Shown here piece after piece: positions 1 through 64,000 of a stretch of DNA of 64,000 bases. Position 1 is the first letter of the stretch. The number at the start of each line of letters is the position of its first letter. The notes beneath the pieces were generated by a model. The model was not told the DNA's origin. It did not search any database and worked only from the letters and a program-made list of their open reading frames with translations. The DNA is from Kangsaoukella pontilimi (GTDB lineage Bacteria; Pseudomonadota; Alphaproteobacteria; Rhodobacterales; Rhodobacteraceae): the NCBI RefSeq assembly GCF_009830125.1, contig NZ_WUPT01000001.1, forward strand, positions 248,001 to 312,000, in the 5' to 3' direction. Position numbers and translations under genes: made by a program.

Positions 1-129
1 TTCGCTGTCCCATTCCCCGGCGATGACACGGGCAACGGCGGTCTTGTCCGGACCGAAATCCGTGATCCAGAGCTGATAGAAATTCCCGGCGCCGCGCCGT
101 CTGGCGCCGGGCTTCCGGAAGAGGCTCAA
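1..129 (-). CDS. Possible 5' part of an unrecognised gene, cut by the window edge
   Basis: On the minus strand a frame of 43 codons runs without a stop to base 1, reading through NFYQLWITDFGPDK and ending GEWDSE. Codons in the second half prefer G or C in third position, as in neighbouring genes. No ATG is present; the only visible start is a TTG at 129-127 overlapping the stop of the MBL hydrolase gene. A hairpin at 85-111 lies inside the first codons, which argues either for a later start or against coding. I do not recognise the family. Confidence 0.3.
   Translation of the reverse strand, partial: MSLFRKPGARRRGAGNFYQLWITDFGPDKTAVARVIAGEWDSE
85..111 (-). terminator. Hairpin after the MBL-fold hydrolase gene
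   Basis: Perfect 9-bp arms CCCGGCGCC (85-93) and GGCGCCGGG (103-111) with a 9-nt loop, 15 bp beyond the hydrolase stop. On the minus strand it is followed by AATTTC, a weak U-tract. It may end the hydrolase transcript or attenuate into the next gene. Confidence 0.45.
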
Positions 130-818
130 ATCTCGATGGTCTCCATGACATCGGGCGTTTTCACGTCGACGCCCGGAAGGCCCGCGATAAGGTCATCTGC
201 CGTCTGAGCCAAGAGCGGGAAGGTCTTGTAATGGCAGGGGATCACCGTCTTGAAGTCGAAGTATTTCTTCGCGGCCCAGGCAGCAGCCTTCATGTCCATC
301 GTATAGTGTCCGCCCGCACAGAGGATGCCGATATCGGGGGCGTAATACTCGCCCATCCACGCCATGTCGGCCATGATGTCGGTGTCGCCCGAGACATAGA
401 TCGTGCGACCTTCGCCCCGGATCATGAACCCGGCCTCGCCGCCTGCATAGGTGGCGGCTGTGCCACCTGTATCGATGGACGAGGAATGGACCGCGTTCAC
501 CATACTCACCAGCACCGAGTTGAAGCTGATCGTGCCGCCTTTGCCGAAGCCGATGGTCTCGACCCCGTCACCCGAGAGAATGTTGGACAATTCGTGGATG
601 CAGGCGATGGGAATGTCCTTGGCTTTGGCGATACCAACGGCATTCGTCGTATGATCGCCGTGGCCATGGGTCAGAAGAATCGCGGTCGCGCCTTCGGTCG
701 CCTCGGCCTCGCGGCCTTCGGGGAAGACCGGGTTCCCGGAGAACCAGGGATCGACAAGCAGGATCTGGTCTTCGATTTCGATGCGAAAGCTGGCATGTCC
801 GAGCCACGTGATTTTCAT
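126..818 (-). CDS. MBL-fold metal-dependent hydrolase (UPF0173-like)
   Basis: A 230-residue protein of the metallo-beta-lactamase fold, the size of the UPF0173 (YtkL-like) group. The signature HGHGDH lies at residues 51-56, an early GHAS motif at 7-10, a SGDTD metal-ligand motif near 143 and a final CHYKTFP motif near 195, which together supply the two-metal site. There is no signal peptide, so it is cytoplasmic. Substrate is not known for this family; annotation beyond 'metal-dependent hydrolase' would be a guess. It starts at an ATG and is divergent from the ceramidase-like gene, with only 46 bp between starts. Confidence 0.88.
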   Translation of the reverse strand: MKITWLGHASFRIEIEDQILLVDPWFSGNPVFPEGREAEATEGATAILLTHGHGDHTTNAVGIAKAKDIPIACIHELSNILSGDGVETIGFGKGGTISFNSVLVSMVNAVHSSSIDTGGTAATYAGGEAGFMIRGEGRTIYVSGDTDIMADMAWMGEYYAPDIGILCAGGHYTMDMKAAAWAAKKYFDFKTVIPCHYKTFPLLAQTADDLIAGLPGVDVKTPDVMETIEI

Positions 819-864
819 GCGGTCCTCCCTAGGTGGTCAGAGCGTGAGCATAACAGGTGGCGGG

Positions 865-1515
865 ATGGATTGGACAAGAGCCTTCGACAATTATTGCGAG
901 CGGACCGACCTGACCTATTGGTCCGAGCCGCTGAATGCGCTGACCAATATCGCCTTCCTCGTCGCCGCCGTGGTGATGTGGCGGCGGACGGGCGGGCTGA
1001 GGGACGGGCGCATTCTGTCGGCGATCCTTTTCGCCATCGGGATCGGGTCGTGGCTGTTTCACACTCATGCCACGGTCTGGGCGGTGACGCTCGATGTGAT
1101 TCCGATCATCCTCTTTTCGCTCTTCTACATCTTCCTCGCCAATCGCGACTTCTGGGGCTGGCCGGTGCCGGCGGCGATACTGGGCGCGGCGCTTTACATC
1201 CCGTTCTCCGCAGCGGCCAATCAGGTCTTCGACGCGCTGCCCTTCTTCCGTATCTCGTCGGGCTACTGGCCCTTGCCGCTGATCATCTTCTTTTACGCGG
1301 GGCTTCTGGCGACGCGCGACCGGCGGCTGGGCGGGAACCTTGCGCTTGGGGCATCGATCCTCTGCGTGTCGCTCACGTTCCGGTCGGTCGATGAGATGTT
1401 TTGCGAGACCACGCGGATCGGCACCCATTTCGTCTGGCATTGTCTGAACGCGGTGATGTTGGGCTGGATGATCGAGACCTGGCGCCGTCAGAGACTGGCG
1501 GCAAGGGCAAGGTAG
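865..1515 (+). CDS. Ceramidase-like (CREST superfamily) membrane hydrolase
   Basis: A 216-residue integral membrane protein with about seven hydrophobic segments. The N-terminus DWTRAFDNYCERTD resembles the alkaline ceramidase family (PF05875), and the expected metal-ligand pattern is visible: SWLFHTH in an early helix, an Asp in the helix WAVTLDVIP, and HFVWHCLNA near the C-terminus. Such enzymes hydrolyse amide bonds of lipids in the membrane; the bacterial substrate is not established and could be an ornithine- or sphingolipid-type lipid. The ATG at 865 is chosen because AGGTGG lies 5-10 bp upstream. The end overlaps the end of the AEC transporter gene on the other strand by 28 bp. Confidence 0.75.
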   Translation: MDWTRAFDNYCERTDLTYWSEPLNALTNIAFLVAAVVMWRRTGGLRDGRILSAILFAIGIGSWLFHTHATVWAVTLDVIPIILFSLFYIFLANRDFWGWPVPAAILGAALYIPFSAAANQVFDALPFFRISSGYWPLPLIIFFYAGLLATRDRRLGGNLALGASILCVSLTFRSVDEMFCETTRIGTHFVWHCLNAVMLGWMIETWRRQRLAARAR

Positions 1516-2408
1516 GCGGGCAGGGCAAGAAGGGACGCAAGCGTCTGCCAGGCGAGGATATCGGCGAAGAGCTCGGCATCGCCGCCCATCTTCCGGGCCA
1601 CGATATAGCCGTTCGAGGCCGCGGGGATCGCCGTGGCCAGCACACCCGCCACAAGCTCGGGTCCGGCGAGGCCAGCGAGGCTGCCGAGGCCGAGGAAGAC
1701 GAGCGGCGCAAGGCCGGGCCGGATCAGCACCGCGAGGACCACCGTGCGCGAGACAGCCAGAAAACGCTTCACCTCGATCCCTGCGCCCACCGCCAGAAGG
1801 CCCACGCCAAGTGCGGCACGGCCCACGATCTGAAAGCCGTTGGAAAGCGGCTCGGGCAGGCCGCCGAGCGGGTTTAGCACAAGGCCGATGGCGCAGCCGA
1901 TGATGATCGGGTTGGTCGCGACCGCTTTGAGAACACCGCGCCATCCGGCCTCGGCCCGCACCAGCGATGCGATGATGAGGATGTTGCCCACGTTGATGAA
2001 GGGGATCAGCACGGCCATGGCCACGGCGATCAGCAGAACGCCCTCGGGGCCGTAGAGAAGATCGGCTGCGGCCAGCGAGATGAAGGCGTTCCACCGGGTC
2101 GAGGTCTGAACGAGGCTCGACAGCGACGCATTCGAAACTTTCGATCTTGGCAGCACGGCGCGCATGGCAAGCGCGATGCCGCCCAATATTGCAACGGTCC
2201 CGATGAGCGATATCGCAAGCGGCCCGATACGCGCCGGATCGAGGTCGGCGGCGCCGATGGCGTCGATCAGGATTGCGGGAATAAGAAGGCGGAAGCTGAG
2301 CGTCTCGATCCCCGGCCACGCATCGCGCGGGACGAAACCCGACCGGCGCGCGGCCCAGCCCGTCAGGATGACAAGCGCGATGGGCAGGATGACGAGGGCA
2401 ACGCTCAT
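1488..2408 (-). CDS. AEC family transporter (auxin efflux carrier type)
   Basis: A 306-residue membrane protein with about ten hydrophobic helices in two halves, typical of AEC-type permeases (compare bacterial malonate or malate permeases of the Mdc/Mle type). The repeated helix-breaking stretches [18 protein letters not shown] and [19 protein letters not shown] are characteristic. The start at 2408 ([12 protein letters not shown]) is preferred to an upstream start because hydrophobic sequence begins immediately and the upstream extension is basic and low-complexity. It is divergent from gatC across a 311-bp gap. Substrate cannot be told from the sequence. Confidence 0.82.
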
Positions 2409-2658
2409 GCTCGGGACTGTTTCCGCAAATGCGGGGAAAGACCAGAGGGCAGAGGGGGCTCTGCTCCGTGAAGCGTTTCGATATCCCGGCGAACAATGTT
2501 GTACCAATCGCGTTGGTGCCATCGACACGAGGCAACGATCGGCGCTTCCGATTGTGATCGAAAGGCGAGTCGGCTTCTTCCGGAGCTTCCGCCGGAATAT
2601 TTTCGCGCCGATAATGGGCAGGGGAGCGCCTTGCGCGCCAAAGCCGGGCCACGGGTGC

Positions 2659-2686
2659 TTGCGAGGGGGGCGCGTGCGGGTTAGAT
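2659..2686 (+). promoter_or_regulatory. Candidate sigma-70 promoter of gatCA
   Basis: TTGCGA (2659-2664), a 16-bp spacer, and TTAGAT (2681-2686), 33 bp before the gatC ATG. Apart from this site and an imperfect TTCCGG/CCGGAA hairpin near 2578-2597, I see nothing in the 2409-2719 gap. Confidence 0.45.
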
Positions 2687-2719
2687 GCGTGCCCGATAGT
2701 GATGGAGACACTCAGCCCC

Positions 2720-3007
2720 ATGTCGATCGACGTCGAAACCGCCCGCCGTGTCGCGAAACTTGCCCGGATCAAGGTCGAAGATGCCGACCTTCCCGCGCTC
2801 GCGCAGGATTTCAACCGCATTCTCGGGTTCGTCGAGCAGTTGAACGAGGTCGATGTCGATGGCGTCGAGCCGATGACCAGCGTCACGCCGATGCGCCTGA
2901 AGCGGCGTCAGGACGGGGTTACCGCCGGGGGCATGCAGGACAAGATCCTGTCGAATGCGCCCGACGCGCGCGAAGGCTTCTTCGCCGTGCCCAAGGTCGT
3001 GGAGTGA
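2720..3007 (+). CDS. gatC: Asp-tRNA(Asn)/Glu-tRNA(Gln) amidotransferase subunit C
   Basis: GatC, 95 residues, the small subunit that holds GatA and GatB together in the amidotransferase converting Glu-tRNA(Gln) and Asp-tRNA(Asn) to Gln-tRNA(Gln) and Asn-tRNA(Asn). Family landmarks are the N-terminal [15 protein letters not shown] helix and the central [11 protein letters not shown] stretch, with the usual C-terminal DGVTAGG...ILSNAPD motif. The ATG at 2720 has GGAGA about 12 bp upstream; a GTG-ATG pair at 2699 is in frame but unlike family N-termini. gatA follows after 5 bp; gatB is not in the window. Confidence 0.95.
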
Positions 3008-3012
3008 CGCCG

Positions 3013-4494
3013 ATGACCGACCTGAACGCACTCACCATCGCCGAGGCGCGCGACAAGCTGCGCGCGGGTGACATCACCTCCGTCGATCTGACCGAGGCCT
3101 GCCTGACCGCTGTCGAGGGCTCCGGAGCTCTGAACGCCGTTGTGCATTCCACCGCCGAGATCGCGCGGGCTCAGGCCGATGCAGCCGATCAGCGCCTGAA
3201 AGCGGGCGATGCGCCGGACATGTGCGGCATCCCTCTGGGCATCAAGGATCTCTTCTGCACCGAAGGCGTCGCCAGCCAGGCCGCGTCGGGCATCCTGAAC
3301 GGGTTCAAGCCGGAATACGAATCGACCGTCACACGGCAGCTTTTTGACGCGGGCGCGGTCATGGTCGGCAAGCTGAACATGGACGAATTCGCCATGGGCA
3401 GCAGTAATGAGACCAGCGTCTACGGCAATGTCGTGAACCCGTGGCGAGGCGCCGATGACACGCCTCTGACCCCTGGCGGGTCGTCGGGCGGGTCGGCCTC
3501 GGCCGTGGCGGCGGACCTCTGCCTTGCCGCGACCGGCACAGATACCGGCGGCTCGATCCGCCAGCCTGCGGCTTTTGTCGGCATCACCGGGCTGAAGCCG
3601 ACCTATGGCCGCGTCAGCCGCTGGGGCATCATCGCTTTCGCGTCGTCGCTGGATCAGGCCGGGCCGATGACCAAGACGGTGCGCGACAGCGCCATCATGC
3701 TCAAGGCCATGGCCGGGCACGACCCGATGGACTCGACCAGCGCCGACATCCCCGTGCCGGATTTCGAGGCCATGCTGACCGGCGATATCAAGGGCCAGAC
3801 CATCGGGATCCCCCGCGAATACCGCATGGACGGGATGCCCGATGAGATCGAGGCGCTCTGGGCCGAGGGGCGTGCCATGCTGGAAGATGCGGGCGCGAAG
3901 ATCGTCGATATCAGCCTGCCTCACACTAAATACGCGCTGCCTGCCTATTACGTCATCGCTCCTGCTGAGGCTTCGTCGAACCTCGCCCGCTACGACGGGG
4001 TGCGCTACGGCCACCGCGCCAAGCTGGGCCAAGGCGACGGTGTGACCGAGATGTACGAGAAAACCCGCGCCGAGGGCTTTGGGGCCGAGGTCAAGCGCCG
4101 CGTGATGGTTGGCACCTATGTGCTGTCCGCCGGTTTCTACGACGCCTATTACAACCGCGCGCGGAAGGTGCGGGCGCTGATCAAGAAGGACTTCGACGAT
4201 GCCTTCGCCGCAGGCGTCGACGCTATCCTGACGCCCGCCACGCCGTCCGCAGCCTTTCCGCTGGGGCAGGAGTTCGACGATCCGGTGCAGATGTACCTGA
4301 ACGACGTTTTCACGGTGACCGTCAACCTTGCCGGGCTGCCGGGCATTGCTGTGCCGGCGGGGCTCGACCAGAACGGTCTGCCTCTCGGCCTTCAGCTTAT
4401 CGGCAAGCCTTGGGAAGAGGGTGCGCTGATGAACGTCGCGCAAGCGATCGAGGACCGCGCGGGCTTTGTTTCCAAGCCCGCCAAATGGTGGTAA
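3013..4494 (+). CDS. gatA: Asp-tRNA(Asn)/Glu-tRNA(Gln) amidotransferase subunit A
   Basis: GatA, 493 residues, the glutaminase subunit of the GatCAB complex; it releases ammonia from glutamine and channels it to GatB. The amidase-signature triad is visible: Lys in GIKDLF, the cis-Ser in [11 protein letters not shown] and the nucleophile Ser in [13 protein letters not shown]. The length is normal for the family. Start ATG at 3013 lies 5 bp after the gatC stop, so the two are cotranscribed. The frame continues far upstream through gatC in another register, which is high-GC read-through. Confidence 0.97.
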
Positions 4495-4529
4495 ACTGCC
4501 CGGCAACGAGCAAAACAAGCCGGGCAGTT
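4494..4529 (+). other. Perfect 11-bp inverted repeat between gatA and the lipoprotein gene
   Basis: AACTGCCCGGC (4494-4504) and GCCGGGCAGTT (4519-4529) are exact complements around a 14-nt loop. The left arm starts on the last base of the gatA stop and the right arm ends 2 bp before the lipoprotein ATG. There is no U-tract. It could be a weak terminator for gatCA or a structure that hides the start region of the next gene, for which no Shine-Dalgarno sequence is visible. Confidence 0.6.
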
Positions 4530-4531
4530 CA

Positions 4532-5275
4532 ATGACCTCACGCATTCTTATCGGCGGCGCGCTGTGCCTTCTGGCGGCGTGCTCGACCCCCGTTCCCGAC
4601 AGCAATCCCGGTGTCGGCTTCTCGGATTACGACTATTACGCCACCGAGCGCGCCCGACGCGACGCCGAACTGCAGGCGATGCGCCCGCGCCCTGTGCCGT
4701 CCGAGGCGGTGATCGGGCAGGAGACGCTCGCGGTGCTTGAGGCCACGCGCCCCGGCAGCGTTGCAGGTACCGCGCCCGTCACAACGGCGACCGGCCCCAA
4801 TGTCGCGCCAACCGCAGGGACGGCGCCGCTCACGTCCACCCTGCCGCCTGTAGGCGGCACGGTCGTGGCGGGGACCGACAACCCGACCATCTCGGACGAA
4901 CAGAGCTTCGATGCCGTCGCCGGCCGGGAGACCATCGAAAGCGATGCCGAGCGTCTCGAGCGCCTCCGCGCACAACGACAGGAAGTCGCCCCGGTCCCGG
5001 TTCCCGAACGAACCGAGAGCGGTCGCCCGAATGTCGTGGCCTTCGCTCTGTCGTCGCAGAACCGCGTTGGCGAGCAGGTCTACCGTCGCTCGGGCACCGT
5101 CAGCGCATCGCGCTTCCAGCGGAACTGTGCGCGCTATTCGACCGCCGATCAGGCGCAGGAGGATTTCCTTGCCGCTGGCGGACCCGAGCGTGACCGGCGC
5201 GGGCTGGACCCCGACGGTGACGGTTTCGCCTGTTTCTGGGACCCAAGCCCGTTCCGCGCGGCGCGCGGAGGCTGA
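4532..5275 (+). CDS. Lipoprotein with C-terminal Excalibur-like calcium-binding motif
   Basis: A 247-residue secreted lipoprotein. Residues 1-17 are a signal peptide with lipobox LLAAC; the mature part begins with a Cys-Ser. A Pro/Thr/Ala-rich linker (about 55-130) is followed by a charged stretch and a C-terminal domain ending DPDGDGFACFWDPSPFR, which matches the Excalibur motif (DxDxDGxxC). The role is unknown; proteins of this type sit at the cell envelope. The ATG at 4532 is the only start placed at the signal peptide, yet lacks a visible ribosome binding site and abuts an inverted repeat. The amidase gene follows after 5 bp, suggesting a joint cell-wall context. Confidence 0.75.
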   Translation: MTSRILIGGALCLLAACSTPVPDSNPGVGFSDYDYYATERARRDAELQAMRPRPVPSEAVIGQETLAVLEATRPGSVAGTAPVTTATGPNVAPTAGTAPLTSTLPPVGGTVVAGTDNPTISDEQSFDAVAGRETIESDAERLERLRAQRQEVAPVPVPERTESGRPNVVAFALSSQNRVGEQVYRRSGTVSASRFQRNCARYSTADQAQEDFLAAGGPERDRRGLDPDGDGFACFWDPSPFRAARGG

Positions 5276-5280
5276 GCGCC

Positions 5281-5991
5281 ATGACCATCCTCGACCGCCC
5301 GTCCCCGAATTTCGGTCCACGGCGGGGCGAGGCCGGGCCGACGCTCGTCGTCCTGCATTTCACCGGCATGGAAAGCACCGAGGCAGCGCTTGACCGCCTC
5401 TGCGATCCCGACTGCGAGGTGTCGAGCCACTACCTGATCTGCCGGTCTGGCCAGGTCTTTCGGCTGGTGGACGAGGCGAAAAGGGCCTGGCACGCGGGCG
5501 AGGGGCGCTGGGCAGGGCGCGAGGACGTCAACTCGCGCTCGGTCGGGATCGAACTGGACAATGACGGCCAGGCGCCGTTCGCAGAACCGCTCATGCGGTC
5601 GCTCGAAACGCTGCTGGCCGATATCCTTGGCCGCCACGACATGCACCCCAAGGCCGTCATCGGCCATTCCGATTTCGCGCCTGACCGAAAGGCCGATCCG
5701 GGCCGGAAGTTCGACTGGAAGCGACTGGCGGAGAAGGGGCTGTCCATCTGGCCCGAGCCTTCCCTTCCGGGCGATTTCATGCGGAATGCCGCCTCGTTCG
5801 GCTATCCGGTGGAACTGGGCGAGGCGCTGATCCTCGACGCGTTCCGGCAGCGCTTCAGGCCCGATGCCTCGGGGCCGCGCGGCCCCGCAGACGACGCCAT
5901 GATGGCAGGCCTCGCCCGTCATTTCCCGGCAGACGTGGGCGAGCGCATGTCGCGCCGCGTGCCGTCGCGCCCCTTGCGCCCGATGTCATGA
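5281..5991 (+). CDS. N-acetylmuramoyl-L-alanine amidase, AmpD-like (Amidase_2)
   Basis: A 236-residue zinc amidase without a signal peptide, so probably cytoplasmic and acting on imported muropeptides as AmpD does. Motifs: VVLHFTGMES with the first zinc His, SSHYLICRSGQVFRLV, AWHAG, SVGIELDNDG with the conserved Glu, and IGHSDFAPDRKADPG holding the second His and Asp. The C-terminal about 60 residues form a helical extension resembling a peptidoglycan-binding tail. The gene sits 5 bp after the lipoprotein gene and its stop is followed within 5 bp by the rnpB promoter. Confidence 0.88.
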   Translation: MTILDRPSPNFGPRRGEAGPTLVVLHFTGMESTEAALDRLCDPDCEVSSHYLICRSGQVFRLVDEAKRAWHAGEGRWAGREDVNSRSVGIELDNDGQAPFAEPLMRSLETLLADILGRHDMHPKAVIGHSDFAPDRKADPGRKFDWKRLAEKGLSIWPEPSLPGDFMRNAASFGYPVELGEALILDAFRQRFRPDASGPRGPADDAMMAGLARHFPADVGERMSRRVPSRPLRPMS

Positions 5992-5995
5992 CACG

Positions 5996-6024
5996 TTGAC
6001 CCAGGCGCGGCGAGCGCCTAGATC
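5996..6024 (+). promoter_or_regulatory. Sigma-70 promoter of rnpB
   Basis: TTGACC (5996-6001), a 17-bp spacer and TAGATC (6019-6024). The predicted transcript start, about 6030, coincides with the first paired base of RNase P RNA. Confidence 0.75.
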
Positions 6025-6028
6025 GCGC

Positions 6029-6406
6029 TTGCGCGGAAGGTCGGATGGCCGCTTGCCGCTCTTTCGGGGGCGGTGAGAGGAAAGTCCGGACTCCACGAAG
6101 CAACGGTGCCGGGTAACGCCCGGCCGGGGAAACCCGAGGGAAAGCGCCACAGAGAACAGACCGCCCCGCGTCCGCGCGGAGCAAGGGTGAAACGGTGGGG
6201 TAAGAGCCCACCGCGGGACGGGCAACCGGACCGGCACGGCAAGCCCCACCGGGAGCAATGCCAAATAGGGACCTCACACGGGCGCGCTTCGGCTCCGGGG
6301 TCCGGGTTGGCAGCTAGAGCGCGCCGGTGACGGCGGGCCCAGATGAATGGTCATCGCCGGCGCATCCGCGCCGGTACAGAATCCGGCTTATGCACCTTCC
6401 GCGCAA
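6029..6406 (+). ncRNA. rnpB: RNase P RNA, type A
   Basis: About 378 nt, the catalytic RNA that trims tRNA 5' leaders with RnpA. The 5' end (6029-6041) and 3' end (6394-6406) form a perfect 13-bp P1 helix. The universally conserved GAGGAAAGTCCGGACTCC block is at 6073-6091 and the ACAGAA of the 3' core is at 6376-6381. Internal GC-rich hairpins match an alphaproteobacterial type A RNA. Open frames through this segment on both strands are not genes. Confidence 0.96.
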
Positions 6407-6475
6407 TTAAACATAAGATAAACTCAACCGTTTCAAATGGTTGCGTTCTGCTGGGTGGGTCTTCTGTGTTGTAAA

Positions 6476-6489
6476 CCTGACATGTCAGG
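6476..6489. promoter_or_regulatory. 14-bp perfect palindrome upstream of the PAS gene
   Basis: CCTGACATGTCAGG is its own reverse complement and lies 35 bp upstream of the GTG start. An imperfect CAACC/GGTTG repeat (6425-6443) lies just before it. A dimeric repressor or activator site is plausible; no regulator is identified. Confidence 0.4.
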
Positions 6490-6524
6490 CGTAGTGTCAA
6501 CTTGCGAACAGGAAGGTCATTGCT

Positions 6525-6953
6525 GTGGGTGATCAATCAAGACACATGGAGGTCCTCGATCCGACTGACGGCGAGGGCAATATGCCGACGAAGCTGGAAC
6601 CGACGTTCTCGCTCGCCTTTTTCAGGCGGTGCCTCGATGGTGCGGTGATCCTGAATTCCGATGGCCGCGTTGGGTTCATCAACGATGCGGCCTGTTCTTC
6701 TCTCGGCCTCAAGGGCCTTGGTGATGTCGTCCAAAGACGATGGACCGAGCTCTGGCCTGAAGAGGCCGAAGAACCCCTTACGGAGGGCATGAGGCGGGTT
6801 CTGTCAGGCGATGCCGTCAGACTCGCGGGGCTTCAGGCCAAAAGCGGCAAGTTCGACATGCTGATGAGCCCGATCATGAACAAGGACGGTCAGGTGGAAT
6901 CGCTGCTGGCGGTGTTGTTTCCAAGCGGTGCGGAACCCCGCATTTCCGGTTGA
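6525..6953 (+). CDS. Small PAS-domain protein
   Basis: 142 residues containing a single PAS-like sensory fold at about 28-135: FRRCLDGAVILNSDGRVGFINDAACSS is the usual first strand-helix pattern, ending with a SPIMNKDGQVESLLAVLF strand pair. No output domain follows, so it may act by protein contact or bind a small ligand. The GTG at 6525 is chosen because GGAAGG lies 8 bp upstream; an ATG at 6546 is a poorer alternative. A palindrome at 6476-6489 lies in the promoter region. The rpmG promoter begins on the last bases of this gene. Confidence 0.65.
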   Translation: MGDQSRHMEVLDPTDGEGNMPTKLEPTFSLAFFRRCLDGAVILNSDGRVGFINDAACSSLGLKGLGDVVQRRWTELWPEEAEEPLTEGMRRVLSGDAVRLAGLQAKSGKFDMLMSPIMNKDGQVESLLAVLFPSGAEPRISG

Positions 6954-6977
6954 CAGGCCCTGTCCAGTCGCTAGAAG
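6950..6977 (+). promoter_or_regulatory. Sigma-70 promoter of rpmG
   Basis: Consensus TTGACA (6950-6955), a 16-bp spacer and TAGAAG (6972-6977), 58 bp before the rpmG ATG. The -35 element overlaps the stop codon of the PAS gene. Confidence 0.65.
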
Positions 6978-7034
6978 GCGGGCTTCAAGGATTTCACGGG
7001 GTGGCCCATCGCGACCCCTATCAGGAGACGAGAC

Positions 7035-7202
7035 ATGGCGAAGCCGACGACTATCAAGATTCGTCTGAACTCGACCGCGGACACCGGCCACTTCTACGTG
7101 ACCAAGAAGAACGCGCGCACGATGACCGAGAAGATGACCGTACGTAAGTACGATCCGGTTGCGCGGAAGCACGTCGAGTACAAGGAAGGCAAGATCAAGT
7201 AA
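7035..7202 (+). CDS. rpmG: 50S ribosomal protein L33
   Basis: L33, 55 residues, a small protein of the large ribosomal subunit near the E site. The sequence begins [20 protein letters not shown] and contains the family pattern [10 protein letters not shown] followed by [10 protein letters not shown]. It has no cysteines, so it is the zinc-independent (C-minus) form. AGGAGA lies 6 bp before the ATG. It has its own promoter (6950) and terminator (7229). Confidence 0.97.
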
Positions 7203-7228
7203 TCTTCGCCGCTTCAGACACTCGAATG

Positions 7229-7256
7229 GGCCGCGCCGAAAGGTTGCGGCCTTTTT
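7229..7256 (+). terminator. Rho-independent terminator of rpmG
   Basis: GGCCGC (7229-7234) pairs with GCGGCC (7246-7251), followed by TTTTT from 7252. Confidence 0.8.
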
Positions 7257-7273
7257 CGTTTTGGAGACCTCTC

Positions 7274-7798
7274 ATGTCCGCCGACACGCTCACCGTCAGG
7301 ACCGCCCGGCCCGATGATCTGGCCGCGCTCGACGCGCTCTTCGCACGAAGCTATCCGGCCCTCCTGAAAGCGGACTATCCGGCCTCGGTCCTTGTGACCG
7401 CGGTGCCGGTGATTTCGCGCGCCAATCCCGCTTTGCTGGCGAGCGGGACTTACTACGTTGTTCAGGAGGGTGCGGGCGTCCTCGTCGGCGCAGGCGGCTG
7501 GACCCGAGCCGCGCCGCCGGGATTTTCCGGCGCGTCTGGCGTCGGCCACATCCGGCACGTGGTCACCGACGCGGCCCGCACCCGCGAAGGCATCGGGCGG
7601 CGGCTGATAAGCCATGTCTTCCGGTCGGCCGAAGACGCCGGGATCGAACGTCTGGACTGCCTCTCGACGCTGACCGCGGTGCCGTTCTATGCGGCAATGG
7701 GGTTTCAGTCGCTCGGCCCCGTGACGGTGCCGCTCCGCCCGGGTATCGACTTTCCGGCGGTCCGTATGCAACGCTTGGCCGGAGAAAGCCGAAAGTGA
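7274..7798 (+). CDS. GNAT family N-acetyltransferase
   Basis: 174 residues of the GNAT fold. The acetyl-CoA-binding motif A is seen as HIRHVVTDAARTREGIGRRLISHVF (R/QxxGxG/A pattern in REGIGR) at about 95-120, and motif B as YAAMGFQSLG. Substrate is unknown. The ATG at 7274 follows GGAG at 7263-7266. The stop overlaps the region of the next gene's leader, and the small lipoprotein gene begins 8 bp later, so they are probably cotranscribed. Confidence 0.85.
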   Translation: MSADTLTVRTARPDDLAALDALFARSYPALLKADYPASVLVTAVPVISRANPALLASGTYYVVQEGAGVLVGAGGWTRAAPPGFSGASGVGHIRHVVTDAARTREGIGRRLISHVFRSAEDAGIERLDCLSTLTAVPFYAAMGFQSLGPVTVPLRPGIDFPAVRMQRLAGESRK

Positions 7799-7806
7799 GG
7801 GATCTC

Positions 7807-8247
7807 ATGTATTTCAAGACAGGTCTTCTGGGCGCATTTTGTCTGGTGCTAGCGGCATGTTCCGACCGGGAAGGCGTAGGCTTCGGCCCCATGGGGGGCG
7901 AGCCGGGCGTGCTGCCGCAGGCCACCAGCGCCGAATTTTCGATGGACGGGCTGGAGCCGCTGCCGATCTACCGCGGTGCCATCGCCGGAGCTCCGTCGCC
8001 CGCCGAGGCGCTGAGCTACCGCAATTCGGAACTTCGCGTGCCGGAGGCAAATCTGGCCGTGACGGTCGAAAGCCGCACCTATGGCATGCGCCAGATCGAG
8101 TTGAACGGGCAGAATTACGCGATTGCCGAAGGCGCTTCGCCGGTGGCGTCGCTTCCTACGGTCATCCGGGCGCGGACAGGATGCCTCGTCGCGTCGAACC
8201 CGCTCAGGTCGTCGGATGCGTCGGTCTATACGCTCGATTGCAGCTAG
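7807..8247 (+). CDS. Small lipoprotein of unknown function
   Basis: 146 residues with a 16-residue signal peptide and lipobox LVLAAC followed by Ser, so exported and lipid-anchored. The mature part contains two further cysteines near the C-terminus (TGCLVAS and YTLDCS), which may form a disulphide. No domain is recognised. The ATG at 7807 is preceded by GAGGGA; an in-frame GTG at 7795 overlaps the GNAT stop but would spoil the signal peptide. Confidence 0.7.
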   Translation: MYFKTGLLGAFCLVLAACSDREGVGFGPMGGEPGVLPQATSAEFSMDGLEPLPIYRGAIAGAPSPAEALSYRNSELRVPEANLAVTVESRTYGMRQIELNGQNYAIAEGASPVASLPTVIRARTGCLVASNPLRSSDASVYTLDCS

Positions 8248-8319
8248 GGCGCTCAGACTCCGTTAGGAGGAATCGGGGGCGGGACGTATCCTGAAGCATC
8301 GTTTTCAGGAGAAGCATTC

Positions 8320-9222
8320 ATGTCCAACGCCCAGCCCCCGCGCCGCAAGGCCAGCGATTTCGATCCCCGCATTCTGGAAATCTTCGACGGCTACGTGCAC
8401 GGCAAGATGACCAAGCGTGATTTCATCGCGCGCGCCGGGAAATATGCCGCCGCCGGCGTGACCGGTGCGATGATCCTTGAACAGCTTCAGCCGAATTACG
8501 CCTGGGCGCAGCAGGTCGCGCCGGACGACCCCGGCATCGTGACCGAGATCGCGGAATATGACAGCCCCGAGGGTCACGGCACCATCCGCGGCCTGATGGC
8601 GCGTCCCGCCGATGCCAGCGGCCCTCTGCCCGCCGTGCTTGTCGTGCACGAGAACCGGGGCCTGAACCCCTACATCGAGGACGTCGTCCGCCGCGCCGCC
8701 AAGGCGGGCTATCTCGCCTTCGGGCCGGATGGGCTGACGCCGCTCGGCGGCTATCCCGGCACGGATGAGGAAGGCCGCGAGATGCAGCGCACGGTGGATG
8801 GCGGCAAGCTGATGAGCGATTTCTTCGCCGCGTTCGAATACCTCCGCGACCACCCGGACAGCACCGGCAAGGTTGGGGCTGTGGGCTTCTGCTATGGCGG
8901 CGGGGTCTGTAACGCGCTGGCGGTGGCCTATCCAGACCTTGCGGCGTCGGTGCCGTTTTACGGGCGTCAGGCGGCGGCCGAGGACGTGCCGTCGATTGAG
9001 GCGCCACTTCTGATCCACTACGCGGGGCTGGACGACCGGATCAACGCGGGCTGGCCCGCCTATTCCGAGGCGCTCCGGGCGAACCAGAAAGAGTTCAGCG
9101 TCCATTTCTACCCGGATGTGAACCACGGGTTCCACAACGACACGACGCCACGCTACGACGAAGAGGCGGCGACGCTGGCCTGGGACCGGACGCTGGCCTT
9201 TTTCGGCGAGCATCTGAGCTAG
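8320..9222 (+). CDS. Dienelactone hydrolase family protein, YghX-like
   Basis: 300 residues, alpha/beta hydrolase of the dienelactone hydrolase family. The nucleophile is Cys191 in GFCYGGG, with Asp near 238-239 and His269 in DVNHGFHND completing the triad. The first about 65 residues carry the conserved leader of the YghX subgroup ([20 protein letters not shown]...PNYAWAQQV), which looks like a degenerate twin-arginine signal without the double Arg, so location is uncertain. CAGGAG precedes the ATG by 8 bp. It faces another family member across a 60-bp gap with a shared terminator. Confidence 0.88.
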
Positions 9223-9231
9223 GCAAGGAAA

Positions 9232-9262
9232 CGCCCGCCACCGGGGGCTCCGGTGGCGGGCG
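9232..9262. terminator. Convergent hairpin terminator between two dienelactone hydrolase genes
   Basis: A perfect 13-bp stem, CGCCCGCCACCGG (9232-9244) with CCGGTGGCGGGCG (9250-9262) and a 5-nt loop. No U-tract on either side, but the stem is strong and sits between two converging stops. Confidence 0.6.
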
Positions 9263-9282
9263 CTGGAACCTCGTTCGGCGGC

Positions 9283-10023
9283 TTAGCTGTCGAGCAGCTC
9301 GCCCAGGAACTCGGAATAGGCTTCCCAGCTTTCGGTGTCGGCCCGCTCCTGATAGCGGTTCGAGCCGAAGACGGTGAAGGCGTGGGGCGCGTTCGAGTAG
9401 ACCTCGATCGTGTAGACGTTGCCGGCCGCTTCCATTTCCTCGGCGAAACCGGCGACGTCGTGCATGGTGATCGACGTGTCCGCGCCGCCATGCAGCACCA
9501 GAACCGGCGGCTCGTCACCGTCCCAGCCCTGACCCTCGGGCGTGCCGAGGCCGCCGTGGAATGTGGCATAGCCCTCGGCCATGTCGGCCATGTCGCTCCG
9601 CGCCATCTCCAGCGCGACGGCCCCGCCAAAGCAGTAGCCCTGCACGACCATCGTATCGACGTCCGACGCTTCGGTCGCCTGTGCGATCCCGGCTTGGATC
9701 AGCGCGCGCATCCGCTCGCGGTCCTGATAGAGCGCGCCGGTGGCGGCCATGCGATGGTCCATGGTCTCGGTCGGGGTCTCGTCCCCGAACATGTCGAGCG
9801 CGAAGGCATTATAGCCCATCTCGGCCAGCATGTCGGCGCGCTGGCGCTCGTAATCGGTCATGCCGTCCCAGTCGTGGATGATCAGGACCAGACCCTTGGG
9901 ATTTTCGGCCTGCGCATAGTAGCCGGTGAACGCCTCGCCATCCACGGTATAGGCCACGTCATCGGCCAGTGCGGGCGTAGCGGCGGCAAGCGCAATCGCG
10001 CTGAATACTGACAGTTTTTTCAT
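9283..10023 (-). CDS. Secreted dienelactone hydrolase family protein
   Basis: 246 residues, alpha/beta hydrolase fold with a cleavable signal peptide (MKKLSVFSAIALAAATPALA, cut after residue 20), so periplasmic. The nucleophile is Cys131 in GYCFGGA; LHGGAD and NAPHAFTV supply the Asp and His. The substrate is not known; the gene is not in a catechol pathway cluster. The start at 10023 gives the only proper signal peptide and has GGAGAGGA upstream. It is not closely similar to the facing gene, so this is not a recent duplication. Confidence 0.85.
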   Translation of the reverse strand: MKKLSVFSAIALAAATPALADDVAYTVDGEAFTGYYAQAENPKGLVLIIHDWDGMTDYERQRADMLAEMGYNAFALDMFGDETPTETMDHRMAATGALYQDRERMRALIQAGIAQATEASDVDTMVVQGYCFGGAVALEMARSDMADMAEGYATFHGGLGTPEGQGWDGDEPPVLVLHGGADTSITMHDVAGFAEEMEAAGNVYTIEVYSNAPHAFTVFGSNRYQERADTESWEAYSEFLGELLDS

Positions 10024-10072
10024 GTCGTCCTCTCCTGTTCGCTAGTCTTTGTCTGACCGGTGAACATGGAAC

Positions 10073-10100
10073 GAAAAAGGGCCCCGGCAAGCCGGGACCC
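10073..10100 (-). terminator. Rho-independent terminator of transketolase
   Basis: On the minus strand, GGGTCCCGGC and GCCGGGGCCC pair (one mismatch) around a 2-nt TT loop and are followed by TTTTTCG. Confidence 0.75.
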
Positions 10101-10122
10101 CTGTCCAGAATTGTCGCAGCGG

Positions 10123-12171
10123 TCAGGTGCGGGCGTCGGGCGACCAGCGGCCTTCCAACAAGTCTTTTACCTTCGCGGCCGTCGCCTCGGCGGTGATGCC
10201 GAAATCCTTGTAAAGCTCAGGGGCAGGGGCCGAGGCGCCGAAACCGTGCATCCCGATGAAGCCGGACTTTTCGCGCTTGCCCCGCTCGCCAAAGAGCCAG
10301 CGGTCCCAGCCGAACCGGATCGCCGCCTCGATGGCGACGCGGACCGGCCCGGCGGGCAGAACCTTGCGGCGATAGGCTTCGTCCTGTTCCTCGAACAGTT
10401 CCCAGCACGGCATCGAGACGACGCGCGTGCCGATCCCCTCGGCCTGAAGCAGGTCGCGGGCCGCCATGGCGATCTCGACCTCCGAGCCGGTGGCCATCAG
10501 GATCGCCTGACGTTTGCCTTCGGCATCGCGAAGGACATAAGCGCCCTGAGCCGTCAGGTTCTTGGTCTTGTGCTCGGTGCGGACGGTCGGCAGGTTCTGA
10601 CGCGACAGTGCCAGCACCGACGGCGTCTTCTCCGACGACAGAGCGATTTCCCAGGCCTCGGCGGTTTCGACCGTGTCGGCGGGGCGGAACACGTTGATGT
10701 TGGGCGTGGCGCGGAGACCCGCCAGATGCTCCACCGGCTGGTGGGTGGGGCCGTCTTCGCCAAGGCCGATCGAGTCATGGGTCATGACATAGGTGACCGG
10801 AATGCCCATGAGAGCGGACAGGCGGATAGCGCCCTTGGCGTAGTCGGTGAAGGTCAGGAAGGTGCCGCCATAGGGCCGGACGCTGCCATGCAGATACATC
10901 CCGTTCATCGCCGCCGACATGCCGTGCTCGCGAATGCCGAAATGGACGTAACGGCCCTTGCGGTTGTCGGGCGAAAAGACGCCCAGATCAGCGGTCAGCG
11001 TATTGTTCGAGCCGGTCAGGTCAGCCGATCCCCCGATATTCTCGGGCATGACGGGGTTCACGACCTCGAGCACCATCTCCGACGACTTCCGCGTGGCGAC
11101 CTTGGGGGCGCTTTCGGAAATCTGCTTTTTCAGCGCGCGGATCGTGCTGGCGAGTTTCTTCGGCGGCGTGGCCGACCACATCCGCTCAAGCTCGTTCTGG
11201 CGCGACTGCGACAGCGACGCGAAGCGCTCGGACCACTCGTCACGGGCGGCACGGCCCTGCGTGCCGATGGCGCGCCACTGGTCCAGGACGTCGCCTGGCA
11301 CTTCGAACGGGCCGTGGGCCCAGCCATAGGCGTCCTTGGTGGCCTGCATCTCGTCCGCGCCAAGAGGCGAGCCGTGGGCCTTTGCCGTGTCCTGACGGTT
11401 GGGAGAGCCGAAGCCGATATGGGTCTTGCAGGCGATCATGGTCGGCTTCTTCGACGATTTCGCCTGCGTCAGCGCGCGGTCGATATCCTCGGGGTCATGG
11501 CCGTCGCATTCCAGCACATGCCAGCCCGCCGCCTTGAAGCGCATCCGCTGATCGGTCACGTCGGACAGCGAGATCTTGCCGTCGATCGAGATGTTGTTGT
11601 CGTCCCAGAGGACGATCAGCTTGGACAGCTTCTGCATCCCCGCGAGGCCGATCGCCTCGTGGCTGATGCCCTCCATCAGGCAGCCGTCGCCCGCGATCAC
11701 ATAGGTGTAGTGGTCGACGACCTTCTTGCCGTAACGCGCACGGAGCGATTCCTCGGCCATCGCGAAACCGACGGCGTTGGTGATGCCCTGACCCAGCGGG
11801 CCGGTCGTCGTCTCGATGCCGCTTGCGTGGCCGTATTCGGGGTGCCCCGCCGTGATTGAGCCCAACTGACGGAAGTTCTTGATCTGATCCAGCGTCATGT
11901 CCTCGTACCCGGTCAGGTAGAGCAGAGCGTAGATCAGCATCGAGCCATGGCCTGCGGACAGGATAAAACGGTCCCGGTCCGGCCAGTTCGGCGCAGCCGC
12001 GTCGAACTTGAGGTGCTTTTCGAAAAGAACCGTTGCCACGTCGGCCATGCCCATCGGCATGCCCGGGTGTCCGGAATTCGCGGCCTCGACAGCGTCCATC
12101 GCAAGGGTGCGGACGGCTGTTGCGCGGGCGAAATGGTCGGGGTGAAGCTCTTTCAGGGTGGCGATGTCCAC
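10123..12171 (-). CDS. tkt: Transketolase
   Basis: 682 residues, thiamine-diphosphate enzyme of the pentose phosphate and Calvin-type pathways. N-terminal domain: SGHPGMPMG (about residues 33-41), TTTGPLGQG and the ThDP motif GDGCLMEG...DDNNISIDG; pyrimidine-binding domain: [12 protein letters not shown] and [19 protein letters not shown]-terminal domain with [12 protein letters not shown]. The GTG at 12171 is chosen because GAGGGA lies about 9 bp upstream and the reading [14 protein letters not shown] matches family N-termini; in-frame codons continue 49 residues further upstream without homology. A terminator follows at 10073. Confidence 0.95.
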
Positions 12172-12371
12172 TTGGGCAGTCCCTCTGCTGTCAAGGTGCT
12201 CGGTCGCCCGGTTGATAGCAGGCGGGGGGCTGAGTTCAAGCGCTGGCCGGGCGTTCTGGGCGCGGAAAAGGGGTGAAAACCCCGTCCGGGCTTCGTATGA
12301 CATGGGAAACAGGGTCATGCGGCCCCGATTCGGGTCACGCGTGGCGGACCGTCAGAAGGGTGAACAGGCAG

Positions 12372-12839
12372 ATGAGCGATCTCGAAGAGCTTCAGCGGCG
12401 CATCGTCGGCGCATTGGACCGGGCAGGGCAGGCGCTCGACCGGCTGGGGGCGACGGCGCCCGATACCGGCGACAGCGCGGCACTTGCGGCGGAACTGGAA
12501 GCCGAACGGATGGCCAACGCGCAGCTTGAAGAGCGGGTGCGCGCCATCAAGGAGAAACAGGAAACCCATGTCGCCGGGCTGGAAGCCGAGGTGGCCAAGC
12601 TGCGCGAGGCGCTGGCCGCCCGCGACGGCGAGGTTCAGCGGATGCGCTCGGTCAATGACGAACTCCGCGCTTCGAACAAGGCGCTGCGCGAGGCGAATGC
12701 CGAAGGTCTGGCCGAGCCGCATCTCGTGAATTCCGCGATGATGAGCGAGCTTGAGGCGCTCCGCGAACGGCGTGCGTCCGACCGTGCCGAAATCGACGAG
12801 ATCCTCGCCGCCCTCGAACCCGCGCTGAAGGAGGCCTGA
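12372..12839 (+). CDS. Coiled-coil protein encoded with zapA
   Basis: 155 residues, nearly all predicted to be alpha-helical coiled coil: heptad-like Glu/Leu/Arg-rich stretches run from about 35 to 150 (for example LEAERMANAQLEERVRAIKEK and LREALAARDGEVQRM). No enzymatic motif. It ends 2 bp before zapA, so they are one operon, and a role in Z-ring or nucleoid organisation, as for ZapB-like coiled coils, is a reasonable inference only. It is divergent from transketolase. Confidence 0.65.
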   Translation: MSDLEELQRRIVGALDRAGQALDRLGATAPDTGDSAALAAELEAERMANAQLEERVRAIKEKQETHVAGLEAEVAKLREALAARDGEVQRMRSVNDELRASNKALREANAEGLAEPHLVNSAMMSELEALRERRASDRAEIDEILAALEPALKEA

Positions 12840-12841
12840 GA

Positions 12842-13243
12842 ATGCCCGAAGTTCAGATCACCATTGGCGGACGCCCTTTCACCGTGGCCTGTCAGGAGGG
12901 CGAAGAGCATTACCTGCGCGCCGCAGCCGGGCTTCTCGACGAAGAGGCCTCGACGCTGATGGACCAGATCGGCCGCCTTCCCGAGGCGCGGATGCTGCTG
13001 ATGGCGGGCCTCATGCTTGCCGACAAGACCGCCGGCGTGGACGACAAGGTCAAGGCGCTGGAGGACAAGATCGCCCAGCAGGAGGCGTGGATCGAAGAGC
13101 TTCAGACCCGTCCGCAGCCCGAGCCGCAACGCGTCGAGGTGGCGGTCATCCCGAACGAGGTGTCCGAGACCCTGGCGGAACTGGCCGCACGGGCCGAGGC
13201 GCTGGCCGAGGCGGCCGAGGAAAAGGCGCGCGCGGCTGGCTAG
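12842..13243 (+). CDS. zapA: Cell division protein ZapA
   Basis: 133 residues. The N-terminal ZapA domain is recognisable as VQITIGGRPFTVACQEGEEHYLRAAAGLLDEE with a following long helix containing MLLMAGLMLADK; the C-terminus is a coiled coil of Ala/Glu repeats used for tetramer formation. ZapA binds FtsZ filaments at the division site. It is 2 bp downstream of the coiled-coil gene and has GAGGCCTGAGA as leader. The C-terminal extension beyond 100 is longer than in E. coli ZapA. Confidence 0.9.
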   Translation: MPEVQITIGGRPFTVACQEGEEHYLRAAAGLLDEEASTLMDQIGRLPEARMLLMAGLMLADKTAGVDDKVKALEDKIAQQEAWIEELQTRPQPEPQRVEVAVIPNEVSETLAELAARAEALAEAAEEKARAAG

Positions 13244-13313
13244 TCCGCCTCGTCGCGCTAGCTGACGGCAGAACACGCCCAAAGACCACTCGAACTGAAA
13301 AAGGGAGAGCCCC

Positions 13314-14207
13314 ATGCGCATTCTCTTCACCGGCGGCACCGGCAAGGCTGGCCGCCATGTCATCCCCTATCTCATGGATCAGGGCCACAGCGTCCTGAAC
13401 ATCGATCTGAAGCCGCTCGAGCTTGATGGCGTCGCCAACCGGCTGGCGGACATCACCGACCTTGGCCAGATGGTCGATGTCATGTCCGGCTATCGCGACT
13501 TCGACGATCTGGACGAGGGGCGCATGGGCTTTGACGCGGTCGTCCATTTCGCCGCCGTGCCCCGCATCCTTCTGAACAGCGATGCGGAATGTTACCGGGT
13601 CAACACGCTCGGCACTTACAACGTCATCGACGCGGCGCTGAAGACGGGCGTGAAGAAGATCATTTTCGCTTCCTCCGAAACCACTTACGGCATCTGCTTC
13701 AACCGGGGCGAGCGCCTTCCCGAGTACCTGCCGGTGGACGAAGAGCATCCGACGATCCCCGAGGACAGCTATGCCATGTCCAAGGTCGTGAACGAGGTGA
13801 CGGCACGGTCGTTCCAGCTTCGGAGCGGGGCAGATATCTATGGGCTTCGGATCAACAATGTGATCGAGCCCCATGAATATGCTCAGAATTTCCCGGCCTA
13901 TGTTGCTGACCCGTCGCTTCGGCGCCGGAACATCTTCGCCTATATCGACGCGCGCGATCTGGGGTTGATGGTGCAGCGTTGCCTGGTCACAGACGGGCTG
14001 GGATACGAGGTGTTCAACGTGGCGAACGCCGATCCGTCGGTGGCGCTGTCGACGTCTGAGATCGTGTCACGCTACTACGATGGCGTGCCGATGAAGCGCG
14101 AGCTTGGTGAACACGAGACGGTCTACGACATCACCAAGGCGCGACGCCTTCTGGGCTACGAGCCGGTCTACCGCTGGCGGGACGAAATGGGCGGCACCGA
14201 GGTCTGA
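13314..14207 (+). CDS. NAD-dependent epimerase/dehydratase family protein
   Basis: 297 residues, extended short-chain dehydrogenase. The Rossmann motif is GGTGKAG at 7-13, the acidic residue binding the cofactor ribose is in NIDLKP, and the catalytic YxxxK appears as YAMSK near 156-160 with Ser in FASSETTYG. The C-terminal domain includes YEVFNVANADPS and GYEPVYRW, typical of sugar-nucleotide epimerases, but no sugar-pathway neighbour is present. AAAGGGAGAG precedes the ATG. Substrate unknown. Confidence 0.85.
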   Translation: MRILFTGGTGKAGRHVIPYLMDQGHSVLNIDLKPLELDGVANRLADITDLGQMVDVMSGYRDFDDLDEGRMGFDAVVHFAAVPRILLNSDAECYRVNTLGTYNVIDAALKTGVKKIIFASSETTYGICFNRGERLPEYLPVDEEHPTIPEDSYAMSKVVNEVTARSFQLRSGADIYGLRINNVIEPHEYAQNFPAYVADPSLRRRNIFAYIDARDLGLMVQRCLVTDGLGYEVFNVANADPSVALSTSEIVSRYYDGVPMKRELGEHETVYDITKARRLLGYEPVYRWRDEMGGTEV

Positions 14208-14325
14208 GCCCCGTTCCGCGCAACGCGGGCGGCATTTTCGGAGATTGGGTTTCCCTTGCGTCAGGGGGTGGTCTTCGCGCAGGCTGAAGACTTCAAAGTC
14301 CCTTCGCCAGAACTGGAGCCGCCTC

Positions 14326-14703
14326 ATGCTTCGCTCTCTTTTCCTTGGTATGGTGCTTGTTACGACCGGTCCGGTACTCGCTACTGCATCTCCTGTAATT
14401 GAGGTGCGCGAGATGCTGAAACCTGACTTCCGGGATGCTGCGGCGCTCGAAGACTACCGCTCAAGGCTTTACGTCCGGTACAGAAGTTGCGCGGGGCTTG
14501 CCGAGCAGAAGGTCCTCTCGAAAGACGAGTTCGATGCCTGTTCGCTGGCCTACCTGAAGATCAAACTGTCCTTCCTGCACGGCGTCACGCTCGAGCGCTA
14601 CGAAGGTATGAAGCCGTCGCTCAGGGCCAAGGCCAACAAGATCGGATACGACGCCTACCGCGCATGGCTTCACCGAATGACGGCCGGGCTTCGTATCGAC
14701 TGA
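14326..14703 (+). CDS. Small exported protein of unknown function
   Basis: 125 residues with an N-terminal signal peptide (hydrophobic stretch LFLGMVLVTTGPVLATA, likely cut after about residue 21). The mature part is helical and charged with two Cys (RSCAG and DACSL) that could form a disulphide in the periplasm. No domain recognised. A bidirectional terminator follows at 14708. Confidence 0.6.
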   Translation: MLRSLFLGMVLVTTGPVLATASPVIEVREMLKPDFRDAAALEDYRSRLYVRYRSCAGLAEQKVLSKDEFDACSLAYLKIKLSFLHGVTLERYEGMKPSLRAKANKIGYDAYRAWLHRMTAGLRID

Positions 14704-14707
14704 AATG

Positions 14708-14734
14708 AAAAAGGCCGGTGTTCCCACCGGCCTT
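14708..14734. terminator. Bidirectional terminator
   Basis: AAGGCCGGTG (14711-14720), TTCC loop, CACCGGCCTT (14725-14734). Read on the minus strand it is followed by TTTTTCAT, serving the Bax-inhibitor-1 gene; on the plus strand it ends the small exported protein gene. Confidence 0.8.
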
Positions 14735-14757
14735 CTGTGTCGAGATATCAGGTCCCG

Positions 14758-15537
14758 TTATTCCTGGTTGCCCATGAACATCAGCAGGAACTGGAACATG
14801 TTCAGGAAGCTGATGTAGAGGCTCAGCGCGCCGTCATAGGCGGCCTTGTCCAGCCATTCCTGATCGCCATGGGCCGCGTGGGCCACGTAAGTGTTCTTGA
14901 TGTCCTGCGTGTAGAAGGCCGTCAGGCCCGCGAAAATCAGAACGCCGATGGCGGAGATCGCGAACATCATGGCGGGCGAACCCAGGAACATGTTGATCAC
15001 CATCGCGACCAAGAGGCCGATCACGCCCATGATCAGGAACGAACCCCAGCCCGAAATGTCCTTCTTCGTGGTGTATCCCCAGAGGCTGAGGCCCGAGAAG
15101 GCGATTGCGGTGACGAGGAAGGTCTGCACGATCGAGTAGTCGGTGAAGACCAGGAAGATCGAGCTGAGCGACAGGCCGATCAGGGCAGCGAACGCGAAGA
15201 ACGCAAGCTGCACGGCGCCCGACGACGCGCGGCGCATCATGGCGCCCCAGCCGAAGAACACGAAGGCCAACGGCGCCAGCATGACCACCCAGCGGAGCGG
15301 CGACGTGTAGATCGCGGCGCCGAGGCCGGACAGATATTCGCCTTCCCGGATCATGATGCCGGTGGCGGAAGGATCGGAAGTGACGGCAAGGCCCGAAATC
15401 GCCCAGGCGGCGAGCGCCGTGATGAGCATGCCCACGGACATCGTGCCGTAGACCTTGTTCATGTGCGCGCGAAGGCCCGCGTCTATCTCGGCCGTGCGGA
15501 CACCGGGTGCGGTGCGGACGGTCTGATATTCAGCCAT
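14758..15537 (-). CDS. Bax inhibitor-1/YccA family membrane protein
   Basis: 259 residues with about seven transmembrane segments after a 30-residue cytosolic N-terminus. The family signature is seen in FFAFAALIGLSLSSIFLVFT and the C-terminal YISFLNMFQFLLMFMG segment. Bacterial homologues (YccA, YetJ) are proton-sensitive calcium-leak channels or interact with FtsH; which applies here is unknown. GGGAG lies about 10 bp before the ATG. Confidence 0.92.
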   Translation of the reverse strand: MAEYQTVRTAPGVRTAEIDAGLRAHMNKVYGTMSVGMLITALAAWAISGLAVTSDPSATGIMIREGEYLSGLGAAIYTSPLRWVVMLAPLAFVFFGWGAMMRRASSGAVQLAFFAFAALIGLSLSSIFLVFTDYSIVQTFLVTAIAFSGLSLWGYTTKKDISGWGSFLIMGVIGLLVAMVINMFLGSPAMMFAISAIGVLIFAGLTAFYTQDIKNTYVAHAAHGDQEWLDKAAYDGALSLYISFLNMFQFLLMFMGNQE

Positions 15538-15576
15538 TAAAGCTATCTCCCAAGGTTGAACTATCGATGACCGGCG

Positions 15577-15616
15577 AAAAACCGGCCATTCCTGTTCGAT
15601 ATTGGCAGGAATGGCC
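15577..15616 (-). terminator. Rho-independent terminator of the first DUF1127 gene
   Basis: On the minus strand, GGCCATTCCTG and CAGGAATGGCC (15616-15606 and 15594-15584) form an 11-bp stem with an 11-nt loop, followed by GG and TTTTT (15581-15577). Confidence 0.75.
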
Positions 15617-15668
15617 GTCTTTTCAAGTAAAGCCGCTCAAAAACGAAGTGTTTCGCTCGGGAATATTG

Positions 15669-15890
15669 TCACAGGTGCCAATAGCTGGGGGGATCCCAGG
15701 GCGCGCGCCGGCTTTCGACGCGCGCCTCGGAAGCGGATACGCCGATATCGTCGAGCATGCGTGCATCCAGCTTCGCCAGGGCCACGCGCTGTCGATACAG
15801 CGCGATCATCGCTTCGATCATGTGAAGCACACCCGTGCGGCGGCGCCGGAGGGGGGCTGGGAGGGCGGTATTGCAAGTGTTGACGGTCAT
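15669..15890 (-). CDS. DUF1127 domain small protein (YjiS-like)
   Basis: 73 residues. The DUF1127 core lies at about 33-56: RQRVALAKLDARMLDDIGVSASEA, matching the family pattern of an Arg-rich helix followed by LD.R.L.DIG.S..EA. Small Arg-rich proteins of this group bind RNA or affect phosphate and carbon metabolism in alphaproteobacteria. Start at 15890 because AAAGGA is 7 bp upstream. Divergent from a LysR gene; unlike the DUF1127 gene at 51.7 kb, no CCTCCTCCC hairpins follow it. Confidence 0.8.
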   Translation of the reverse strand: MTVNTCNTALPAPLRRRRTGVLHMIEAMIALYRQRVALAKLDARMLDDIGVSASEARVESRRAPWDPPSYWHL

Positions 15891-16012
15891 AACGTATCCT
15901 TTCCAATGCGTGATGCTTTGATGTCCTTTCATCATCTCGCTTGATGTATTTGCCCTATCGCTGTACATTTTGAAAACGAATGTTTTTGAATTGATCCATC
16001 AAGGATTGTGAT

Positions 16013-16885
16013 ATGCCCAGAAATCTGGACCTGACCGCCCTTCGTGCTTTCGTCGCGGTGGCCGATATGGGCGGTGTGACCCGCGCCGCGACGATGCTGA
16101 ACCTCACGCAGTCGGCGGTCTCGATGCAGCTCAAGCGGCTGGAGGAATCGCTGGCCCTTCCGCTTCTCGACCGAAGCGGGCGCACCATCGGTCTGACACC
16201 CTCGGGCGAGCGTTTGCTGGGATATGCGCGGCGGATGCTGAAGCTGAATGACGATGTCTTCGCCGAGATGACCGACAGCGGGTTCGAAGGTGTGCTGACC
16301 ATCGGCGTTCCCCATGACATCGTCTACCCGGCAATCCCGCGCGTGCTGAAATCCTTCGCAGCCGATTTCCCGCGGATGCGTGTTCAGCTTCTGTCCTCAT
16401 GGACGCTGAGGCTGAAAGAGCTGTTCGACGAGGGGCGCTGCGACATGATCCTGACAACGGAAGACCATGTCGATCCCGGCGGTGAGACGCTCTGCGAAAA
16501 ACGGATGCTCTGGTACGGTGCGCCGGCGGGTACGGCTTGGCAGAAGCGGCCCCTGCCTCTGGCGTCCGAGCCGCATTGCCAGTTCCGCAAGACGATGCAC
16601 AAGTCGCTCGATGCGGCCGGCATCGCGTGGGAGATGGCGGTCGATTCCGATTCGACCCGCACCGTCGAGGCCACCGTCGCAGCCGATTTCGCGATTATCG
16701 CACAAATCGAAGGCACCGCTTCGCCCCAGTTGGAGGAGGTTCCTCACGGCGGCGCGCTTCCGCAGATGGGTCTGAAGCTAATCAACCTTTACGTGTCGAA
16801 TGTCGGGTCCGATCCGGTGCGCGACAGCCTTGCCGACATCGTGCGCGGAGCCTACGGGGCGCCGCGCCTCGCGCTTACTGGCTGA
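16013..16885 (+). CDS. LysR family transcriptional regulator
   Basis: 290 residues. Winged helix-turn-helix at about 5-65 (LTALRAFVAVADMGGVTRAATMLNLTQSAVSMQLKRLEESL), then the two-lobed effector domain from about 92 (GVLTIGVPHDIVYPAIPRVL). Divergent from the DUF1127 gene, 122 bp apart, so the DUF1127 gene is its most likely target in keeping with LysR habits. An AAAAC-GAAT-GTTTT dyad at 15973-15986 lies between the two genes. AAGGA precedes the ATG by 8 bp. Effector unknown. Confidence 0.92.
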   Translation: MPRNLDLTALRAFVAVADMGGVTRAATMLNLTQSAVSMQLKRLEESLALPLLDRSGRTIGLTPSGERLLGYARRMLKLNDDVFAEMTDSGFEGVLTIGVPHDIVYPAIPRVLKSFAADFPRMRVQLLSSWTLRLKELFDEGRCDMILTTEDHVDPGGETLCEKRMLWYGAPAGTAWQKRPLPLASEPHCQFRKTMHKSLDAAGIAWEMAVDSDSTRTVEATVAADFAIIAQIEGTASPQLEEVPHGGALPQMGLKLINLYVSNVGSDPVRDSLADIVRGAYGAPRLALTG

Positions 16886-17876
16886 CGGTGACCACGATCT
16901 TGCCGGTGCTCTTCCGCTCGCGCAGAAGCGCCAGCGCGTCGTCCGCCTTTTCGAGCGGAAGGACATGGCTGACATGCGGAGAAATCCGGCCTTCTGTATA
17001 CAATCCGAGCAGTTCGGAAAGGCTTTGCCGGAACGCCTCGGGCGCGAAATTCAGATAGGCGCCCCAATGCACGCCGATCACGTCGGTGTTCTTGACCAGA
17101 ATGTGGTTCGCCTTGAGCCGGGTCACCTCGCCGCCTGCAAAGCCGATCAGCAGGAAGCGTGCCTCCGGCGCAACCGCCCGAAGCGCGGCTTCCCCCATGG
17201 CGCCGCCGACCGCGTCGTAGACGACATCGAAAGGACCGGCGGCGCGGAAGCGGTCAACAAGATCGACTTCGTTGTCCGGGTCGATCAATTCATCAGCGCC
17301 AGCGCGCCGCGCAACCTCTAGCCGCTCGGCGCCCCGTGCAACGGCGGCAACCCTTGCGCCCAAGGCCTTCCCCAGCTCGACTGCGGTCAGGCCAACGCCG
17401 CCGGCCGCGCCCAGAACAAGAAGCCTTTCACCGGGCTGGAGACGTGCCCGCCGGGTCAACGCAAGGTGCGACGTTCCATAGGCAATTTGGAATCCGGCGG
17501 CGGTCACATCGTCCATCTCATCGGGCAGGGCGAGCACGCGCCGTGCGTCCGTCACCAGATGCGTGCCAAGCCCGTCCTTGCCGGTATAGGCCAGAACACG
17601 TGTGCCGGGCGTGAACCGGTCGACGCCTCCGCCAACCTCGATCACTCGGCCGGCGACTTCCAGTCCGGGTGTCAGCGGAAACGGAGGCGTGTCCTGGTAC
17701 GTGCCTTTCATGATCAGAAGATCGGCGAAATTCAGGCCCGTCGCGGCGACCTCGATGAGAATCTCACCCTCTCCCGGCGCAGGCATCTGGCCGTCGACCA
17801 GCCGCGCTGCCCCGCTCGGTGCCTCTACGACCCAGCTTCGAGTACCCGCTTTCTCGCTCAATTTTCGGTCATCCAT
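16875..17876 (-). CDS. NADPH:quinone oxidoreductase family protein (zinc-free MDR)
   Basis: 333 residues of the medium-chain dehydrogenase superfamily. GroES-like domain first (about 1-130, with ATGLNFADLLIMKGTYQ), then Rossmann domain with the motif LGAAGGVG near 150 and C-terminal NTDVIGVHWG. Zinc ligands are missing, as in quinone reductases (QorA type). Start at 17876 (MDDRKLSEKAG) is preferred as upstream in-frame codons are low-complexity. The stop overlaps the end of the LysR gene by 11 bp. Divergent from an XRE regulator across a region with repeats. Confidence 0.88.
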   Translation of the reverse strand: MDDRKLSEKAGTRSWVVEAPSGAARLVDGQMPAPGEGEILIEVAATGLNFADLLIMKGTYQDTPPFPLTPGLEVAGRVIEVGGGVDRFTPGTRVLAYTGKDGLGTHLVTDARRVLALPDEMDDVTAAGFQIAYGTSHLALTRRARLQPGERLLVLGAAGGVGLTAVELGKALGARVAAVARGAERLEVARRAGADELIDPDNEVDLVDRFRAAGPFDVVYDAVGGAMGEAALRAVAPEARFLLIGFAGGEVTRLKANHILVKNTDVIGVHWGAYLNFAPEAFRQSLSELLGLYTEGRISPHVSHVLPLEKADDALALLRERKSTGKIVVTVSQ

Positions 17877-17898
17877 GTTTGGTGAGGGCCATTTTCCG

Positions 17899-18049
17899 CC
17901 ACAAGTGAAATCAATCCACCACAAGTGGTCAAAAATACGATAGTATACAACCTGAAGTGCTATGAAGGGTCCACGATATTGCGCGGCTTCCGTGCTGGCG
18001 ACAGAAAATGTCGTGGTCCTAACCAAAAAGACAGCTTTTCAAGTTGTAT
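17899..18049. promoter_or_regulatory. Candidate operator region between the quinone reductase and XRE genes
   Basis: Two direct copies of CCACAAGTG start at 17899 and 17919, exactly 20 bp apart (two helical turns). Further on, ATACAACCTGAA (17945-17956) and TTCAAGTTGTAT (18038-18049) are inverted copies with 11 of 12 bases matching. The region lies between divergent starts at 17876 and 18092 and could be bound by the XRE protein itself. Confidence 0.4.
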
Positions 18050-18091
18050 GTTTTCGGCGCATGTAAGGCGCAGGTTGTAAAAGGAGCCGCT

Positions 18092-18457
18092 ATGACACAT
18101 CCGGTTGATGTCCACGTGGGAAAGCGGATCAGGCACCGTCGCTGGATGGTTGGTATGACCCAGCAGCAACTGGCCGAGAAGGTCGGCATCAAGTTCCAGC
18201 AAATTCAGAAATACGAAACTGGTATGAACCGCGTTTCCGCATCCCGCCTCTGGGATATTGCGGAGACGCTGAGCGTCCCCGTCTCCTTTTTCTTCGAAGG
18301 AATTTCGAACGAGGCCGAAACCTCGGATCAGGCCCTTCCGTCCGATATCCTCGCGGACAAGGAAGCGTTGGAGCTTGTCAGGTCCTACTACGCCATTCCT
18401 GAGACGCAGAGACGGCGCCTCTTCGAACTGGCCCGCGTGCTGAGCGACGTTGCCTGA
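18092..18457 (+). CDS. XRE family HTH transcriptional regulator
   Basis: 121 residues. An N-terminal Cro/CI-type helix-turn-helix covers about 7-65: VGKRIRHRRWMVGMTQQQLAEKVGIKFQQIQKYETGMNRVSASRLWDIAETL. The C-terminal 50 residues end in a helix (ALELVRSYYAIPETQRRRLFELARVL) that is probably a dimerisation element, as seen in a group of short alphaproteobacterial regulators. AAGGAG at 18081 is 6 bp before the ATG. Targets unknown; repeats in its own upstream region suggest autoregulation. Confidence 0.9.
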   Translation: MTHPVDVHVGKRIRHRRWMVGMTQQQLAEKVGIKFQQIQKYETGMNRVSASRLWDIAETLSVPVSFFFEGISNEAETSDQALPSDILADKEALELVRSYYAIPETQRRRLFELARVLSDVA

Positions 18458-18524
18458 GGCGGGTTGACCGCTTCGTCCACGCTGCGTACGCCGGTCCAAG
18501 CCGTCGCTGGACCGGAGCCGTTGA

Positions 18525-19325
18525 TTGACCCTCGCCCAAAATGATCTCGACGAACTTAAGGCCGTCGCTCATGCGGTGGCCGATGCCGCGCGCGTCGAGA
18601 CGCTGAAGTCTTTCCGGCGCGCCGATTTGGTCACGCGGTCCAAGTCCGAGGCTTTCGATCCGGTGACCGAGGCCGATCGCGCCGCCGAGGCCGCGATGCG
18701 TGCCATTCTGGCCGAACGCCGCCCCGAGGATGCGATCCTTGGCGAAGAGCATGGCTCGCGCGCCGGGACCAGCGGTCTGACCTGGGTGCTCGACCCTATC
18801 GACGGAACGCGCGGCTATATCTCTGGGACGCCCACATGGGGCGTACTCATCGCCCTGTCCGACGAGGGCGGCCCGCGTCTCGGCATCATCGACCAGCCCT
18901 ATATCGGCGAGCGGTTCTACGGTGGCCCGGACGGCGCCACGTTCGACGGCCCCCATGGCAGCGGGGCGCTGGCCGTCCGAGAGACGACGGCCCTCAGCGA
19001 AGCGACGGTCTTCACCACCTTCCCCGAGGTCGGCACGCCGGACGAGGGCGCGGCATTCGCCCGTGTGGCAGCCAAGGCCCGCCTGACCCGCTATGGCTGC
19101 GACTGCTACGCTTACGCGCTCCTGGCGGCGGGCCAGATCGACCTCGTGATCGAGGCCGGGCTTCAGGCCTACGACATTCAGGCGCCCATCGCGGTGATCG
19201 AGGCGGCGGGCGGCATCGTCACAGACTGGGCGGGCGGACCGGCGCATCGGGGCGGCACGGCGCTTGCCGCCGCAACGCCGGAACTCCATGCCGCGGCGCT
19301 CGCCATCCTGCAGGGCGCCCTGTGA
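18525..19325 (+). CDS. Inositol-monophosphatase family phosphatase, HisN-like
   Basis: 266 residues, lithium-sensitive Mg-dependent phosphatase fold. Metal-binding motifs are all present: DPVTEAD, GEEHG, DPIDGTRGYISG, and the distal Asp in AYDIQAP. The TRG variant of the DPIDGT motif is typical of the HisN-type histidinol-phosphatase group; inositol-1-phosphate or related sugar phosphates remain possible. The start is a TTG at 18525 with GGAG 7 bp upstream; no in-frame ATG lies before the domain. The stop overlaps the GTG of the 8-oxoguanine deaminase gene. Confidence 0.82.
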   Translation: MTLAQNDLDELKAVAHAVADAARVETLKSFRRADLVTRSKSEAFDPVTEADRAAEAAMRAILAERRPEDAILGEEHGSRAGTSGLTWVLDPIDGTRGYISGTPTWGVLIALSDEGGPRLGIIDQPYIGERFYGGPDGATFDGPHGSGALAVRETTALSEATVFTTFPEVGTPDEGAAFARVAAKARLTRYGCDCYAYALLAAGQIDLVIEAGLQAYDIQAPIAVIEAAGGIVTDWAGGPAHRGGTALAAATPELHAAALAILQGAL

Positions 19326-20653
19326 CCGAGCTTCTGATCCGTGGCGCGGACCACGTCCTGACAATGGACGGGAGCGCGCTGACCGGGGCGGATATCCACG
19401 TATCGCATGGTGTCATCGTGGCGGTGGGTCACGCGCTCGACGCGCCCGGGGCCGAGGTTGTGAACGCCACCGGCACGGTGGTCACGCCGGGCCTCATCAA
19501 CACGCATCACCATTTCTATCAGACGCTCACCCGCGCGGTGCCGGCGGGGCAGGACGCGCTTCTTTTCGGGTGGCTCAAAACGCTTTACCCTATCTGGGAG
19601 CGGTTCACGCCCAAGGACGTGCGCGTGGCAACCACGCTCGGCCTCGCCGAACTGGCGCTTTCGGGCTGCACGACCTCGTCCGATCACCTGTACCTGTTCC
19701 CGAACGGCGTCCGCCTGTCCGATACGATCGAGGCGGCGCGCGAAGTGGGGCTGAGGTTTCATCCCACCCGCGGCTCCATGTCCATCGGGGAAAAGGACGG
19801 CGGACTGCCGCCCGATAGTCTGGTAGAGGATGAGGCCGCGATCCTGAAGGATTGCGCCGACGTCATCGACGCCTTCCACGATCCCGGCCCCGGCGCGATG
19901 GTCCGGGTCGGTGTCGCGCCCTGTTCGCCCTTTTCGGTCAGCCGCGAGCTGATGCGGGATGCCGCGATCCTCGCCCGCGAGAAAGGCGTGCGGCTTCATA
20001 CCCATTTGGCCGAGAATGACGAGGACGTGCGCTTCAGCCTCGAACGCTTCGGCTGCCGTCCCGGTCAGTATGCCGAGGATCTGGGCTGGGTCGGGCCGGA
20101 TGTCTGGCACGCCCATTCAGTGAAACTCGACCCGTCCGAGATCGCGCTCTTCGCCCGCACCGGCACCGGCGTCGCGCATTGCCCCTGTTCGAACTGCCGC
20201 CTTGGCTCGGGCATCGCGCCGGTCCGCGCCATGCGGGATGCGGGCGTGCCGGTGGGGCTGGGTGTGGATGGCTCGGCGTCCAACGATCAGGCGTCCCTCA
20301 TCGCCGAGGCGCGGCAGGCGATGCTGCTGCAGCGGGTGGCGAACGGAGCCGACGCCATGAGCGCGGGCGAGGCGTTGATGCTCGCCACGCGGGGCGGGGC
20401 CGAGGTGCTGGGCCGCGACGATATCGGCGTGATCGCGCAGGGCTTCCGTGCGGATATTGCGATCTGGGACGTAAGCGGCATCGAAAGCGCCGGAAGCTGG
20501 GACCCCGCAGCGCTGGTCCTTGCCGGACCGTCCGCGGTGCGGGATCTCTTCGTGGACGGCCGCGCGGTGGTCCGTGACAGGCACCTCGTCACCATCGACG
20601 CAGACCGCGCGTTGAGCGACGGCCGCACGTCTCTCGCGCGGCTGATGGCCTAG
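19322..20653 (+). CDS. 8-oxoguanine deaminase
   Basis: 443 residues, amidohydrolase superfamily. Metal ligands: HHHF near 59-62 in GLINTHHHFYQT, His in RLHTHLAE, His in WHAHSVKL and Asp in GLGVDGSASND. The stretch LLFGWLKTLYPIWERFTPKDV and the second-shell cysteines of HCPCSNCRLGSG are characteristic of the group once called hydroxydechloroatrazine ethylaminohydrolase and later shown in Pseudomonas to deaminate 8-oxoguanine to uric acid. The GTG start overlaps the preceding stop (GTGA), implying coupling. Its stop shares the CTAG tetranucleotide with the stop of the facing LysE gene. Confidence 0.85.
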   Translation: MTELLIRGADHVLTMDGSALTGADIHVSHGVIVAVGHALDAPGAEVVNATGTVVTPGLINTHHHFYQTLTRAVPAGQDALLFGWLKTLYPIWERFTPKDVRVATTLGLAELALSGCTTSSDHLYLFPNGVRLSDTIEAAREVGLRFHPTRGSMSIGEKDGGLPPDSLVEDEAAILKDCADVIDAFHDPGPGAMVRVGVAPCSPFSVSRELMRDAAILAREKGVRLHTHLAENDEDVRFSLERFGCRPGQYAEDLGWVGPDVWHAHSVKLDPSEIALFARTGTGVAHCPCSNCRLGSGIAPVRAMRDAGVPVGLGVDGSASNDQASLIAEARQAMLLQRVANGADAMSAGEALMLATRGGAEVLGRDDIGVIAQGFRADIAIWDVSGIESAGSWDPAALVLAGPSAVRDLFVDGRAVVRDRHLVTIDADRALSDGRTSLARLMA

Positions 20654-21240
20654 AACGCCGCCCAGGCCGCCAGCGCCACGGCGGCCAGCATCGCCGCTGC
20701 CATGGCGATATTGATCCGCCGCTGGACATGCGGCTGAAGCTCCAGCCGCTTCAGCGCCAGACCGGCCTCCAGCCACGCCAGGTGGATGGGCAGCCAGATC
20801 GCATTCATGATCAGGAACTTGAGGACGATCTCGGTCGTCGGTGCCTCGGGCATGAAGGCGAAGCCCGAGAAAAAGGCCGTATTCACGGCATAGGCCTTGG
20901 GGTTGATGAGCTGCAGCAGAAGGCCGCCCGTGAACCCCGGCGGGCGGGCGCGCTCGATAAACGCGACCTTGGCCCCCGCCAGCCCGACCCGAAGCGCGAT
21001 CGAGGCCAGATAGAGCGTCGACAGGGCCATCAGCACGACCCTCAGCCGCGGGTCGGCCAGCATTGCGGCGGCCAGACCGCTGACTACCAGAAGCGCCACA
21101 AGGTTCGTGCCGACGAACAGCCCCGCCAGATAGGCCAGCCCCGGCCGCCGTCCGAAGGCCGCGCCGACCCCGGCAAGGGACAGAACACCCGGTCCCGGCG
21201 TGACGATTAGAAAAAAGACGGCGGCGGCGAAGGCGATCAT
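20650..21240 (-). CDS. LysE family exporter
   Basis: 196 residues with six hydrophobic segments and the LysE/RhtB-type N-terminus FFLIVTPGPGVLSLAGVG. The conserved NPKAYAVNTAFFSG motif lies in the middle. The ATG overlaps the guanine deaminase stop (ATGA), so it is translationally coupled to guaD and could export a purine or an amino acid derived from purine breakdown; substrate unproven. The gene is short by about 10 residues compared with usual RhtB proteins. Confidence 0.85.
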   Translation of the reverse strand: MIAFAAAVFFLIVTPGPGVLSLAGVGAAFGRRPGLAYLAGLFVGTNLVALLVVSGLAAAMLADPRLRVVLMALSTLYLASIALRVGLAGAKVAFIERARPPGFTGGLLLQLINPKAYAVNTAFFSGFAFMPEAPTTEIVLKFLIMNAIWLPIHLAWLEAGLALKRLELQPHVQRRINIAMAAAMLAAVALAAWAAF

Positions 21241-22547
21241 GCGCCGGCCTGCCACCGCTTGCCGGCGATGCGCACGTCATGCACCGCCCGGTCGTCGCCC
21301 ATCATGATGGTCGGGAAGACCGCTTCCCAGATGTCGTTCGCCTCTGCCGCGCGCTGCGCGATGGCAGGCGTCGAGGCGAGATCCAACACGACGATATCCG
21401 CGTCCGTCCCGGGGGCCAGCGTACCCACCCGATGCTCCAGCCTCAGCGCCCGCGCCGAGCCCTCCGTCGCCAGCCAGAGAAGCGCCGAGGGGTGGAGCGG
21501 AGTGCCCCGCAACTGCCCGATCTCATAGGCCGCCGCCATGGTCCTGAGCATCGAGAAGGACGAGCCGCCGCCTGTGTCGGTCGCCAGTCCGATGATCTGG
21601 CCTTCCGCCGCGAGCCCGCCCATGTCGAACAGGCCCGACCCGATAAACGTGTTGGACGTCGGGCAGTGGATCAGCGCGCCGCCTTCCTCCAGAAGCCGCC
21701 GCCGTTCCCGCTCGGTCAGGTGGATCGCGTGGCCGTAAAGCCCGCCCCGGCCCAAAAGCCCCGTCTGCTCGTAGACGTCCAGATAGTCGCGTGCCTCGGG
21801 GAACAGCTCCGCCACCCAGGTGACCTCGTCGGTCTGCTCGGACAGGTGCGTCTGCATCGGACAGTCGGGAAATTCGGCCCAGAGCGCGCCCAACGCCTCC
21901 AGCTGCTCGCGGGTCGAGGTGGGCGCGAAGCGGGGCGTGACGGCATAGCTGAGCCGACCGCGACCGTGCCACGTCTCCAAGAGCGCCTTGCTGTCGTCAT
22001 AGGCCGATTGCGCCGTGTCGGTGAGCGCCTCGGGGGCGTTCCGGTCCATGCAGGTCTTCCCGCCGATCGCGCAAAGCCCGCGCGCCTCAGCCTCTTCGAA
22101 GAAGGCGGTGACGCTCACCGGGCTGACGGTGCAGAAACTCGCCACCGTGGTCGTGCCATGGCCGAGCGACAGGTCAAAGAAGCGGCCCGCGATCTGCCGC
22201 GCATAGGCGGGGTCGGACAGCCGGATTTCCTCCGGAAACGTATAGCTGTTCAGCCAGTCGATCAGCCGCTTGCCCCAACTGGCGATGATGGCGGTCTGCG
22301 GATAGTGCAGATGCGCGTCCACGAAACCGGGCAGGATCAGCCTGTCCCCGTAATCGGTGACATCGGCCTCGGGATGCGCGCGCCGCAGGTCGTCAGCGTT
22401 GCCCACCTCCGCGATCTTGCCGTCCTTTATCAGAACCGCGCCCCGCGCGTCATGCCGCGCCGTACCCGGCCCCTCGGTCAGGGGATTGCCCGAGAAGCCG
22501 ATGGTCTGACCGACCAGAATTTCGCCAGATGACGCGCGTGTGTTCAT
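21237..22547 (-). CDS. guaD: Guanine deaminase
   Basis: 436 residues, amidohydrolase that converts guanine to xanthine. Zinc ligands: GFVDAHLHYPQT, MQTHLSEQ, GHAIHLTE and ATDTGGGSSFSM, all matching the GuaD signature; HCPTSNTFIGSG is the substrate-contact loop. Start at 22547 (MNTRASSGE) is chosen as nearest to family N-termini; an upstream in-frame ATG at 22583 is possible. The gene faces the 8-oxoguanine deaminase and precedes a LysE exporter, which makes a small purine catabolism locus. Confidence 0.92.
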   Translation of the reverse strand: MNTRASSGEILVGQTIGFSGNPLTEGPGTARHDARGAVLIKDGKIAEVGNADDLRRAHPEADVTDYGDRLILPGFVDAHLHYPQTAIIASWGKRLIDWLNSYTFPEEIRLSDPAYARQIAGRFFDLSLGHGTTTVASFCTVSPVSVTAFFEEAEARGLCAIGGKTCMDRNAPEALTDTAQSAYDDSKALLETWHGRGRLSYAVTPRFAPTSTREQLEALGALWAEFPDCPMQTHLSEQTDEVTWVAELFPEARDYLDVYEQTGLLGRGGLYGHAIHLTERERRRLLEEGGALIHCPTSNTFIGSGLFDMGGLAAEGQIIGLATDTGGGSSFSMLRTMAAAYEIGQLRGTPLHPSALLWLATEGSARALRLEHRVGTLAPGTDADIVVLDLASTPAIAQRAAEANDIWEAVFPTIMMGDDRAVHDVRIAGKRWQAGA

Positions 22548-22632
22548 AGCCTGTCTAAAGACTCTCCTGTTACTGTTGTCCATCCCGTTGAATGCACTAG
22601 GGTGCGCATCAACTAACGGGGGAGTACCGCGA

Positions 22633-24024
22633 ATGAGCGACCAGACCGCACTCGAGGAAAAGCCCGAGGACGAAACCGAGGACGATTACGCGCTTCGCGA
22701 CCGGGTGGTGAACGCCGCCGTCGAGGCGGCCCGCGCGGGCGAACGCGCCCAGCTCGAAGAGGTGTTCGAGCCGCTCCACCCCGCCGACATCGCCGACCTT
22801 CTCGAACAGGTCGAGATCGATGACCGAAACGCGATCCTGAAGCTCGCCGGCGACTATATCGACGGCGAGATCCTGTCGGAAATCGACGAGGACATCCGCG
22901 ATTCGGTCATTGAAGCGCTGGAGCCGGAGGTTCTCGCGGGCGCCGTTCGCGAACTCGAATCGGATGACGTCGTCGACCTGATCGAGGGTCTCGATACCGA
23001 GCAGCAGGGCGCGATCATCGAGGTTCTGGACGTGGTCGACCGGATCGCGGTCGAGCAGGCGCTGTCCTATCCCGAATACTCCGCCGGCCGTCTCATGCAG
23101 CGCGAGGTCGTCATCGCGCCCGAGCACTGGAACGTGGGCGACGCCATCGATCACATGCGCGCGCAGGACGACCTGCCCGAGCAATTCTACCACATCATCC
23201 TGGTCGACCCGCGCCACCGCCCGACCTCCTACGTGACGCTTGGCCGGCTGATGTCGTCCCGCCGAGAGGTGAAGCTCTCGGATATCACCGAGGAAAGTTT
23301 CCGCACGTTTGACGTGACCGAGGACGAGGGCGACGTGGCCTACGCCTTCAACCAGTATCACCTGATTTCGGCCCCGGTCGTGGATGAAGAAGGCCGCCTC
23401 GTCGGCATCATCACCATCGACGACGCCATGGCGATTCTCGACGAAGAGCACGAGGAGGACGTGCTGCGCCTCGGCGGCGTCGGCGACGAGAGCCTGTCGA
23501 ATTCGACCCTCGAGATCGTCAAGCGCCGCTTCCCCTGGCTGGCGGTCAACCTCGCCACGGCGATCCTCGCCTCGCTCGTGATCTCGATCTTCGAGGATGT
23601 GCTCGCCGCCGTCGTTGCGCTGGCGGTGCTCATGCCCATCGTCGCGTCGATGGGCGGGAACGCGGGCACGCAGTCGATGACCGTCGCGGTCCGTTCCATC
23701 GCCACCCGCGACCTGACCGCCGCCAACGCTTTTCGCGTTATCCGCCGGGAAGCGGGCGCGGGGCTTCTGAACGGGTTCATATTCGCCGTGGTCATGGGCA
23801 TCGTGGGTCTTGTCTGGTTCGGTCAGCCGATGATCGGCGTCGTCATCGCGGTCGCCATGGTCATCAACCTTCTGGCCGCAGGGCTGGCCGGCGTCTTGAT
23901 CCCCATCGTGCTCGACCGGTTCAAGATCGACCCGGCGCTGGCCTCGGGCACCTTCGTCACGACGGTCACCGACGTAGTCGGCTTCTTCGCCTTCCTCGGC
24001 CTTGCCAGCATGGTCCTGCTGTGA
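22633..24024 (+). CDS. mgtE: Magnesium transporter MgtE
   Basis: 463 residues. Domain order: cytosolic MgtE_N superhelix (about 30-135, LEEVFEPLHPADIADLLEQV), two CBS domains (about 140-265, with YPEYSAGRLMQREVV and YHLISAPVVDEEGRLVGIIT), the plug helix, and five transmembrane helices with the selectivity-region motif PIVASMGGNAGTQSM. It forms a homodimeric Mg2+ channel gated by intracellular Mg2+. ATG 22633 follows GGGGGAG. The stop overlaps the GTG of the next gene. Confidence 0.95.
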   Translation: MSDQTALEEKPEDETEDDYALRDRVVNAAVEAARAGERAQLEEVFEPLHPADIADLLEQVEIDDRNAILKLAGDYIDGEILSEIDEDIRDSVIEALEPEVLAGAVRELESDDVVDLIEGLDTEQQGAIIEVLDVVDRIAVEQALSYPEYSAGRLMQREVVIAPEHWNVGDAIDHMRAQDDLPEQFYHIILVDPRHRPTSYVTLGRLMSSRREVKLSDITEESFRTFDVTEDEGDVAYAFNQYHLISAPVVDEEGRLVGIITIDDAMAILDEEHEEDVLRLGGVGDESLSNSTLEIVKRRFPWLAVNLATAILASLVISIFEDVLAAVVALAVLMPIVASMGGNAGTQSMTVAVRSIATRDLTAANAFRVIRREAGAGLLNGFIFAVVMGIVGLVWFGQPMIGVVIAVAMVINLLAAGLAGVLIPIVLDRFKIDPALASGTFVTTVTDVVGFFAFLGLASMVLL

Positions 24025-24569
24025 CCGACAAAACAGCGCTCCGGGCCGAGGCCCGCGCCCGGCGGGCGGCGGCCCATGGCACGGTCGATCCGGCGCCCGC
24101 CTTGGCGCAGCTTCTGGCCGAGATCGACGCCACGACGGGGCCGGTGTCTTTCTTCTGGCCGATCCGGACCGAGATCGACCCCCGCCCCGTGATGGAGGGC
24201 CTCGCCCGGCGGCGCGACGTCTGCCTTCCCGTGACCACGGGATACGCTCCGCTCGCCTTCCGACGCTGGCAACCCGGCGCGGCAATGGAGGTCGACGGCT
24301 TCGGCGTCGCTATTCCCGCAGTGGATGACCCGGTCACGCCGGAGGTGCTGGTGGTCCCGATGCTCGCCTTCGACGATGCCGGCCACCGGCTGGGCTATGG
24401 CGCGGGGCATTACGACAGAACGCTCGCCAAGCTCAGACCAAGCGGTCCCGTCACGGCCATCGGTCTTGCCTACGAAGCGCAATGGACCGAGCGCCTTCCG
24501 GCCGAGCCGACAGATCAGCCGCTCGACGCCATCGTGACCGAGGCGCGGATCAGGCGGTTCGGCGCATGA
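24021..24569 (+). CDS. 5-formyltetrahydrofolate cyclo-ligase
   Basis: 182 residues, ATP-dependent enzyme converting 5-formyl-THF to 5,10-methenyl-THF in one-carbon metabolism. The signature is LGYGAGHYDRTLA near 130-142, preceded by VPMLAFDDAGHR; the N-terminal KTALRAEARARR helix carries the basic ATP-contact residues. GTG start at 24021 overlaps the mgtE stop (GTGA). The ymdB-like gene follows. Confidence 0.92.
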   Translation: MTDKTALRAEARARRAAAHGTVDPAPALAQLLAEIDATTGPVSFFWPIRTEIDPRPVMEGLARRRDVCLPVTTGYAPLAFRRWQPGAAMEVDGFGVAIPAVDDPVTPEVLVVPMLAFDDAGHRLGYGAGHYDRTLAKLRPSGPVTAIGLAYEAQWTERLPAEPTDQPLDAIVTEARIRRFGA

Positions 24570-24623
24570 CGAACGCGCCGCTTCCGCTTGCGTCATCGGC
24601 CCGCGCGCACTAGGGGCAGGGCC

Positions 24624-25439
24624 ATGCGCATTCTCTTTCTTGGCGATGTCATGGGCCGTGCAGGCCGGAACGCGGTCCGTGACCGACTGGCGGGCCTGCG
24701 CGAGCGCCTGCGCGTCGATTTCGCCATCGTCAATGCCGAGAACGCGACCTCCGGCGTCGGGCTGAACACCGAGCACGCCAAGACGCTTCTGGACGCGGGC
24801 GCGGACGTCATCACGCTGGGCGATCATGCCTTCGACCAGAAGGACATGCTGACCCATATCGAGCGGGAGCCCCGCATCATCCGGCCGCTCAACTTCTCGA
24901 AGGCCGCGCCGGGCAAGGGCGCGCGGGTCTTCGACGCGCCGGGCGGGCGCAAGGTGCTGGTGGCGCAGGTGCTGGGGCAGGTCTTTATGAAGCGGCCTTT
25001 CGACGATCCGTTCTCTGCGGTGGACGCCGTCCTGCGCGCGCATCCGATGGGCGGTCTCGTTCAGGCGAGCCTCATCGAAATCCATTGCGAGGCGACGTCC
25101 GAGAAGATGGCGATGGGTCACTTCTGCGACGGTCGGGCCAGCGCGGTCGTGGGCACTCATACCCACGTTCCGACCGCCGACATGATGATCCTGCCCGGCG
25201 GCACGGCGTACCAGACCGACGCCGGCATGTGCGGCGACTACAACTCGGTCATCGGCATGGACAAGGAAGAGCCGCTCCGACGCTTCATCACGGGCATGAG
25301 CAAGGGCCGCTTCCAGCCTGCCTTGGGCGAGGCGACGCTGAGCGGCGCGCTGATCGAGACCGACGACCGCACTGGCAAGGCAAAATCCATCCGGATCGTG
25401 AAGGACGGCGGAATGCTCGACGCGGGCGAGGACGGCTGA
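24624..25439 (+). CDS. YmdB-family metallophosphoesterase (TIGR00282)
   Basis: 271 residues. Dinuclear-metal phosphoesterase motifs: FLGDVMGRAGR at 5-15, NAENATSGVGL, then LGDHAFDQKD where Bacillus YmdB has GNH, IEIHCEATSEK, and GTHTHVPTADMMIL. Bacillus YmdB cleaves 2',3'-cyclic nucleotides and affects RNA turnover; the same reaction is likely but the Asn-to-Asp change in the metal site deserves note. GGGGCAGG precedes the ATG by 5 bp. Located just after the 5-FCL gene, probably cotranscribed. Confidence 0.88.
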   Translation: MRILFLGDVMGRAGRNAVRDRLAGLRERLRVDFAIVNAENATSGVGLNTEHAKTLLDAGADVITLGDHAFDQKDMLTHIEREPRIIRPLNFSKAAPGKGARVFDAPGGRKVLVAQVLGQVFMKRPFDDPFSAVDAVLRAHPMGGLVQASLIEIHCEATSEKMAMGHFCDGRASAVVGTHTHVPTADMMILPGGTAYQTDAGMCGDYNSVIGMDKEEPLRRFITGMSKGRFQPALGEATLSGALIETDDRTGKAKSIRIVKDGGMLDAGEDG

Positions 25440-25476
25440 CGCCCGACCCCGCCCGCGCGGCTCTGCAAGTCCCGGT

Positions 25477-25644
25477 TCAGAAGGTCCCGCCGCTCGCTGC
25501 CGGCAGCGAAGCGCAATCCGATGCGTCGAGCGTCTGGACCGGATCGGCCGCCGTGCACTCCTCGCCCGAGAGCGGATAGGTGTCGTCCGCCGTACAGGCC
25601 GACAGCACCAAAACGGCCAGTATCAGGGTCAGTCCGGTTTTCAT
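25477..25644 (-). CDS. Very small lipoprotein
   Basis: 55 residues: signal peptide MKTGLTLILAVLVLSAC with lipobox LSAC, then a 38-residue mature part with two Cys (EECTA and SDCAS). GAGGAGGA lies 6 bp before the ATG, an excellent ribosome binding site that supports expression. Function unknown; resembles entericidin-sized lipoproteins only in size. Divergent from a DMT transporter gene. Confidence 0.65.
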   Translation of the reverse strand: MKTGLTLILAVLVLSACTADDTYPLSGEECTAADPVQTLDASDCASLPAASGGTF

Positions 25645-25757
25645 TTTCTCATCCTCCTCATGCGTAATGCCCGGATTCTGGACATTCCGCGCTCCGTCGT
25701 CTTTGACGCTGCGCAAATTCGCTTGCCCCGGCGATGCGTCCGCGTTCATCTGCCCCA

Positions 25758-26708
25758 ATGACCGCGCCCGCGCCTTCAGACCTTGCCAGCCGCGCCGCGC
25801 TTTTCGCGGCCCTCGTGGTCATGGGGGCGGGGTGGGGCATCACCCAGCCCCTCGGCAAGATCGCGGTGAGCGAGGGGCACCGGGCCCCCGGCCTCGTGTT
25901 CTGGCAACTGGCCATCGGCGCTGTGGTGCTGGGCCTTGTGATGGCGCTCAGGCGGCGGCGCATCCGCTGGGACGGCCCGGCGATGCGCGTCTACCTCCTG
26001 ATCGCGCTCATCGGCACGGTTCTCCCCAACTCGGCCAGTTTCGAGGCGATCCGCCACCTGCCGTCCGGCCTGATCTCGATTCTTCTGTCGCTTGTCCCGG
26101 TCTTCGCCTTTCCCATCGCGCTTATCCTGCGGAACGAAAAGTTCCAGCCGGTCCGCCTGATGGGGCTTCTCATCGGCCTTGCGGGCGTCCTGATCATCGT
26201 CGCGCCGGGGACAAGCCTGCCCGACCGCGCCATGATCGTCTTCGTGCCACTGGCCCTGATCGCGCCCCTTTTCTACGCGCTTGAAGGCAATGTCGTGGCC
26301 CGCTGGGGCACGGCGGGGCTGGACCCGATCGAAGTGCTTTTCGGCGGTTCCGTCGTGGGCGCGATCGTCGCCCTGCCGATTGCGGTGGGCACCAACAGCT
26401 TCATCGACCCGATGGAGAGCTTCGGGGCCCCCGAATGGGCGCTGGTGGCGTCCTCGCTGATCCACGCCGCCGTCTACACCACCTATGTCTGGATGGTGGG
26501 CCGGGCAGGGCCGGTCTTCGCGGTTCAGGTCAGCTACCTCGTGACCGGCTTCGGTGTGTTCTGGGCCCTGCTGATCCTGGGCGAGCGCTATTCGCTCTGG
26601 GTCTGGGCGGCGATGGCTGTGATCCTCGCGGGCGTCCTGCTGGTGCAGCCGCGCCAACGGACAGCGCTTGAACGCGCGGGCGAAACCGGACAACCATCGA
26701 CCCCATGA
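25758..26708 (+). CDS. DMT superfamily (EamA) transporter
   Basis: 316 residues, ten hydrophobic helices in two EamA repeats (about 15-150 and 160-300). Ends with a short cytosolic basic tail. Motifs such as LPSGLISILLSLVPVFAFPIAL and GERYSLWVWAAMAVILAGV mark the ends of each repeat. Start ATG 25758 is uncertain because no Shine-Dalgarno is visible; an in-frame ATG at 25734 is an alternative. The stop overlaps the start of the SLC13-type gene by 4 bp. Substrate unknown. Confidence 0.85.
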   Translation: MTAPAPSDLASRAALFAALVVMGAGWGITQPLGKIAVSEGHRAPGLVFWQLAIGAVVLGLVMALRRRRIRWDGPAMRVYLLIALIGTVLPNSASFEAIRHLPSGLISILLSLVPVFAFPIALILRNEKFQPVRLMGLLIGLAGVLIIVAPGTSLPDRAMIVFVPLALIAPLFYALEGNVVARWGTAGLDPIEVLFGGSVVGAIVALPIAVGTNSFIDPMESFGAPEWALVASSLIHAAVYTTYVWMVGRAGPVFAVQVSYLVTGFGVFWALLILGERYSLWVWAAMAVILAGVLLVQPRQRTALERAGETGQPSTP

Positions 26709-28492
26709 TCGAGCTTGTGGACCCCGCCAGCCAGACTGCCGCGCTTCTGACACTGGGCGTGGTCGCGGCGATGTTCGCGATGTTTCTCTGGGAACGCTGG
26801 CCGACCGAGGTTGTGGCCATCGGCGGCGTGGCGCTTTTGCTGGCGCTCGGGCTTCTGCCCTATGACGCCGGGCTGGCCGTGCTGTCGAACCCCGCGCCAT
26901 GGACCATCGCGGCCATGTTCATCGTCATGGGCGCGCTGGTCAGGACCGGTGCGCTCAGCTGGTTCACGAGGCGGATCGAGGCCGAGGCCGGCGTGCGCCC
27001 GGCCATGGCGCTTGGCGGACTGATGGCCTTCGTCGTCCTCTCCTCGGCAGTGGTGTCGAATACGCCGGTCGTCGTCGTGATGATCCCGGTCTTCGTGCAA
27101 CTGGCGAAAAAGCTGGGCCTTGCCGCGTCAAAACTGCTGATCCCGCTCAGCTACGGCGCAATCCTGGGGGGCACGCTGACCCTTCTCGGCACATCGACGA
27201 ACCTTCTGGTCGACGGCGTCGCACGGGCCGAGGGGCTGGAAGCCTTCACCATCTTCGAGGTTACACCGCTCGCCATCGTCCTTGTGGCATGGGGGATGCT
27301 CTATCTGCGCCTCTTCGGACCGCGCCTTCTGCCCGAGCGCGACAGCATGGCGAGCCTCCTGTCGGACCGCTCGAAGATGAAATTTTTCACCGAGCTCGCC
27401 GTTCCTGAGGAAAGCGCGCTCATCGGCCAGAACGTCCGCGAGATCGACCTCTTCAAGCGCGATGGTGTCCGGCTGATCGACGTATTGAGGGGCGACGCCT
27501 CGCTCAGGCGAGACCTCTCGGGCGTCGAGCTTCAGCCGGGCGACCGGGTGGTCCTCAGAACCCAGATGGCAGAGGTGCTTGGCCTGACCGAGGGCAAGGC
27601 GCTGCAAAGCGTCGACCGTCTGTCCTCGATTGAGACCACGACGGTCGAGGTGCTGATCACGCCGGGCTGCCGCATGGTGGGCCGGTCCCTTGGAGCGATG
27701 CGCCTCCGCCGCCGCTATGGCGTCTATCCTCTGGCCGTCCATCGCCGGTCCCAGAATATCGGGCGGCAGCTCGACGATCTCGTGGTCCGCGTGGGCGACA
27801 CGCTACTGCTCGAAGGCGCACCGGGCGACATTCAGCGTCTCGCCGCGGACATGGACATGGTCGATGTCGCACGCCCGACCGAGCGCGCCTACCGGCGGGA
27901 AAAGGCGCCCATCGCGGTGGCGGCACTCCTCGGCATTGTCGCGCTGGCCGCGTTCGGCGTGGCGCCGATCTTCCTTCTCTCGGTGCTCGCCGTGGCGGTC
28001 GTCCTTCTGACAGGCTGCATCGACGCCGAGGAAGCCTTCGAGATGATCGAGGGCCGCCTTCTGGCGCTGATCTTCGCCATGCTGGCCATCGGTGCGGCGC
28101 TTGAGGCGACGGGCGCTGTGCGGATGATCGTCGACGGCATCGCGCCGGGACTTCAGAGCTTGCCGCCCTGGGCCATCGTCTGGGCGATCTACCTCGTCAC
28201 CTCGGTCCTGACAGAACTCGTCACCAACAACGCGGTCGCGGTCGTTATCACGCCCATCGCCATCGGGCTCGCGCTGGCCCTCGGCGTCGATCCAAGGCCG
28301 CTCGTGGTGGCGGTCATGGTCGCGGCCTCGGCGGCGTTTTCGACGCCCATCGGATACCAGACCAACATGCTGGTCTACGGGCCGGGCGGGTACAGGTTCA
28401 CCGACTTCCTTAAAGTGGGCGTTCCGCTGAACCTTTCCATCGGCCTGCTCGCCTCGCTCATGATCCCCCTGATCTGGCCTCTGACGCCCTGA
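26705..28492 (+). CDS. SLC13-family permease with internal TrkA-C (RCK_C) domains
   Basis: 595 residues. N-terminal membrane block (about 10-215), two soluble RCK_C/TrkA-C domains (about 225-380; EIDLFKRDGVRLIDVLRGD and LQPGDRVVLRTQM are characteristic), then a second membrane block. Motifs SNTPVVVVMIP and TSTNLLVDG in the first half and NNAVAVVITPIAI with the closing GYQTNMLVYGPGGY in the second are those of sodium/dicarboxylate- or sulfate-type SLC13 permeases. ATG at 26705 overlaps the preceding stop. Substrate cannot be set from sequence; sulfate is a common guess for this architecture. Confidence 0.88.
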   Translation: MIELVDPASQTAALLTLGVVAAMFAMFLWERWPTEVVAIGGVALLLALGLLPYDAGLAVLSNPAPWTIAAMFIVMGALVRTGALSWFTRRIEAEAGVRPAMALGGLMAFVVLSSAVVSNTPVVVVMIPVFVQLAKKLGLAASKLLIPLSYGAILGGTLTLLGTSTNLLVDGVARAEGLEAFTIFEVTPLAIVLVAWGMLYLRLFGPRLLPERDSMASLLSDRSKMKFFTELAVPEESALIGQNVREIDLFKRDGVRLIDVLRGDASLRRDLSGVELQPGDRVVLRTQMAEVLGLTEGKALQSVDRLSSIETTTVEVLITPGCRMVGRSLGAMRLRRRYGVYPLAVHRRSQNIGRQLDDLVVRVGDTLLLEGAPGDIQRLAADMDMVDVARPTERAYRREKAPIAVAALLGIVALAAFGVAPIFLLSVLAVAVVLLTGCIDAEEAFEMIEGRLLALIFAMLAIGAALEATGAVRMIVDGIAPGLQSLPPWAIVWAIYLVTSVLTELVTNNAVAVVITPIAIGLALALGVDPRPLVVAVMVAASAAFSTPIGYQTNMLVYGPGGYRFTDFLKVGVPLNLSIGLLASLMIPLIWPLTP

Positions 28493-28498
28493 ACGCGC

Positions 28499-28873
28499 CT
28501 ATCGGCCGTGCCGCGGCGGAAGGTCTTCCACGAGCCGCTCGATCACGGAGGCCGCGAGAGGCGTACCGACGATGTCGCGGACCTCGGCCCGTGCTTTGAG
28601 CGCCGTCGCCTCCGCGTCGGGCAGGGGCGTTTCGCACAGCACGACCACGCGGCCTTCGAGCGACCTTGCCACATCCGAACCAACGGCCCTGTCCAGCAAC
28701 GGGATGTCCCCCTCAGGGGTGGCATGGACGAACACGATGTCCACGAGCTCGTCCGCAAGCGTCAGCAGCGCATCCTCGGCGTCGGTCAGGGATATCAGCT
28801 CGCGGAAGAGCCCGGTTGCGCGAAGCGTCGAGCGCAGGCCGATCTGGAAGGGGATGCTGTCCGAGACGATCAT
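28499..28873 (-). CDS. Receiver-like (pseudo-REC) single-domain protein
   Basis: 124 residues resembling the receiver domain of LuxR-type response regulators: VSDSIPFQIGLRSTLRA aligns with the usual IVDDHPLVREGLRALL, DELVDIVFVHATPEGD takes the place of the phosphoacceptor strand, and VVVLCETPLP and VRDIVGTPL correspond to the later strands. The phosphorylated Asp is replaced and the conserved Lys is missing, so it is probably not phosphorylated. No DNA-binding domain follows. The ATG at 28873 has no Shine-Dalgarno; a well-placed GGAGGG plus ATG lies 46 bp upstream in another frame, so the true N-terminus may be longer with a frameshift. Confidence 0.55.
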   Translation of the reverse strand: MIVSDSIPFQIGLRSTLRATGLFRELISLTDAEDALLTLADELVDIVFVHATPEGDIPLLDRAVGSDVARSLEGRVVVLCETPLPDAEATALKARAEVRDIVGTPLAASVIERLVEDLPPRHGR

Positions 28874-29127
28874 GGCCGAGAGAGGCGCCGAATGCGCGCC
28901 CGTTCGTGGGTCCGCTCATGGCGCTGCCCTCCGGTCGGTCGTCCTGAAAGAGCGTGGGGGGGCGGCACGGCCCGGCAGGCCGGCGCAATGGCAGGAGACT
29001 GGGAACATGTGATACTCATTACTGAAAACCGGGGAAAACCGGACTTCTGCCCGCGCGGCGACGGCTTTAGGTAATTTGCCTCAATTTTTGGAGAAATTTT
29101 CGCGCAGAAGGTTAATCGCGGGCGCTC

Positions 29128-29157
29128 TTGCGCTTGACACTCCGACCGGCCTATACC
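29128..29157 (+). promoter_or_regulatory. Candidate promoter of yebC
   Basis: TTGCGC (29128-29133), an 18-bp spacer and TATACC (29152-29157). A perfect TTGACA sits at 29134-29139 but has no -10 at usual distance. The remaining 28874-29127 gap shows no gene; it includes an AT-rich AATTTTTGGAGAAATTTT stretch. Confidence 0.35.
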
Positions 29158-29194
29158 GTCGCCGATCACGATCATCGTTGAAGGTTGAGGCGCC

Positions 29195-29941
29195 ATGGCA
29201 GGCCATTCAAAATGGGCGAATATCCAGCACCGCAAGGGGCGCCAGGATGCGGCCCGCTCGAAGCTGTTCTCGAAACTGTCCAAAGAAATCACCGTGGCCG
29301 CCAAAATGGGCGACCCGGACCCCGAAAAGAACCCGCGCCTGCGTCTGGCCGTCAAGGAAGCCAAGTCGAACTCGGTCCCCAAGGACGTGATCGAGCGTGC
29401 GATTTCCAAGAGCCAGGCCGGTGACGGCGACGATTACGAGGAAATCCGCTACGAGGGCTACGGCCCCGGCGGCGTGGCCGTCATTGTCGAGGCGATGACC
29501 GATAACCGCAACCGGACCGCGTCGACCGTGCGCTCGACCTTCGGCAAGCATGGCGGCAACCTGGGCGAGACCGGCTCGGTCAGCTTCATGTTCGAGCGAA
29601 AGGGCGAGATCGTCTACGCGGCGGATGTGGGCGACGAGGACACCGTCATGCTGGCGGCGATCGAGGCAGGCGCCGAGGACGTGGAAAGCTCGGAAGAGGG
29701 CCACACGATCTACACCGCCGACACCGACCTGAACGAAGTGTCGACCGCGCTCGAAGCCGATCTGGGCGAGGCGGAATCGACCAAGCTGATCTGGAAGCCC
29801 ACGACCACAACGGAACTGGACCTCGACGGCGCTCAGAAGCTGATGCGGCTGATCGAAGTGCTGGAAGACGATGACGACGTGCAGCGCGTCACCGCGAATT
29901 TCGAGATCTCGGACGAGGTCATGGAGCAGCTCTCCGCCTGA
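29195..29941 (+). CDS. YebC/PmpR family regulatory/translation factor
   Basis: 248 residues, full-length for the family. The highly conserved N-terminus [18 protein letters not shown] starts at the ATG, followed by [15 protein letters not shown] and the mid-domain [23 protein letters not shown]. YebC proteins are described both as DNA-binding regulators and, more recently, as ribosome-associated factors easing proline stretches. Single-gene transcript: own promoter upstream and GC-rich hairpin (29966-29990) downstream. Confidence 0.95.
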
Positions 29942-29965
29942 TTTCGTCTCCTGACGGAGCCGATC

Positions 29966-29990
29966 CGCGCGGCCCGTACCGGGCCGCGCG
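29966..29990 (+). terminator. GC hairpin after yebC
   Basis: CGCGCGGCCC (29966-29975) and GGGCCGCGCG (29981-29990), perfect 10-bp stem with a 5-nt loop, directly ahead of a dispersed repeat copy. No U-tract. Confidence 0.5.
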
Positions 29991-29993
29991 TCA

Positions 29994-30051
29994 GGGGCTC
30001 TGCCCCCGGCTCCTGACGGAGCCTCCCCCGGAGTATTTCGGAACAGAAGAA
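29994..30051 (+). repeat. Dispersed intergenic repeat, copy 1
   Basis: Consists of GGGGCTCTGCCCC (hairpin 1), GGCTCCTGACGGAGCC (hairpin 2), then CTCCCCCGGAGTATTTCGGAACAGAAG. Lies between yebC and the LysE/ArgO gene, reading in the direction of both. Other copies: 38999, 39151 and 45884. Confidence 0.75.
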
Positions 30052-30061
30052 GGACGGGGAC

Positions 30062-30661
30062 ATGGGCGCCTATCTTGCCGGTTTCGCACTGAGCGCGTCG
30101 CTGATCCTGGCGATCGGGGCGCAGAATGCCTTCGTTCTCCGGCAGGGGCTGAAGGGCAGCCATGTGGGCCTCGTGGTGGCGATCTGCTGCCTCTCGGAAT
30201 TCATCCTGATCTTTGCAGGCGTCGCGGGCTTCGGTGCGCTGGTCGGGGCGGTGCCGGAGGCCGAGCGCTGGATCAAGTGGGCGGGCGCCGGGTTTCTCGC
30301 CGTCTATGGCGCTATGAGCCTGCGCGCTGCGCTCGGGCCGCCGAAGGCGCTCGATCCGGCGGCCAATGGCGTCGAGAGCGCGGGGCGCGCGGCGGCGACC
30401 TGTCTGGCGCTGACCTGGCTGAACCCGCATGTCTATCTTGATACGGTCGTCTTTCTCGGCTCGGTCGCGTCCGGCTACGGAGCCGGACGCTGGGCCTTTG
30501 GCACCGGCGCGTTCAGTGCCTCGGCCGTGTTCTTCCTGGCGCTCGGATATGGCGCACGTCTGTTGCAGCCGGTTTTCGCGTCGCCCACGGCCTGGCGGGT
30601 TCTCGACGGGGGAATGGCGCTCTTGATGTGGTCGCTCGCCGTTCTGCTCGTGACGTCTTGA
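30062..30661 (+). CDS. LysE/ArgO family amino acid exporter
   Basis: 199 residues, six hydrophobic helices. The N-terminal signature LAIGAQNAFVLRQGLKG and the central LTWLNPHVYLDTVVFLGS are those of the ArgO/LysE subgroup that exports basic amino acids. AGAAGAAGGACGGGG lies before the ATG. It follows a dispersed repeat and precedes a DMT transporter by 31 bp. Confidence 0.9.
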   Translation: MGAYLAGFALSASLILAIGAQNAFVLRQGLKGSHVGLVVAICCLSEFILIFAGVAGFGALVGAVPEAERWIKWAGAGFLAVYGAMSLRAALGPPKALDPAANGVESAGRAAATCLALTWLNPHVYLDTVVFLGSVASGYGAGRWAFGTGAFSASAVFFLALGYGARLLQPVFASPTAWRVLDGGMALLMWSLAVLLVTS

Positions 30662-30692
30662 GCGCGGGCCGGCGCGGGCGCATAAGGCCAGA

Positions 30693-31628
30693 ATGACCCA
30701 CCCCGCCGGCCCGATAGCCTCGCGACCCGTGGCCGGCGTTCTCTGGATGCTGGTGACGGGACTTTTCTTCGTCGCGGTCACGGCAGTGGTGAAGCATGGC
30801 GCGGCGGACCTGCCGGCGGCGGAGGCGGCGTTTCTGCGCTATGCGCTGGGCCTTGTGTTCCTGATCCCGATGATCCGCCCGATGCTGGCGGCGCGCATCA
30901 CGCCTGTTCATCTGAGGTTGGCGGCGCTCCGCGGTATGGCGCATACCCTTGGCGTCATCCTCTGGTTCTACGCGATGACGCGGATCACGGTGGCCGAGGT
31001 GACGGCGATGAACTACCTCTCGCCGGTCTACATCACCCTCGGGGCCGCGCTCTTTCTGGGCGAGCGCCTGCAGCGCCGCCGGATCGCCGCGGTGATGGTG
31101 GCATTCCTCGGCGCAGTCCTGATCCTGCGCCCCGGTCTGCGCGAGGTGACCGACGGCCACCTCGCTATGCTGGCGACCGCGATCCTGTTCGCTGTCAGCT
31201 ACCTGAGCGCGAAGCGCCTGTCGGACGACCTGTCGCCGGCGGTCGTCGTGGGGCTTTTGTCCCTATCGGTTACCCTCGGGCTTGTGCCCTTCGCCGCAAC
31301 CGTCTGGCGGACGCCGACACCGGCAGAGCTGGGCTGGATGTTTCTCGTCGCCGTCTTCGCAACGGCGGGCCACTACACGATGACGCTGGCCTTTCGGGCC
31401 GCGCCTGTCGCGGTGACACAGCCCGCCACTTTCCTGCAACTGGTCTGGGCGACGCTTCTGGGCTGGCTGGTCTTCGGAGAGGGGATCGACATCTGGGTCG
31501 TCCTGGGCGGCATGGTCATCCTTGCTTCGGTCAGCTTCATCGCGATCCGCGAAGCGATGCTGAAGGGCCGCGCCCGTGTTGCGCCGCCCGTCGCAGGGCC
31601 GCCGGACGATCAGCCCTCGGCGCAGTGA
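30693..31628 (+). CDS. DMT superfamily (EamA) transporter
   Basis: 311 residues with ten hydrophobic helices. Repeat 1 includes VAEVTAMNYLSPVYITLGAALFLGERL and repeat 2 AAPVAVTQPATFLQLVWATLLGWLVFGEGID. Ends in a basic/proline tail. The 3' end overlaps a minus-strand small gene by 19 bp. Substrate unknown; similar to riboflavin/S-adenosylmethionine-type EamA carriers only in fold. Confidence 0.87.
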   Translation: MTHPAGPIASRPVAGVLWMLVTGLFFVAVTAVVKHGAADLPAAEAAFLRYALGLVFLIPMIRPMLAARITPVHLRLAALRGMAHTLGVILWFYAMTRITVAEVTAMNYLSPVYITLGAALFLGERLQRRRIAAVMVAFLGAVLILRPGLREVTDGHLAMLATAILFAVSYLSAKRLSDDLSPAVVVGLLSLSVTLGLVPFAATVWRTPTPAELGWMFLVAVFATAGHYTMTLAFRAAPVAVTQPATFLQLVWATLLGWLVFGEGIDIWVVLGGMVILASVSFIAIREAMLKGRARVAPPVAGPPDDQPSAQ

Positions 31629-31969
31629 CGGCGGAAGGCGCGCTTGAGCATGTCGAGCTCGGCGCGGAGCAGCATGACCTCGGCGGACAGGTCCTGCTCT
31701 GCGGCATCGCCCGCGATGATCGTTTCATGCGCCAGCGCATCGCCCGTCGAGGCGTCCTCGATCACGAAGGTCTGCACCCCGTCCGACAGCCGGTCCAGCG
31801 GCAGGCGGAAGCGCACGAACCAGCCGCCCGCGACCGCCTCGGCTTCGGGCTCGGCCACCAGCTGGTCGCGGTGGCGGACCCGCAGGGGCGGCAGCTCGCC
31901 ACGGCCCGAGAGAAGCCCCTCCCAGACCCCGCCGGCCAGCCGCATCCGTGTCAGGACCAGACCCGCCAC
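31610..31969 (-). CDS. Conserved hypothetical protein coupled to the DUF6478-like gene
   Basis: 119 residues, no known domain. Beta-rich first 80 residues (LVLTRMRLAGGVWEGLLSG, WFVRFRLPLDRLSDGVQTFVIED) and a C-terminal helix ending LLRAELDMLKRAFRRHCAEG. The GTG at 31969 is chosen because GGAGG lies about 7 bp upstream, inside the end of the preceding gene; the start is 2 bp after that gene's stop. The pair is an operon. Confidence 0.65.
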   Translation of the reverse strand: MAGLVLTRMRLAGGVWEGLLSGRGELPPLRVRHRDQLVAEPEAEAVAGGWFVRFRLPLDRLSDGVQTFVIEDASTGDALAHETIIAGDAAEQDLSAEVMLLRAELDMLKRAFRRHCAEG

Positions 31970-31971
31970 CC

Positions 31972-32733
31972 TCAGACCTCCGCCCGGGGGCGGCGCGACA
32001 TGGTCACGTCGCCAAGGATGATCTGGTTCATGTCCGGGCCTTCGAAGATCAGGTCCAGCCACGCGCGCTCGACCCGCCGCTCGTCGAGTGCCGTCGGGCC
32101 GAGATCGAATTCCACCATCGCCTCGCCCCGGTCGCGGTCGAACTCGCGGACGATCTGCTCGACATTGGGGCCGTGCTTGACGTTCAGCCGCCCGAAGATC
32201 TCCAGCGGGCTCTCGGTCTCGGCCCGGATCTCAAGGCGGATCACATGACGGCGGGTCAGACCCTCGGTTGCCTCGCGGGGCAGGTCGAGGACGAGGCTCA
32301 GGAACGAGCCGTCGAAGCGGAAAACGTCCAGCCTGAGGCCGAAAGGCGCGACATCCTCGGGCGAAGTGTTCCGGATCTGGCGGATCGTGAGTTCCGACAG
32401 CGGACAGTCATGGAAGAGTTTCGCCTCTTTCCCGAACGGCGTCTTGGTGCGCACGGCGGCGAGGCCGGGGGGCGAGGCCGGATAGGTCCAGAGATCGGGC
32501 CGCCAGGCCCAGTCGGAATGCATGGGCCGGCGGATCGCGGCGTGACCCGCAAGCGGAAGCTGTAGGCGCCCCTCGGCAATTGAAAGCGCCTTGTCCACCC
32601 GCTTGCCAAGCGCGCGGGCCCGCTGACGCAGCCGCTGAAGCTGCACGGGGTCCAGCGTTTCAGCCTCTTCAGCGGCACGCGACCAGCGACGCAGGGTGCG
32701 CCGGTCGAGGACACCGCTCAAAAGCCCGCTCAT
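31972..32733 (-). CDS. DUF6478-like conserved protein
   Basis: 253 residues. N-terminal helix rich in Arg (LDRRTLRRWSRAAEEAETLDPVQLQRLRQRARALGKRVD), then a domain containing PMHSDWAWRPDLWTYPASPPG and a C-terminal beta region with LIFEGPDMNQIILGDVTMSRRPR. I associate it from memory with the Rhodobacterales family DUF6478; the C-terminal lectin-like beta strands may bind a ligand, but no function is known. Start at 32733; an alternative GTG is at 32748. Confidence 0.65.
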   Translation of the reverse strand: MSGLLSGVLDRRTLRRWSRAAEEAETLDPVQLQRLRQRARALGKRVDKALSIAEGRLQLPLAGHAAIRRPMHSDWAWRPDLWTYPASPPGLAAVRTKTPFGKEAKLFHDCPLSELTIRQIRNTSPEDVAPFGLRLDVFRFDGSFLSLVLDLPREATEGLTRRHVIRLEIRAETESPLEIFGRLNVKHGPNVEQIVREFDRDRGEAMVEFDLGPTALDERRVERAWLDLIFEGPDMNQIILGDVTMSRRPRAEV

Positions 32734-32860
32734 TTGCCTGATCGCCACATCATCTTGTAGCCAGTCTAGCCACCCGCCCCATATCCGGGCAAGTGATCAA
32801 ACGGATATGAGGGCCGGTTTCCTGTGGATAACTCGGGGTTTCGCGTGGCGCTCTGCGCCG

Positions 32861-33466
32861 TCAGCTGTTCGCCGCGCGAAGCCGCTCGATCTGGGCTTCC
32901 AGAGTTCTCAGACCCTCTTCGCGCGGGATCGGGGCCTCGGACAGACCGACGAGCGACACGCTGACAAAACGCCCGCCAAGATCGAATATCGCGCGCCAGT
33001 AATCCTCGGCGGCATCGTCGGCCAGCGGGCTGCGGTCGACCGCGTGGAGAAAGAGCGCGTTTCGGGACTGACGCGTCTCGAGAATACGCACGCTCGACGC
33101 GCGACCGTCGCGGGCAAGCGCGGCGCGGCCCCGCTCGGTAGCGAAGAACGCGTCCAGCACCTCGGCCGGCGCGGTGCCGGATGTGCTGTTGTCCACGGAA
33201 ACGGTGATGACGCCCGGCACGCCGGGGCGGGGCAGGAGCGCGTTCTTGGCGATGGCCGCGCAGCTTCCGAAGACCACGACCGACGCGTCGCCATCGGCAC
33301 GGGTCGTCGTCTCGTCCACGCACCAGCCGCGCGTGCCGCTGACGACCACGCCGCTCGGCAGCTTCACTGCCTGCGGCGCGTTCCTGGTGATGTCGAAGCC
33401 CCCCGAACAGGCCGCCAGCCCGAGGGCGGCGGCCAGAGCGGTGATCTTAAAGGTCCATGTAGACAT
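32861..33466 (-). CDS. Lipoprotein of unknown function
   Basis: 201 residues. Signal peptide with lipobox GLAAC near 20, then mature domain with [12 protein letters not shown] and [11 protein letters not shown] (a likely disulphide pair), ending in a helix [16 protein letters not shown]. No family recognised. The start lies 20 bp inside the 3' end of ilvD, so it is translated from the ilvD transcript or coupled to it. Confidence 0.75.
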
Positions 33467-35180
33467 GGGCCTCCTCTTTCGCGCCCGGATGGGTCACGGC
33501 GCCCAGACGCGTCGACCCCACCAGCTGCGCGTATTTCCACAGCGCGCCGGAGGCGTAGATCGTCGGCTTCGGGCCGGCCCAGTCCTTTTTCCGTTCTTCC
33601 AGCTCCTCGTCGGTCAGGTCGACCGACAAGGCCCCTTTGATCGCGTCGATGGTTATCATGTCGCCATTGCGGATCAAGGCGATGGGGCCGCAATGCGCGG
33701 CTTCCGGCCCAACATGGCCCACGCAGAACCCGCGCGTCGCACCCGAGAAGCGGCCGTCGGTGATCAGCGCGACTTTCTTGCCCATGCCCTGACCGGACAG
33801 CGCCGCCGTGGTGGCCAGCATCTCGCGCATGCCGGGGCCGCCGGCAGGGCCTTCGTTCCGGATGACGATGACCTCGCCTTCCTTGTATTCGCGCGCACGG
33901 ACGGCGGCGAAGGCGTCTTCCTCGCATTCGAAGACGCGGGCCGGGCCGGTGAAGACCTGATCGGCTTCGGACATGCCGGCCACCTTCACGATGGCGCCCT
34001 CGGGGGCGAGGTTGCCCTTCAGCCCGACGACACCGCCCGTTTTGGTGATCGGCGTCTCGACCGGATAGATCACGCGGCCATCGGCCTTGCGGGTGATCTT
34101 GTCCAGCTCTTCGCCCATCGTCTCGCCGGTGGCGGTGATGCAGTCCTCATGGATCAGACCGGCCTTCCGCAACTCGTTCATCACGACCGGTACGCCGCCA
34201 GCCTCGTAAAGGTCCTTGGCCACGTATTTGCCGCCCGGCTTCAGGTCGACGAAATAGGGCGTGTCACGGAAGATCTCGCAGACATCGTCGAGGTCGAAGT
34301 CGATCCCCGCCTCATGCGCGATGGCGGGCAGATGCAGACCGGCATTGGTCGAGCCGCCCGTGCAGGCCACGACGCGCGCCGCGTTCTGCAGCGACTTCAG
34401 CGTGACGATGTCGCGGGCGCGGATGTTCTTTTCAAGCAGGTTCATCACCGCCTCGCCCGAGGCCTCGCCATACTGGTCGCGGCTCTCATAGGGGGCGGGG
34501 GCGCCCGACGAGTTCGGCAGCGCAAGGCCGATCGCCTCGCTGACGCAGGCCATGGTGTTCGCCGTGAACTGGCCGCCGCAGGCGCCCGCCGACGGGCAGG
34601 CGACGCGCTCGAGCACGGCAAGCTCTTCGTCCGAATAATCGCCCGCCTGGTGACGGCCCACGGCTTCGAACACGTCCTGCACGGTGACGTCCTGACCGTT
34701 CAGCCGGCCCGGAAGGATCGAGCCCCCGTAGATGAAGACCGACGGCACGTTCAGGCGCACCATCGCCATCATCATGCCGGGAAGCGACTTGTCGCAGCCC
34801 GCCAGACCCACCAGCGCGTCATAGCAATGGCCGCGCATGGTCAGCTCGACCGTGTCCGCGATGGCCTCGCGGCTGGCCAGAGACGAGCGCATGCCCTCGT
34901 GGCCCATGGCGATCCCGTCGGTCACGGTGATCGTGGTGAATTCGCGGGGCGTGCCGCTTGCGGCCTTCACGCCCATCTTCACCGCCTGCGCCTGACGGTT
35001 AAGCGCGATGTTGCAGGGGGCCGCTTCGTTCCAGCAGGTCGCGACGCCGACGAAGGGCTGCGCGATCTCTTCTTCCGAGATGCCCATGGCGTAGTAATAG
35101 GACCGGTGCGGCGCGCGCGAGGGGCCCTCGGTCACGTGGCGGCTGGGCAGATTGGATTTGTCGAATTTCTTCTTGAGCAT
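33447..35180 (-). CDS. ilvD: Dihydroxy-acid dehydratase
   Basis: 577 residues, iron-sulfur dehydratase of branched-chain amino acid synthesis (2,3-dihydroxy-isovalerate to 2-oxo-isovalerate). Cluster and metal motifs: [42 protein letters not shown], and the C-terminal [17 protein letters not shown]. Start: [15 protein letters not shown] with GAGGGAGG upstream; the ATG at 35183 just before is equally usable. A lipoprotein gene overlaps its end by 20 bp. Confidence 0.96.
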
Positions 35181-35247
35181 CATGGGCCTCCCTCGGCAGA
35201 TCGCCAGAGGGATAGGCGACGGCGCGGCGGCGGGCAAGCGCCCTTGG

Positions 35248-35697
35248 TCACTTTCGGGGCCGGATTGGCCGTTTTAGGCGCCGCCTGCGGGCAATCCCCA
35301 CGCCCATGGCCGACAGGGCCGCCGCGTAGACCGTCAGGGCTCCGGGCAGGGGGACAACGCCGATATCCGTTTTCGACAGACCCGGTGGCGGTCCTTCGCC
35401 TGACGGGAACCCGGGCATCATCGGTCGCGCAGTCGCCGGCAGGCAGGGACGGGACGGACACTCGGACCAGAGAGGTCTGCCAGCGCGAAAGCTTTGGCCG
35501 TGCCACGGCGCGTCCGTATCGGCCCCAAAGGAAAACGGCGCGCCGCGCGAGGTGAGGCCCGCGCCCTGAAACGGCTCCGCCATCAGCGCGCCGTCCCCGG
35601 CCAAATGGCCGCCAAGGACCGGCCCCGGCGCAGCAACGAGCGGCAAAGCGCTCAGAAAAGAGATCAGGCAAAGGGTTTTCAAGACAGGCCCCGACAA
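35248..35697 (-). CDS. Exported protein with VPLP-type C-terminal sorting signal
   Basis: 149 residues. N-terminal signal peptide ([17 protein letters not shown]), a Gly/Pro-rich mature part, and a C-terminal tripartite signal: VPLPG, a hydrophobic helix [15 protein letters not shown], and an Arg cluster IARRRRLKR. This is the layout of the VPLPA-CTERM/PEP-CTERM sorting signals found in Rhodobacteraceae with exopolysaccharide systems. No archaeosortase-like transpeptidase is in the window. The start is uncertain: TTG 35697 used, no ATG in frame. Confidence 0.6.
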
Positions 35698-35799
35698 ATG
35701 CGGGCAACCTAGCCGATTTTGGTTAATCCCATCTTACCGCGTCACCTCCGGACAGGGTTGGGCGTTGACCCTGCCACCCGGCCACCATAGCTCTCGGCA

Positions 35800-36696
35800 A
35801 TGTCTTACGCGCCCTACACCCCAATGATCGAGGCCGCACGCCATCGCCCTGCGCTCTGGCGGCTGATCGCGGGCGCCGTCACGGCGATCCTTCTGACCTT
35901 CCTGTGGGCTGGCGCTGCGATACTCGCGGTGGCCCTTGTCGAGGGAGAGGGATTGGCCAGCGCCATGCGGCTGATGTTCGGCGGAGCGGCTGATGTCCCT
36001 TCGCGCTCGATTCTCTACCTCGTGCTGGTCGGCGGTCTGGCCTTTGCCACACTTGCGGCGGCGGCGCTCTGGCAGGGCCGCTCACGGCAGTCGCTGATCG
36101 GACGCGGGCCGCGCGTGCTCAGGCATTTCGCCATTGCCGCCGGCATTACCCTTCTTGTGGCGAGCGTCCTCTTTCTGGCCCGCAGCCTCGCACAGGGCGA
36201 AACGGGCGTCGTGCGCAATCTCGACCTGTCGACTTGGCTCTTCTGGCTCCCTTTCGCGCTCGTGGCGCTTGTGATGCAGACCGGCGCCGAAGAGCTGTTC
36301 TTCCGGGGATACCTTCAAAGCCAGCTTGCCGCCCGGTTCCGCAGTCCGATCCTCTGGCTGGTTCTGCCCGCGCTGCTCTTTGGTTTCGCGCATTTCGCAC
36401 CCGGCCTGCCGGGCGGAAATGCCTGGCTTTACGTGGGTTTCGCCGCCCTTTTCGGCCTTCTGGCGGGCGACCTGACCGCGCGGACCGGATCGCTCGGCGC
36501 GGCCTGGGGCTGGCACTTCGGGAACAACGCCCTTGCCGTCCTCGTCGTGGCGACGGAGGGCTCGGTCACGGGGCTTGGGTTCTGGCGCACGAACGAGAGC
36601 CTGCTCGAGCCGATCACGCTTTCGCCCTTCATGCTGTTCGACGTCCTGATCCTGCTCGGGGTCTGGTACGCGATCCGCCGGGCGACCGCGTCATGA
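35800..36696 (+). CDS. CPBP family intramembrane glutamic endopeptidase
   Basis: 298 residues, eight or so transmembrane helices. Catalytic motifs of the CAAX/CPBP (Rce1-like) family: [16 protein letters not shown] with the paired Glu, [10 protein letters not shown] with the His, and a third motif [12 protein letters not shown] with His and Asn. Bacterial members process peptides or confer bacteriocin immunity; target unknown. Divergent from the VPLP-signal gene, 102 bp between starts. Confidence 0.88.
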
Positions 36697-36766
36697 CCCT
36701 TTGCGTTGCATTCCCCCGGCGGGACGATTATTTCTGTCAGGCAAAACGGGAACCGAAGGCCCGCGC

Positions 36767-37699
36767 ATGAACTGGATTTCCAACTACGTCAGACCCAAGA
36801 TCAACTCGCTGTTTTCGCGGCGGGAAGTCCCTGAGAACCTCTGGACCAAGTGCCCGGAATGCGGGACGATGCTGTTTCATCGGGAACTGGCCGACAATCT
36901 GAACGTCTGCACGAATTGCGACCACCATATGCAACTGGTCCCCCGTGACCGGTTCACGGCCCTGTTCGACAACGGTGTTTTCGTCGAGGTCGAAGTGCCC
37001 CTCCCAACGGCGGATCCGCTGCATTTCCGCGATCAGAAGAAGTATCCCGAACGCCTCAAGGCCGCCCAGAAACAGACCGGCGAGAAAGAGGCGATGCTTG
37101 TCGCGGAAGGCGAGATCGGGCGTACGCCCATCGTCGCGGCGGCGCAGGATTTCAGCTTCATGGCTGGCTCCATGGGCATGTATGTGGGCAACGCCATCAT
37201 CGCCGCCGCCGAGCGCGCGGTCGAGTTGAAGCGGCCCCTGATCCTGTTCTCTGCTGCGGGCGGCGCACGGATGCAGGAGGGTATCCTGTCCCTGATGCAG
37301 ATGCCCCGTACCACCGTTGCCGTCGAGATGCTGCGCGATGCGGGCCTGCCCTATATCGTGGTCCTGACCCACCCGACCACGGGCGGCGTCACGGCGTCCT
37401 ACGCGATGCTGGGGGACGTCCATATCGCCGAGCCGAACGCGCTCATCTGCTTCGCCGGCCCCCGCGTGATCGAGCAGACCATCCGCGAAAAGCTGCCCGA
37501 AGGCTTCCAGCGGGCCGAGTATCTGCTGGATCACGGCATGCTCGACCGGGTGACGCATCGCCGCGACATGAAGCTCGAACTGGTGACGATCACACGAATG
37601 CTCATGGGGCTTCCGCCTGCCGTCATGGGCGACCTGCCGCCGCCGGATTTGCCCGCCGAGGAACCCGAGCCCACGCCAGAGCCCAAGGCCGCCGAATAG
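36767..37699 (+). CDS. accD: Acetyl-CoA carboxylase carboxyltransferase subunit beta
   Basis: 310 residues. N-terminal zinc ribbon with CPECGTMLF and CTNCDHHM, then the carboxyltransferase domain with the oxyanion-hole glycine stretches [12 protein letters not shown] and [14 protein letters not shown]. Works with AccA to make malonyl-CoA for fatty acid synthesis. The ATG at 36767 ([13 protein letters not shown]) matches family N-termini. folC follows after 28 bp, the classical accD-folC pair. Confidence 0.97.
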
Positions 37700-37727
37700 C
37701 GCATCGCACCCCAGTAGGTCCGACAGA

Positions 37728-38999
37728 ATGACGAACGGTTCCGACGCCATCCTCGAACGCATGATGGCGCTTCATCCCAAGGTGATCGACCTGACGCTCG
37801 ATCGCATGGGGCGCTGCCTTGAGGCCGTGGGCGATCCGCATCTCAAAATTCCACCCGTGATCCATGTGGCCGGCACGAATGGCAAGGGCTCGACCCAGGC
37901 CATGATCCGCGCCGGGCTGGAAGCGGCGGGCCAGAGCGCCCACGCCTATACCTCGCCCCATCTGGCGCGGTTTCATGAACGTATCCGCGTCGCGGGCGAG
38001 ATCATCTCGGAAGAGCGTCTGACCGAGATCCTCGACCGGGTCTACGAGGCGAATGGCGGCGGCCAGATCACCTATTTCGAGATCACGACCGTGGCGGCCT
38101 TTCTCGCCTTTGCGGAGACGCCCGCCGACTGGACGCTTCTCGAGGTCGGGCTCGGCGGACGGCACGATGCGACCAATGTCGTGGACAAGCCGGCGCTGAC
38201 GATCATCACGACGGTGGACCTCGACCACCAGCAATTCCTGGGCGAGACCGTGGGCGAGATCGCGTACCAGAAGGCGGGGATCATCAAACGCGGCGTCCCT
38301 GTCGTCGTCGGTCCTCAGCATGACGAGGCGCTCGAGGTGATCGAGGCGGAAGCCGCGCGTCTGGGTGCGCCGGTCCTGGCCCACGGTCAGCACTGGCACG
38401 CCTTCGAAGAACGTGGCCGCATGATCTATCAGGACGAGACCGGGCTGCTCGACCTGCCGTTGCCCAACCTGCTAGGCGCACATCAGATCGGCAATGCGGG
38501 CATGGCCATCGCGGCCCTTCGCCACCTCGGCTTCGGGGAAGAGGCCGCCGAGGGCGCCGTGACGAATGCCTACTGGCCCGCGCGGATGCAGCGCCTGAAG
38601 ACCGGACCCTTGGTCGAGGCTGCGCCCAGGGCCGAACTCTGGCTCGACGGCGGCCACAACCCGGCTGCGGGTCAGGCGCTCGCAGCGGTGCTGCGGGCCA
38701 TGCCGAAACGGCCGACCCACCTGATCTGCGGAATGCTGTCGACCAAGGATGTGGAAGGATATCTTCGCCCGCTCGCGGCCGAGGTTGACTCTCTGCGCGC
38801 CATTGCGATCCCGGGCGAAAGCGCGACGCTGCCGCCCGAGGCGACGGCGGCGGCGGCGGGGCGTGTCGGGCTGCCGTCCCAAGTGTCGGATAGCCTTGAC
38901 GCGGCGCTCGCGGATATCGTGCGGGACGCACCGGATGCGCGGGTTCTGATCGCGGGATCGCTCTACCTTGCCGGAGCGGTCTTGCGGCGGAACGGGTAG
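37728..38999 (+). CDS. folC: Folylpolyglutamate synthase / dihydrofolate synthase
   Basis: 423 residues, Mur-ligase-type ATP enzyme adding glutamate to folates. P-loop at about 46-53 (AGTNGKGST), the Mg-binding loop YTSPHLARFHERIRV, GLGGRHDATN and the C-terminal LDGGHNPAAG. Second gene of the accD-folC operon. A dispersed repeat begins on the last base of its stop codon. Confidence 0.95.
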   Translation: MTNGSDAILERMMALHPKVIDLTLDRMGRCLEAVGDPHLKIPPVIHVAGTNGKGSTQAMIRAGLEAAGQSAHAYTSPHLARFHERIRVAGEIISEERLTEILDRVYEANGGGQITYFEITTVAAFLAFAETPADWTLLEVGLGGRHDATNVVDKPALTIITTVDLDHQQFLGETVGEIAYQKAGIIKRGVPVVVGPQHDEALEVIEAEAARLGAPVLAHGQHWHAFEERGRMIYQDETGLLDLPLPNLLGAHQIGNAGMAIAALRHLGFGEEAAEGAVTNAYWPARMQRLKTGPLVEAAPRAELWLDGGHNPAAGQALAAVLRAMPKRPTHLICGMLSTKDVEGYLRPLAAEVDSLRAIAIPGESATLPPEATAAAAGRVGLPSQVSDSLDAALADIVRDAPDARVLIAGSLYLAGAVLRRNG

Positions 39000-39059
39000 G
39001 GGGCTCTGCCCCCGGCGTGCCCTGCACGCCTCCCCCGGGATTTTCCGGACCCAAAGAAA
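38999..39059 (+). repeat. Dispersed intergenic repeat, copy 2
   Basis: GGGGGCTCTGCCCCC, GGCGTGCCCTGCACGCC, CTCCCCCGGGATTTTCC, then GGACCCAAAGAAAA. Begins on the last base of the folC stop codon, in folC orientation. Hairpin 2 has a different stem from copy 1 but still pairs. Confidence 0.78.
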
Positions 39060-39118
39060 ACCAGACCGACGCGCGCCAGCCGGTAGCTTTTTCCCGCAAT
39101 GGCGCGAAGAAGGGCGCA

Positions 39119-39144
39119 TTAACCTTAACGCGCATTAAGGTTAA
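39119..39144. repeat. Perfect TTAACCTTAA inverted repeat
   Basis: TTAACCTTAA (39119-39128), CGCGCA, TTAAGGTTAA (39135-39144). AT-rich dyad in a GC-rich convergent intergenic region, halfway between two inverted copies of the dispersed repeat. Confidence 0.7.
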
Positions 39145-39150
39145 CGGCTC

Positions 39151-39222
39151 CTTCTTTGGGTCCGGAAAATCCTCGGGGGTGAATGCGCGCGCCAGCGCGC
39201 GGAGGGGGCAGACAGCCCCCCT
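39151..39222 (-). repeat. Dispersed intergenic repeat, copy 4 (minus orientation)
   Basis: Read on the minus strand: GGGGGCTGTCTGCCCCC, CGCGCGCTGGCGCGCG, ATTCACCCCCGAGGATTTTCC and GGACCCAAAGAAG. It starts directly after the stop of the aminotransferase gene. The 21 bp at 39152-39172 are an exact reverse complement of 39038-39058 in copy 2. Confidence 0.75.
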
Positions 39223-39223
39223 C

Positions 39224-40408
39224 TCAGACGCCCGCGGCGACGATCGCGTCGGCCAGGATCGGCACGGTCGCCGCATTCAGCCCCGCGATGTTCATCCGGC
39301 TGTCGCCCACCATGTAGATGCCGTGCTCTTCCCGCATTGCGGCCACCTGTTCCGGCGTCGCGCCAAGGCGCGAGAACATGCCCCGGTGCCCGGCGATGAA
39401 ATCGAACCGGTCGGAATTCGTTCTCTGACGCAGGGCCGAGGCCAGCTGTTCGCGCAGGTCCAGCATTCCGAGCCGCACGTCTTCCAGTTCCGATGCCCAG
39501 TCCTGCCGGAGCTCCGGCGTGTCGAGGATCATCTGGACCACGCGGGCCCCGTGATCGGGCGGGAAGGAATAGTTCTGGCGGTTGAGGAAGGCGAGCGTCG
39601 CCTGCGCCTCGCCCCGGGCCTTCGTGTTGGGCGCGATCGCCATCAGAAGGCCCGTCCGCTCGCGGTAGACGCCGAAATTCTTCGAACAGCTCGCCGCGAT
39701 GATGACCTCTGGCAGGCGGCTCGCCAGAAGACGGGTGCCATAGGCGTCCTCGTCCAGACCGTCACCGAAGCCCTGATAGGCGATGTCGATGAAGGGGATC
39801 GCCCCGGTCTTTTCGAGGTGATCCGCCACCGTCTGCCATTGCTCTTCCGTCAGGTTCGCGCCCGTCGGGTTGTGGCAGCAGCCATGAAGCAGGACCAGAT
39901 CGCCCGCCTTGACTCCGGCCAGGTCGGCCATCATGCCGTCGAAATCCACCATCCGGGTGGCGTCATCGAAATAGCGGTATTCCTTCATCGGCACGCCCAG
40001 ATAGCGCACGATGGACGGGTGGTTGGGCCAAGTGGGCGCCGAAAGCCAGATCGTCGCCGCCCGGTCGGCATATTGCATCAGCTCCAGCCCCTGCCGGACC
40101 GCGCCGGTCCCGCCGGGCGTCGCCACGGCGGCGATCCGGTCCGCAGGGGCCGCATCGCCCAGGATCAGGCCGCGCATCGCCGCGGCATAGGCCGGGTCGC
40201 CGGCAAGACCGGTATAGGCCTTGGTCTCCTGCGTCTCGACCAGTTGCCGCTCGGCCGCCTTAACGGCGCGCATCACGGGCGTCACGCCCTCGGCATTGCG
40301 GTAGACGCCGACGCCCAGGTCGATCTTGGTCTCGCGCGGGTCGGCGCGGAAGGCCTCCATCAGGGCCAGGATCTTGTCGGCGGGTTGCGGCTTCAGGTCG
40401 GTCAGCAT
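39224..40408 (-). CDS. Aromatic/aspartate amino acid aminotransferase (class I, TyrB-like)
   Basis: 394 residues, PLP-dependent transaminase. N-terminal IDLGVGVYRNAEGVTPVM is the AspC/TyrB signature, HGCCHNPTGANLT contains the Asn contacting PLP, and the Schiff-base lysine is in ASCSKNFGVYRERTG. RMNIAGLNAATV carries the C-terminal substrate Arg region. Both aspartate and aromatic amino acids are possible substrates. Third gene of an operon with sseA and a GNAT gene (10 bp gap). Confidence 0.92.
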   Translation of the reverse strand: MLTDLKPQPADKILALMEAFRADPRETKIDLGVGVYRNAEGVTPVMRAVKAAERQLVETQETKAYTGLAGDPAYAAAMRGLILGDAAPADRIAAVATPGGTGAVRQGLELMQYADRAATIWLSAPTWPNHPSIVRYLGVPMKEYRYFDDATRMVDFDGMMADLAGVKAGDLVLLHGCCHNPTGANLTEEQWQTVADHLEKTGAIPFIDIAYQGFGDGLDEDAYGTRLLASRLPEVIIAASCSKNFGVYRERTGLLMAIAPNTKARGEAQATLAFLNRQNYSFPPDHGARVVQMILDTPELRQDWASELEDVRLGMLDLREQLASALRQRTNSDRFDFIAGHRGMFSRLGATPEQVAAMREEHGIYMVGDSRMNIAGLNAATVPILADAIVAAGV

Positions 40409-40418
40409 TGGGGTGTCC

Positions 40419-40985
40419 TCAGTCTGGAATGCGGGACAGATCGCGGTCCCGTGTCGTGATGCGGCTGCGGTCTTCGCGCCGGACCGGCACGAATCCCGCT
40501 TTCTGATAGGTCTGGAGCGCACGCGGGTGATCCAGCGTGCAGGTATTGACGGTCAGTTTCGAGACGCCCGGGCGCGCCCAGGCCGTCAGGATCGCGGTTT
40601 TCAGAAGCCAGCTTCCCAGCCCCTTGCCCACCGCGTCCGGCACCATCCCGAAATAGGCAAGGTCGACCTCGCCATTGCCCATGTCTTCCAGCAGGAAGAA
40701 GCCCTGCGGCCAGCCATCGCCCATCAGCACGTAAAGCGACATGCGCTCGCTTGCCAGCCACTCCGCGATCTCGTCATGCTCGCGCTTGTGGATGTCTTCC
40801 CACGCATAATCCCGGCCCACCGCGTCGTAGAGCGCGAGAAACCACCAGACGGGCGGATTGACCGACCGGATAAGCGAGGTATTCGAGGACACCGGCAAGG
40901 GCGGCCAGCCCCAGTCGGGGCATTCGGTCATCTCGAGCCATGTGACCGTGTAATCGAGCTTGGTTCCGGCCGGTTCGATGGTCAT
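40419..40985 (-). CDS. GNAT family N-acetyltransferase
   Basis: 188 residues with the acetyl-CoA motif VPDAVGKGLGSWLLKTAI (Q/RxxGxG/A pattern) and the terminal TYQKAGFVPV. N-terminal half contains Trp-rich PPVWWFLALYD. The ATG overlaps the sseA stop (ATGA), so translation is coupled. Substrate unknown. Confidence 0.88.
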   Translation of the reverse strand: MTIEPAGTKLDYTVTWLEMTECPDWGWPPLPVSSNTSLIRSVNPPVWWFLALYDAVGRDYAWEDIHKREHDEIAEWLASERMSLYVLMGDGWPQGFFLLEDMGNGEVDLAYFGMVPDAVGKGLGSWLLKTAILTAWARPGVSKLTVNTCTLDHPRALQTYQKAGFVPVRREDRSRITTRDRDLSRIPD

Positions 40986-41830
40986 CCCGTCTCGACCTTC
41001 AGGTCGGGATACATGCCCCATTCCGACCATGACCCGTCATAAAGCGCGTGGTCCCTATGCCCGATCCGTTCCAGCGCCAGGCTGATGATCGCCGCTGTCA
41101 CGCCTGATCCGCATGTGGTGATGGCGGGGCGCGACAGGTCCACGCCCGCCCCCTCGAACACTGCACGAAGCGCGGCCGGGCCCTTCATCGTGCCGTCATC
41201 GTTCAGAAGCGTCCGGTAATGCACGTTCTTCGATCCGGGGATATGACCCGCGCGCAGACCTTCCCGCGGCTCGGGTTCGGCGCCGGCGAAGCGGCCCGGC
41301 GCGCGGGCGTCCAGTATCTCGTGATCACCCAGTTTCGAGGCGCGTGCCACCTGCGTCACGTCCTTGATCAGTTGGTTCTGGCGCGTCACGGTGATGTGCC
41401 GGTCGCGCATCAGGGGGGGCATGTCCTCGACCTCGCGGCCCTCGGCGGTCCATTTCGCGAAGCCGCCGTCCAGAACGGCGATGTCGGTCTTGCCCATCAG
41501 CCGGAACAGCCACCAGACACGTGCGGCGGAAAACAGTCCCGCGCCGTCATAGACCACCACCTGATGACCGTCGCCCACGCCCATCGCGCGCATCCGGCTG
41601 ATGAACTTCTCGACCGGCGGCACGGTATGGGGCAGGGCGGAGCGGTGGTCGCTGATCTCGTCGATATCGAAAAAGCGCGCGCCCGGAATGTGGGTTTTCT
41701 CGTATTCCGCGCGGGCATCGCGGCCCATGTCGGGCAGATACCAAGACGCGTCGAAAATCCGCAGATCCGGGTTTCCGAGGTGATCGGCCAGCCACTGGGT
41801 GGACACGAGCGTTTTCGGATCGTCTGACAT
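40982..41830 (-). CDS. sseA: 3-mercaptopyruvate sulfurtransferase (tandem rhodanese)
   Basis: 282 residues, two rhodanese domains (about 8-130 and 165-280). The active-site loop of the second domain is CGSGVTA, the CG[ST]GVT form of mercaptopyruvate sulfurtransferases. Transfers sulfur from 3-mercaptopyruvate to thiol acceptors or cyanide. The first domain lacks the Cys, as normal. First gene of the sseA-GNAT-aminotransferase operon; a transaminase making mercaptopyruvate from cysteine fits the context. Confidence 0.93.
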   Translation of the reverse strand: MSDDPKTLVSTQWLADHLGNPDLRIFDASWYLPDMGRDARAEYEKTHIPGARFFDIDEISDHRSALPHTVPPVEKFISRMRAMGVGDGHQVVVYDGAGLFSAARVWWLFRLMGKTDIAVLDGGFAKWTAEGREVEDMPPLMRDRHITVTRQNQLIKDVTQVARASKLGDHEILDARAPGRFAGAEPEPREGLRAGHIPGSKNVHYRTLLNDDGTMKGPAALRAVFEGAGVDLSRPAITTCGSGVTAAIISLALERIGHRDHALYDGSWSEWGMYPDLKVETG

Positions 41831-41946
41831 CGGGCGATAGTCCTTTCGGCGCTGCGCACCCGTGCTAAGCCGCATCCCGCCACAAGGCAAGCGGGACGGG
41901 GCGGAATTCGAGTGTGGCAGTCGCGGTTTTTCCAATGATGCAAAGG

Positions 41947-41971
41947 AAAACGCCGCCCGGCGGGCGGCGTT
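41947..41971 (-). terminator. Rho-independent terminator after the acidic protein gene
   Basis: On the minus strand AACGCCGCCC and GGGCGGCGTT (41971-41962, 41958-41949) form a 10-bp stem with a 3-nt loop, running into TTTTCC. Confidence 0.8.
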
Positions 41972-41992
41972 CTGTCCGAATGGACGCGGCTG

Positions 41993-44131
41993 TTATTCCC
42001 CGGCGATCCGATGCGCGGGGTTGAAACGCGTATCTTCGGCGATGGTGAACTGACCGCGCTGAAGTTTGCGGATCTTCCCCTGCCGGAGCAGCATCCCGAA
42101 GGACCTGAGCCCCGCCTCACGCGACAGCGATAGGGCCGGGTCGATCCGGGCCACACGCTTCATGATCTCGGGGCGCGAGAAATGCGGCTGGCCTTCCACG
42201 AAGGCGGAATAGGCGGCGGCGGCTTCCAGAAGATCGGGAAGCTCTTCCGCACCCATGTCGGCGGCAAACTCGGCAAAGCTGCCCGATGTGCCGACAGGCT
42301 TGGCGGGGCGGGGCGCGACGGGTGTCGGCTCGGCATCGACGCGTTGCGACGACACAAGGACCAGCGGCGCGGGCTTGCGCGGCTCTGGCGCCGCCTCTTG
42401 AACGGGAGCGGCCTTGACCGCCGGTTCTTCGGAGGGCTGCGCCGAGATCGGTCCGGGTGTGACCTCGGAGGTGATGACCCGGTTCAGATCGCGGCGATAG
42501 GGGCTCTGCTCGGCCTCGGTCTTCTCTTCCGGGCTGACGCTTTTCGAGAAGAAGCGGTCGGCCTTGGTCGCGGCCACGGCGGCGCGCATCTGGCTGATCA
42601 CGCGGCGGCGGCGGACGCCTTCGTCCTCTGCGAATTTCTGGTCGGTCTCCTTCAGAAGGCGGCCGACATTGCCGTTGGTTTCCGACAGCGGTTCAAGGGT
42701 TTCGGCCGCCGAACGGGTGGCGTCGTCCTCATGCGTCTCTGCCTTTTCGACGTCATCCGCCGATGCAGTCGCTGCAGGAGCCTCGTCCTCATCCGCATCC
42801 GCGGCATCGTCAGAGTGGTCGTCCAGATCGGTCTCAACCTTTGCATCGGCTGTGGGCGCCAGCTCCACCGCATCTTCGGCAGTGTCCAACTCGGCCACGT
42901 CATCGACCGGCGGTGCCCAGGCCAGCGCTTCAGCGTCCTCGCGGGCCTTTGCCGACACTTCCGTGGGCGCAATGTCATCGTCGTCGGCCAGCAAATCCCA
43001 CTCGGGGGTCTCAGTCTCGGCAACAGCGTCCTCGTCGTCTTCATCAAGAGCTTCGGTCACCGGCTCTTCATCGACGCGTGCCTTGTTCAGCGCCGCGATC
43101 GTCGCGGCGACGCTGGCGGCGTCTTGCGCGGTGTGATCGCCGTCATCCTCGCCGGTTTCCGTGACCGGCGCAGAAGGAGCGGCATCGCGGATGTCCTCAA
43201 CGTCGTCGAAGTCGTCGTCGTCAAAGTCGTCGTCCTCGAACTCGTCGGGCGCGTCCCCGGACAGGAATTCCGCCTCGTGGACCTCGTCGTCTTCGGCATC
43301 ATCCGCGGCGTCCACCGCATTCGAACCGGCCTCGGGCGCGGTCTCGGCAGCGGCGCGGCTCTCTTCGGTTTCAGGCGCCGCAGTCGCGTGCGCGTCGTCC
43401 GCGGCTTCGAAGGTTTCGTCCTCGTCCTCGGCGATATCGGCAGAGATCGACGCGATGGTCTCGGTCAGCGCGCGGTCGCGGCGGGGGCGGGGGGGCGCAA
43501 GGGCCGACGCGTCGTCATCGCCCTGATCCTCGGCGTCGAAGCCGGGAACGGCGCTTTGCGCGGGTTCGATATTGCGGGACACCACGGCGCGGATGCGGCG
43601 GAGTTTTTCCGCGATGCTTTCCGGCGCGCCTTCGCGGCGCGCGGGGGCGGCGTCGATGTCGACGGTCAGCACATCCTCTGGCTCGTCCGCCATCAGGTAA
43701 TCGTCGTCAAACGCCAGAGGCGCGGTGTCGGACACCTCCTCGGCACGCGCAGGCGCAGCCTCCGCAACTGGCGCTTCTGCGACCTCGGGCTGGGCCGGCT
43801 CGGGCGCGCGCGCGGCCTCTGAAGCAGGCTCGGACCGCGGCGCAGGCGCCTCGGCGATCTCGGCATCCTCGACCGTATCTGTCGCACGAAGCGCAATACC
43901 CGTCTCGCCCACGCGGGCATCGACCCGGTTCCGGATCGCCTTCTGCGCAATGGCCTGCAGCGCTTCCACGTCCGGCGTCGGCGGCTCGGCCCCGAAATAG
44001 CGGTCCTCGGCGGCGAGGTCCCGGAAATACTCGGCAATCCCGCGCATCGTGCCGAACGGATCGTCGAACCCTTCGAGCGTGCAGCTGAAAGTCCCGTAGG
44101 AAACGGTCAGGATTTTGTTCTGGTCACTCAT
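41993..44131 (-). CDS. Large acidic protein with conserved ends and low-complexity centre
   Basis: 712 residues, no recognised family. Three parts: an N-terminal domain of about 90 residues (KILTVSYGTFSCTLEGFDDPFGTMRGIAEYFRDLAAEDRYFG), a middle of about 420 residues extremely rich in Asp, Glu and Ala (for example EFEDDDFDDDDFDDVED), and a C-terminal basic/globular part from about 520 (VRRRRVISQMRAAVAATKADRFF, then a wing-like PHFSRPEIMKRVARIDPALSLSREAGLRSFGMLLRQGKIRKLQRGQFTI). No signal peptide, so cytoplasmic. The C-terminal fold looks like a winged helix that could bind nucleic acid or protein. Monocistronic with its own terminator. Confidence 0.75.
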   Translation of the reverse strand: MSDQNKILTVSYGTFSCTLEGFDDPFGTMRGIAEYFRDLAAEDRYFGAEPPTPDVEALQAIAQKAIRNRVDARVGETGIALRATDTVEDAEIAEAPAPRSEPASEAARAPEPAQPEVAEAPVAEAAPARAEEVSDTAPLAFDDDYLMADEPEDVLTVDIDAAPARREGAPESIAEKLRRIRAVVSRNIEPAQSAVPGFDAEDQGDDDASALAPPRPRRDRALTETIASISADIAEDEDETFEAADDAHATAAPETEESRAAAETAPEAGSNAVDAADDAEDDEVHEAEFLSGDAPDEFEDDDFDDDDFDDVEDIRDAAPSAPVTETGEDDGDHTAQDAASVAATIAALNKARVDEEPVTEALDEDDEDAVAETETPEWDLLADDDDIAPTEVSAKAREDAEALAWAPPVDDVAELDTAEDAVELAPTADAKVETDLDDHSDDAADADEDEAPAATASADDVEKAETHEDDATRSAAETLEPLSETNGNVGRLLKETDQKFAEDEGVRRRRVISQMRAAVAATKADRFFSKSVSPEEKTEAEQSPYRRDLNRVITSEVTPGPISAQPSEEPAVKAAPVQEAAPEPRKPAPLVLVSSQRVDAEPTPVAPRPAKPVGTSGSFAEFAADMGAEELPDLLEAAAAYSAFVEGQPHFSRPEIMKRVARIDPALSLSREAGLRSFGMLLRQGKIRKLQRGQFTIAEDTRFNPAHRIAGE

Positions 44132-44273
44132 CAGTGCGCGGCCTTTTCTGCCGATTGTTCAACATTCTGTTTACCAAGCGACGGGACGGAAATAGGAACG
44201 CTCTTATGGTAATCGCGGGTTATTTTCGCGACAGAAATGTGGCGGGCTGAACCGGGCATGAGACTATTCGGAC

Positions 44274-44933
44274 ATGGATAGGGCACAAGTGCAATCCCGG
44301 GGCGGCGTGACCTTGATCGGCGCGGGCGATCCTAGGCGCGAAGACCTTGACGAAGCGTTGAAATCGGCGCCGACGCTGGTGGCAGCCGATGGCGGCGCGG
44401 ACTTCGTCCTTGGCTGGGGGCATATGCCCGACCGCGTGATCGGCGACCTCGATTCGCTCGATCCGGCCACGCGCAACGCGCTTCCCGAGGACCGCATCCA
44501 CCACGTGGCCGAGCAGGACAGCACCGATTTCGAGAAATGCCTGTCCCGCATCGACGCGCCTTTCATCCTCGCCACGGGCTTTACCGGCGGCCGGTCGGAC
44601 CATGCGCTCGCCGCCGTCTCGGTTCTTGCGCGTCGGGTCGGGCCGCCGACCGCGCTCATCGACGCAGAGGATGTGATTTTCGCGGCGCCCGACGCCTGCA
44701 CGCTGGACCTTTTGCCCGGCACGCGGGTGTCTCTCTTCCCGATGGCGCCCGTCCGGGGCCGCTCGACCGGGCTCCGCTGGCCCATCGACGGGCTGGACCT
44801 CGACCCGATGGGCCGCGTCGGCACCTCGAACGAGGCGACGGGGCAGGTGAGCCTCGCCTTCGACGCGCCCGGAATGCTGATCATCCTTCCGCGGGCGGCA
44901 CTCCCCGCGGCGTTGTCGGCGCTCCGCGGCTGA
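44274..44933 (+). CDS. Thiamine diphosphokinase
   Basis: 219 residues, transfers pyrophosphate from ATP to thiamine. Motifs: VAADGGADFVLG, IGDLDSLDP, AEQDSTDFEKCLSR and GFTGGRSDHALA, all catalytic-domain signatures; the C-terminal B1-like domain ends [15 protein letters not shown]. The 3' 53 bp overlap the 3' end of the converging DMT transporter gene. Confidence 0.9.
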   Translation: MDRAQVQSRGGVTLIGAGDPRREDLDEALKSAPTLVAADGGADFVLGWGHMPDRVIGDLDSLDPATRNALPEDRIHHVAEQDSTDFEKCLSRIDAPFILATGFTGGRSDHALAAVSVLARRVGPPTALIDAEDVIFAAPDACTLDLLPGTRVSLFPMAPVRGRSTGLRWPIDGLDLDPMGRVGTSNEATGQVSLAFDAPGMLIILPRAALPAALSALRG

Positions 44934-45828
44934 GCCGGCGCTCCCGCAGCACGACGTAAAGCCCTGCGGCCACGGTCACCACGATCCCGGCCAGCGCCAG
45001 CCCGTTCGGAAACTCGCGGAAGATCAGCCAGCCCAGAACCGCGGCCACGGGGATTTCCAGGTACTGCATGGGCGCCAGCGTGGCGGACGGTGCGATCCTG
45101 AGCGCAAAGGCAAAGAACAGGTGCCCGATCGGCGCCAGGAGCCCCATCAGCACCAGAAGCCCCCAGTCTCCGCCGCCCGGCATCGTGATACCGGCCCCCG
45201 GCACCCCGAGGGGTGACAGGATCAGCATCGCCGGAGCCAGAACCGCCACCGCCATGATCCCCGACGCCGCCTGAAGCGCCACAGGGTCGATATCCTTGGC
45301 GACAGCCCGCGTGACCAGCGTGAAGGCGGCGAAATCCACCGCCACCACCACGGGCAGCAGTGCGGGCCAGCCTACGGCGGCGAAACTCGGCTGGATGACC
45401 ATCAGCGTGCCGACGAAGCCGACGATGCAGGCGGCGATCCGGTGCGGTCCGACGGCCTCGCCCAGAAACAGGAAGCCCAGCAGAAGGACCAGAAAGGGCA
45501 TCACGTAGGCGATGGCGATGGTGTCCGCCAGCGGCAGAAAGGTCAGCGCCAGGAACATCGTACCCGTGCCGATGATGTGCAGCCCCGTCCGCCAGATCAC
45601 CAGCCGCCCGACCCGTCCCGTCGGCCATTCGAACCGGCCCATCGCCAGAGCGATTGCCGCAAAGATCGCCGCCTGCGCCGCGAAACGGATCAGGACCAGT
45701 TGCCCCACGTCGAACCGCGTGCCCAAAAGCTTGGCCACCGCATCCGCGAACGGCGCGAGCACGCAAAAGGCCAGCATCAGAAGGATGCCGAGCATCGGGT
45801 TGTCCGCGACTCTCACAGGCTGGCTCAT
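44881..45828 (-). CDS. DMT superfamily (EamA) transporter
   Basis: 315 residues, ten hydrophobic helices; [29 protein letters not shown] and [32 protein letters not shown] are the repeat-end signatures. Basic Pro-rich tail is encoded within the overlap with the thiamine diphosphokinase gene. Substrate unknown. Confidence 0.87.
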
Positions 45829-45883
45829 TGGCGAACCCTAGCGGCGACACGCGGGCGCTTGAACATGAAAGCGCACTTGGCTT

Positions 45884-45943
45884 CGCCTGTTTGAAAATAT
45901 CCCGGGGGAGGCTCCGGCAGGAGCCCGGGGGCAGAGCCCCCTT
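45884..45943 (-). repeat. Dispersed intergenic repeat, copy 3 (minus orientation)
   Basis: Read on the minus strand: GGGGGCTCTGCCCCC, GGGCTCCTGCCGGAGCC, TCCCCCGGGATATTTTC. Lies between the divergent DMT and betB genes, the only copy not at a gene 3' end. Confidence 0.75.
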
Positions 45944-45998
45944 GCTCCTTGGCTCTGCCCGTGGTGAGACGGTCGGAGTGAACTCGAAAGGATCCGTC

Positions 45999-47453
45999 AT
46001 GCGCGCACAACCCAAAGCCAGCCATTTCATCGACGGCGCCTATATCGAGGACGACGCGGGCGCGCCGATCACCTGCATCTACCCCGCCACGGGCGAGACG
46101 CTGGCCGAACTCCACGAGGCGACGCCTGCGCTGGTGGACAAGGCGCTTGCCGCCGCAAAGCGCGCCGGGCCGGAATGGGCGGCGCTCTCGGGAACCGAGC
46201 GGGGCCGCATCCTCCGCCGCGCCGCCGACATGATGCGGGACGAGAACCGCGCGCTCTCCGAGATCGAGACGCTGGACACCGGCAAGCCCTTGCAGGAAAC
46301 GCTGGTGGCCGACGCGACCTCGGGCGCCGATGCGCTTGAATATTTCGGCGGACTGGCCGCCACCATCGCGGGCGAAACCTTTCGTCTGCCGGGCGGCGAC
46401 TGGGCCTATACCACGCGCGATCCGCTTGGCGTCTGCGTTGGCATCGGCGCCTGGAACTATCCGACCCAGATCGCCTGCTGGAAGGCCGCCCCCGCGCTCG
46501 CCTGCGGCAACACCATGGTCTTCAAACCCTCCGAAACGACACCGCTCTCGGCGCTCCGCGTGGCCGAAATCCTGAAGGAAGCGGGCCTGCCCGACGGCGT
46601 CTTCAACGTGCTGCAGGGCAGGGGCGGGGTGGGCGCCTCTCTCGTCACCGATCCTCGCGTGGCCAAGGTCTCGCTGACCGGCTCGGTCCCCACGGGGCAA
46701 AAGGTCTACGCCGCCGCCGCCGAGGGTCTGCGCCACGTGACGATGGAGCTGGGCGGCAAATCCCCCATGATCGTCTTCGCCGACGCAGATCTCGACCGCG
46801 CCGTCTCGGGCGCGATCCTCGGCAACTTTTATTCCTCCGGTCAGGTCTGCTCGAACGGCACCCGCGTCTTTGTCGAGCGCACATGCCGCGACGCCTTCGT
46901 CGACCGCCTGCGAGAGCGCCTGAAAGGCGTGGTCATGGGCGATCCTCTGGACGAGGCCACGAATTACGGCCCCATGGTGTCCGAGGCGCAGATGAACATC
47001 GTCCTGGGCTATATCGAGAAAGGCGTGGCCGAGGGCGCGACGCTGGCCCATGGCGGCCGCCGCGCGAACCGCGACGGCTTCTTCGTTGAGCCCACGGTCT
47101 TCACCGGCGTCACCGATGACATGACCATCGCGAAAGAGGAAATCTTCGGACCCGTCCTCTCCGTCCTCGATTTCGACAGCGAGGACGAGGTCATCCGGCG
47201 CGCCAACGACACCCCCTTCGGCCTCGCCGCCGGGGTCTTCACCGACGACATCCGCCGCGCGCACCGCGTGGCGGCGGCCTTCCGGGCGGGCACCTGCTAC
47301 ATCAACCATTACAACGCCGCGCCCGTGGAAATGCCCTTCGGCGGCTCGAAGATGTCGGGCGTGGGTCGCGAAAACAGCCTCGCCGCGATCGAGCACTATA
47401 CCGAGCGGAAAACGGTCTATGTGGGCATGGGCGACGTCGAAGCGCCGTTCTGA
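45999..47453 (+). CDS. betB: Betaine-aldehyde dehydrogenase
   Basis: 484 residues, NAD-dependent aldehyde dehydrogenase making glycine betaine. Catalytic Glu in [12 protein letters not shown] and catalytic Cys in [14 protein letters not shown]; the cofactor-domain [15 protein letters not shown] and the C-terminal [19 protein letters not shown] are typical of BetB. The ATG at 45999 follows GAAAGGATCC. betA and betI are not adjacent, unlike the usual bet cluster, so annotation rests on similarity alone. Confidence 0.88.
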
Positions 47454-47465
47454 GCGGAGGACCGG

Positions 47466-48047
47466 CTACTCGCCCGTCACCGTCAGCCCCAGAACCCGCC
47501 AGGACTGCATCCCGCCTCGGTAATAGAAGATTCGCTCGGCCGGGTATCCGACTTCGATCATGTTGCGGATCGCGGTCGGAGACTGCCCGCACCAGAGCCC
47601 GTTGCAGAAGAGCGCCACGCGCTCGGCATTCTCACAGTCCCAGCCCTCGAAATCCGGTTCGCAGCCCAGTTGCCCAAGCTGGTCGATGATCTGCGTGTAA
47701 GGGATGTTCACCGCGCCCGGGATCGTGCCGCCCGCGTACCAATCCGGTGTCCGGCTGTCGATCACCATCGTCTCGGGGTCGGCCAGCATCTCCAGAAGCT
47801 CCAGCTCACCGATCGTCGTCACCCCTTCGGCGGGCGACATCGGCTGGATGCAGAACGGCGGACAGGCGCGCGAGGTCCTGGCCCATTCGCCCGTGACCTC
47901 ATGCGCATTGTCCTGAATGCGCGAGATCTCCCGAGGCCCGTTCGGCGTTTTCACAGTGACCGAGGCGATGCCGGGGCGGATGTTCACCGGCTCCGCCAGA
48001 GCCGAGAGGGGCCAGAACATCGTTATCAGGATAGCCAGGCATCGCAT
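47466..48047 (-). CDS. Periplasmic rhodanese-domain protein
   Basis: 193 residues with a signal peptide (cut near ALA at 18) and a single rhodanese domain at about 85-185. ETMVIDSRTPDWYAGGTIPGAVNIPY gives the CH2A motif; the active-site loop is LFCNGLWCGQSP with two cysteines, the first in the canonical position. Similar proteins occur next to PQQ-dependent dehydrogenases, none seen here. Substrate unknown. Confidence 0.82.
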   Translation of the reverse strand: MRCLAILITMFWPLSALAEPVNIRPGIASVTVKTPNGPREISRIQDNAHEVTGEWARTSRACPPFCIQPMSPAEGVTTIGELELLEMLADPETMVIDSRTPDWYAGGTIPGAVNIPYTQIIDQLGQLGCEPDFEGWDCENAERVALFCNGLWCGQSPTAIRNMIEVGYPAERIFYYRGGMQSWRVLGLTVTGE

Positions 48048-48188
48048 TCTCTGTCCTTTCGGGTTTGCGGAATCAAAACCGTAAGATACCGGCGCGGTTC
48101 CTCACCGTGGCCAAGGGTGCCGAAAATGGCTCACGCCTTGATCCAGAGATGTTATCCTGTTTTGAGCATTGGCAAACAAGGGAATGCC

Positions 48189-48344
48189 GTGTCCGAGCCG
48201 ATGCCTTCAACCGCCCAACCGCTTCTGTCCGTCATCGTGCCGTTCTATAACAGCGCGAGGGCTACCTATACGCTCCCATGGCGCGCAGACTGGCCCCATC
48301 TCCCTTTTAGAATCACGTTATTTCAAGGAAAACGAAACCATTGA
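48189..48344 (+). pseudogene. 5' remnant of a family 2 glycosyltransferase gene
   Basis: A GTG start at 48189 with AAGGGA upstream begins a frame whose first 24 codons read like the N-terminus of a GT2 glycosyltransferase, including LLSVIVPFYNSA. After that the homology ends, and 28 unrelated codons run to a TGA at 48342-48344. The rest of the enzyme (about 300 residues) is absent, and the downstream DNA becomes more AT-rich. This is a truncated gene at a recombination junction. The remaining 48048-48188 stretch holds no other gene. Confidence 0.65.
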
Positions 48345-48373
48345 TCAATTGAAAAAAGAGCAGGTCATCGGCA

Positions 48374-49471
48374 ATGCGCTACGGCATCGTATCTACCTAT
48401 CCCGAACACGGAAGCATGAATATCGGAGACGCATTGATAACTCATGCCACCGGGGAATTTCTCCGTCGCCACGATGATCAAGCAGAGATCATGTCAATAT
48501 GGCGTGAGACTTCGGCTGAAGCCGCAAGTGAATTCATTAAAGGCTGTGACCACATAGTCTTCGCTTGTCTCGCAATAAGAAGCAACCTTTCTCAGGTGTA
48601 CGGATTCTTGGAAGAAATCCTTCGGAGAAAAGCGTCATTCTCAGTAGTGGCCGCCGGAACGGACCTTGAGATGGCGTCGGGTGAAATGGTCCAGACTGGC
48701 TTTTCCCAAGTGGATTTTGATCTGCTGTCCCGAACAGCTCTTCACGCAAAAGCCTTCACATCCCGAGGTTTTCTGACGCAGGCGTTTCTGGAGGCGCACG
48801 GTGTGACGCAGTCCGTCTACCGCGGTGACGTTGCATTCGGTCCAACGAGGTCTCGTGAGCTGTCCAGAACACCGCATGTTCGCGAGATCGTCATAAGTGA
48901 TCCGCACTATCCAGCCGAGTTCTTGGGTGGCTTTGAGCGGCTTTGGAGAGGCCTTTCCAGCATCTTTCCGGACGCCCGAATCCGTTGTGCGTTACATGGC
49001 AAAAACCCAGTGGTCGAGGAGTTCTGCCGCTCACATGAGATTGAATTCATGCGAATTTACGAGACCCCCACGACAGGCTTGAACATCTACGATGAAATAG
49101 ATCTTCATGTCGGCTTCCGTGTTCATGCTCACGTAAGCTCGCTTTCTCGTGGAACGCCTAGTTATCTGATCGAGCAGGACGGCCGGGGGGCGGATTACGG
49201 ACTCTCGCTCGGTCTCCGCGTTTCGACGCCAGGTTGGCGAATTCAGGGAAATGTCGTGAGAAAACCCGTTGTCGGGCGACTCCTAACGCGAAGGTCATTG
49301 AAAACAAAGCCGATAGAGATGGCAGCTGAGGCGCTCCTGTCCATGATCGTGGAACACAAGCGGGATGATTTTGCGATCTTCGCGGCGATGAACCCGATTA
49401 TCGAGAATATCCGATTTGGAAATGACGAGTTGTTCGCCAGAATTGTCTCTATCGCGCGATCCGGGCAATGA
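48374..49471 (+). CDS. Polysaccharide pyruvyl transferase family protein
   Basis: 365 residues. The family start NIGDALITHATGEFLRRH is at 16-33, and the C-terminal GFRVHAHVSSLSRGTPSYLIEQDGRGADYG (near 245-275) is the conserved loop with Arg, His and Asp. These enzymes add ketal pyruvate or related groups to surface polysaccharide. Base composition is clearly more AT-rich than flanking genes, with more A/T-ending codons, pointing to horizontal transfer. Adjacent to a truncated glycosyltransferase remnant; no intact polysaccharide cluster remains. Confidence 0.8.
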   Translation: MRYGIVSTYPEHGSMNIGDALITHATGEFLRRHDDQAEIMSIWRETSAEAASEFIKGCDHIVFACLAIRSNLSQVYGFLEEILRRKASFSVVAAGTDLEMASGEMVQTGFSQVDFDLLSRTALHAKAFTSRGFLTQAFLEAHGVTQSVYRGDVAFGPTRSRELSRTPHVREIVISDPHYPAEFLGGFERLWRGLSSIFPDARIRCALHGKNPVVEEFCRSHEIEFMRIYETPTTGLNIYDEIDLHVGFRVHAHVSSLSRGTPSYLIEQDGRGADYGLSLGLRVSTPGWRIQGNVVRKPVVGRLLTRRSLKTKPIEMAAEALLSMIVEHKRDDFAIFAAMNPIIENIRFGNDELFARIVSIARSGQ

Positions 49472-49510
49472 CGCGTGCATTCCCATTAGTTATGGTTCAA
49501 TTTCTTTGCC

Positions 49511-49960
49511 TCACACCGGCACCTCGGTCGTCTCCTTGATCTCTTCCATCACGAAGCTGGCCGACACGTCCGACGCCTTCAGCCGCCCGATGAAGCGCTG
49601 ATAGAATCGGTCGTAATCCGCAACGCTCGCCACACGCACCCTGAGCATGTAGTCCAGATCGCCGCTCATCCGGTAGGCGCCCGTGATCTCGGGCATTTCC
49701 GACACGACGCGCCGGAAATCGGTCAGCCATTCGGCAGTGTGCTCGCGCGCCTTGACCATGACGAAGGTGGACAGGCCCACACCCATCTTCCCGGCATCCA
49801 GCAGCGCCACACGCCCCCGGATCACGCCGTCGTCCTCCAGCCGCCTGATGCGCCGCCAGAGCGCGTTCCGCGAGAGTTTCACTCGCTCGGCCAGCGCGTC
49901 GAGCGGCTGGGCGCAATCTTTCTGAAGCTGGCTCAGGATGCGGCGGTCTGTATCGTCCAT
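49511..49960 (-). CDS. Lrp/AsnC family transcriptional regulator
   Basis: 149 residues. N-terminal helix-turn-helix (DDTDRRILSQLQKDCAQPLDALAERVKLSRNALWRRIRRLEDDGVI) then the RAM/AsnC ligand domain from about 65, ending EEIKETTEVPV. Start at 49960 matches family N-termini. Divergent from the DUF6356 gene 124 bp away. Ligand unknown, amino acid expected. Confidence 0.93.
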   Translation of the reverse strand: MDDTDRRILSQLQKDCAQPLDALAERVKLSRNALWRRIRRLEDDGVIRGRVALLDAGKMGVGLSTFVMVKAREHTAEWLTDFRRVVSEMPEITGAYRMSGDLDYMLRVRVASVADYDRFYQRFIGRLKASDVSASFVMEEIKETTEVPV

Positions 49961-50084
49961 GATATTCCAAATCGCGTGACATATGTTGCAATATATTGGA
50001 GTATGTCGCGGCATTTGGGAAGTCTTTGCGGCGCCGACCGGGTAGTTTGGTCCAAACGAACACGCGAACGAAAGGACCGCCGCC

Positions 50085-50294
50085 ATGATCACCACGCTCT
50101 CCCGCGCCTTCACCCAGCACCCCGCCAGCGTCGACGAAACCTATTTCGAGCACCTGCTTTTTGCGTCCCGCTTCGCAGCCCGGCTCTTCGCCGCCGGCGG
50201 CGCCGCGCTGATCCATGCGATCCTGCCCTTCATGTTCGAGAAAACCGCCTCGAACCTCATCCGGGCGATGCACAACGACATCGTGAACCGGTAG
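50085..50294 (+). CDS. DUF6356-like small protein
   Basis: 69 residues: FTQHPASVDETYFEHLLFASRFAARLFAAGGAALIHAILPFMFEKTASNLI matches the pattern of a small family (DUF6356, from memory) with one amphipathic or membrane-associated helix (FAARLFAAGGAALIHAILPFM). AAAGGACCGCCGCC precedes the ATG. Divergent from Lrp/AsnC, which may control it. The 50295-50438 segment after it shows only a weak GCCG/CGGC hairpin. Confidence 0.7.
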   Translation: MITTLSRAFTQHPASVDETYFEHLLFASRFAARLFAAGGAALIHAILPFMFEKTASNLIRAMHNDIVNR

Positions 50295-50438
50295 GGCGGT
50301 GTTGCTTTATAGACGCTGGTTTTGTTCTCATTCTGCGAGCCAGCCTGGAACTCCACGTGGTTGGTCCAAGCCGCCTACGGCTAATCTCGGTGTCGCTCGT
50401 CGGCTGTGCTGCCTCCGGTTTGACCCTCAATGCTCTTC

Positions 50439-51236
50439 CTAGAGGTCGTTTGGAGACGCAGACAGGATTGAATACGGCCGGGGCACGAGTTCGAGGTATT
50501 TTTGATTGTCAGCACCAAAGAAAGCCGTTGCCAGCGGCAGAAGAATGCCCTCCGCCTTCAACTGTGCCGCCAGATTGTGATTGTAAAGTTGCAATTCGAT
50601 ATGCACCACACCCGCTCTGCGTGCGTCCAACCGTTTCGCGTGGACCAGTTCGTCGTCAGTGCCGCCATGCAGGACAAGTAAGTCGGCAGCCCTTGATGAG
50701 TTGATGCAGATCGTCGGAAACTTGTGGTTTCTCAGCAGCTTTCGATAGCGCCGCCAGCGCCGTTCCTCGGGAACATGTCTGTACATGGGTGAATATTGTG
50801 GCGAGAACGACAGCACTTTGTCCACAGTCATCAACTGCGACATCACAACGGCCGAGAAAGCACCCATCGACGTGCCGATAAAGAAAAGACGATCCGTTCG
50901 GAGCTCTTGCTGAAACCGTTCGATGATCGCTTGAACGCGCCCATGGAGGTCATGAGCGTTGAGCCAGCTTCGGCTGATATCGGATACATACAAGACGTGC
51001 CCCGCAACCGCTTGACAGGTGCCGACGAATTCGGGTGGCGGGTACTCCTCGTGCACATGGCCAATTGAAGAGAACGAGACCGCCAGTGCTCGGCTATCCG
51101 CAGAACCCGCGGAACTATACCATACCCTCAGTGGCCATTCTTCGTAGACTATTTGCAACGCCGCTGACTGCCTGCTGCCTTGCCCGATACGACATGCAGA
51201 TTTTTCAGCGATGACATTGCCTCTGTCAACGAGCAC
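50439..51236 (-). CDS. Alpha/beta hydrolase-fold protein, start uncertain
   Basis: About 265 residues. Nucleophile elbow GTSMGAFSAVV (GxSxG) near residue 134, an acid candidate in HGGTDDELV and His in LYNHNLAAQL, so a serine hydrolase is plausible. Closest in style to hydrolases found in polysaccharide and surface-modification clusters. Lower GC than neighbours. No ATG near the 5' end: GTG 51236 is used, a TTG at 51158 is an alternative. It lies downstream of the small-RNA array on the same strand, beyond its terminator. Confidence 0.6.
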   Translation of the reverse strand: MLVDRGNVIAEKSACRIGQGSRQSAALQIVYEEWPLRVWYSSAGSADSRALAVSFSSIGHVHEEYPPPEFVGTCQAVAGHVLYVSDISRSWLNAHDLHGRVQAIIERFQQELRTDRLFFIGTSMGAFSAVVMSQLMTVDKVLSFSPQYSPMYRHVPEERRWRRYRKLLRNHKFPTICINSSRAADLLVLHGGTDDELVHAKRLDARRAGVVHIELQLYNHNLAAQLKAEGILLPLATAFFGADNQKYLELVPRPYSILSASPNDL

Positions 51237-51331
51237 GCCCGTCGAGCTCTGTGTCGCATGATCGAAAGTGACCCACCTGACGGACCACGCGCGAGTTGCG
51301 CACCGGTTGGCCCGCCATCCCCCGCACCCGC

Positions 51332-51410
51332 AAAAAAAAGCGGCGACACCAGGGAGGAGGAAGGTGCCGCCGCATATTACAGAGCACCCAGGGAGGAGGA
51401 AGGGCCTCTG
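51332..51410 (-). ncRNA. CcsR/cuckoo-type small RNA, third copy with terminator
   Basis: Minus strand. Hairpin 1 (51410-51380) starts CAGAGGCCC and ends CTCTG; hairpin 2 (51373-51340) has arms GCGGCGGCACC and GGTGTCGCCGC. Each loop contains CCTCCTCCC. Eight consecutive U follow hairpin 2 (51339-51332), giving a strong intrinsic terminator for the array. Confidence 0.8.
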
Positions 51411-51450
51411 ATCTGATGTCGGGACGGTCATCGACCGTCCCGGGAATTCT

Positions 51451-51520
51451 GCGGCGACACCAGGGAGGAGGAGGTGCCGCCGCGCTCGTCAGAGAACCCA
51501 GGGAGGAGGAAGGGCCTCTG
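51451..51520 (-). ncRNA. CcsR/cuckoo-type small RNA, second copy
   Basis: Hairpin 1 at 51520-51490 and hairpin 2 at 51483-51451, arms GCGGCGGCACC/GGTGTCGCCGC with one G-U pair; loops carry CCTCCTCCC. Followed by a 10-bp hairpin (51442-51420) that may separate the units by processing. Confidence 0.8.
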
Positions 51521-51560
51521 ATCTCGGGTGGGCGGGTCAGCGACCGGCCCGGGAATTTGT

Positions 51561-51631
51561 GCGGCGACACCAGGGAGGAGGAGGGTGCCGCCGCCGTTTA
51601 CAGAGAGCCCAGGGAGGAGGAGGGGCCTCTG
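51561..51631 (-). ncRNA. CcsR/cuckoo-type small RNA, first copy
   Basis: 15 bp after the DUF1127 stop. Hairpin 1 (51631-51601) pairs CAGAG/CTCTG and GCCC/GGGC; hairpin 2 (51594-51561) pairs GCGGCGGCACC with GGTGTCGCCGC. Loops hold CTCCTCCTCCCT. The motif is the anti-Shine-Dalgarno-like CCUCCUCCC of Rhodobacter CcsR RNAs. Confidence 0.8.
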
Positions 51632-51646
51632 ATCTCGGAATTCGCG

Positions 51647-51862
51647 TCAGCCGTCGTAGGCGGCCCGGTAGGCGATGGCGCGGATCATCGACCGCGACAG
51701 GCCCAGATCCATCAGCTCGCGGTCGGACAGGCTGTCCAGCTCGTCAAGCGTCCGGCGGTAGGTCTTGTAGCGCTGCACGCGCTCGTTCAGCTCACCGACC
51801 AGTCCTGCAACCCGGTTCGGGCGCGCCGTGGTCTGGCGGGAAAAGATGTCCATTGCACTCAT
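51647..51862 (-). CDS. DUF1127 small protein, CcaF1-like
   Basis: 71 residues, MSAMDIFSRQTTARPNRV at the start and a DUF1127 core KTYRRTLDELDSLSDRELMDLGLSRSMI near 35-62. The start at 51862 is chosen as AAAGGA lies 7 bp upstream; an in-frame ATG at 51868 is too close to it. In Rhodobacter sphaeroides a 71-residue DUF1127 protein (CcaF1) is transcribed together with CcsR small RNAs and binds RNA; size, family and downstream hairpin array match here. Likely stress-induced. Confidence 0.85.
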   Translation of the reverse strand: MSAMDIFSRQTTARPNRVAGLVGELNERVQRYKTYRRTLDELDSLSDRELMDLGLSRSMIRAIAYRAAYDG

Positions 51863-51930
51863 AATCATGTCCTTTCGCGGCTCGTTTCTGTCCGCTCGTC
51901 AACTCGATGATCCGAACATATGCCGATGCT

Positions 51931-51957
51931 GCGGATGCACAATGCCCGCGTTTTCAA
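51931..51957 (-). promoter_or_regulatory. Candidate heat-shock-type promoter of the DUF1127-sRNA operon
   Basis: On the minus strand TTGAAA (51957-51952) is followed after about 14 bp by CATCCG. This resembles an RpoH -35 with a poor -10 and is offered only because the Rhodobacter operon is RpoH-dependent. Confidence 0.25.
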
Positions 51958-52098
51958 TGCTGCTATGCAGCAATTGCATGGGTAACCTTCGGTAAATTAA
52001 GCAAAACGCCCATGAATTCGGCAGCGTCTCCGTGTGGGGTTGCCAAATCGGCACGGTGGGAACAATTACTTTACCAATCCGAACAAAAAGCGGCCGCC

Positions 52099-53202
52099 AT
52101 GACAGTTTCTCGCGAAGGAATCCTTGACAGCTTGAAAGCGCTGGAGGCGCCCGGAGGCGGAGATCTGGTCTCCCGCGACCTGATCCGTGCCCTTTCCATC
52201 GATGGCGGCGCCGTCTCCTTCGTGATCGAGGCGCCCGATGCCGAGACTGCCCGCGCTCTTGCGCCTCTGCGCGATGCGGCCGAACGCGCCGTGGCGGCTC
52301 TCGATGGCGTCGACAAGGTGTCCGCGGTCCTCACCGCTCACGGCCCGGCGGCCAAAGCGCCCCCGGCCACCCCGCAGCCGGGCGCCGGCGCGCCCCCTTC
52401 GCTCAAGATCGGCGGCCATCCCACACCCCAGCGTGGCGGGCCCGAGCGGATCGCGGGCATCGACCGCATCATCGCCATCGGCTCGGGCAAGGGCGGGGTG
52501 GGCAAATCCACCGTCTCGTCCAACCTCGCCGTGGCGCTGGCGAAAGAGGGGCGGCGCGTTGGGCTTCTGGACGCAGATATATACGGTCCGTCCCAGCCCA
52601 AGATGATGGGCATCAACAAGCGCCCCGGCTCGCCCGACGGCAAGACGATCATCCCGCTCCACGCCCACGGCGTGACGCTCATGTCCATCGGCTTCATGCT
52701 CGACCCCGCCAAGGCGGTGGTCTGGCGCGGGCCGATGCTGATGGGCGCGCTCCAGCAGATGCTGACACAGGTCGAATGGGGCGAACTCGACGTTCTGCTG
52801 GTCGATCTGCCGCCGGGCACGGGCGACGTGCAGCTCACGCTCTGCCAGCGCGCGCAGGTGACGGGGGCCATCGTCGTCTCCACCCCGCAGGACGTGGCGC
52901 TTCTCGATGCGCGGAAAGCCATCGACATGTTCGCGACCCTGAAAACCCCGGTGCTGGGCCTGATCGAAAACATGTCCACCTATGTCTGCCCGAATTGCGG
53001 CCATGAAGAGCACCTCTTCGGCCATGGCGGCGTCCGGGCCGAGGCCGAAGCGCTCGGCGCGCCGTTCCTGGGCGAGATTCCCCTGTCGCTCGACGTGCGC
53101 GTTGCCGGTGACAGCGGAACACCCGTGGCCCTGGGCGACGGGCCGGTGGCCGAGGCCTATGGCCATCTGGCGCGCCGCCTGATCGGCGGCGGCATGGGCT
53201 GA
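52099..53202 (+). CDS. Mrp/NBP35 family iron-sulfur carrier ATPase
   Basis: 367 residues. N-terminal MIP18-like (DUF59) region to about 80, a Pro/Ala linker, then a P-loop ATPase with deviant Walker [12 protein letters not shown] near 137, [16 protein letters not shown] and [13 protein letters not shown], and a CxxC cluster-binding pair in [13 protein letters not shown]. Carries and delivers Fe-S clusters (ApbC/Mrp). The ATG at 52099 matches the domain start; GTC/GTG codons upstream are unlikely. Confidence 0.92.
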
Positions 53203-53421
53203 CCGCGCCGCCGGCGTCCCGTATCAACACCGAACGTCCCTATCCGCAGCCGCAGGCGAGCGAGACCCGCGCCCGGGCCATCCGGCTGTGCAGCCATGTG
53301 GGCATCCATGGGACGAGCTTCTATCCTGCGGGTCCGCATGGGCTTGCCTGTCTTCACGCGGGGTGATTCAAGCGATTCTGGGTGTGTTTGAGGCGCTCCT
53401 GACCTTGTTTTCCCAGAAGTC

Positions 53422-53436
53422 CGGGAATTTTTGGGA
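53422..53436 (+). promoter_or_regulatory. MraZ-box-like pair upstream of the dcw promoter
   Basis: CGGGA, 5 bp, TGGGA, the spacing of MraZ-binding repeats (TGGGN-N5-TGGGN), 5 bp before the -35 of the candidate dcw promoter. Confidence 0.45.
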
Positions 53437-53441
53437 AATTC

Positions 53442-53471
53442 TTGAGGGCTTCTAATGGATCAATATATAGT
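53442..53471 (+). promoter_or_regulatory. Candidate promoter of the mraZ (dcw) operon
   Basis: TTGAGG (53442-53447) with TATATA (53464-53469, 16-bp spacer) or TATAGT (53466-53471, 18-bp spacer) in the most AT-rich stretch of the region. The implied leader to mraZ is about 400 nt. Confidence 0.45.
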
Positions 53472-53552
53472 ATTTAAAGCGCCAAAAATCTAAATATAGA
53501 CCCAATATCTCGGCCAGAGCGACCGGGCTCAACGCTCAATGGCGCCGTCCGT

Positions 53553-53596
53553 TCCCATGATTTCCCAAATTTTCTATTGCTTCCCATGTTTTCCCA
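53553..53596 (-). promoter_or_regulatory. Two MraZ-box-like pairs in the mraZ leader
   Basis: On the minus strand TGGGA-N5-TGGGA occurs twice (53596-53582 and 53567-53553), both with exactly 5-bp spacing. No gene is visible in 53203-53870. Confidence 0.55.
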
Positions 53597-53784
53597 TGGC
53601 ACCTTCCAAACATCGGAAGAGCGGGACAGCGCACAACGGGGCAGACAACGACCCCGGCGACCCAAAAAAGAGCAGGTTTCATACAGGCACCGCTTTTCCA
53701 ACACGAAGGATCCGGCGCGCGGGCGAGCAGACATCCCCCCAGGTGGCGCGCGCAGCTGGACTATCCCGGAGACGGGACGAGGGC

Positions 53785-53823
53785 GGCGGATCGAACACTG
53801 GCAGCAGTTCGATCCGCCGTTTT
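53785..53823 (+). terminator. Strong hairpin 48 bp before mraZ
   Basis: GGCGGATCGAAC (53785-53796) and GTTCGATCCGCC (53807-53818), a perfect 12-bp stem with a 10-nt loop, then GTTTTC. Terminator of an upstream transcript or attenuator of the dcw operon. Confidence 0.6.
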
Positions 53824-53870
53824 CGGTTTGACGGGGCAGAATTTGAAAGGGCCGCGGGACAGTGGTTCGG

Positions 53871-54359
53871 ATGTTCAGAGGCGAAGGCGTCCAGAAGGTG
53901 GACGCGAAGGGCAGGGTGTCCATCCCGGCCCATTTTCGCCGTGTTCTGGAGGCCGGTGACCCGTCCTGGACCGAAGGCAAGGCGCCCGAGTTCGTCATCG
54001 TCTATGGCGACGAGCGCCGTGATTTTCTTGAATGTTTCACCATCGACGCCGCGAACGAGGTCGATGCCGCCATCGCGGCGCTTCCGCGCGGCTCGACCAA
54101 GCGGCGCGCGATGGAAAAGGTCTTTCACGGCCAGTCCATGCCGCTGACCGTCGACGAGACGGGGCGCATCGTCCTTCCCGCGAAGCTCCGGCAGAAGATC
54201 GGGATCGACGGCGAGGCCTATTTCATCGCCATGGGCGACACCTTCCAGATCTGGAAGCCCGAGACGCACGAGCGTCACGACAGCGCCGTGGAAGAGCTTC
54301 TCGACAACCTTGGCGGGGCCGACATCTGGACCCTCCTCGAAAGCGAGGAGGAGGTCTGA
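53871..54359 (+). CDS. mraZ: Transcriptional regulator/division protein MraZ
   Basis: 162 residues, two AbrB-like SpoVT folds: FRGEGVQKVDAKGRVSIPAHFRR at the start and SMPLTVDETGRIVLPAKLRQKIG near 90-112, both with the DxxGR motif. MraZ forms a ring and represses the dcw operon by binding TGGG repeats. The ATG at 53871 matches family starts; a GTG at 53862 is in frame. First gene of the division and cell-wall cluster. Confidence 0.95.
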   Translation: MFRGEGVQKVDAKGRVSIPAHFRRVLEAGDPSWTEGKAPEFVIVYGDERRDFLECFTIDAANEVDAAIAALPRGSTKRRAMEKVFHGQSMPLTVDETGRIVLPAKLRQKIGIDGEAYFIAMGDTFQIWKPETHERHDSAVEELLDNLGGADIWTLLESEEEV

Positions 54360-54362
54360 GCG

Positions 54363-55367
54363 ATGGCCGCCGCTGCCCGGGCACCGCAGGACGCACCGCA
54401 TATCCCCGTTCTGATCGACGCGATCCTTGACGCCTGCGCGCCCATCGGGGGCGTCTGGATCGACGGCACTTTCGGCGCGGGCGGCTACACGCGCCGCCTG
54501 CTCGACGGGGGCGCCGAGCGCGTGATCGGCATCGACCGCGACCCGCTCGCCTTTCAGATGGCGGCCGGTTGGGCCGACGACTACGGCCCCCGGCTCACGC
54601 TGGTCGAAAGCACGTTTTCCAAGCTGGATCAGGCGGTTGACGCCCCGGTCGACGGCGTCGTCCTCGACCTTGGCGTCTCGTCCATGCAGCTCGATCAGGC
54701 CGAGCGTGGCTTTTCCTTCATGGCCGACGGCCCCCTGGATATGCGGATGAGTCAGTCCGGCCCCTCCGCCGCCGACCTCGTGGCCGAGGCCGATGAGACC
54801 GCGCTGGCCGACATCCTCTTTCACTACGGCGAGGAACGCGCCTCGCGCCGGATCGCCCGCGCCATCGTCACGGCGCGCGACACCGACCCCATCGTCACCA
54901 CCCGTGCGCTGGCCGCCATCGTGGAGCGCGTGCTGCCCCGGCCCAAACCGGGCCAGAGCCACCCGGCCACCCGCACGTTCCAGGCGCTTCGCATCGCGGT
55001 GAACAACGAATTCGGCGAGTTGGTCGACGGGCTGGAGGCCGCGGAACGCGTGTTGAAACCCGGCGGCTGGCTGGCCGTCGTATCGTTCCATTCTCTGGAA
55101 GACCGCGTCGTGAAACGCTTTTTTCAGGCGCGTTCCGGCAAGGGCGGGGGCGGCAACCGCTACCAGCCGGAAGAGGCCACGAACGCCCCCCGCTTCGACG
55201 CCCGGAACAAGGGCATCACCGCCGACAAGGACGAGATCGACCGCAACCCGCGCTCCCGTTCCGCCACGCTCCGCGTCGGGCGGCGCACCGACGCACCCGC
55301 CGGGCCGGTGGACCGCAGCACACTCGGGCTGCCGCGCCTCGCATTGAGAGGAGAGGACCGCCGATGA
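54363..55367 (+). CDS. rsmH: 16S rRNA (cytosine(1402)-N4)-methyltransferase
   Basis: 334 residues. SAM-binding motif [13 protein letters not shown] near 36-48, then [32 protein letters not shown] and [14 protein letters not shown], the family signatures. Methylates N4 of C1402 in 16S rRNA with RsmI. 3 bp after mraZ; its stop overlaps the ftsL ATG. Confidence 0.96.
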
Positions 55368-55711
55368 AATCGCTTCTTTACATCGTCACCGCCTGCCTCG
55401 TCATGGGGCTTGCCGTCTGGGCCTATCACCAGAACTACCAGACCCAGGCCAGCCTCCGCGAAGTCCGCGAGCTTCGCACCGAAATCGCCGACCTGCGCGA
55501 GCGCGCCGGCGTCCTTCGCGCCGAATGGGCCTATCTGAACCGTCCCGAACGCCTTGCCGATCTGGCCGACATGAATTTCGACCGCCTCGGCCTTCTGCCG
55601 CTCCGCCCCGACCATTTCGGCCATATCGACCAGATCAGCTATCCCGAACCGGTTCTCGGTCCGGTCATGGACCCGGTCGAGGTCATGCTCCGCGACGAGG
55701 CCGACCAATGA
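55364..55711 (+). CDS. ftsL: Cell division protein FtsL
   Basis: 115 residues: short cytosolic start, one transmembrane helix ([18 protein letters not shown]), then a periplasmic coiled coil ([34 protein letters not shown]) as in FtsL, the partner of FtsB and FtsQ. Sequence conservation in this family is low, so position between rsmH and ftsI supports the name. ATGA overlaps on both sides. Confidence 0.85.
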
Positions 55712-57492
55712 CCCGCACGCCGCTCAGACCGCTCGCCCGCATCCTCGCCGCCCGGAAAGAGGGCGAGAACCCCGACGCGATCGAGCGCGAAAACCTCGCC
55801 CGCCGCCACGAAGCGGCCCGCGACGGACAGCGTGAACGCGCCGAAGGAAGGCTTCTGGTCCTTGGCGTCGTGTTCCTCTGCGCCTTCTTCATGGTCGCGC
55901 TCAAGATGACGGCGCTTGCCGCCTCCGACCCGGCCGAGCCGCGCGCGGCGGCCTCGGGCGCGCAGATCGTGGCGACCCGCGCCGACATCACCGACCGGAA
56001 CGGCCGCATTCTGGCCACCAACCTGACCACCCATTCCCTCTATGCGCAGCCGCCCCAGATGATCGAACCGGTGCGCGCGGCCAGGGCGCTGGCGCGCATC
56101 TTCCCCGATCTCGACGAAGAGCGGCTCATCCGCCAGTTCACCGGCGAGCGGAAATTCATCTGGATCAAGCGCCGCATCAGCCCCGAACAGCAACAGGCCG
56201 TCTTCGACATCGGCGAGCCGGGGCTTCTCTTCGGCCCGCGCGAGATGCGGCTCTATCCGAACGGCAAGGTGGCAAGCCACGTCCTTGGCGGCGCGGGCTT
56301 CGGGCGCGAGGGCGTGTCCTCGGCCGAGGTCGTGGGTGTCGCCGGCGTGGAAAAGGCGATGGACGACGTCCTCCGCGATCCGGGCCGGGGCGACGTGCCG
56401 CTGGCCCTGTCGCTGGACCTGACCGTGCAGGCGGCGGTCGAGCGCGTGCTCGAAGGCGGTATGCGCCTGATGAACGCCAAGGGCGCGGCGGCGGTCCTGA
56501 TGGATGTGCACACGGGCGAGATCGTCTCGCTGGCAAGCCTTCCCGACTTCGACCCCAACGACCGGCCCCGCCCGCTGACTTCGGGCGATCCGGGCGACTC
56601 GCCGCTCTTCAACCGTGCGGTGCAGGGCGTCTACGAGCTTGGCTCGACCTACAAGATCTTCGCCGCCGCCCAGGGCATCGAAGAACGCCTCGTCAGCCGC
56701 TCGACCGTCATCGACACGCGCGGCCCGCTTACATGGGGCCGCCACAAGATCCGCGATTTCCGCAACTACGGCTCGGAACTCAGTGTCGAGGACATCATCG
56801 TCAAATCCTCCAACATCGGTACCGCGCGCATCGCCATGATGATCGGGACCGAGCGCCAGCAGGATTTCCTCGGCCAGCTCGGCCTCCTCGAAGCGGCCCC
56901 CATCGAGCTGATCGAGGCCACAGGGGCGCGCCCGCTTCTGCCGCCAAACTGGTCCGAGATCTCGACCATGACCATCAGCTACGGCCACGGCATTTCGGCG
57001 AGCCCGCTGCATCTGGCGACCGCCTATGCCTCGCTTCTGAACGGCGGGCGCAAGGTGACGCCGACGATCCTGAGGCAGGACGCGCCCACCCTCGGCCCGC
57101 GCGTCGTCAGCGAGGATACCAGCCGGCAGGCCCGCGAGATGCTGCGCGCCGTCGTCACCCGTGGCACGGCCAGCTTTGGCGAGGTGCCGGGCTACCGCGT
57201 CGGCGGCAAGACCGGCACCGCCGACAAGCCGCGCCCGCAGGGCGGCTATTACGAAGACAAGGTGATCGCGACCTTCGCCACCGTCTTCCCCGCAGACGAT
57301 CCCCGCTATGTCCTTGTCGTGACGCTGGACGAGCCGGTCGAGACCAGCGGCACCGAACCCCGCCGCACCGCCGGCTGGACCGCCGTTCCCGTCGCCGCCG
57401 AGGTCATTCGCCGCGCCGCCCCGCTTCTCGGGCTGGCACCAGCCGTTGAACCCCCCGCGCTGACAGGTGTAACACTGGCGCGCAGCGACTGA
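55708..57492 (+). CDS. ftsI: Penicillin-binding protein 3 / FtsI, septal transpeptidase
   Basis: 594 residues. Membrane anchor LLVLGVVFLCAFFMVAL near 50-65, PBP dimerisation domain with DITDRNGRILATNL, then transpeptidase: SxxK as GSTYKIF, SxN as KSSNIG and KTG as GGKTGTADK. Cross-links septal peptidoglycan with FtsW. ATG overlaps the ftsL stop (ATGA). Long basic cytosolic N-terminus. Confidence 0.95.
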   Translation: MTRTPLRPLARILAARKEGENPDAIERENLARRHEAARDGQRERAEGRLLVLGVVFLCAFFMVALKMTALAASDPAEPRAAASGAQIVATRADITDRNGRILATNLTTHSLYAQPPQMIEPVRAARALARIFPDLDEERLIRQFTGERKFIWIKRRISPEQQQAVFDIGEPGLLFGPREMRLYPNGKVASHVLGGAGFGREGVSSAEVVGVAGVEKAMDDVLRDPGRGDVPLALSLDLTVQAAVERVLEGGMRLMNAKGAAAVLMDVHTGEIVSLASLPDFDPNDRPRPLTSGDPGDSPLFNRAVQGVYELGSTYKIFAAAQGIEERLVSRSTVIDTRGPLTWGRHKIRDFRNYGSELSVEDIIVKSSNIGTARIAMMIGTERQQDFLGQLGLLEAAPIELIEATGARPLLPPNWSEISTMTISYGHGISASPLHLATAYASLLNGGRKVTPTILRQDAPTLGPRVVSEDTSRQAREMLRAVVTRGTASFGEVPGYRVGGKTGTADKPRPQGGYYEDKVIATFATVFPADDPRYVLVVTLDEPVETSGTEPRRTAGWTAVPVAAEVIRRAAPLLGLAPAVEPPALTGVTLARSD

Positions 57493-57510
57493 TAAAAAGA
57501 GGCTGAGCGG

Positions 57511-59013
57511 ATGCAGACCCGAGCGAAGACAAAGACACTGGCCGAGCTCGGGCTGGCCGCGCGCGGCGGGGCCGAGACCCGGATCACGGGCCTTTCGGTC
57601 GACAGCCGCGACGTGAAAGAGGGCCACCTCTTCGCCGCGCTTCCCGGCACCAAGGTCCATGGCGCCGAATTCATCCAATACGCGCTTCGGATGCGGGCGG
57701 GCGCCATCCTGACCGACCGCGAGGGCGCGGCCATCGCCGCGAACGAGATCGCCGCCGCCGGCGTGCCGGTCGTCGTGGCCGAGGACCCGCGCGAGGCGCT
57801 CGCCTTCACCGCCGCCCTCTGGTTCGAGGCGCAGCCGGAAACCATGGTCGCAGTCACCGGCACCAACGGCAAGACCAGCGTATCCACCTTCGCCCGCCAG
57901 CTCTGGATCGAGATGGGCCGCGAGGCGGTCAACCTCGGCACCACCGGCGTCGAAGGCGCCTTCACCGCGCCGCTCAAACACACCACGCCCGAGCCGATCA
58001 CTCTGCACCGGATGCTGGCCCGGCTGGCCGAGGCGGGGATCACCCACGCGGCGATGGAGGCCTCGTCCCACGGCCTCGCGCAGCGGCGCTGCGACGGGGT
58101 CCGTCTGGCGGCTGCGGCCTTCACCAATCTCAGCCAGGATCACCTGGACTATCACACTGATTTTGAAGACTATTTTCAGGCCAAGGCGGGTCTCTTCAAC
58201 CGCGTTCTGGACGAGGACGGCACCGCCGTCGTCAACATGGATGACGACTGGGGCCCCCGCATGGCCGAGATCGCCGAGGATATGGGGCAGGACCTCCTGA
58301 CCGTGGGGCGCGACGACGGCGTGGCACTCCGCATTCTCGGCCAGCGCTTCAGCCAGACGGGGCAGGAGCTGCGCTTCGAATGGGCGGGGCGCGTGCGTCA
58401 CGTCTCGCTTGGCCTGATCGGTGGGTTTCAGGCGGATAACGCGCTTCTGGCCGCCGGTCTCTGCATCGGTACCGGATCGGACCCGGACGAGGTGTTCGAC
58501 AGCCTCCACGCGCTTCAGACCGTCCGGGGCCGGATGCAGTTCGCCGCGCGCCGCGACAACGGTGCGGCGGTCTTTGTCGATTACGCCCACACGCCCGACG
58601 CGCTTGCCACCGCGCTCAAGGCGATCCGCCCCCATGTCATGGGCCGGCTCATCGTCGTCTTCGGCGCGGGCGGCGACCGCGACAGCGGCAAACGCCCGCT
58701 CATGGGCCGCGCCGCCGCCGACCATGCCGACATCGCCATCGTGACCGACGACAACCCCCGCAGCGAAGACCCTGCCGCCATCCGCGCCGCGATCCTCAAG
58801 GGCGCGAATCTGGGGGGCGCCGATGTGTCCGAAGTGGCCGACCGGGCCGAGGCGATCCTGCGCGGCGTCGACGCGCTCGGCCCCGGCGACACGCTTCTGA
58901 TCGCGGGCAAGGGCCATGAGACCGGCCAGATCGTGGGCGACGCGGTCCTGCCCTTCGACGACGTCGAACAGGCCAGCGTCGCCGTCGCCGCTCTCGACGG
59001 GAGACCCGCGTGA
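57511..59013 (+). CDS. murE: UDP-MurNAc-L-Ala-D-Glu ligase MurE (meso-DAP type)
   Basis: 500 residues. P-loop GTNGKTS near 117, LGTTGVEG, EASSHGLAQ, and the amino-acid-selecting motif DDNPRSEDP; DNPR marks addition of meso-diaminopimelate. Cytoplasmic step of peptidoglycan precursor synthesis. 18 bp after ftsI; stop overlaps the murF GTG. Confidence 0.97.
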   Translation: MQTRAKTKTLAELGLAARGGAETRITGLSVDSRDVKEGHLFAALPGTKVHGAEFIQYALRMRAGAILTDREGAAIAANEIAAAGVPVVVAEDPREALAFTAALWFEAQPETMVAVTGTNGKTSVSTFARQLWIEMGREAVNLGTTGVEGAFTAPLKHTTPEPITLHRMLARLAEAGITHAAMEASSHGLAQRRCDGVRLAAAAFTNLSQDHLDYHTDFEDYFQAKAGLFNRVLDEDGTAVVNMDDDWGPRMAEIAEDMGQDLLTVGRDDGVALRILGQRFSQTGQELRFEWAGRVRHVSLGLIGGFQADNALLAAGLCIGTGSDPDEVFDSLHALQTVRGRMQFAARRDNGAAVFVDYAHTPDALATALKAIRPHVMGRLIVVFGAGGDRDSGKRPLMGRAAADHADIAIVTDDNPRSEDPAAIRAAILKGANLGGADVSEVADRAEAILRGVDALGPGDTLLIAGKGHETGQIVGDAVLPFDDVEQASVAVAALDGRPA

Positions 59014-60467
59014 GCGCGCTCTGGACGGCAGAAGCCGCGCGCGAGGCGACAGGCGGCACGCTTGAGGGCCGGGCCGACTGGCAGGTTACCGGCGTCTCCA
59101 TCGACACGCGCACGATCCAGCCGGGCGATCTTTTCGTCGCACTCAAGGCCGAGCGCGACGGCCATGATTTCGTGGCCGACGCTCTCGCCAAGGGTGCCGC
59201 CGCCGCGCTGGTCAGCCGCCGCCCCGAGGGCGTGGCGGCAGACGCACCCCTTCTGATCGTCACCGACGTGCTCGACGGTCTCACCGACCTTGGCCGCGCC
59301 GCCCGGGCCCGAACAGGCGCGAAGGTCGTCGCGATCACCGGCTCTGCGGGCAAGACCTCGACCAAGGAGATGCTCCGCCATGTCCTTGAACGGCAAGGGA
59401 ATTGTCACGCCGCCGAGGCCAGCTACAACAACCACTGGGGCGTGCCCCTGACGCTGGCGCGAATGCCCGAGGACACCGATTTCGCCGTGGTCGAGATCGG
59501 CATGAACGCCCCCGGTGAAATCGCCCCCCTCAGCCGCCTGACGCGCCCCCATGTGGCGGTCGTCACCACCGTCGCAGCCGCCCATTTGGAAGCCTTCGAG
59601 TCGATCGAGGGCATCGCGCGCGAGAAGGCGTCGATCTTCGAAGGGCTTGAGCCCGGCGGCACGGCGCTCTTCAACGCCGATGTCGAAACCGCACGCATTC
59701 TGGCAGATGCGGCAAAGGCCCATGCGGAAGACGCCATCGGCTTCGGCGCTTTGCCGGGCGCGGCGCTCCGGGCGACCGATATCTCGCTCTCCGAAGGGGC
59801 GAGCGTCGTCCACGGCACCTTCCGGGGCGCGGAGTTCCTTTTCAAGGTCGGCGCACCGGGCCGGCATTTCGCGATGAACGCGCTCGCCGTCTACGGCGTC
59901 GCGGTAATCGTGGGCGCCGATGCCGATGTCGCCGCCTGCGATCTGGGCCAGTGGCGCGTGCCGCGCGGGCGGGGGCGGCGCGAGACGCTGCCCATCGACC
60001 CGGTCGAAGACCTGACCATCGAGCTGATCGACGACGCGTTCAACGCCAACCCGGCCTCTGTGGGCGCCGCGCTCTGGGTGCTGATCTCGATCACGCCCAA
60101 GGACGGGGTAGGCCGCGTGGGGCAGGGTCGGCGCATCGCCATCCTTGGCGACATGCTGGAACTCGGCACATCCGAGGCCGCGCTTCACGCAGGCCTTGCC
60201 GATCACCCCGCAATGGCGCAAGTCGACCGCGTCGACTGCGTGGGCCACCGGATGCGCGTTCTCTACGACGCGCTGCCGCCATCCCGGCGGGGCCGCTGGA
60301 CTGAAACCGCCGAGGAAATGGCGTCCAAGTCCCACGCGCTGGTCGACGCAGGCGACGTGGTCCTGGTCAAGGGATCGAAAGGCTCGAAAGTAAGCCTTGT
60401 CGTCGAGGCGCTGCGCAAACTGGGCCGCGACCGCCATGCGGCGCCCGAGGACGAGACGGGAGAATGA
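59010..60467 (+). CDS. murF: UDP-MurNAc-tripeptide:D-Ala-D-Ala ligase MurF
   Basis: 485 residues. P-loop [13 protein letters not shown] near 110-122, [24 protein letters not shown], and [10 protein letters not shown] for the C-terminal domain. GTG start overlaps the murE stop (GTGA). Adds the D-Ala-D-Ala dipeptide to the UDP-tripeptide. Confidence 0.96.
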
Positions 60468-60468
60468 C

Positions 60469-61554
60469 ATGCTCTACTGGCTGACGGCCTTTTCCGATGG
60501 CGGCGACGTCTTCAACCTGTTCCGCTACATCACCTTCCGCGCAGGCGGAGCGTTCTTCACGGCGCTCGTCTTCGGCTTCCTTTTCGGTCGGCCCCTGATC
60601 GACCTTCTCAGGAAACGCCAGCGCCACGGCCAGCCGATCCGCGATGATGGGCCGGAAAGCCATATCCTGACCAAGGCAGGCACGCCCACCATGGGCGGGG
60701 TCCTGATCCTTGGCGCGCTGATCACCTCGTCGCTTCTCTGGGCGCGGCTCGATATCGGCTATGTCTGGATGGTGCTCTTCGTCACGATCGCCTTTGGTGC
60801 AATCGGCTTTATCGATGATTATCAGAAGGTTACACGAAATACGCATGCGGGTATCTCGGGCAAGACGCGTCTTGCCATCGGCTTCGCCATCGCCGCCATC
60901 GCAGGCGTCTGGGCGACGCAGTTGCACCCGGTCGAGCTGCAGAACCAGCTTGCGCTCCCGGTCTTCAAGGACGTGCTGATCAATCTTGGCTTCCTGTTCA
61001 TCCCCTTCTCGATGCTCGTCATCGTGGGCGCGGCCAATGCCGTGAACCTGACCGACGGCCTTGACGGGCTGGCCATCATGCCGGTGATGATCGCCGCGGG
61101 GTCGCTCGGCGTCATCGCCTATGCCGTGGGCCGCACCGACTTCACCGATTACCTCGGCATCAACTACGTCCCCGGCACCGGCGAAGTCCTCGTGATCGCC
61201 GCCGGTCTGATCGGCGGGGGGCTGGGCTTTCTCTGGTACAACGCGCCGCCCGCCGCCGTTTTCATGGGCGATACCGGATCGCTCGCCCTTGGCGGGGCGC
61301 TCGGGGCCGTCGCCGTCGCCACCAAGCACGAGATCGTGCTCGCCATCATCGGCGGCCTCTTCGTGGTCGAGGCGCTGAGCGTCATCATTCAGGTCGCCTA
61401 TTTCAAGGCCACGGGCAAGCGCGTCTTCCTCATGGCCCCCATCCACCATCATTTCGAGAAACGCGGCTGGGCCGAAAGCCAGATCGTCATCCGGTTCTGG
61501 ATCATCTCTCTGATCCTCGCCCTTGTCGGGCTGGCCACGCTGAAAGTCCGTTAG
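60469..61554 (+). CDS. mraY: Phospho-MurNAc-pentapeptide transferase MraY
   Basis: 361 residues, ten transmembrane helices. Catalytic landmarks: [31 protein letters not shown] and the HHHFEKRGW loop. Makes lipid I. ATG at 60469, immediately after the murF stop. Confidence 0.97.
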
Positions 61555-61564
61555 GGAGCTCACA

Positions 61565-61963
61565 ATGGGATTTCTCATCCGCTGGATCGCCGCATTCCTT
61601 CTGCTGGCGCTCACCTTCAACCCGACCCGCTACGATTATTACGACTGGGCGCGCGCCTCGTGGTCCGATGCGACGCCCATGGTTGTGCTGGTCGGGCTTC
61701 TTCTGCTGGTGGCCTATGCGCTGTTCCTGACCGCACTCTTCCGGGGCATCGGCCGGTTGGGCGCGCTCCTGATCCTTGCCGTGATCGCCGCACTGATCTG
61801 GGTCCTGGTGGATTACGGCATCGTCAGCCTGAACAACCCCGGAGCGCTGACATGGGCGGTGCTGCTCGCGCTCTCCATCGTGCTCGCCATCGGCATGTAC
61901 TGGGGCATCCTCTGGCGCCGCATGTCCGGCCAGTTCGAAGTCGATGACGAAGACGCCGCCTGA
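61565..61963 (+). CDS. DUF6524-like small membrane protein in the dcw cluster
   Basis: 132 residues with four hydrophobic segments: FLIRWIAAFLLLALTF, PMVVLVGLLLLVAYALFLTAL, ALLILAVIAALIWVLV and AVLLALSIVLAIGMYWGIL. I recall this family as DUF6524, found in Rhodobacterales; no function known. Position between mraY and murD, in the same direction, suggests an envelope role. Confidence 0.75.
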   Translation: MGFLIRWIAAFLLLALTFNPTRYDYYDWARASWSDATPMVVLVGLLLLVAYALFLTALFRGIGRLGALLILAVIAALIWVLVDYGIVSLNNPGALTWAVLLALSIVLAIGMYWGILWRRMSGQFEVDDEDAA

Positions 61964-62030
61964 TCCCCGTGATCCGCTGGCGCCCACCCGTCACCGCCGT
62001 TAATCTCCGCCCCGAAAGACGGGGGCAGGC

Positions 62031-63446
62031 ATGATTCCGACACTTGGCTTCGACGGGCGGCGCGTTCTGGTGCTGGGCCTTGGCCGTACCGGGCAGGCGG
62101 CGGCGGCCTCGCTGGCCGCGGGTGGCGCCGAGGCGCTGGTCTGGGACGACAGCGCCACCGCGCGCGAGGCAGCCGAGGCGCAGGGCCTGAAGCTGGCCGA
62201 TCCGTCCCGCTCTGAGACATGGGAAAACCTCGCCGCCCTCGTCGTATCGCCCGGCATCCCCCATCTCTACCCCGAGCCCAACCGCTGGATCGCCGCCGCG
62301 CTCGATAGGGGCGTGCCCGTGGACAACGATATCGGCCTGTTCTTCCGCTCGCTCGGTCAGTCCGACTGGGACAGCTTCGACACCCCCCCCCGCGTCATCG
62401 CGGTGACCGGCTCGAACGGCAAATCCACCACCTCGGCGCTGATCCACCACGTTCTGGTGGAAGACGGGCGCGAGGCGCAGCTGGCGGGTAATATCGGGCG
62501 CGGCGTCCTTGATATAGACCCGCCGGGCGACGGCGGCGTGGTTGTGCTCGAACTCTCGTCCTACCAGACGGAACTCGCCCGCGCGCTCACGCCCGACGTC
62601 GCCGTCTTCACCAACCTCTCGCCCGACCATCTCGACCGCCACGGCGGCATGGGCGGCTATTTCGCGGCCAAGCGGCGGCTCTTCAGCGAGGGCGGACCGG
62701 ACCGCGCCGTCATCGGCGTGGACGAGGCCGAAGGCCGCTTCCTCGCCAACCAGCTCTCCGAAGGCCCCGAGGACATGCGCGTCATCCGCATCTCGTCGGG
62801 CACCAAGCTGGGCGGGCCGGGCTGGTCGGTCTTCGTCCGCAAGGGGTTCCTCTCCGAGACGCGCAAGGGCAAACAGGTGGGCTCGATCGACATGCGCGAG
62901 ATCGCGGGTCTGCCGGGCGCCCACAACCACCAGAACGCCACCGCGGCTTATGCAGCACTCCGTGCCATCGGTCTCGGGCCCCGTCAGATCGAGGCAGGGT
63001 TCAAGAGCTTCCGTGGCCTTCCCCACCGCAGCCAGCGGGTGGGCGAGAAAGACGGCGTGACTTTCGTCAACGACTCGAAGGCCACCAATGTGGACAGCGC
63101 CGCCAAGGCGCTCGCCGCCTTCCCGCGCATCCGCTGGATCGTCGGCGGGCAGGTGAAGGAGGGCGGCCTCGGCAGCCTCTCCAATGCCACCGAAAACGTG
63201 GTCAAGGCTTACGTCATCGGACGCCACGCCGCCGAGACCGCGCTCGACCTTGGCGACCTGCCCTTGGAGGTCTGCGAGACGATGGAGACCGCCGTCGCCC
63301 GCGCCGCAGAAGAGGCAGAGGAGGGCGACACCGTCCTCCTAGCCCCCGCCGCCGCCAGCTTCGACCAGTACGACAATTTCGAGAAGCGGGGCGAGCATTT
63401 CGCCCGGCTCGTCGCCGCGCTTCCGGGCGTGACATCCGCCAACTGA
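62031..63446 (+). CDS. murD: UDP-MurNAc-L-Ala:D-Glu ligase MurD
   Basis: 471 residues. N-terminal Rossmann part [22 protein letters not shown]-loop [13 protein letters not shown] near 125, [23 protein letters not shown], and C-terminal [17 protein letters not shown]. Second step of muropeptide synthesis, adding D-glutamate. Followed after 12 bp by an unrelated oxidoreductase gene. Confidence 0.96.
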
Positions 63447-63458
63447 CAGGGAAACCGC

Positions 63459-64000
63459 ATGACCGATCCGATCCGCTGGGGCGTTCTCGGCGCCGCCAAA
63501 TTCGCCCAGAACTACATGGCCCCCGCCATTCATCAGGCCGGTAACGCCGTCCTCGCGGGCCTTGCCACCTCGTCGCCGGACAAGGCCGCGCCGTTCGCCG
63601 CCATGGCGCCGGGCCTGCGCGTCTTCGACGATTACGACGCGCTTCTGGCCGACCCGGATATCGACGCCGTCTACGTACCGCTCCCCAACCACCTCCACGT
63701 GGAATGGACGCTCAAGGCGCTCGCCGCCGGCAAACCGGTCCTGACCGAGAAGCCCATCGCGTTGACCGAAGACGAGTTCGACAGCCTCATCGCCGCGCGG
63801 GACAAGGCCGGGCTTCTGGCCGCCGAGGCCTACATGATCCTGCACCATCCCCAGTGGCACAAGGCGCGCGACCTCGTGGCAAACGGCGCCATCGGCACGC
63901 TTCGCCACGTCCACAGCATCTTCGCCTACAACAACGCCGCCAGCCCCGGAAACATCCGCAACCGCCCCGAAACGGCGGGGGGCGGCATCCGGGACATCGG
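63459..64000 (+). CDS. Gfo/Idh/MocA family oxidoreductase, 3' end outside the window
   Basis: 180 residues visible of a family that is usually about 330. N-terminal Rossmann motif RWGVLGAAKFAQNYMAPAI, then YVPLPNHLHVEWTLKALAAGKPVLTEKPIALT, where EKP is the family's catalytic Lys region. Likely NAD(P)-dependent sugar dehydrogenase or reductase. 12 bp after murD, in the place where ftsW often follows, so it interrupts the expected dcw order. Confidence 0.88.
   Translation, partial: MTDPIRWGVLGAAKFAQNYMAPAIHQAGNAVLAGLATSSPDKAAPFAAMAPGLRVFDDYDALLADPDIDAVYVPLPNHLHVEWTLKALAAGKPVLTEKPIALTEDEFDSLIAARDKAGLLAAEAYMILHHPQWHKARDLVANGAIGTLRHVHSIFAYNNAASPGNIRNRPETAGGGIRDI

Follow-up and report, generated by a model that had tools for sequence, protein, structure and literature searches.

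MraZ is a very widely conserved, ring-shaped bacterial regulator. In E. coli, Burkholderia cenocepacia and Mollicutes, the ring binds direct repeats at the mraZ promoter, which form a single series there (4 in Burkholderia, with a 10-bp period). DNA-looping repressors, such as those of the lac, gal and ara systems, act through 2 or more operators with a helical phasing period near 11 bp, and in vivo repression loops of the lac system likewise show a period near 11 bp.

In Rhodobacter sphaeroides, the dcw genes are additionally subject to control at the RNA level. According to the original description, mraZ is preceded by a 268-nt 5′ UTR with an intrinsic terminator (Weber et al. 2016, PMC5089854), at which there is approximately 1 read-through in 100, and which yields a 206-nt sRNA, UpsM. 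The same work ties UpsM to RNase E and Hfq dependence, describes its cleavage by RNase E to 130 nt and its 4 structured regions, R1 to R4, with R1 closed by a stem of approximately 11 bp, and reports a comparable leader for Rhodobacteraceae only (PMC5089854). A second sRNA of R. sphaeroides, the 72-nt, RpoHI/RpoHII-dependent StsR, is described in a later paper as pairing with UpsM and the dcw leader, thereby opening an RNase E site (PMC8307010).

Here, we analyzed the mraZ leader in a 64,000-nucleotide stretch of Kangsaoukella pontilimi DNA (hereafter, the window), which corresponds to C1:248001-312000 in a genome of 3.69 Mb (10 contigs). The features discussed below are collected in Table 1.

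Table 1. Features of the mraZ leader and of its candidate sRNA partner (window coordinates unless stated otherwise).
Feature	Position	Strand	Description or basis
O3, distal MraZ-type pair TGGGC-N5-TGGGA	53299..53313	+	79/117 sequences vs 11/117 on the other strand
Weak pair CGGGT-N5-TGGGC near O3	53329-53343	+	Sequence scan
O2, upstream MraZ-type pair CGGGA-N5-TGGGA	53422..53436	+	95/117 vs 1/117 on the other strand; phased with O1/promoter
NrdR-box-like palindrome CAATATATAG	53461..53470	.	39 bp after O2 start; overlaps the −10 hexamer proposed earlier
NrdR-box-like palindrome CTAAATATAG	53490..53499	.	29 bp from first palindrome
NrdR-box-like palindrome CAATATCTCG, one mismatch	53503..53512	.	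42 bp from first palindrome
O1′, auxiliary MraZ-type pair TGGGA-N5-TGGGA TGGGAAATCATGGGA	53553..53567	-	Sequence scan, genome count
UpsM/dcw promoter, inferred	53577..53606	+	−35 TTGCTT at 53577-53582, weak −10 at ~53599-53606
O1, MraZ-type pair TGGGA-N5-TGGGA TGGGAAAACATGGGA between −35 and −10	53582..53596	-	104/117 sequences
UpsM homolog (inferred ends)	53612..53826	+	215 nt; fold z-score −5.35; alignment and covariation
Element GCAGGTTTCATACAGGCA	53672..53689	+	Perfect complement of candidate StsR sRNA
R2 hairpin of UpsM, C-rich loop ACATCCCCCCAGG	53711..53760	+	Alignment, fold, covariation
R3 hairpin of UpsM	53764..53777	+	Fold of window RNA
R4 intrinsic terminator/attenuator	53784..53823	+	13-bp stem, conserved loop TGGCAGC, U4; alignment, covariation
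mraZ	53862..54359	+	GTG start favored, ATG alternative at 53871; NCBIfam MraZ model above cut-off
Candidate StsR sRNA	L194 ~930-1045 = C1 near 1012430-1012545	-	28/30 loci share ACTGCTCGATAGGTTTCTTGCCTGTATGAAACCTGCCTCA

The mraZ locus and its relatives

The leader lies between a gene for an ApbC/Mrp-type ATPase (51907-53202) and mraZ, which is followed by rsmH. Both MraZ and RsmH score above their NCBIfam cut-offs and the ApbC match below its own, and the closest named relatives of the MraZ protein are found in Boseongicola and Silicimonas. At 53862, GTG is conserved in 16 of 17 close loci (L031-L047) and replaced by TTG in the remaining one; the ATG at 53871 is conserved in 1 of the 17. An earlier, sequence-only reading of the same DNA had placed a hairpin 48 bp before mraZ, a distance that holds only if translation starts at the ATG. 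Upstream of the apbC/mrp-type gene, a 110-bp unit is repeated in tandem (2.7 copies, 86% matches, 51340-51638), and a bacterial RNase P RNA of class A is located at 6033-6406.

A total of 137 mraZ upstream regions were collected for comparison, and 9 were dropped (7 duplicates and 2 that were too short), leaving 128. Eleven of these, one of them from outside the family (L057, Acidisphaera), are without the UpsM anchor motif and were not scored for operators; the remaining 117 include the window itself, and 3 more are missing the promoter block, resulting in 114. Eighty of the regions are the top-ranked among the mraZ matches listed, several on short contigs having been left out, and because mraZ is present in 199 of 199 genomes, divergent genomes are under-sampled in this set. 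Box weights and position windows were fixed after viewing the aligned pairs, with the opposite strand and other intervals as controls. As outgroups, we used the 20 genomes with an mraZ match among 24 sampled at class level.

A UpsM-type leader RNA with a candidate StsR partner

The leader RNA is widely conserved among the relatives, with TTTCATACAGG (at most 1 mismatch) occurring in 117 of the 128 distinct mraZ upstream regions, and the R2 motif and the terminator loop TGGCAGC in 114 each. Across 38 aligned sequences, 98.9% of the cells in the R2 and terminator helices pair, with double changes at 14 of the 25 pairs, whereas slid controls reach only 28-40%; the hairpin to which the sequence-only reading had drawn attention thus covaries in related genomes. 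The hairpin itself, reported there at 53785-53823 together with a U-tract, is present, CGGCGGATCGAAC at 53784-53796 being perfectly complementary to GTTCGATCCGCCG at 53807-53819 over 13 bp, with a 10-nt loop and only TTTT behind. It was not among the predictions of a simple terminator scan because the latter limits loops to 8 and demands 5 T. As a whole, the 215-nt RNA of the window folds with a z-score of −5.35 into a layout resembling the published R1 to R4. R3 was seen both as a fold of the window RNA and by eye in the alignment, and the closing stem of R1, which comprises 10 bp in the window, has moderate support: in 79 of 114 sequences, the own stem scores higher than swapped partners do on average. 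The exact UpsM motif was found in 0 of 20 genomes, one from each of 20 other alphaproteobacterial families, within approximately 800 bp upstream of mraZ. No Rfam leader family reached gathering, the sole match up to E = 1 being to a miRNA model and well under the gathering score of that model.

Matched through the published anatomy, the leader is almost certainly a homolog of R. sphaeroides UpsM. Both systems have a long leader before mraZ, an intrinsic terminator and a family-wide occurrence, with structured regions here that would correspond to R1 to R4, and the RNase E cut (206 to 130 nt in R. sphaeroides) would fall here just behind an invariant leader element. The described leader and UpsM measure 268 and 206 nt, whereas those of the window would be approximately 250-259 and 215 nt long. 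The attenuation and leader-derived small RNA that the sequence-only reading had proposed are supported by this homology but are already in print for R. sphaeroides and Rhodobacteraceae: at the RNA level, the region represents a known system in a further genome.

Two loops of this RNA are conserved in their own right. The apical loop of the terminator, TGGCAGC (53799-53805), is invariant in the 38 aligned sequences while its stem covaries; since a plain terminator would need no invariant loop, this one may serve for pairing or for protein binding. The C-rich loop of R2, ACATCCCCCCAGG (53731-53743), is nearly invariant, and, purely as an idea, might base-pair in trans with target RNAs through their G-rich Shine-Dalgarno sequences.

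The 14-nt core AGGTTTCATACAGG of the UpsM element at 53672-53689 has exactly 1 further exact copy in the genome, where the match widens to 18 nt. This second site adjoins a terminator ending in T8 on the other strand, a transcript of which would carry a perfect complement of the 18-nt UpsM element inside a hairpin. The 40-nt stretch ACTGCTCGATAGGTTTCTTGCCTGTATGAAACCTGCCTCA is common to 28 of the 30 such loci examined, which have TTGG-N-TATA upstream in 27 cases and a T-run terminator behind in all 30. Furthermore, 57 of 61 family genomes contain an exact copy of a 22-nt signature of the candidate, and 60 contain it with at most 3 mismatches; every Rfam match at this site was below gathering. 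The predicted RNA, with a length of approximately 72-77 nt compared to 72 nt for R. sphaeroides StsR, would also share UpsM as the target. The RNA in the window genome was identified by complementarity, size and conservation, and its pairing is a prediction; we therefore refer to it as a candidate StsR partner of UpsM.

The probable dcw promoter and its MraZ-type pairs

A block resembling TTGATTCCCATGAATTCCCATGGCA, mostly located approximately 95 bp before the StsR element, scores at least 18 of 27.3 in 114 of 117 sequences, compared to 2/117 and 0/117 in the control intervals and 20/117 on the opposite strand of that interval. In the window, this block begins at 53577, its −10 is a poor match, and a MraZ-type pair (53582-53596) fills the spacer between −35 and −10. 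The promoter at 53577 is likely the one from which UpsM and the dcw genes are transcribed, with a predicted start near 53612, which would make the leader 250-259 nt long, close to the 268 nt measured in R. sphaeroides.

The sequence-only reading had assigned the promoter to 53442-53471. The hexamers are there, TTGAGG-N18-TATAGT being the sole sigma-70-like match in 1.6 kb, with 0.2 (sd 0.6) expected from shuffles, and if this were the main promoter, the pairs at 53553-53596 would be downstream operators in a longer leader. However, only 8 of 90 sequences keep TTG at the corresponding distance from O2, or 19 if a shift of one base is allowed, and the feature conserved at this place is a palindrome, whereas the TTG block at 53577 is conserved and yields a leader length near the 268 nt of R. 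sphaeroides. We rejected 53442-53471 as the main promoter and consider the arrangement built on it very unlikely.

The MraZ-type pairs of that reading, in turn, were recovered where they had been described, CGGGA-N5-TGGGA at 53422-53436 on the plus strand and the 2 TGGGA-N5-TGGGA pairs at 53553-53567 and 53582-53596 on the other; the plus-strand pairs at 53299-53313 and 53329 were not part of it. With the promoter at 53577-53606, the roles change: the pairs thought to lie downstream overlap the promoter, and the pair thought to lie just upstream of it becomes a distal operator. The earlier suggestion of autorepression by MraZ at the promoter is supported in principle, since 104 of 117 sequences have MraZ-type pairs that overlap the promoter, although it would operate at a different promoter from the one proposed.

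We take TGGG to be the MraZ motif, as assumed in the sequence-only reading, and TGGG-type repeats with a 10-bp period are present at the mraZ promoter. With the regions aligned on UpsM and positions counted from the StsR element, 104 of 117 sequences have a minus-strand pair between −60 and −125 (1/117 on the opposite strand), 95 have a plus-strand pair between −200 and −310 (opposite strand, 1/117), and 79 have one between −320 and −460 (opposite strand, 11/117); the latter 2 sets lie approximately 165 bp and 300 bp upstream of the promoter. Of the 114 sequences scored for distance, 24 have no O2 and 42 no O3 (score <12). The perfect pair occurs 3 times in the 3.69-Mb genome, 2 of them in the leader, and the reversed-pattern control likewise has 3 occurrences. 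In 61 family genomes, the perfect pair is not rare in itself, with 200 occurrences versus 152 for the reversed control, only modestly more. Yet among 124 perfect pairs listed, from the 39 genomes with a known mraZ place and with the other genomes left out, 36 (22 genomes) lie at most 900 bp upstream of mraZ, where 0.03 would be expected. The TGGG-type pairs are thus very probably MraZ sites, as predicted from their pattern and position; O2 and O3 of the window are imperfect pairs. Several relatives have doubled O3 pairs with a spacing of 19 or 22 bp, whereas the tandem arrays of other families are spaced by 10 bp.

The arrangement differs from the MraZ operators described for E. coli, Burkholderia cenocepacia and Mollicutes. 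Those consist of one series at the promoter, whereas the window has two-box units rather than 3 or 4 consecutive boxes (many relatives keep a weaker third box), one in the spacer and the others 155 and 278 bp upstream, and the distal units are on the strand opposite to the promoter unit and phased across relatives. None of the 20 outgroup genomes, each representing a different alphaproteobacterial family, has the Rhodobacteraceae arrangement. The only feature consistent among them, seen in 19 of 20, is a series of minus-strand pairs near mraZ with a 10-bp spacing, located 37 to 222 bp before an anchor codon near the mraZ start; at a laxer score of 11, some plus-strand pair was found in 9 of 20, in scattered places, and 1 outgroup (L150) has distal minus-strand pairs too. 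The main text of the UpsM paper (PMC5089854) contains none of the terms ‘TGGG’, ‘operator’ and ‘direct repeat’.

Helical phasing of the distal pairs

O2 and O3 of the window start 155 bp and 278 bp upstream of the −35 element, respectively. Among the relatives, the distance from the promoter TTG to the best plus-strand pair is 109, 120-122, 131-135, 141-144, 152-156, 164-168 or 175-180 bp, with no instance at 123-130, 136-140, 145-151, 157-163 or 169-174 bp. The O2-promoter distances are a comb with 11-bp teeth (Rayleigh R = 0.79, n = 90), which was reached by 0 of 2,000 jittered sets, and the same holds for the O3-O2 (R = 0.70, n = 60) and O3-promoter distances (R = 0.48, n = 72; 0/2,000 each). 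Since several named loci share a genus (Silicimonas, Sulfitobacter, Litoreibacter), the analysis was repeated with one genome per genus, giving R = 0.81 (n = 67) for O2-promoter and R = 0.68 (n = 53) for O3-O2, again with 0/2,000 each, and the same comb was observed in 77 genomes with a single pair. By contrast, the control distances are unphased: the values for promoter-StsR element, promoter-mraZ, R2-mraZ and O2-mraZ were reached by 147, 1,200, 1,627 and 1,976 of 2,000 sets, respectively. The best period for O2 is 11.4 bp; a period of exactly 10.5 bp, with R = 0.60 versus 0.79, was rejected.

In 45 pairs of sister sequences, 14 of 19 O2 changes larger than 2 bp and 13 of 19 such O3-O2 changes deviated by no more than 2 bp from a multiple of 11.2, with 5 and 6 off the comb, respectively. 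By our own reckoning approximately 45% would be expected by chance, so that the sister contrasts are better than chance but not overwhelming. The intervals share few 7-mers, the 114 sequences forming 112-113 clusters. Shared ancestry as the origin of the comb is weakened by the unphased controls, the one-per-genus sets, the sister contrasts and this scarcity of common 7-mers.

Multiple operators phased at a period near 11 bp are what the looping repressors of the lac, gal and ara systems have, from which MraZ differs in its protein fold; here, moreover, the phasing is read from evolution. MraZ looping is suggested because the sites are spread over approximately 300 bases at whole-turn distances in related genera, and, judged from these sequences, we moderately favor repression of the dcw genes by MraZ through helically phased DNA looping. 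In the ordinary alternative, the region would combine a UpsM leader with classical autorepression, MraZ acting solely at the promoter, and the distal pairs would be inconsequential old duplicates. This would agree with the promoter-near minus-strand array of 19 of the 20 outgroup genomes and with the promoter-near operators of E. coli and Burkholderia, but O2 and O3 keep strand, sequence and phase in genera in which the intervening sequence has diverged, which makes this explanation improbable. The opposite orientation of O2 and O3 relative to O1 could also indicate that they, together with the palindromes described below, serve another transcript, either antisense or from a small upstream gene. 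We regard this as highly improbable, considering that it is the distance to the dcw promoter that is phased whereas the O2-mraZ distance is not, and that no conserved ORF or other promoter was noticed by eye between the sites in the alignment.

NrdR-box-like palindromes inside the interval

The interval between O2 and the promoter holds palindromes of the pattern CWANATNTWG, which, like the helical phasing, the StsR partner and the promoter block at 53577, had not featured in the sequence-only reading. We take this pattern, which was then sought upstream of a ribonucleotide reductase (RNR) gene, to be the core of the NrdR box. Exact copies occur between O2 and the promoter in 66 of 90 sequences (shuffles: mean 1.0, maximum 5), and in 39 instances the palindrome begins 35-42 bp downstream of the start of O2, compared to 0.04 in shuffles. 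With one mismatch allowed, many sequences have boxes near −127, −96, −63 and −33 relative to the TTG, and 62 of 114 have at least 2. The 139 box spacings measured in the 114 sequences include 39 of 29-31 bp, 16 of 40-42 bp, 30 of 63-65 bp and 20 of 93-95 bp.

In the same family, the core box, either exact or with one mismatch and an ACA or TGT flank, is present in 14 of 20 upstream regions (20 of 30 relatives sampled) of a long RNR gene, presumably nrdJ judging by its size, and in none of the other 6; approximately half of the 14 regions have CAC...GTG. The window genome itself carries CACAACATATTGTG upstream of its long RNR gene, with the full outer CAC...GTG, at C1:733527, as well as an nrdR gene, of which 55 residues were scanned, scoring below the full-length cut-off. 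No exact core box was found upstream of its second PF02867 gene (L145). In 61 genomes, the full palindrome CACWANATNTWGTG occurs 89 times versus 26 for the control; among the matches listed, it could be placed in the mraZ leaders of only 3 genomes (G066, G070 and G089), and the full CAC...GTG palindrome is absent from the window leader. These 2 results, like the second PF02867 gene, speak against NrdR.

NrdR boxes are 16 bp long. According to 2 papers, they act 3 or 4 turns apart, with spacers of 14-17 or 24-27 bp (PMC12051234), and have conserved GC pairs 9 positions apart (PMC9110341). Box length and published spacers add up to 30-33 or 40-43 bp, so that of the distances in the window, 29 is 1 short and 42 fits. 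The palindromes thus resemble the box pairs of RNR promoters in their GC pairs 9 positions apart and in their spacing of 3 or 4 turns, and differ in lying at a cell-division promoter and mostly without the outer CAC...GTG. On this sequence evidence, we see an even chance that NrdR acts at the boxes inside the operator interval.

The palindromes also bear on a further explanation, namely, that MraZ, with or without a nucleoid protein, wraps or rigidly packs all 300 bp, or bends the DNA to activate. Phase dependence would be expected equally in that case, and the interval is filled by palindromes that keep a constant distance to O2. We nevertheless consider it unlikely, as the promoter-O2 spacing ranges from 109 to 180 bp and little except the palindromes is conserved between the sites.

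A model for the control region and its implications

It appears rather probable that this is a two-layer control region, composed of a UpsM-type RNA layer and a MraZ looping DNA layer. By homology to R. sphaeroides, transcription would start near 53612 and make a UpsM-type leader; most transcripts would stop at the hairpin 53784-53823, releasing the sRNA, and a fraction would read through into mraZ and the dcw genes. StsR would pair with the element at 53672-53689 and open UpsM to RNase E. At the DNA level, MraZ may simultaneously bind O1 within the −35/−10 spacer and the oppositely oriented O2 and O3, bridging O1 to O2 (155 bp) and O3 (278 bp) and bending the DNA into a loop, which would oblige the sites to keep the same helix face. 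A palindrome-binding repressor, most likely NrdR, may occupy the boxes inside the loop. As a tentative evolutionary scenario, on which we would place less weight, Rhodobacteraceae might have split the tandem MraZ array found in other families into opposed, helically phased operators through which MraZ loops the dcw/UpsM promoter.

Among the literature matches listed, a search for MraZ with TGGG returned only unrelated work, the titles and abstract openings gave no description of MraZ looping, which leaves its absence in print unproved, and none combined an NrdR box with mraZ. NrdR, cell division and dcw co-occur, among the matches listed, in a paper on Streptomyces WhiA and in a preprint on transcription-replication. 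Within the scope of the matches listed, the split, phased MraZ operator with NrdR-like boxes inside is the new part of the system.

UpsM and a StsR-like partner are conserved together across the sampled family. A looping operator, if true, would give the MraZ ring a purpose, and an NrdR input, if true, would make a link between DNA-precursor supply and division testable in easily grown Rhodobacteraceae.
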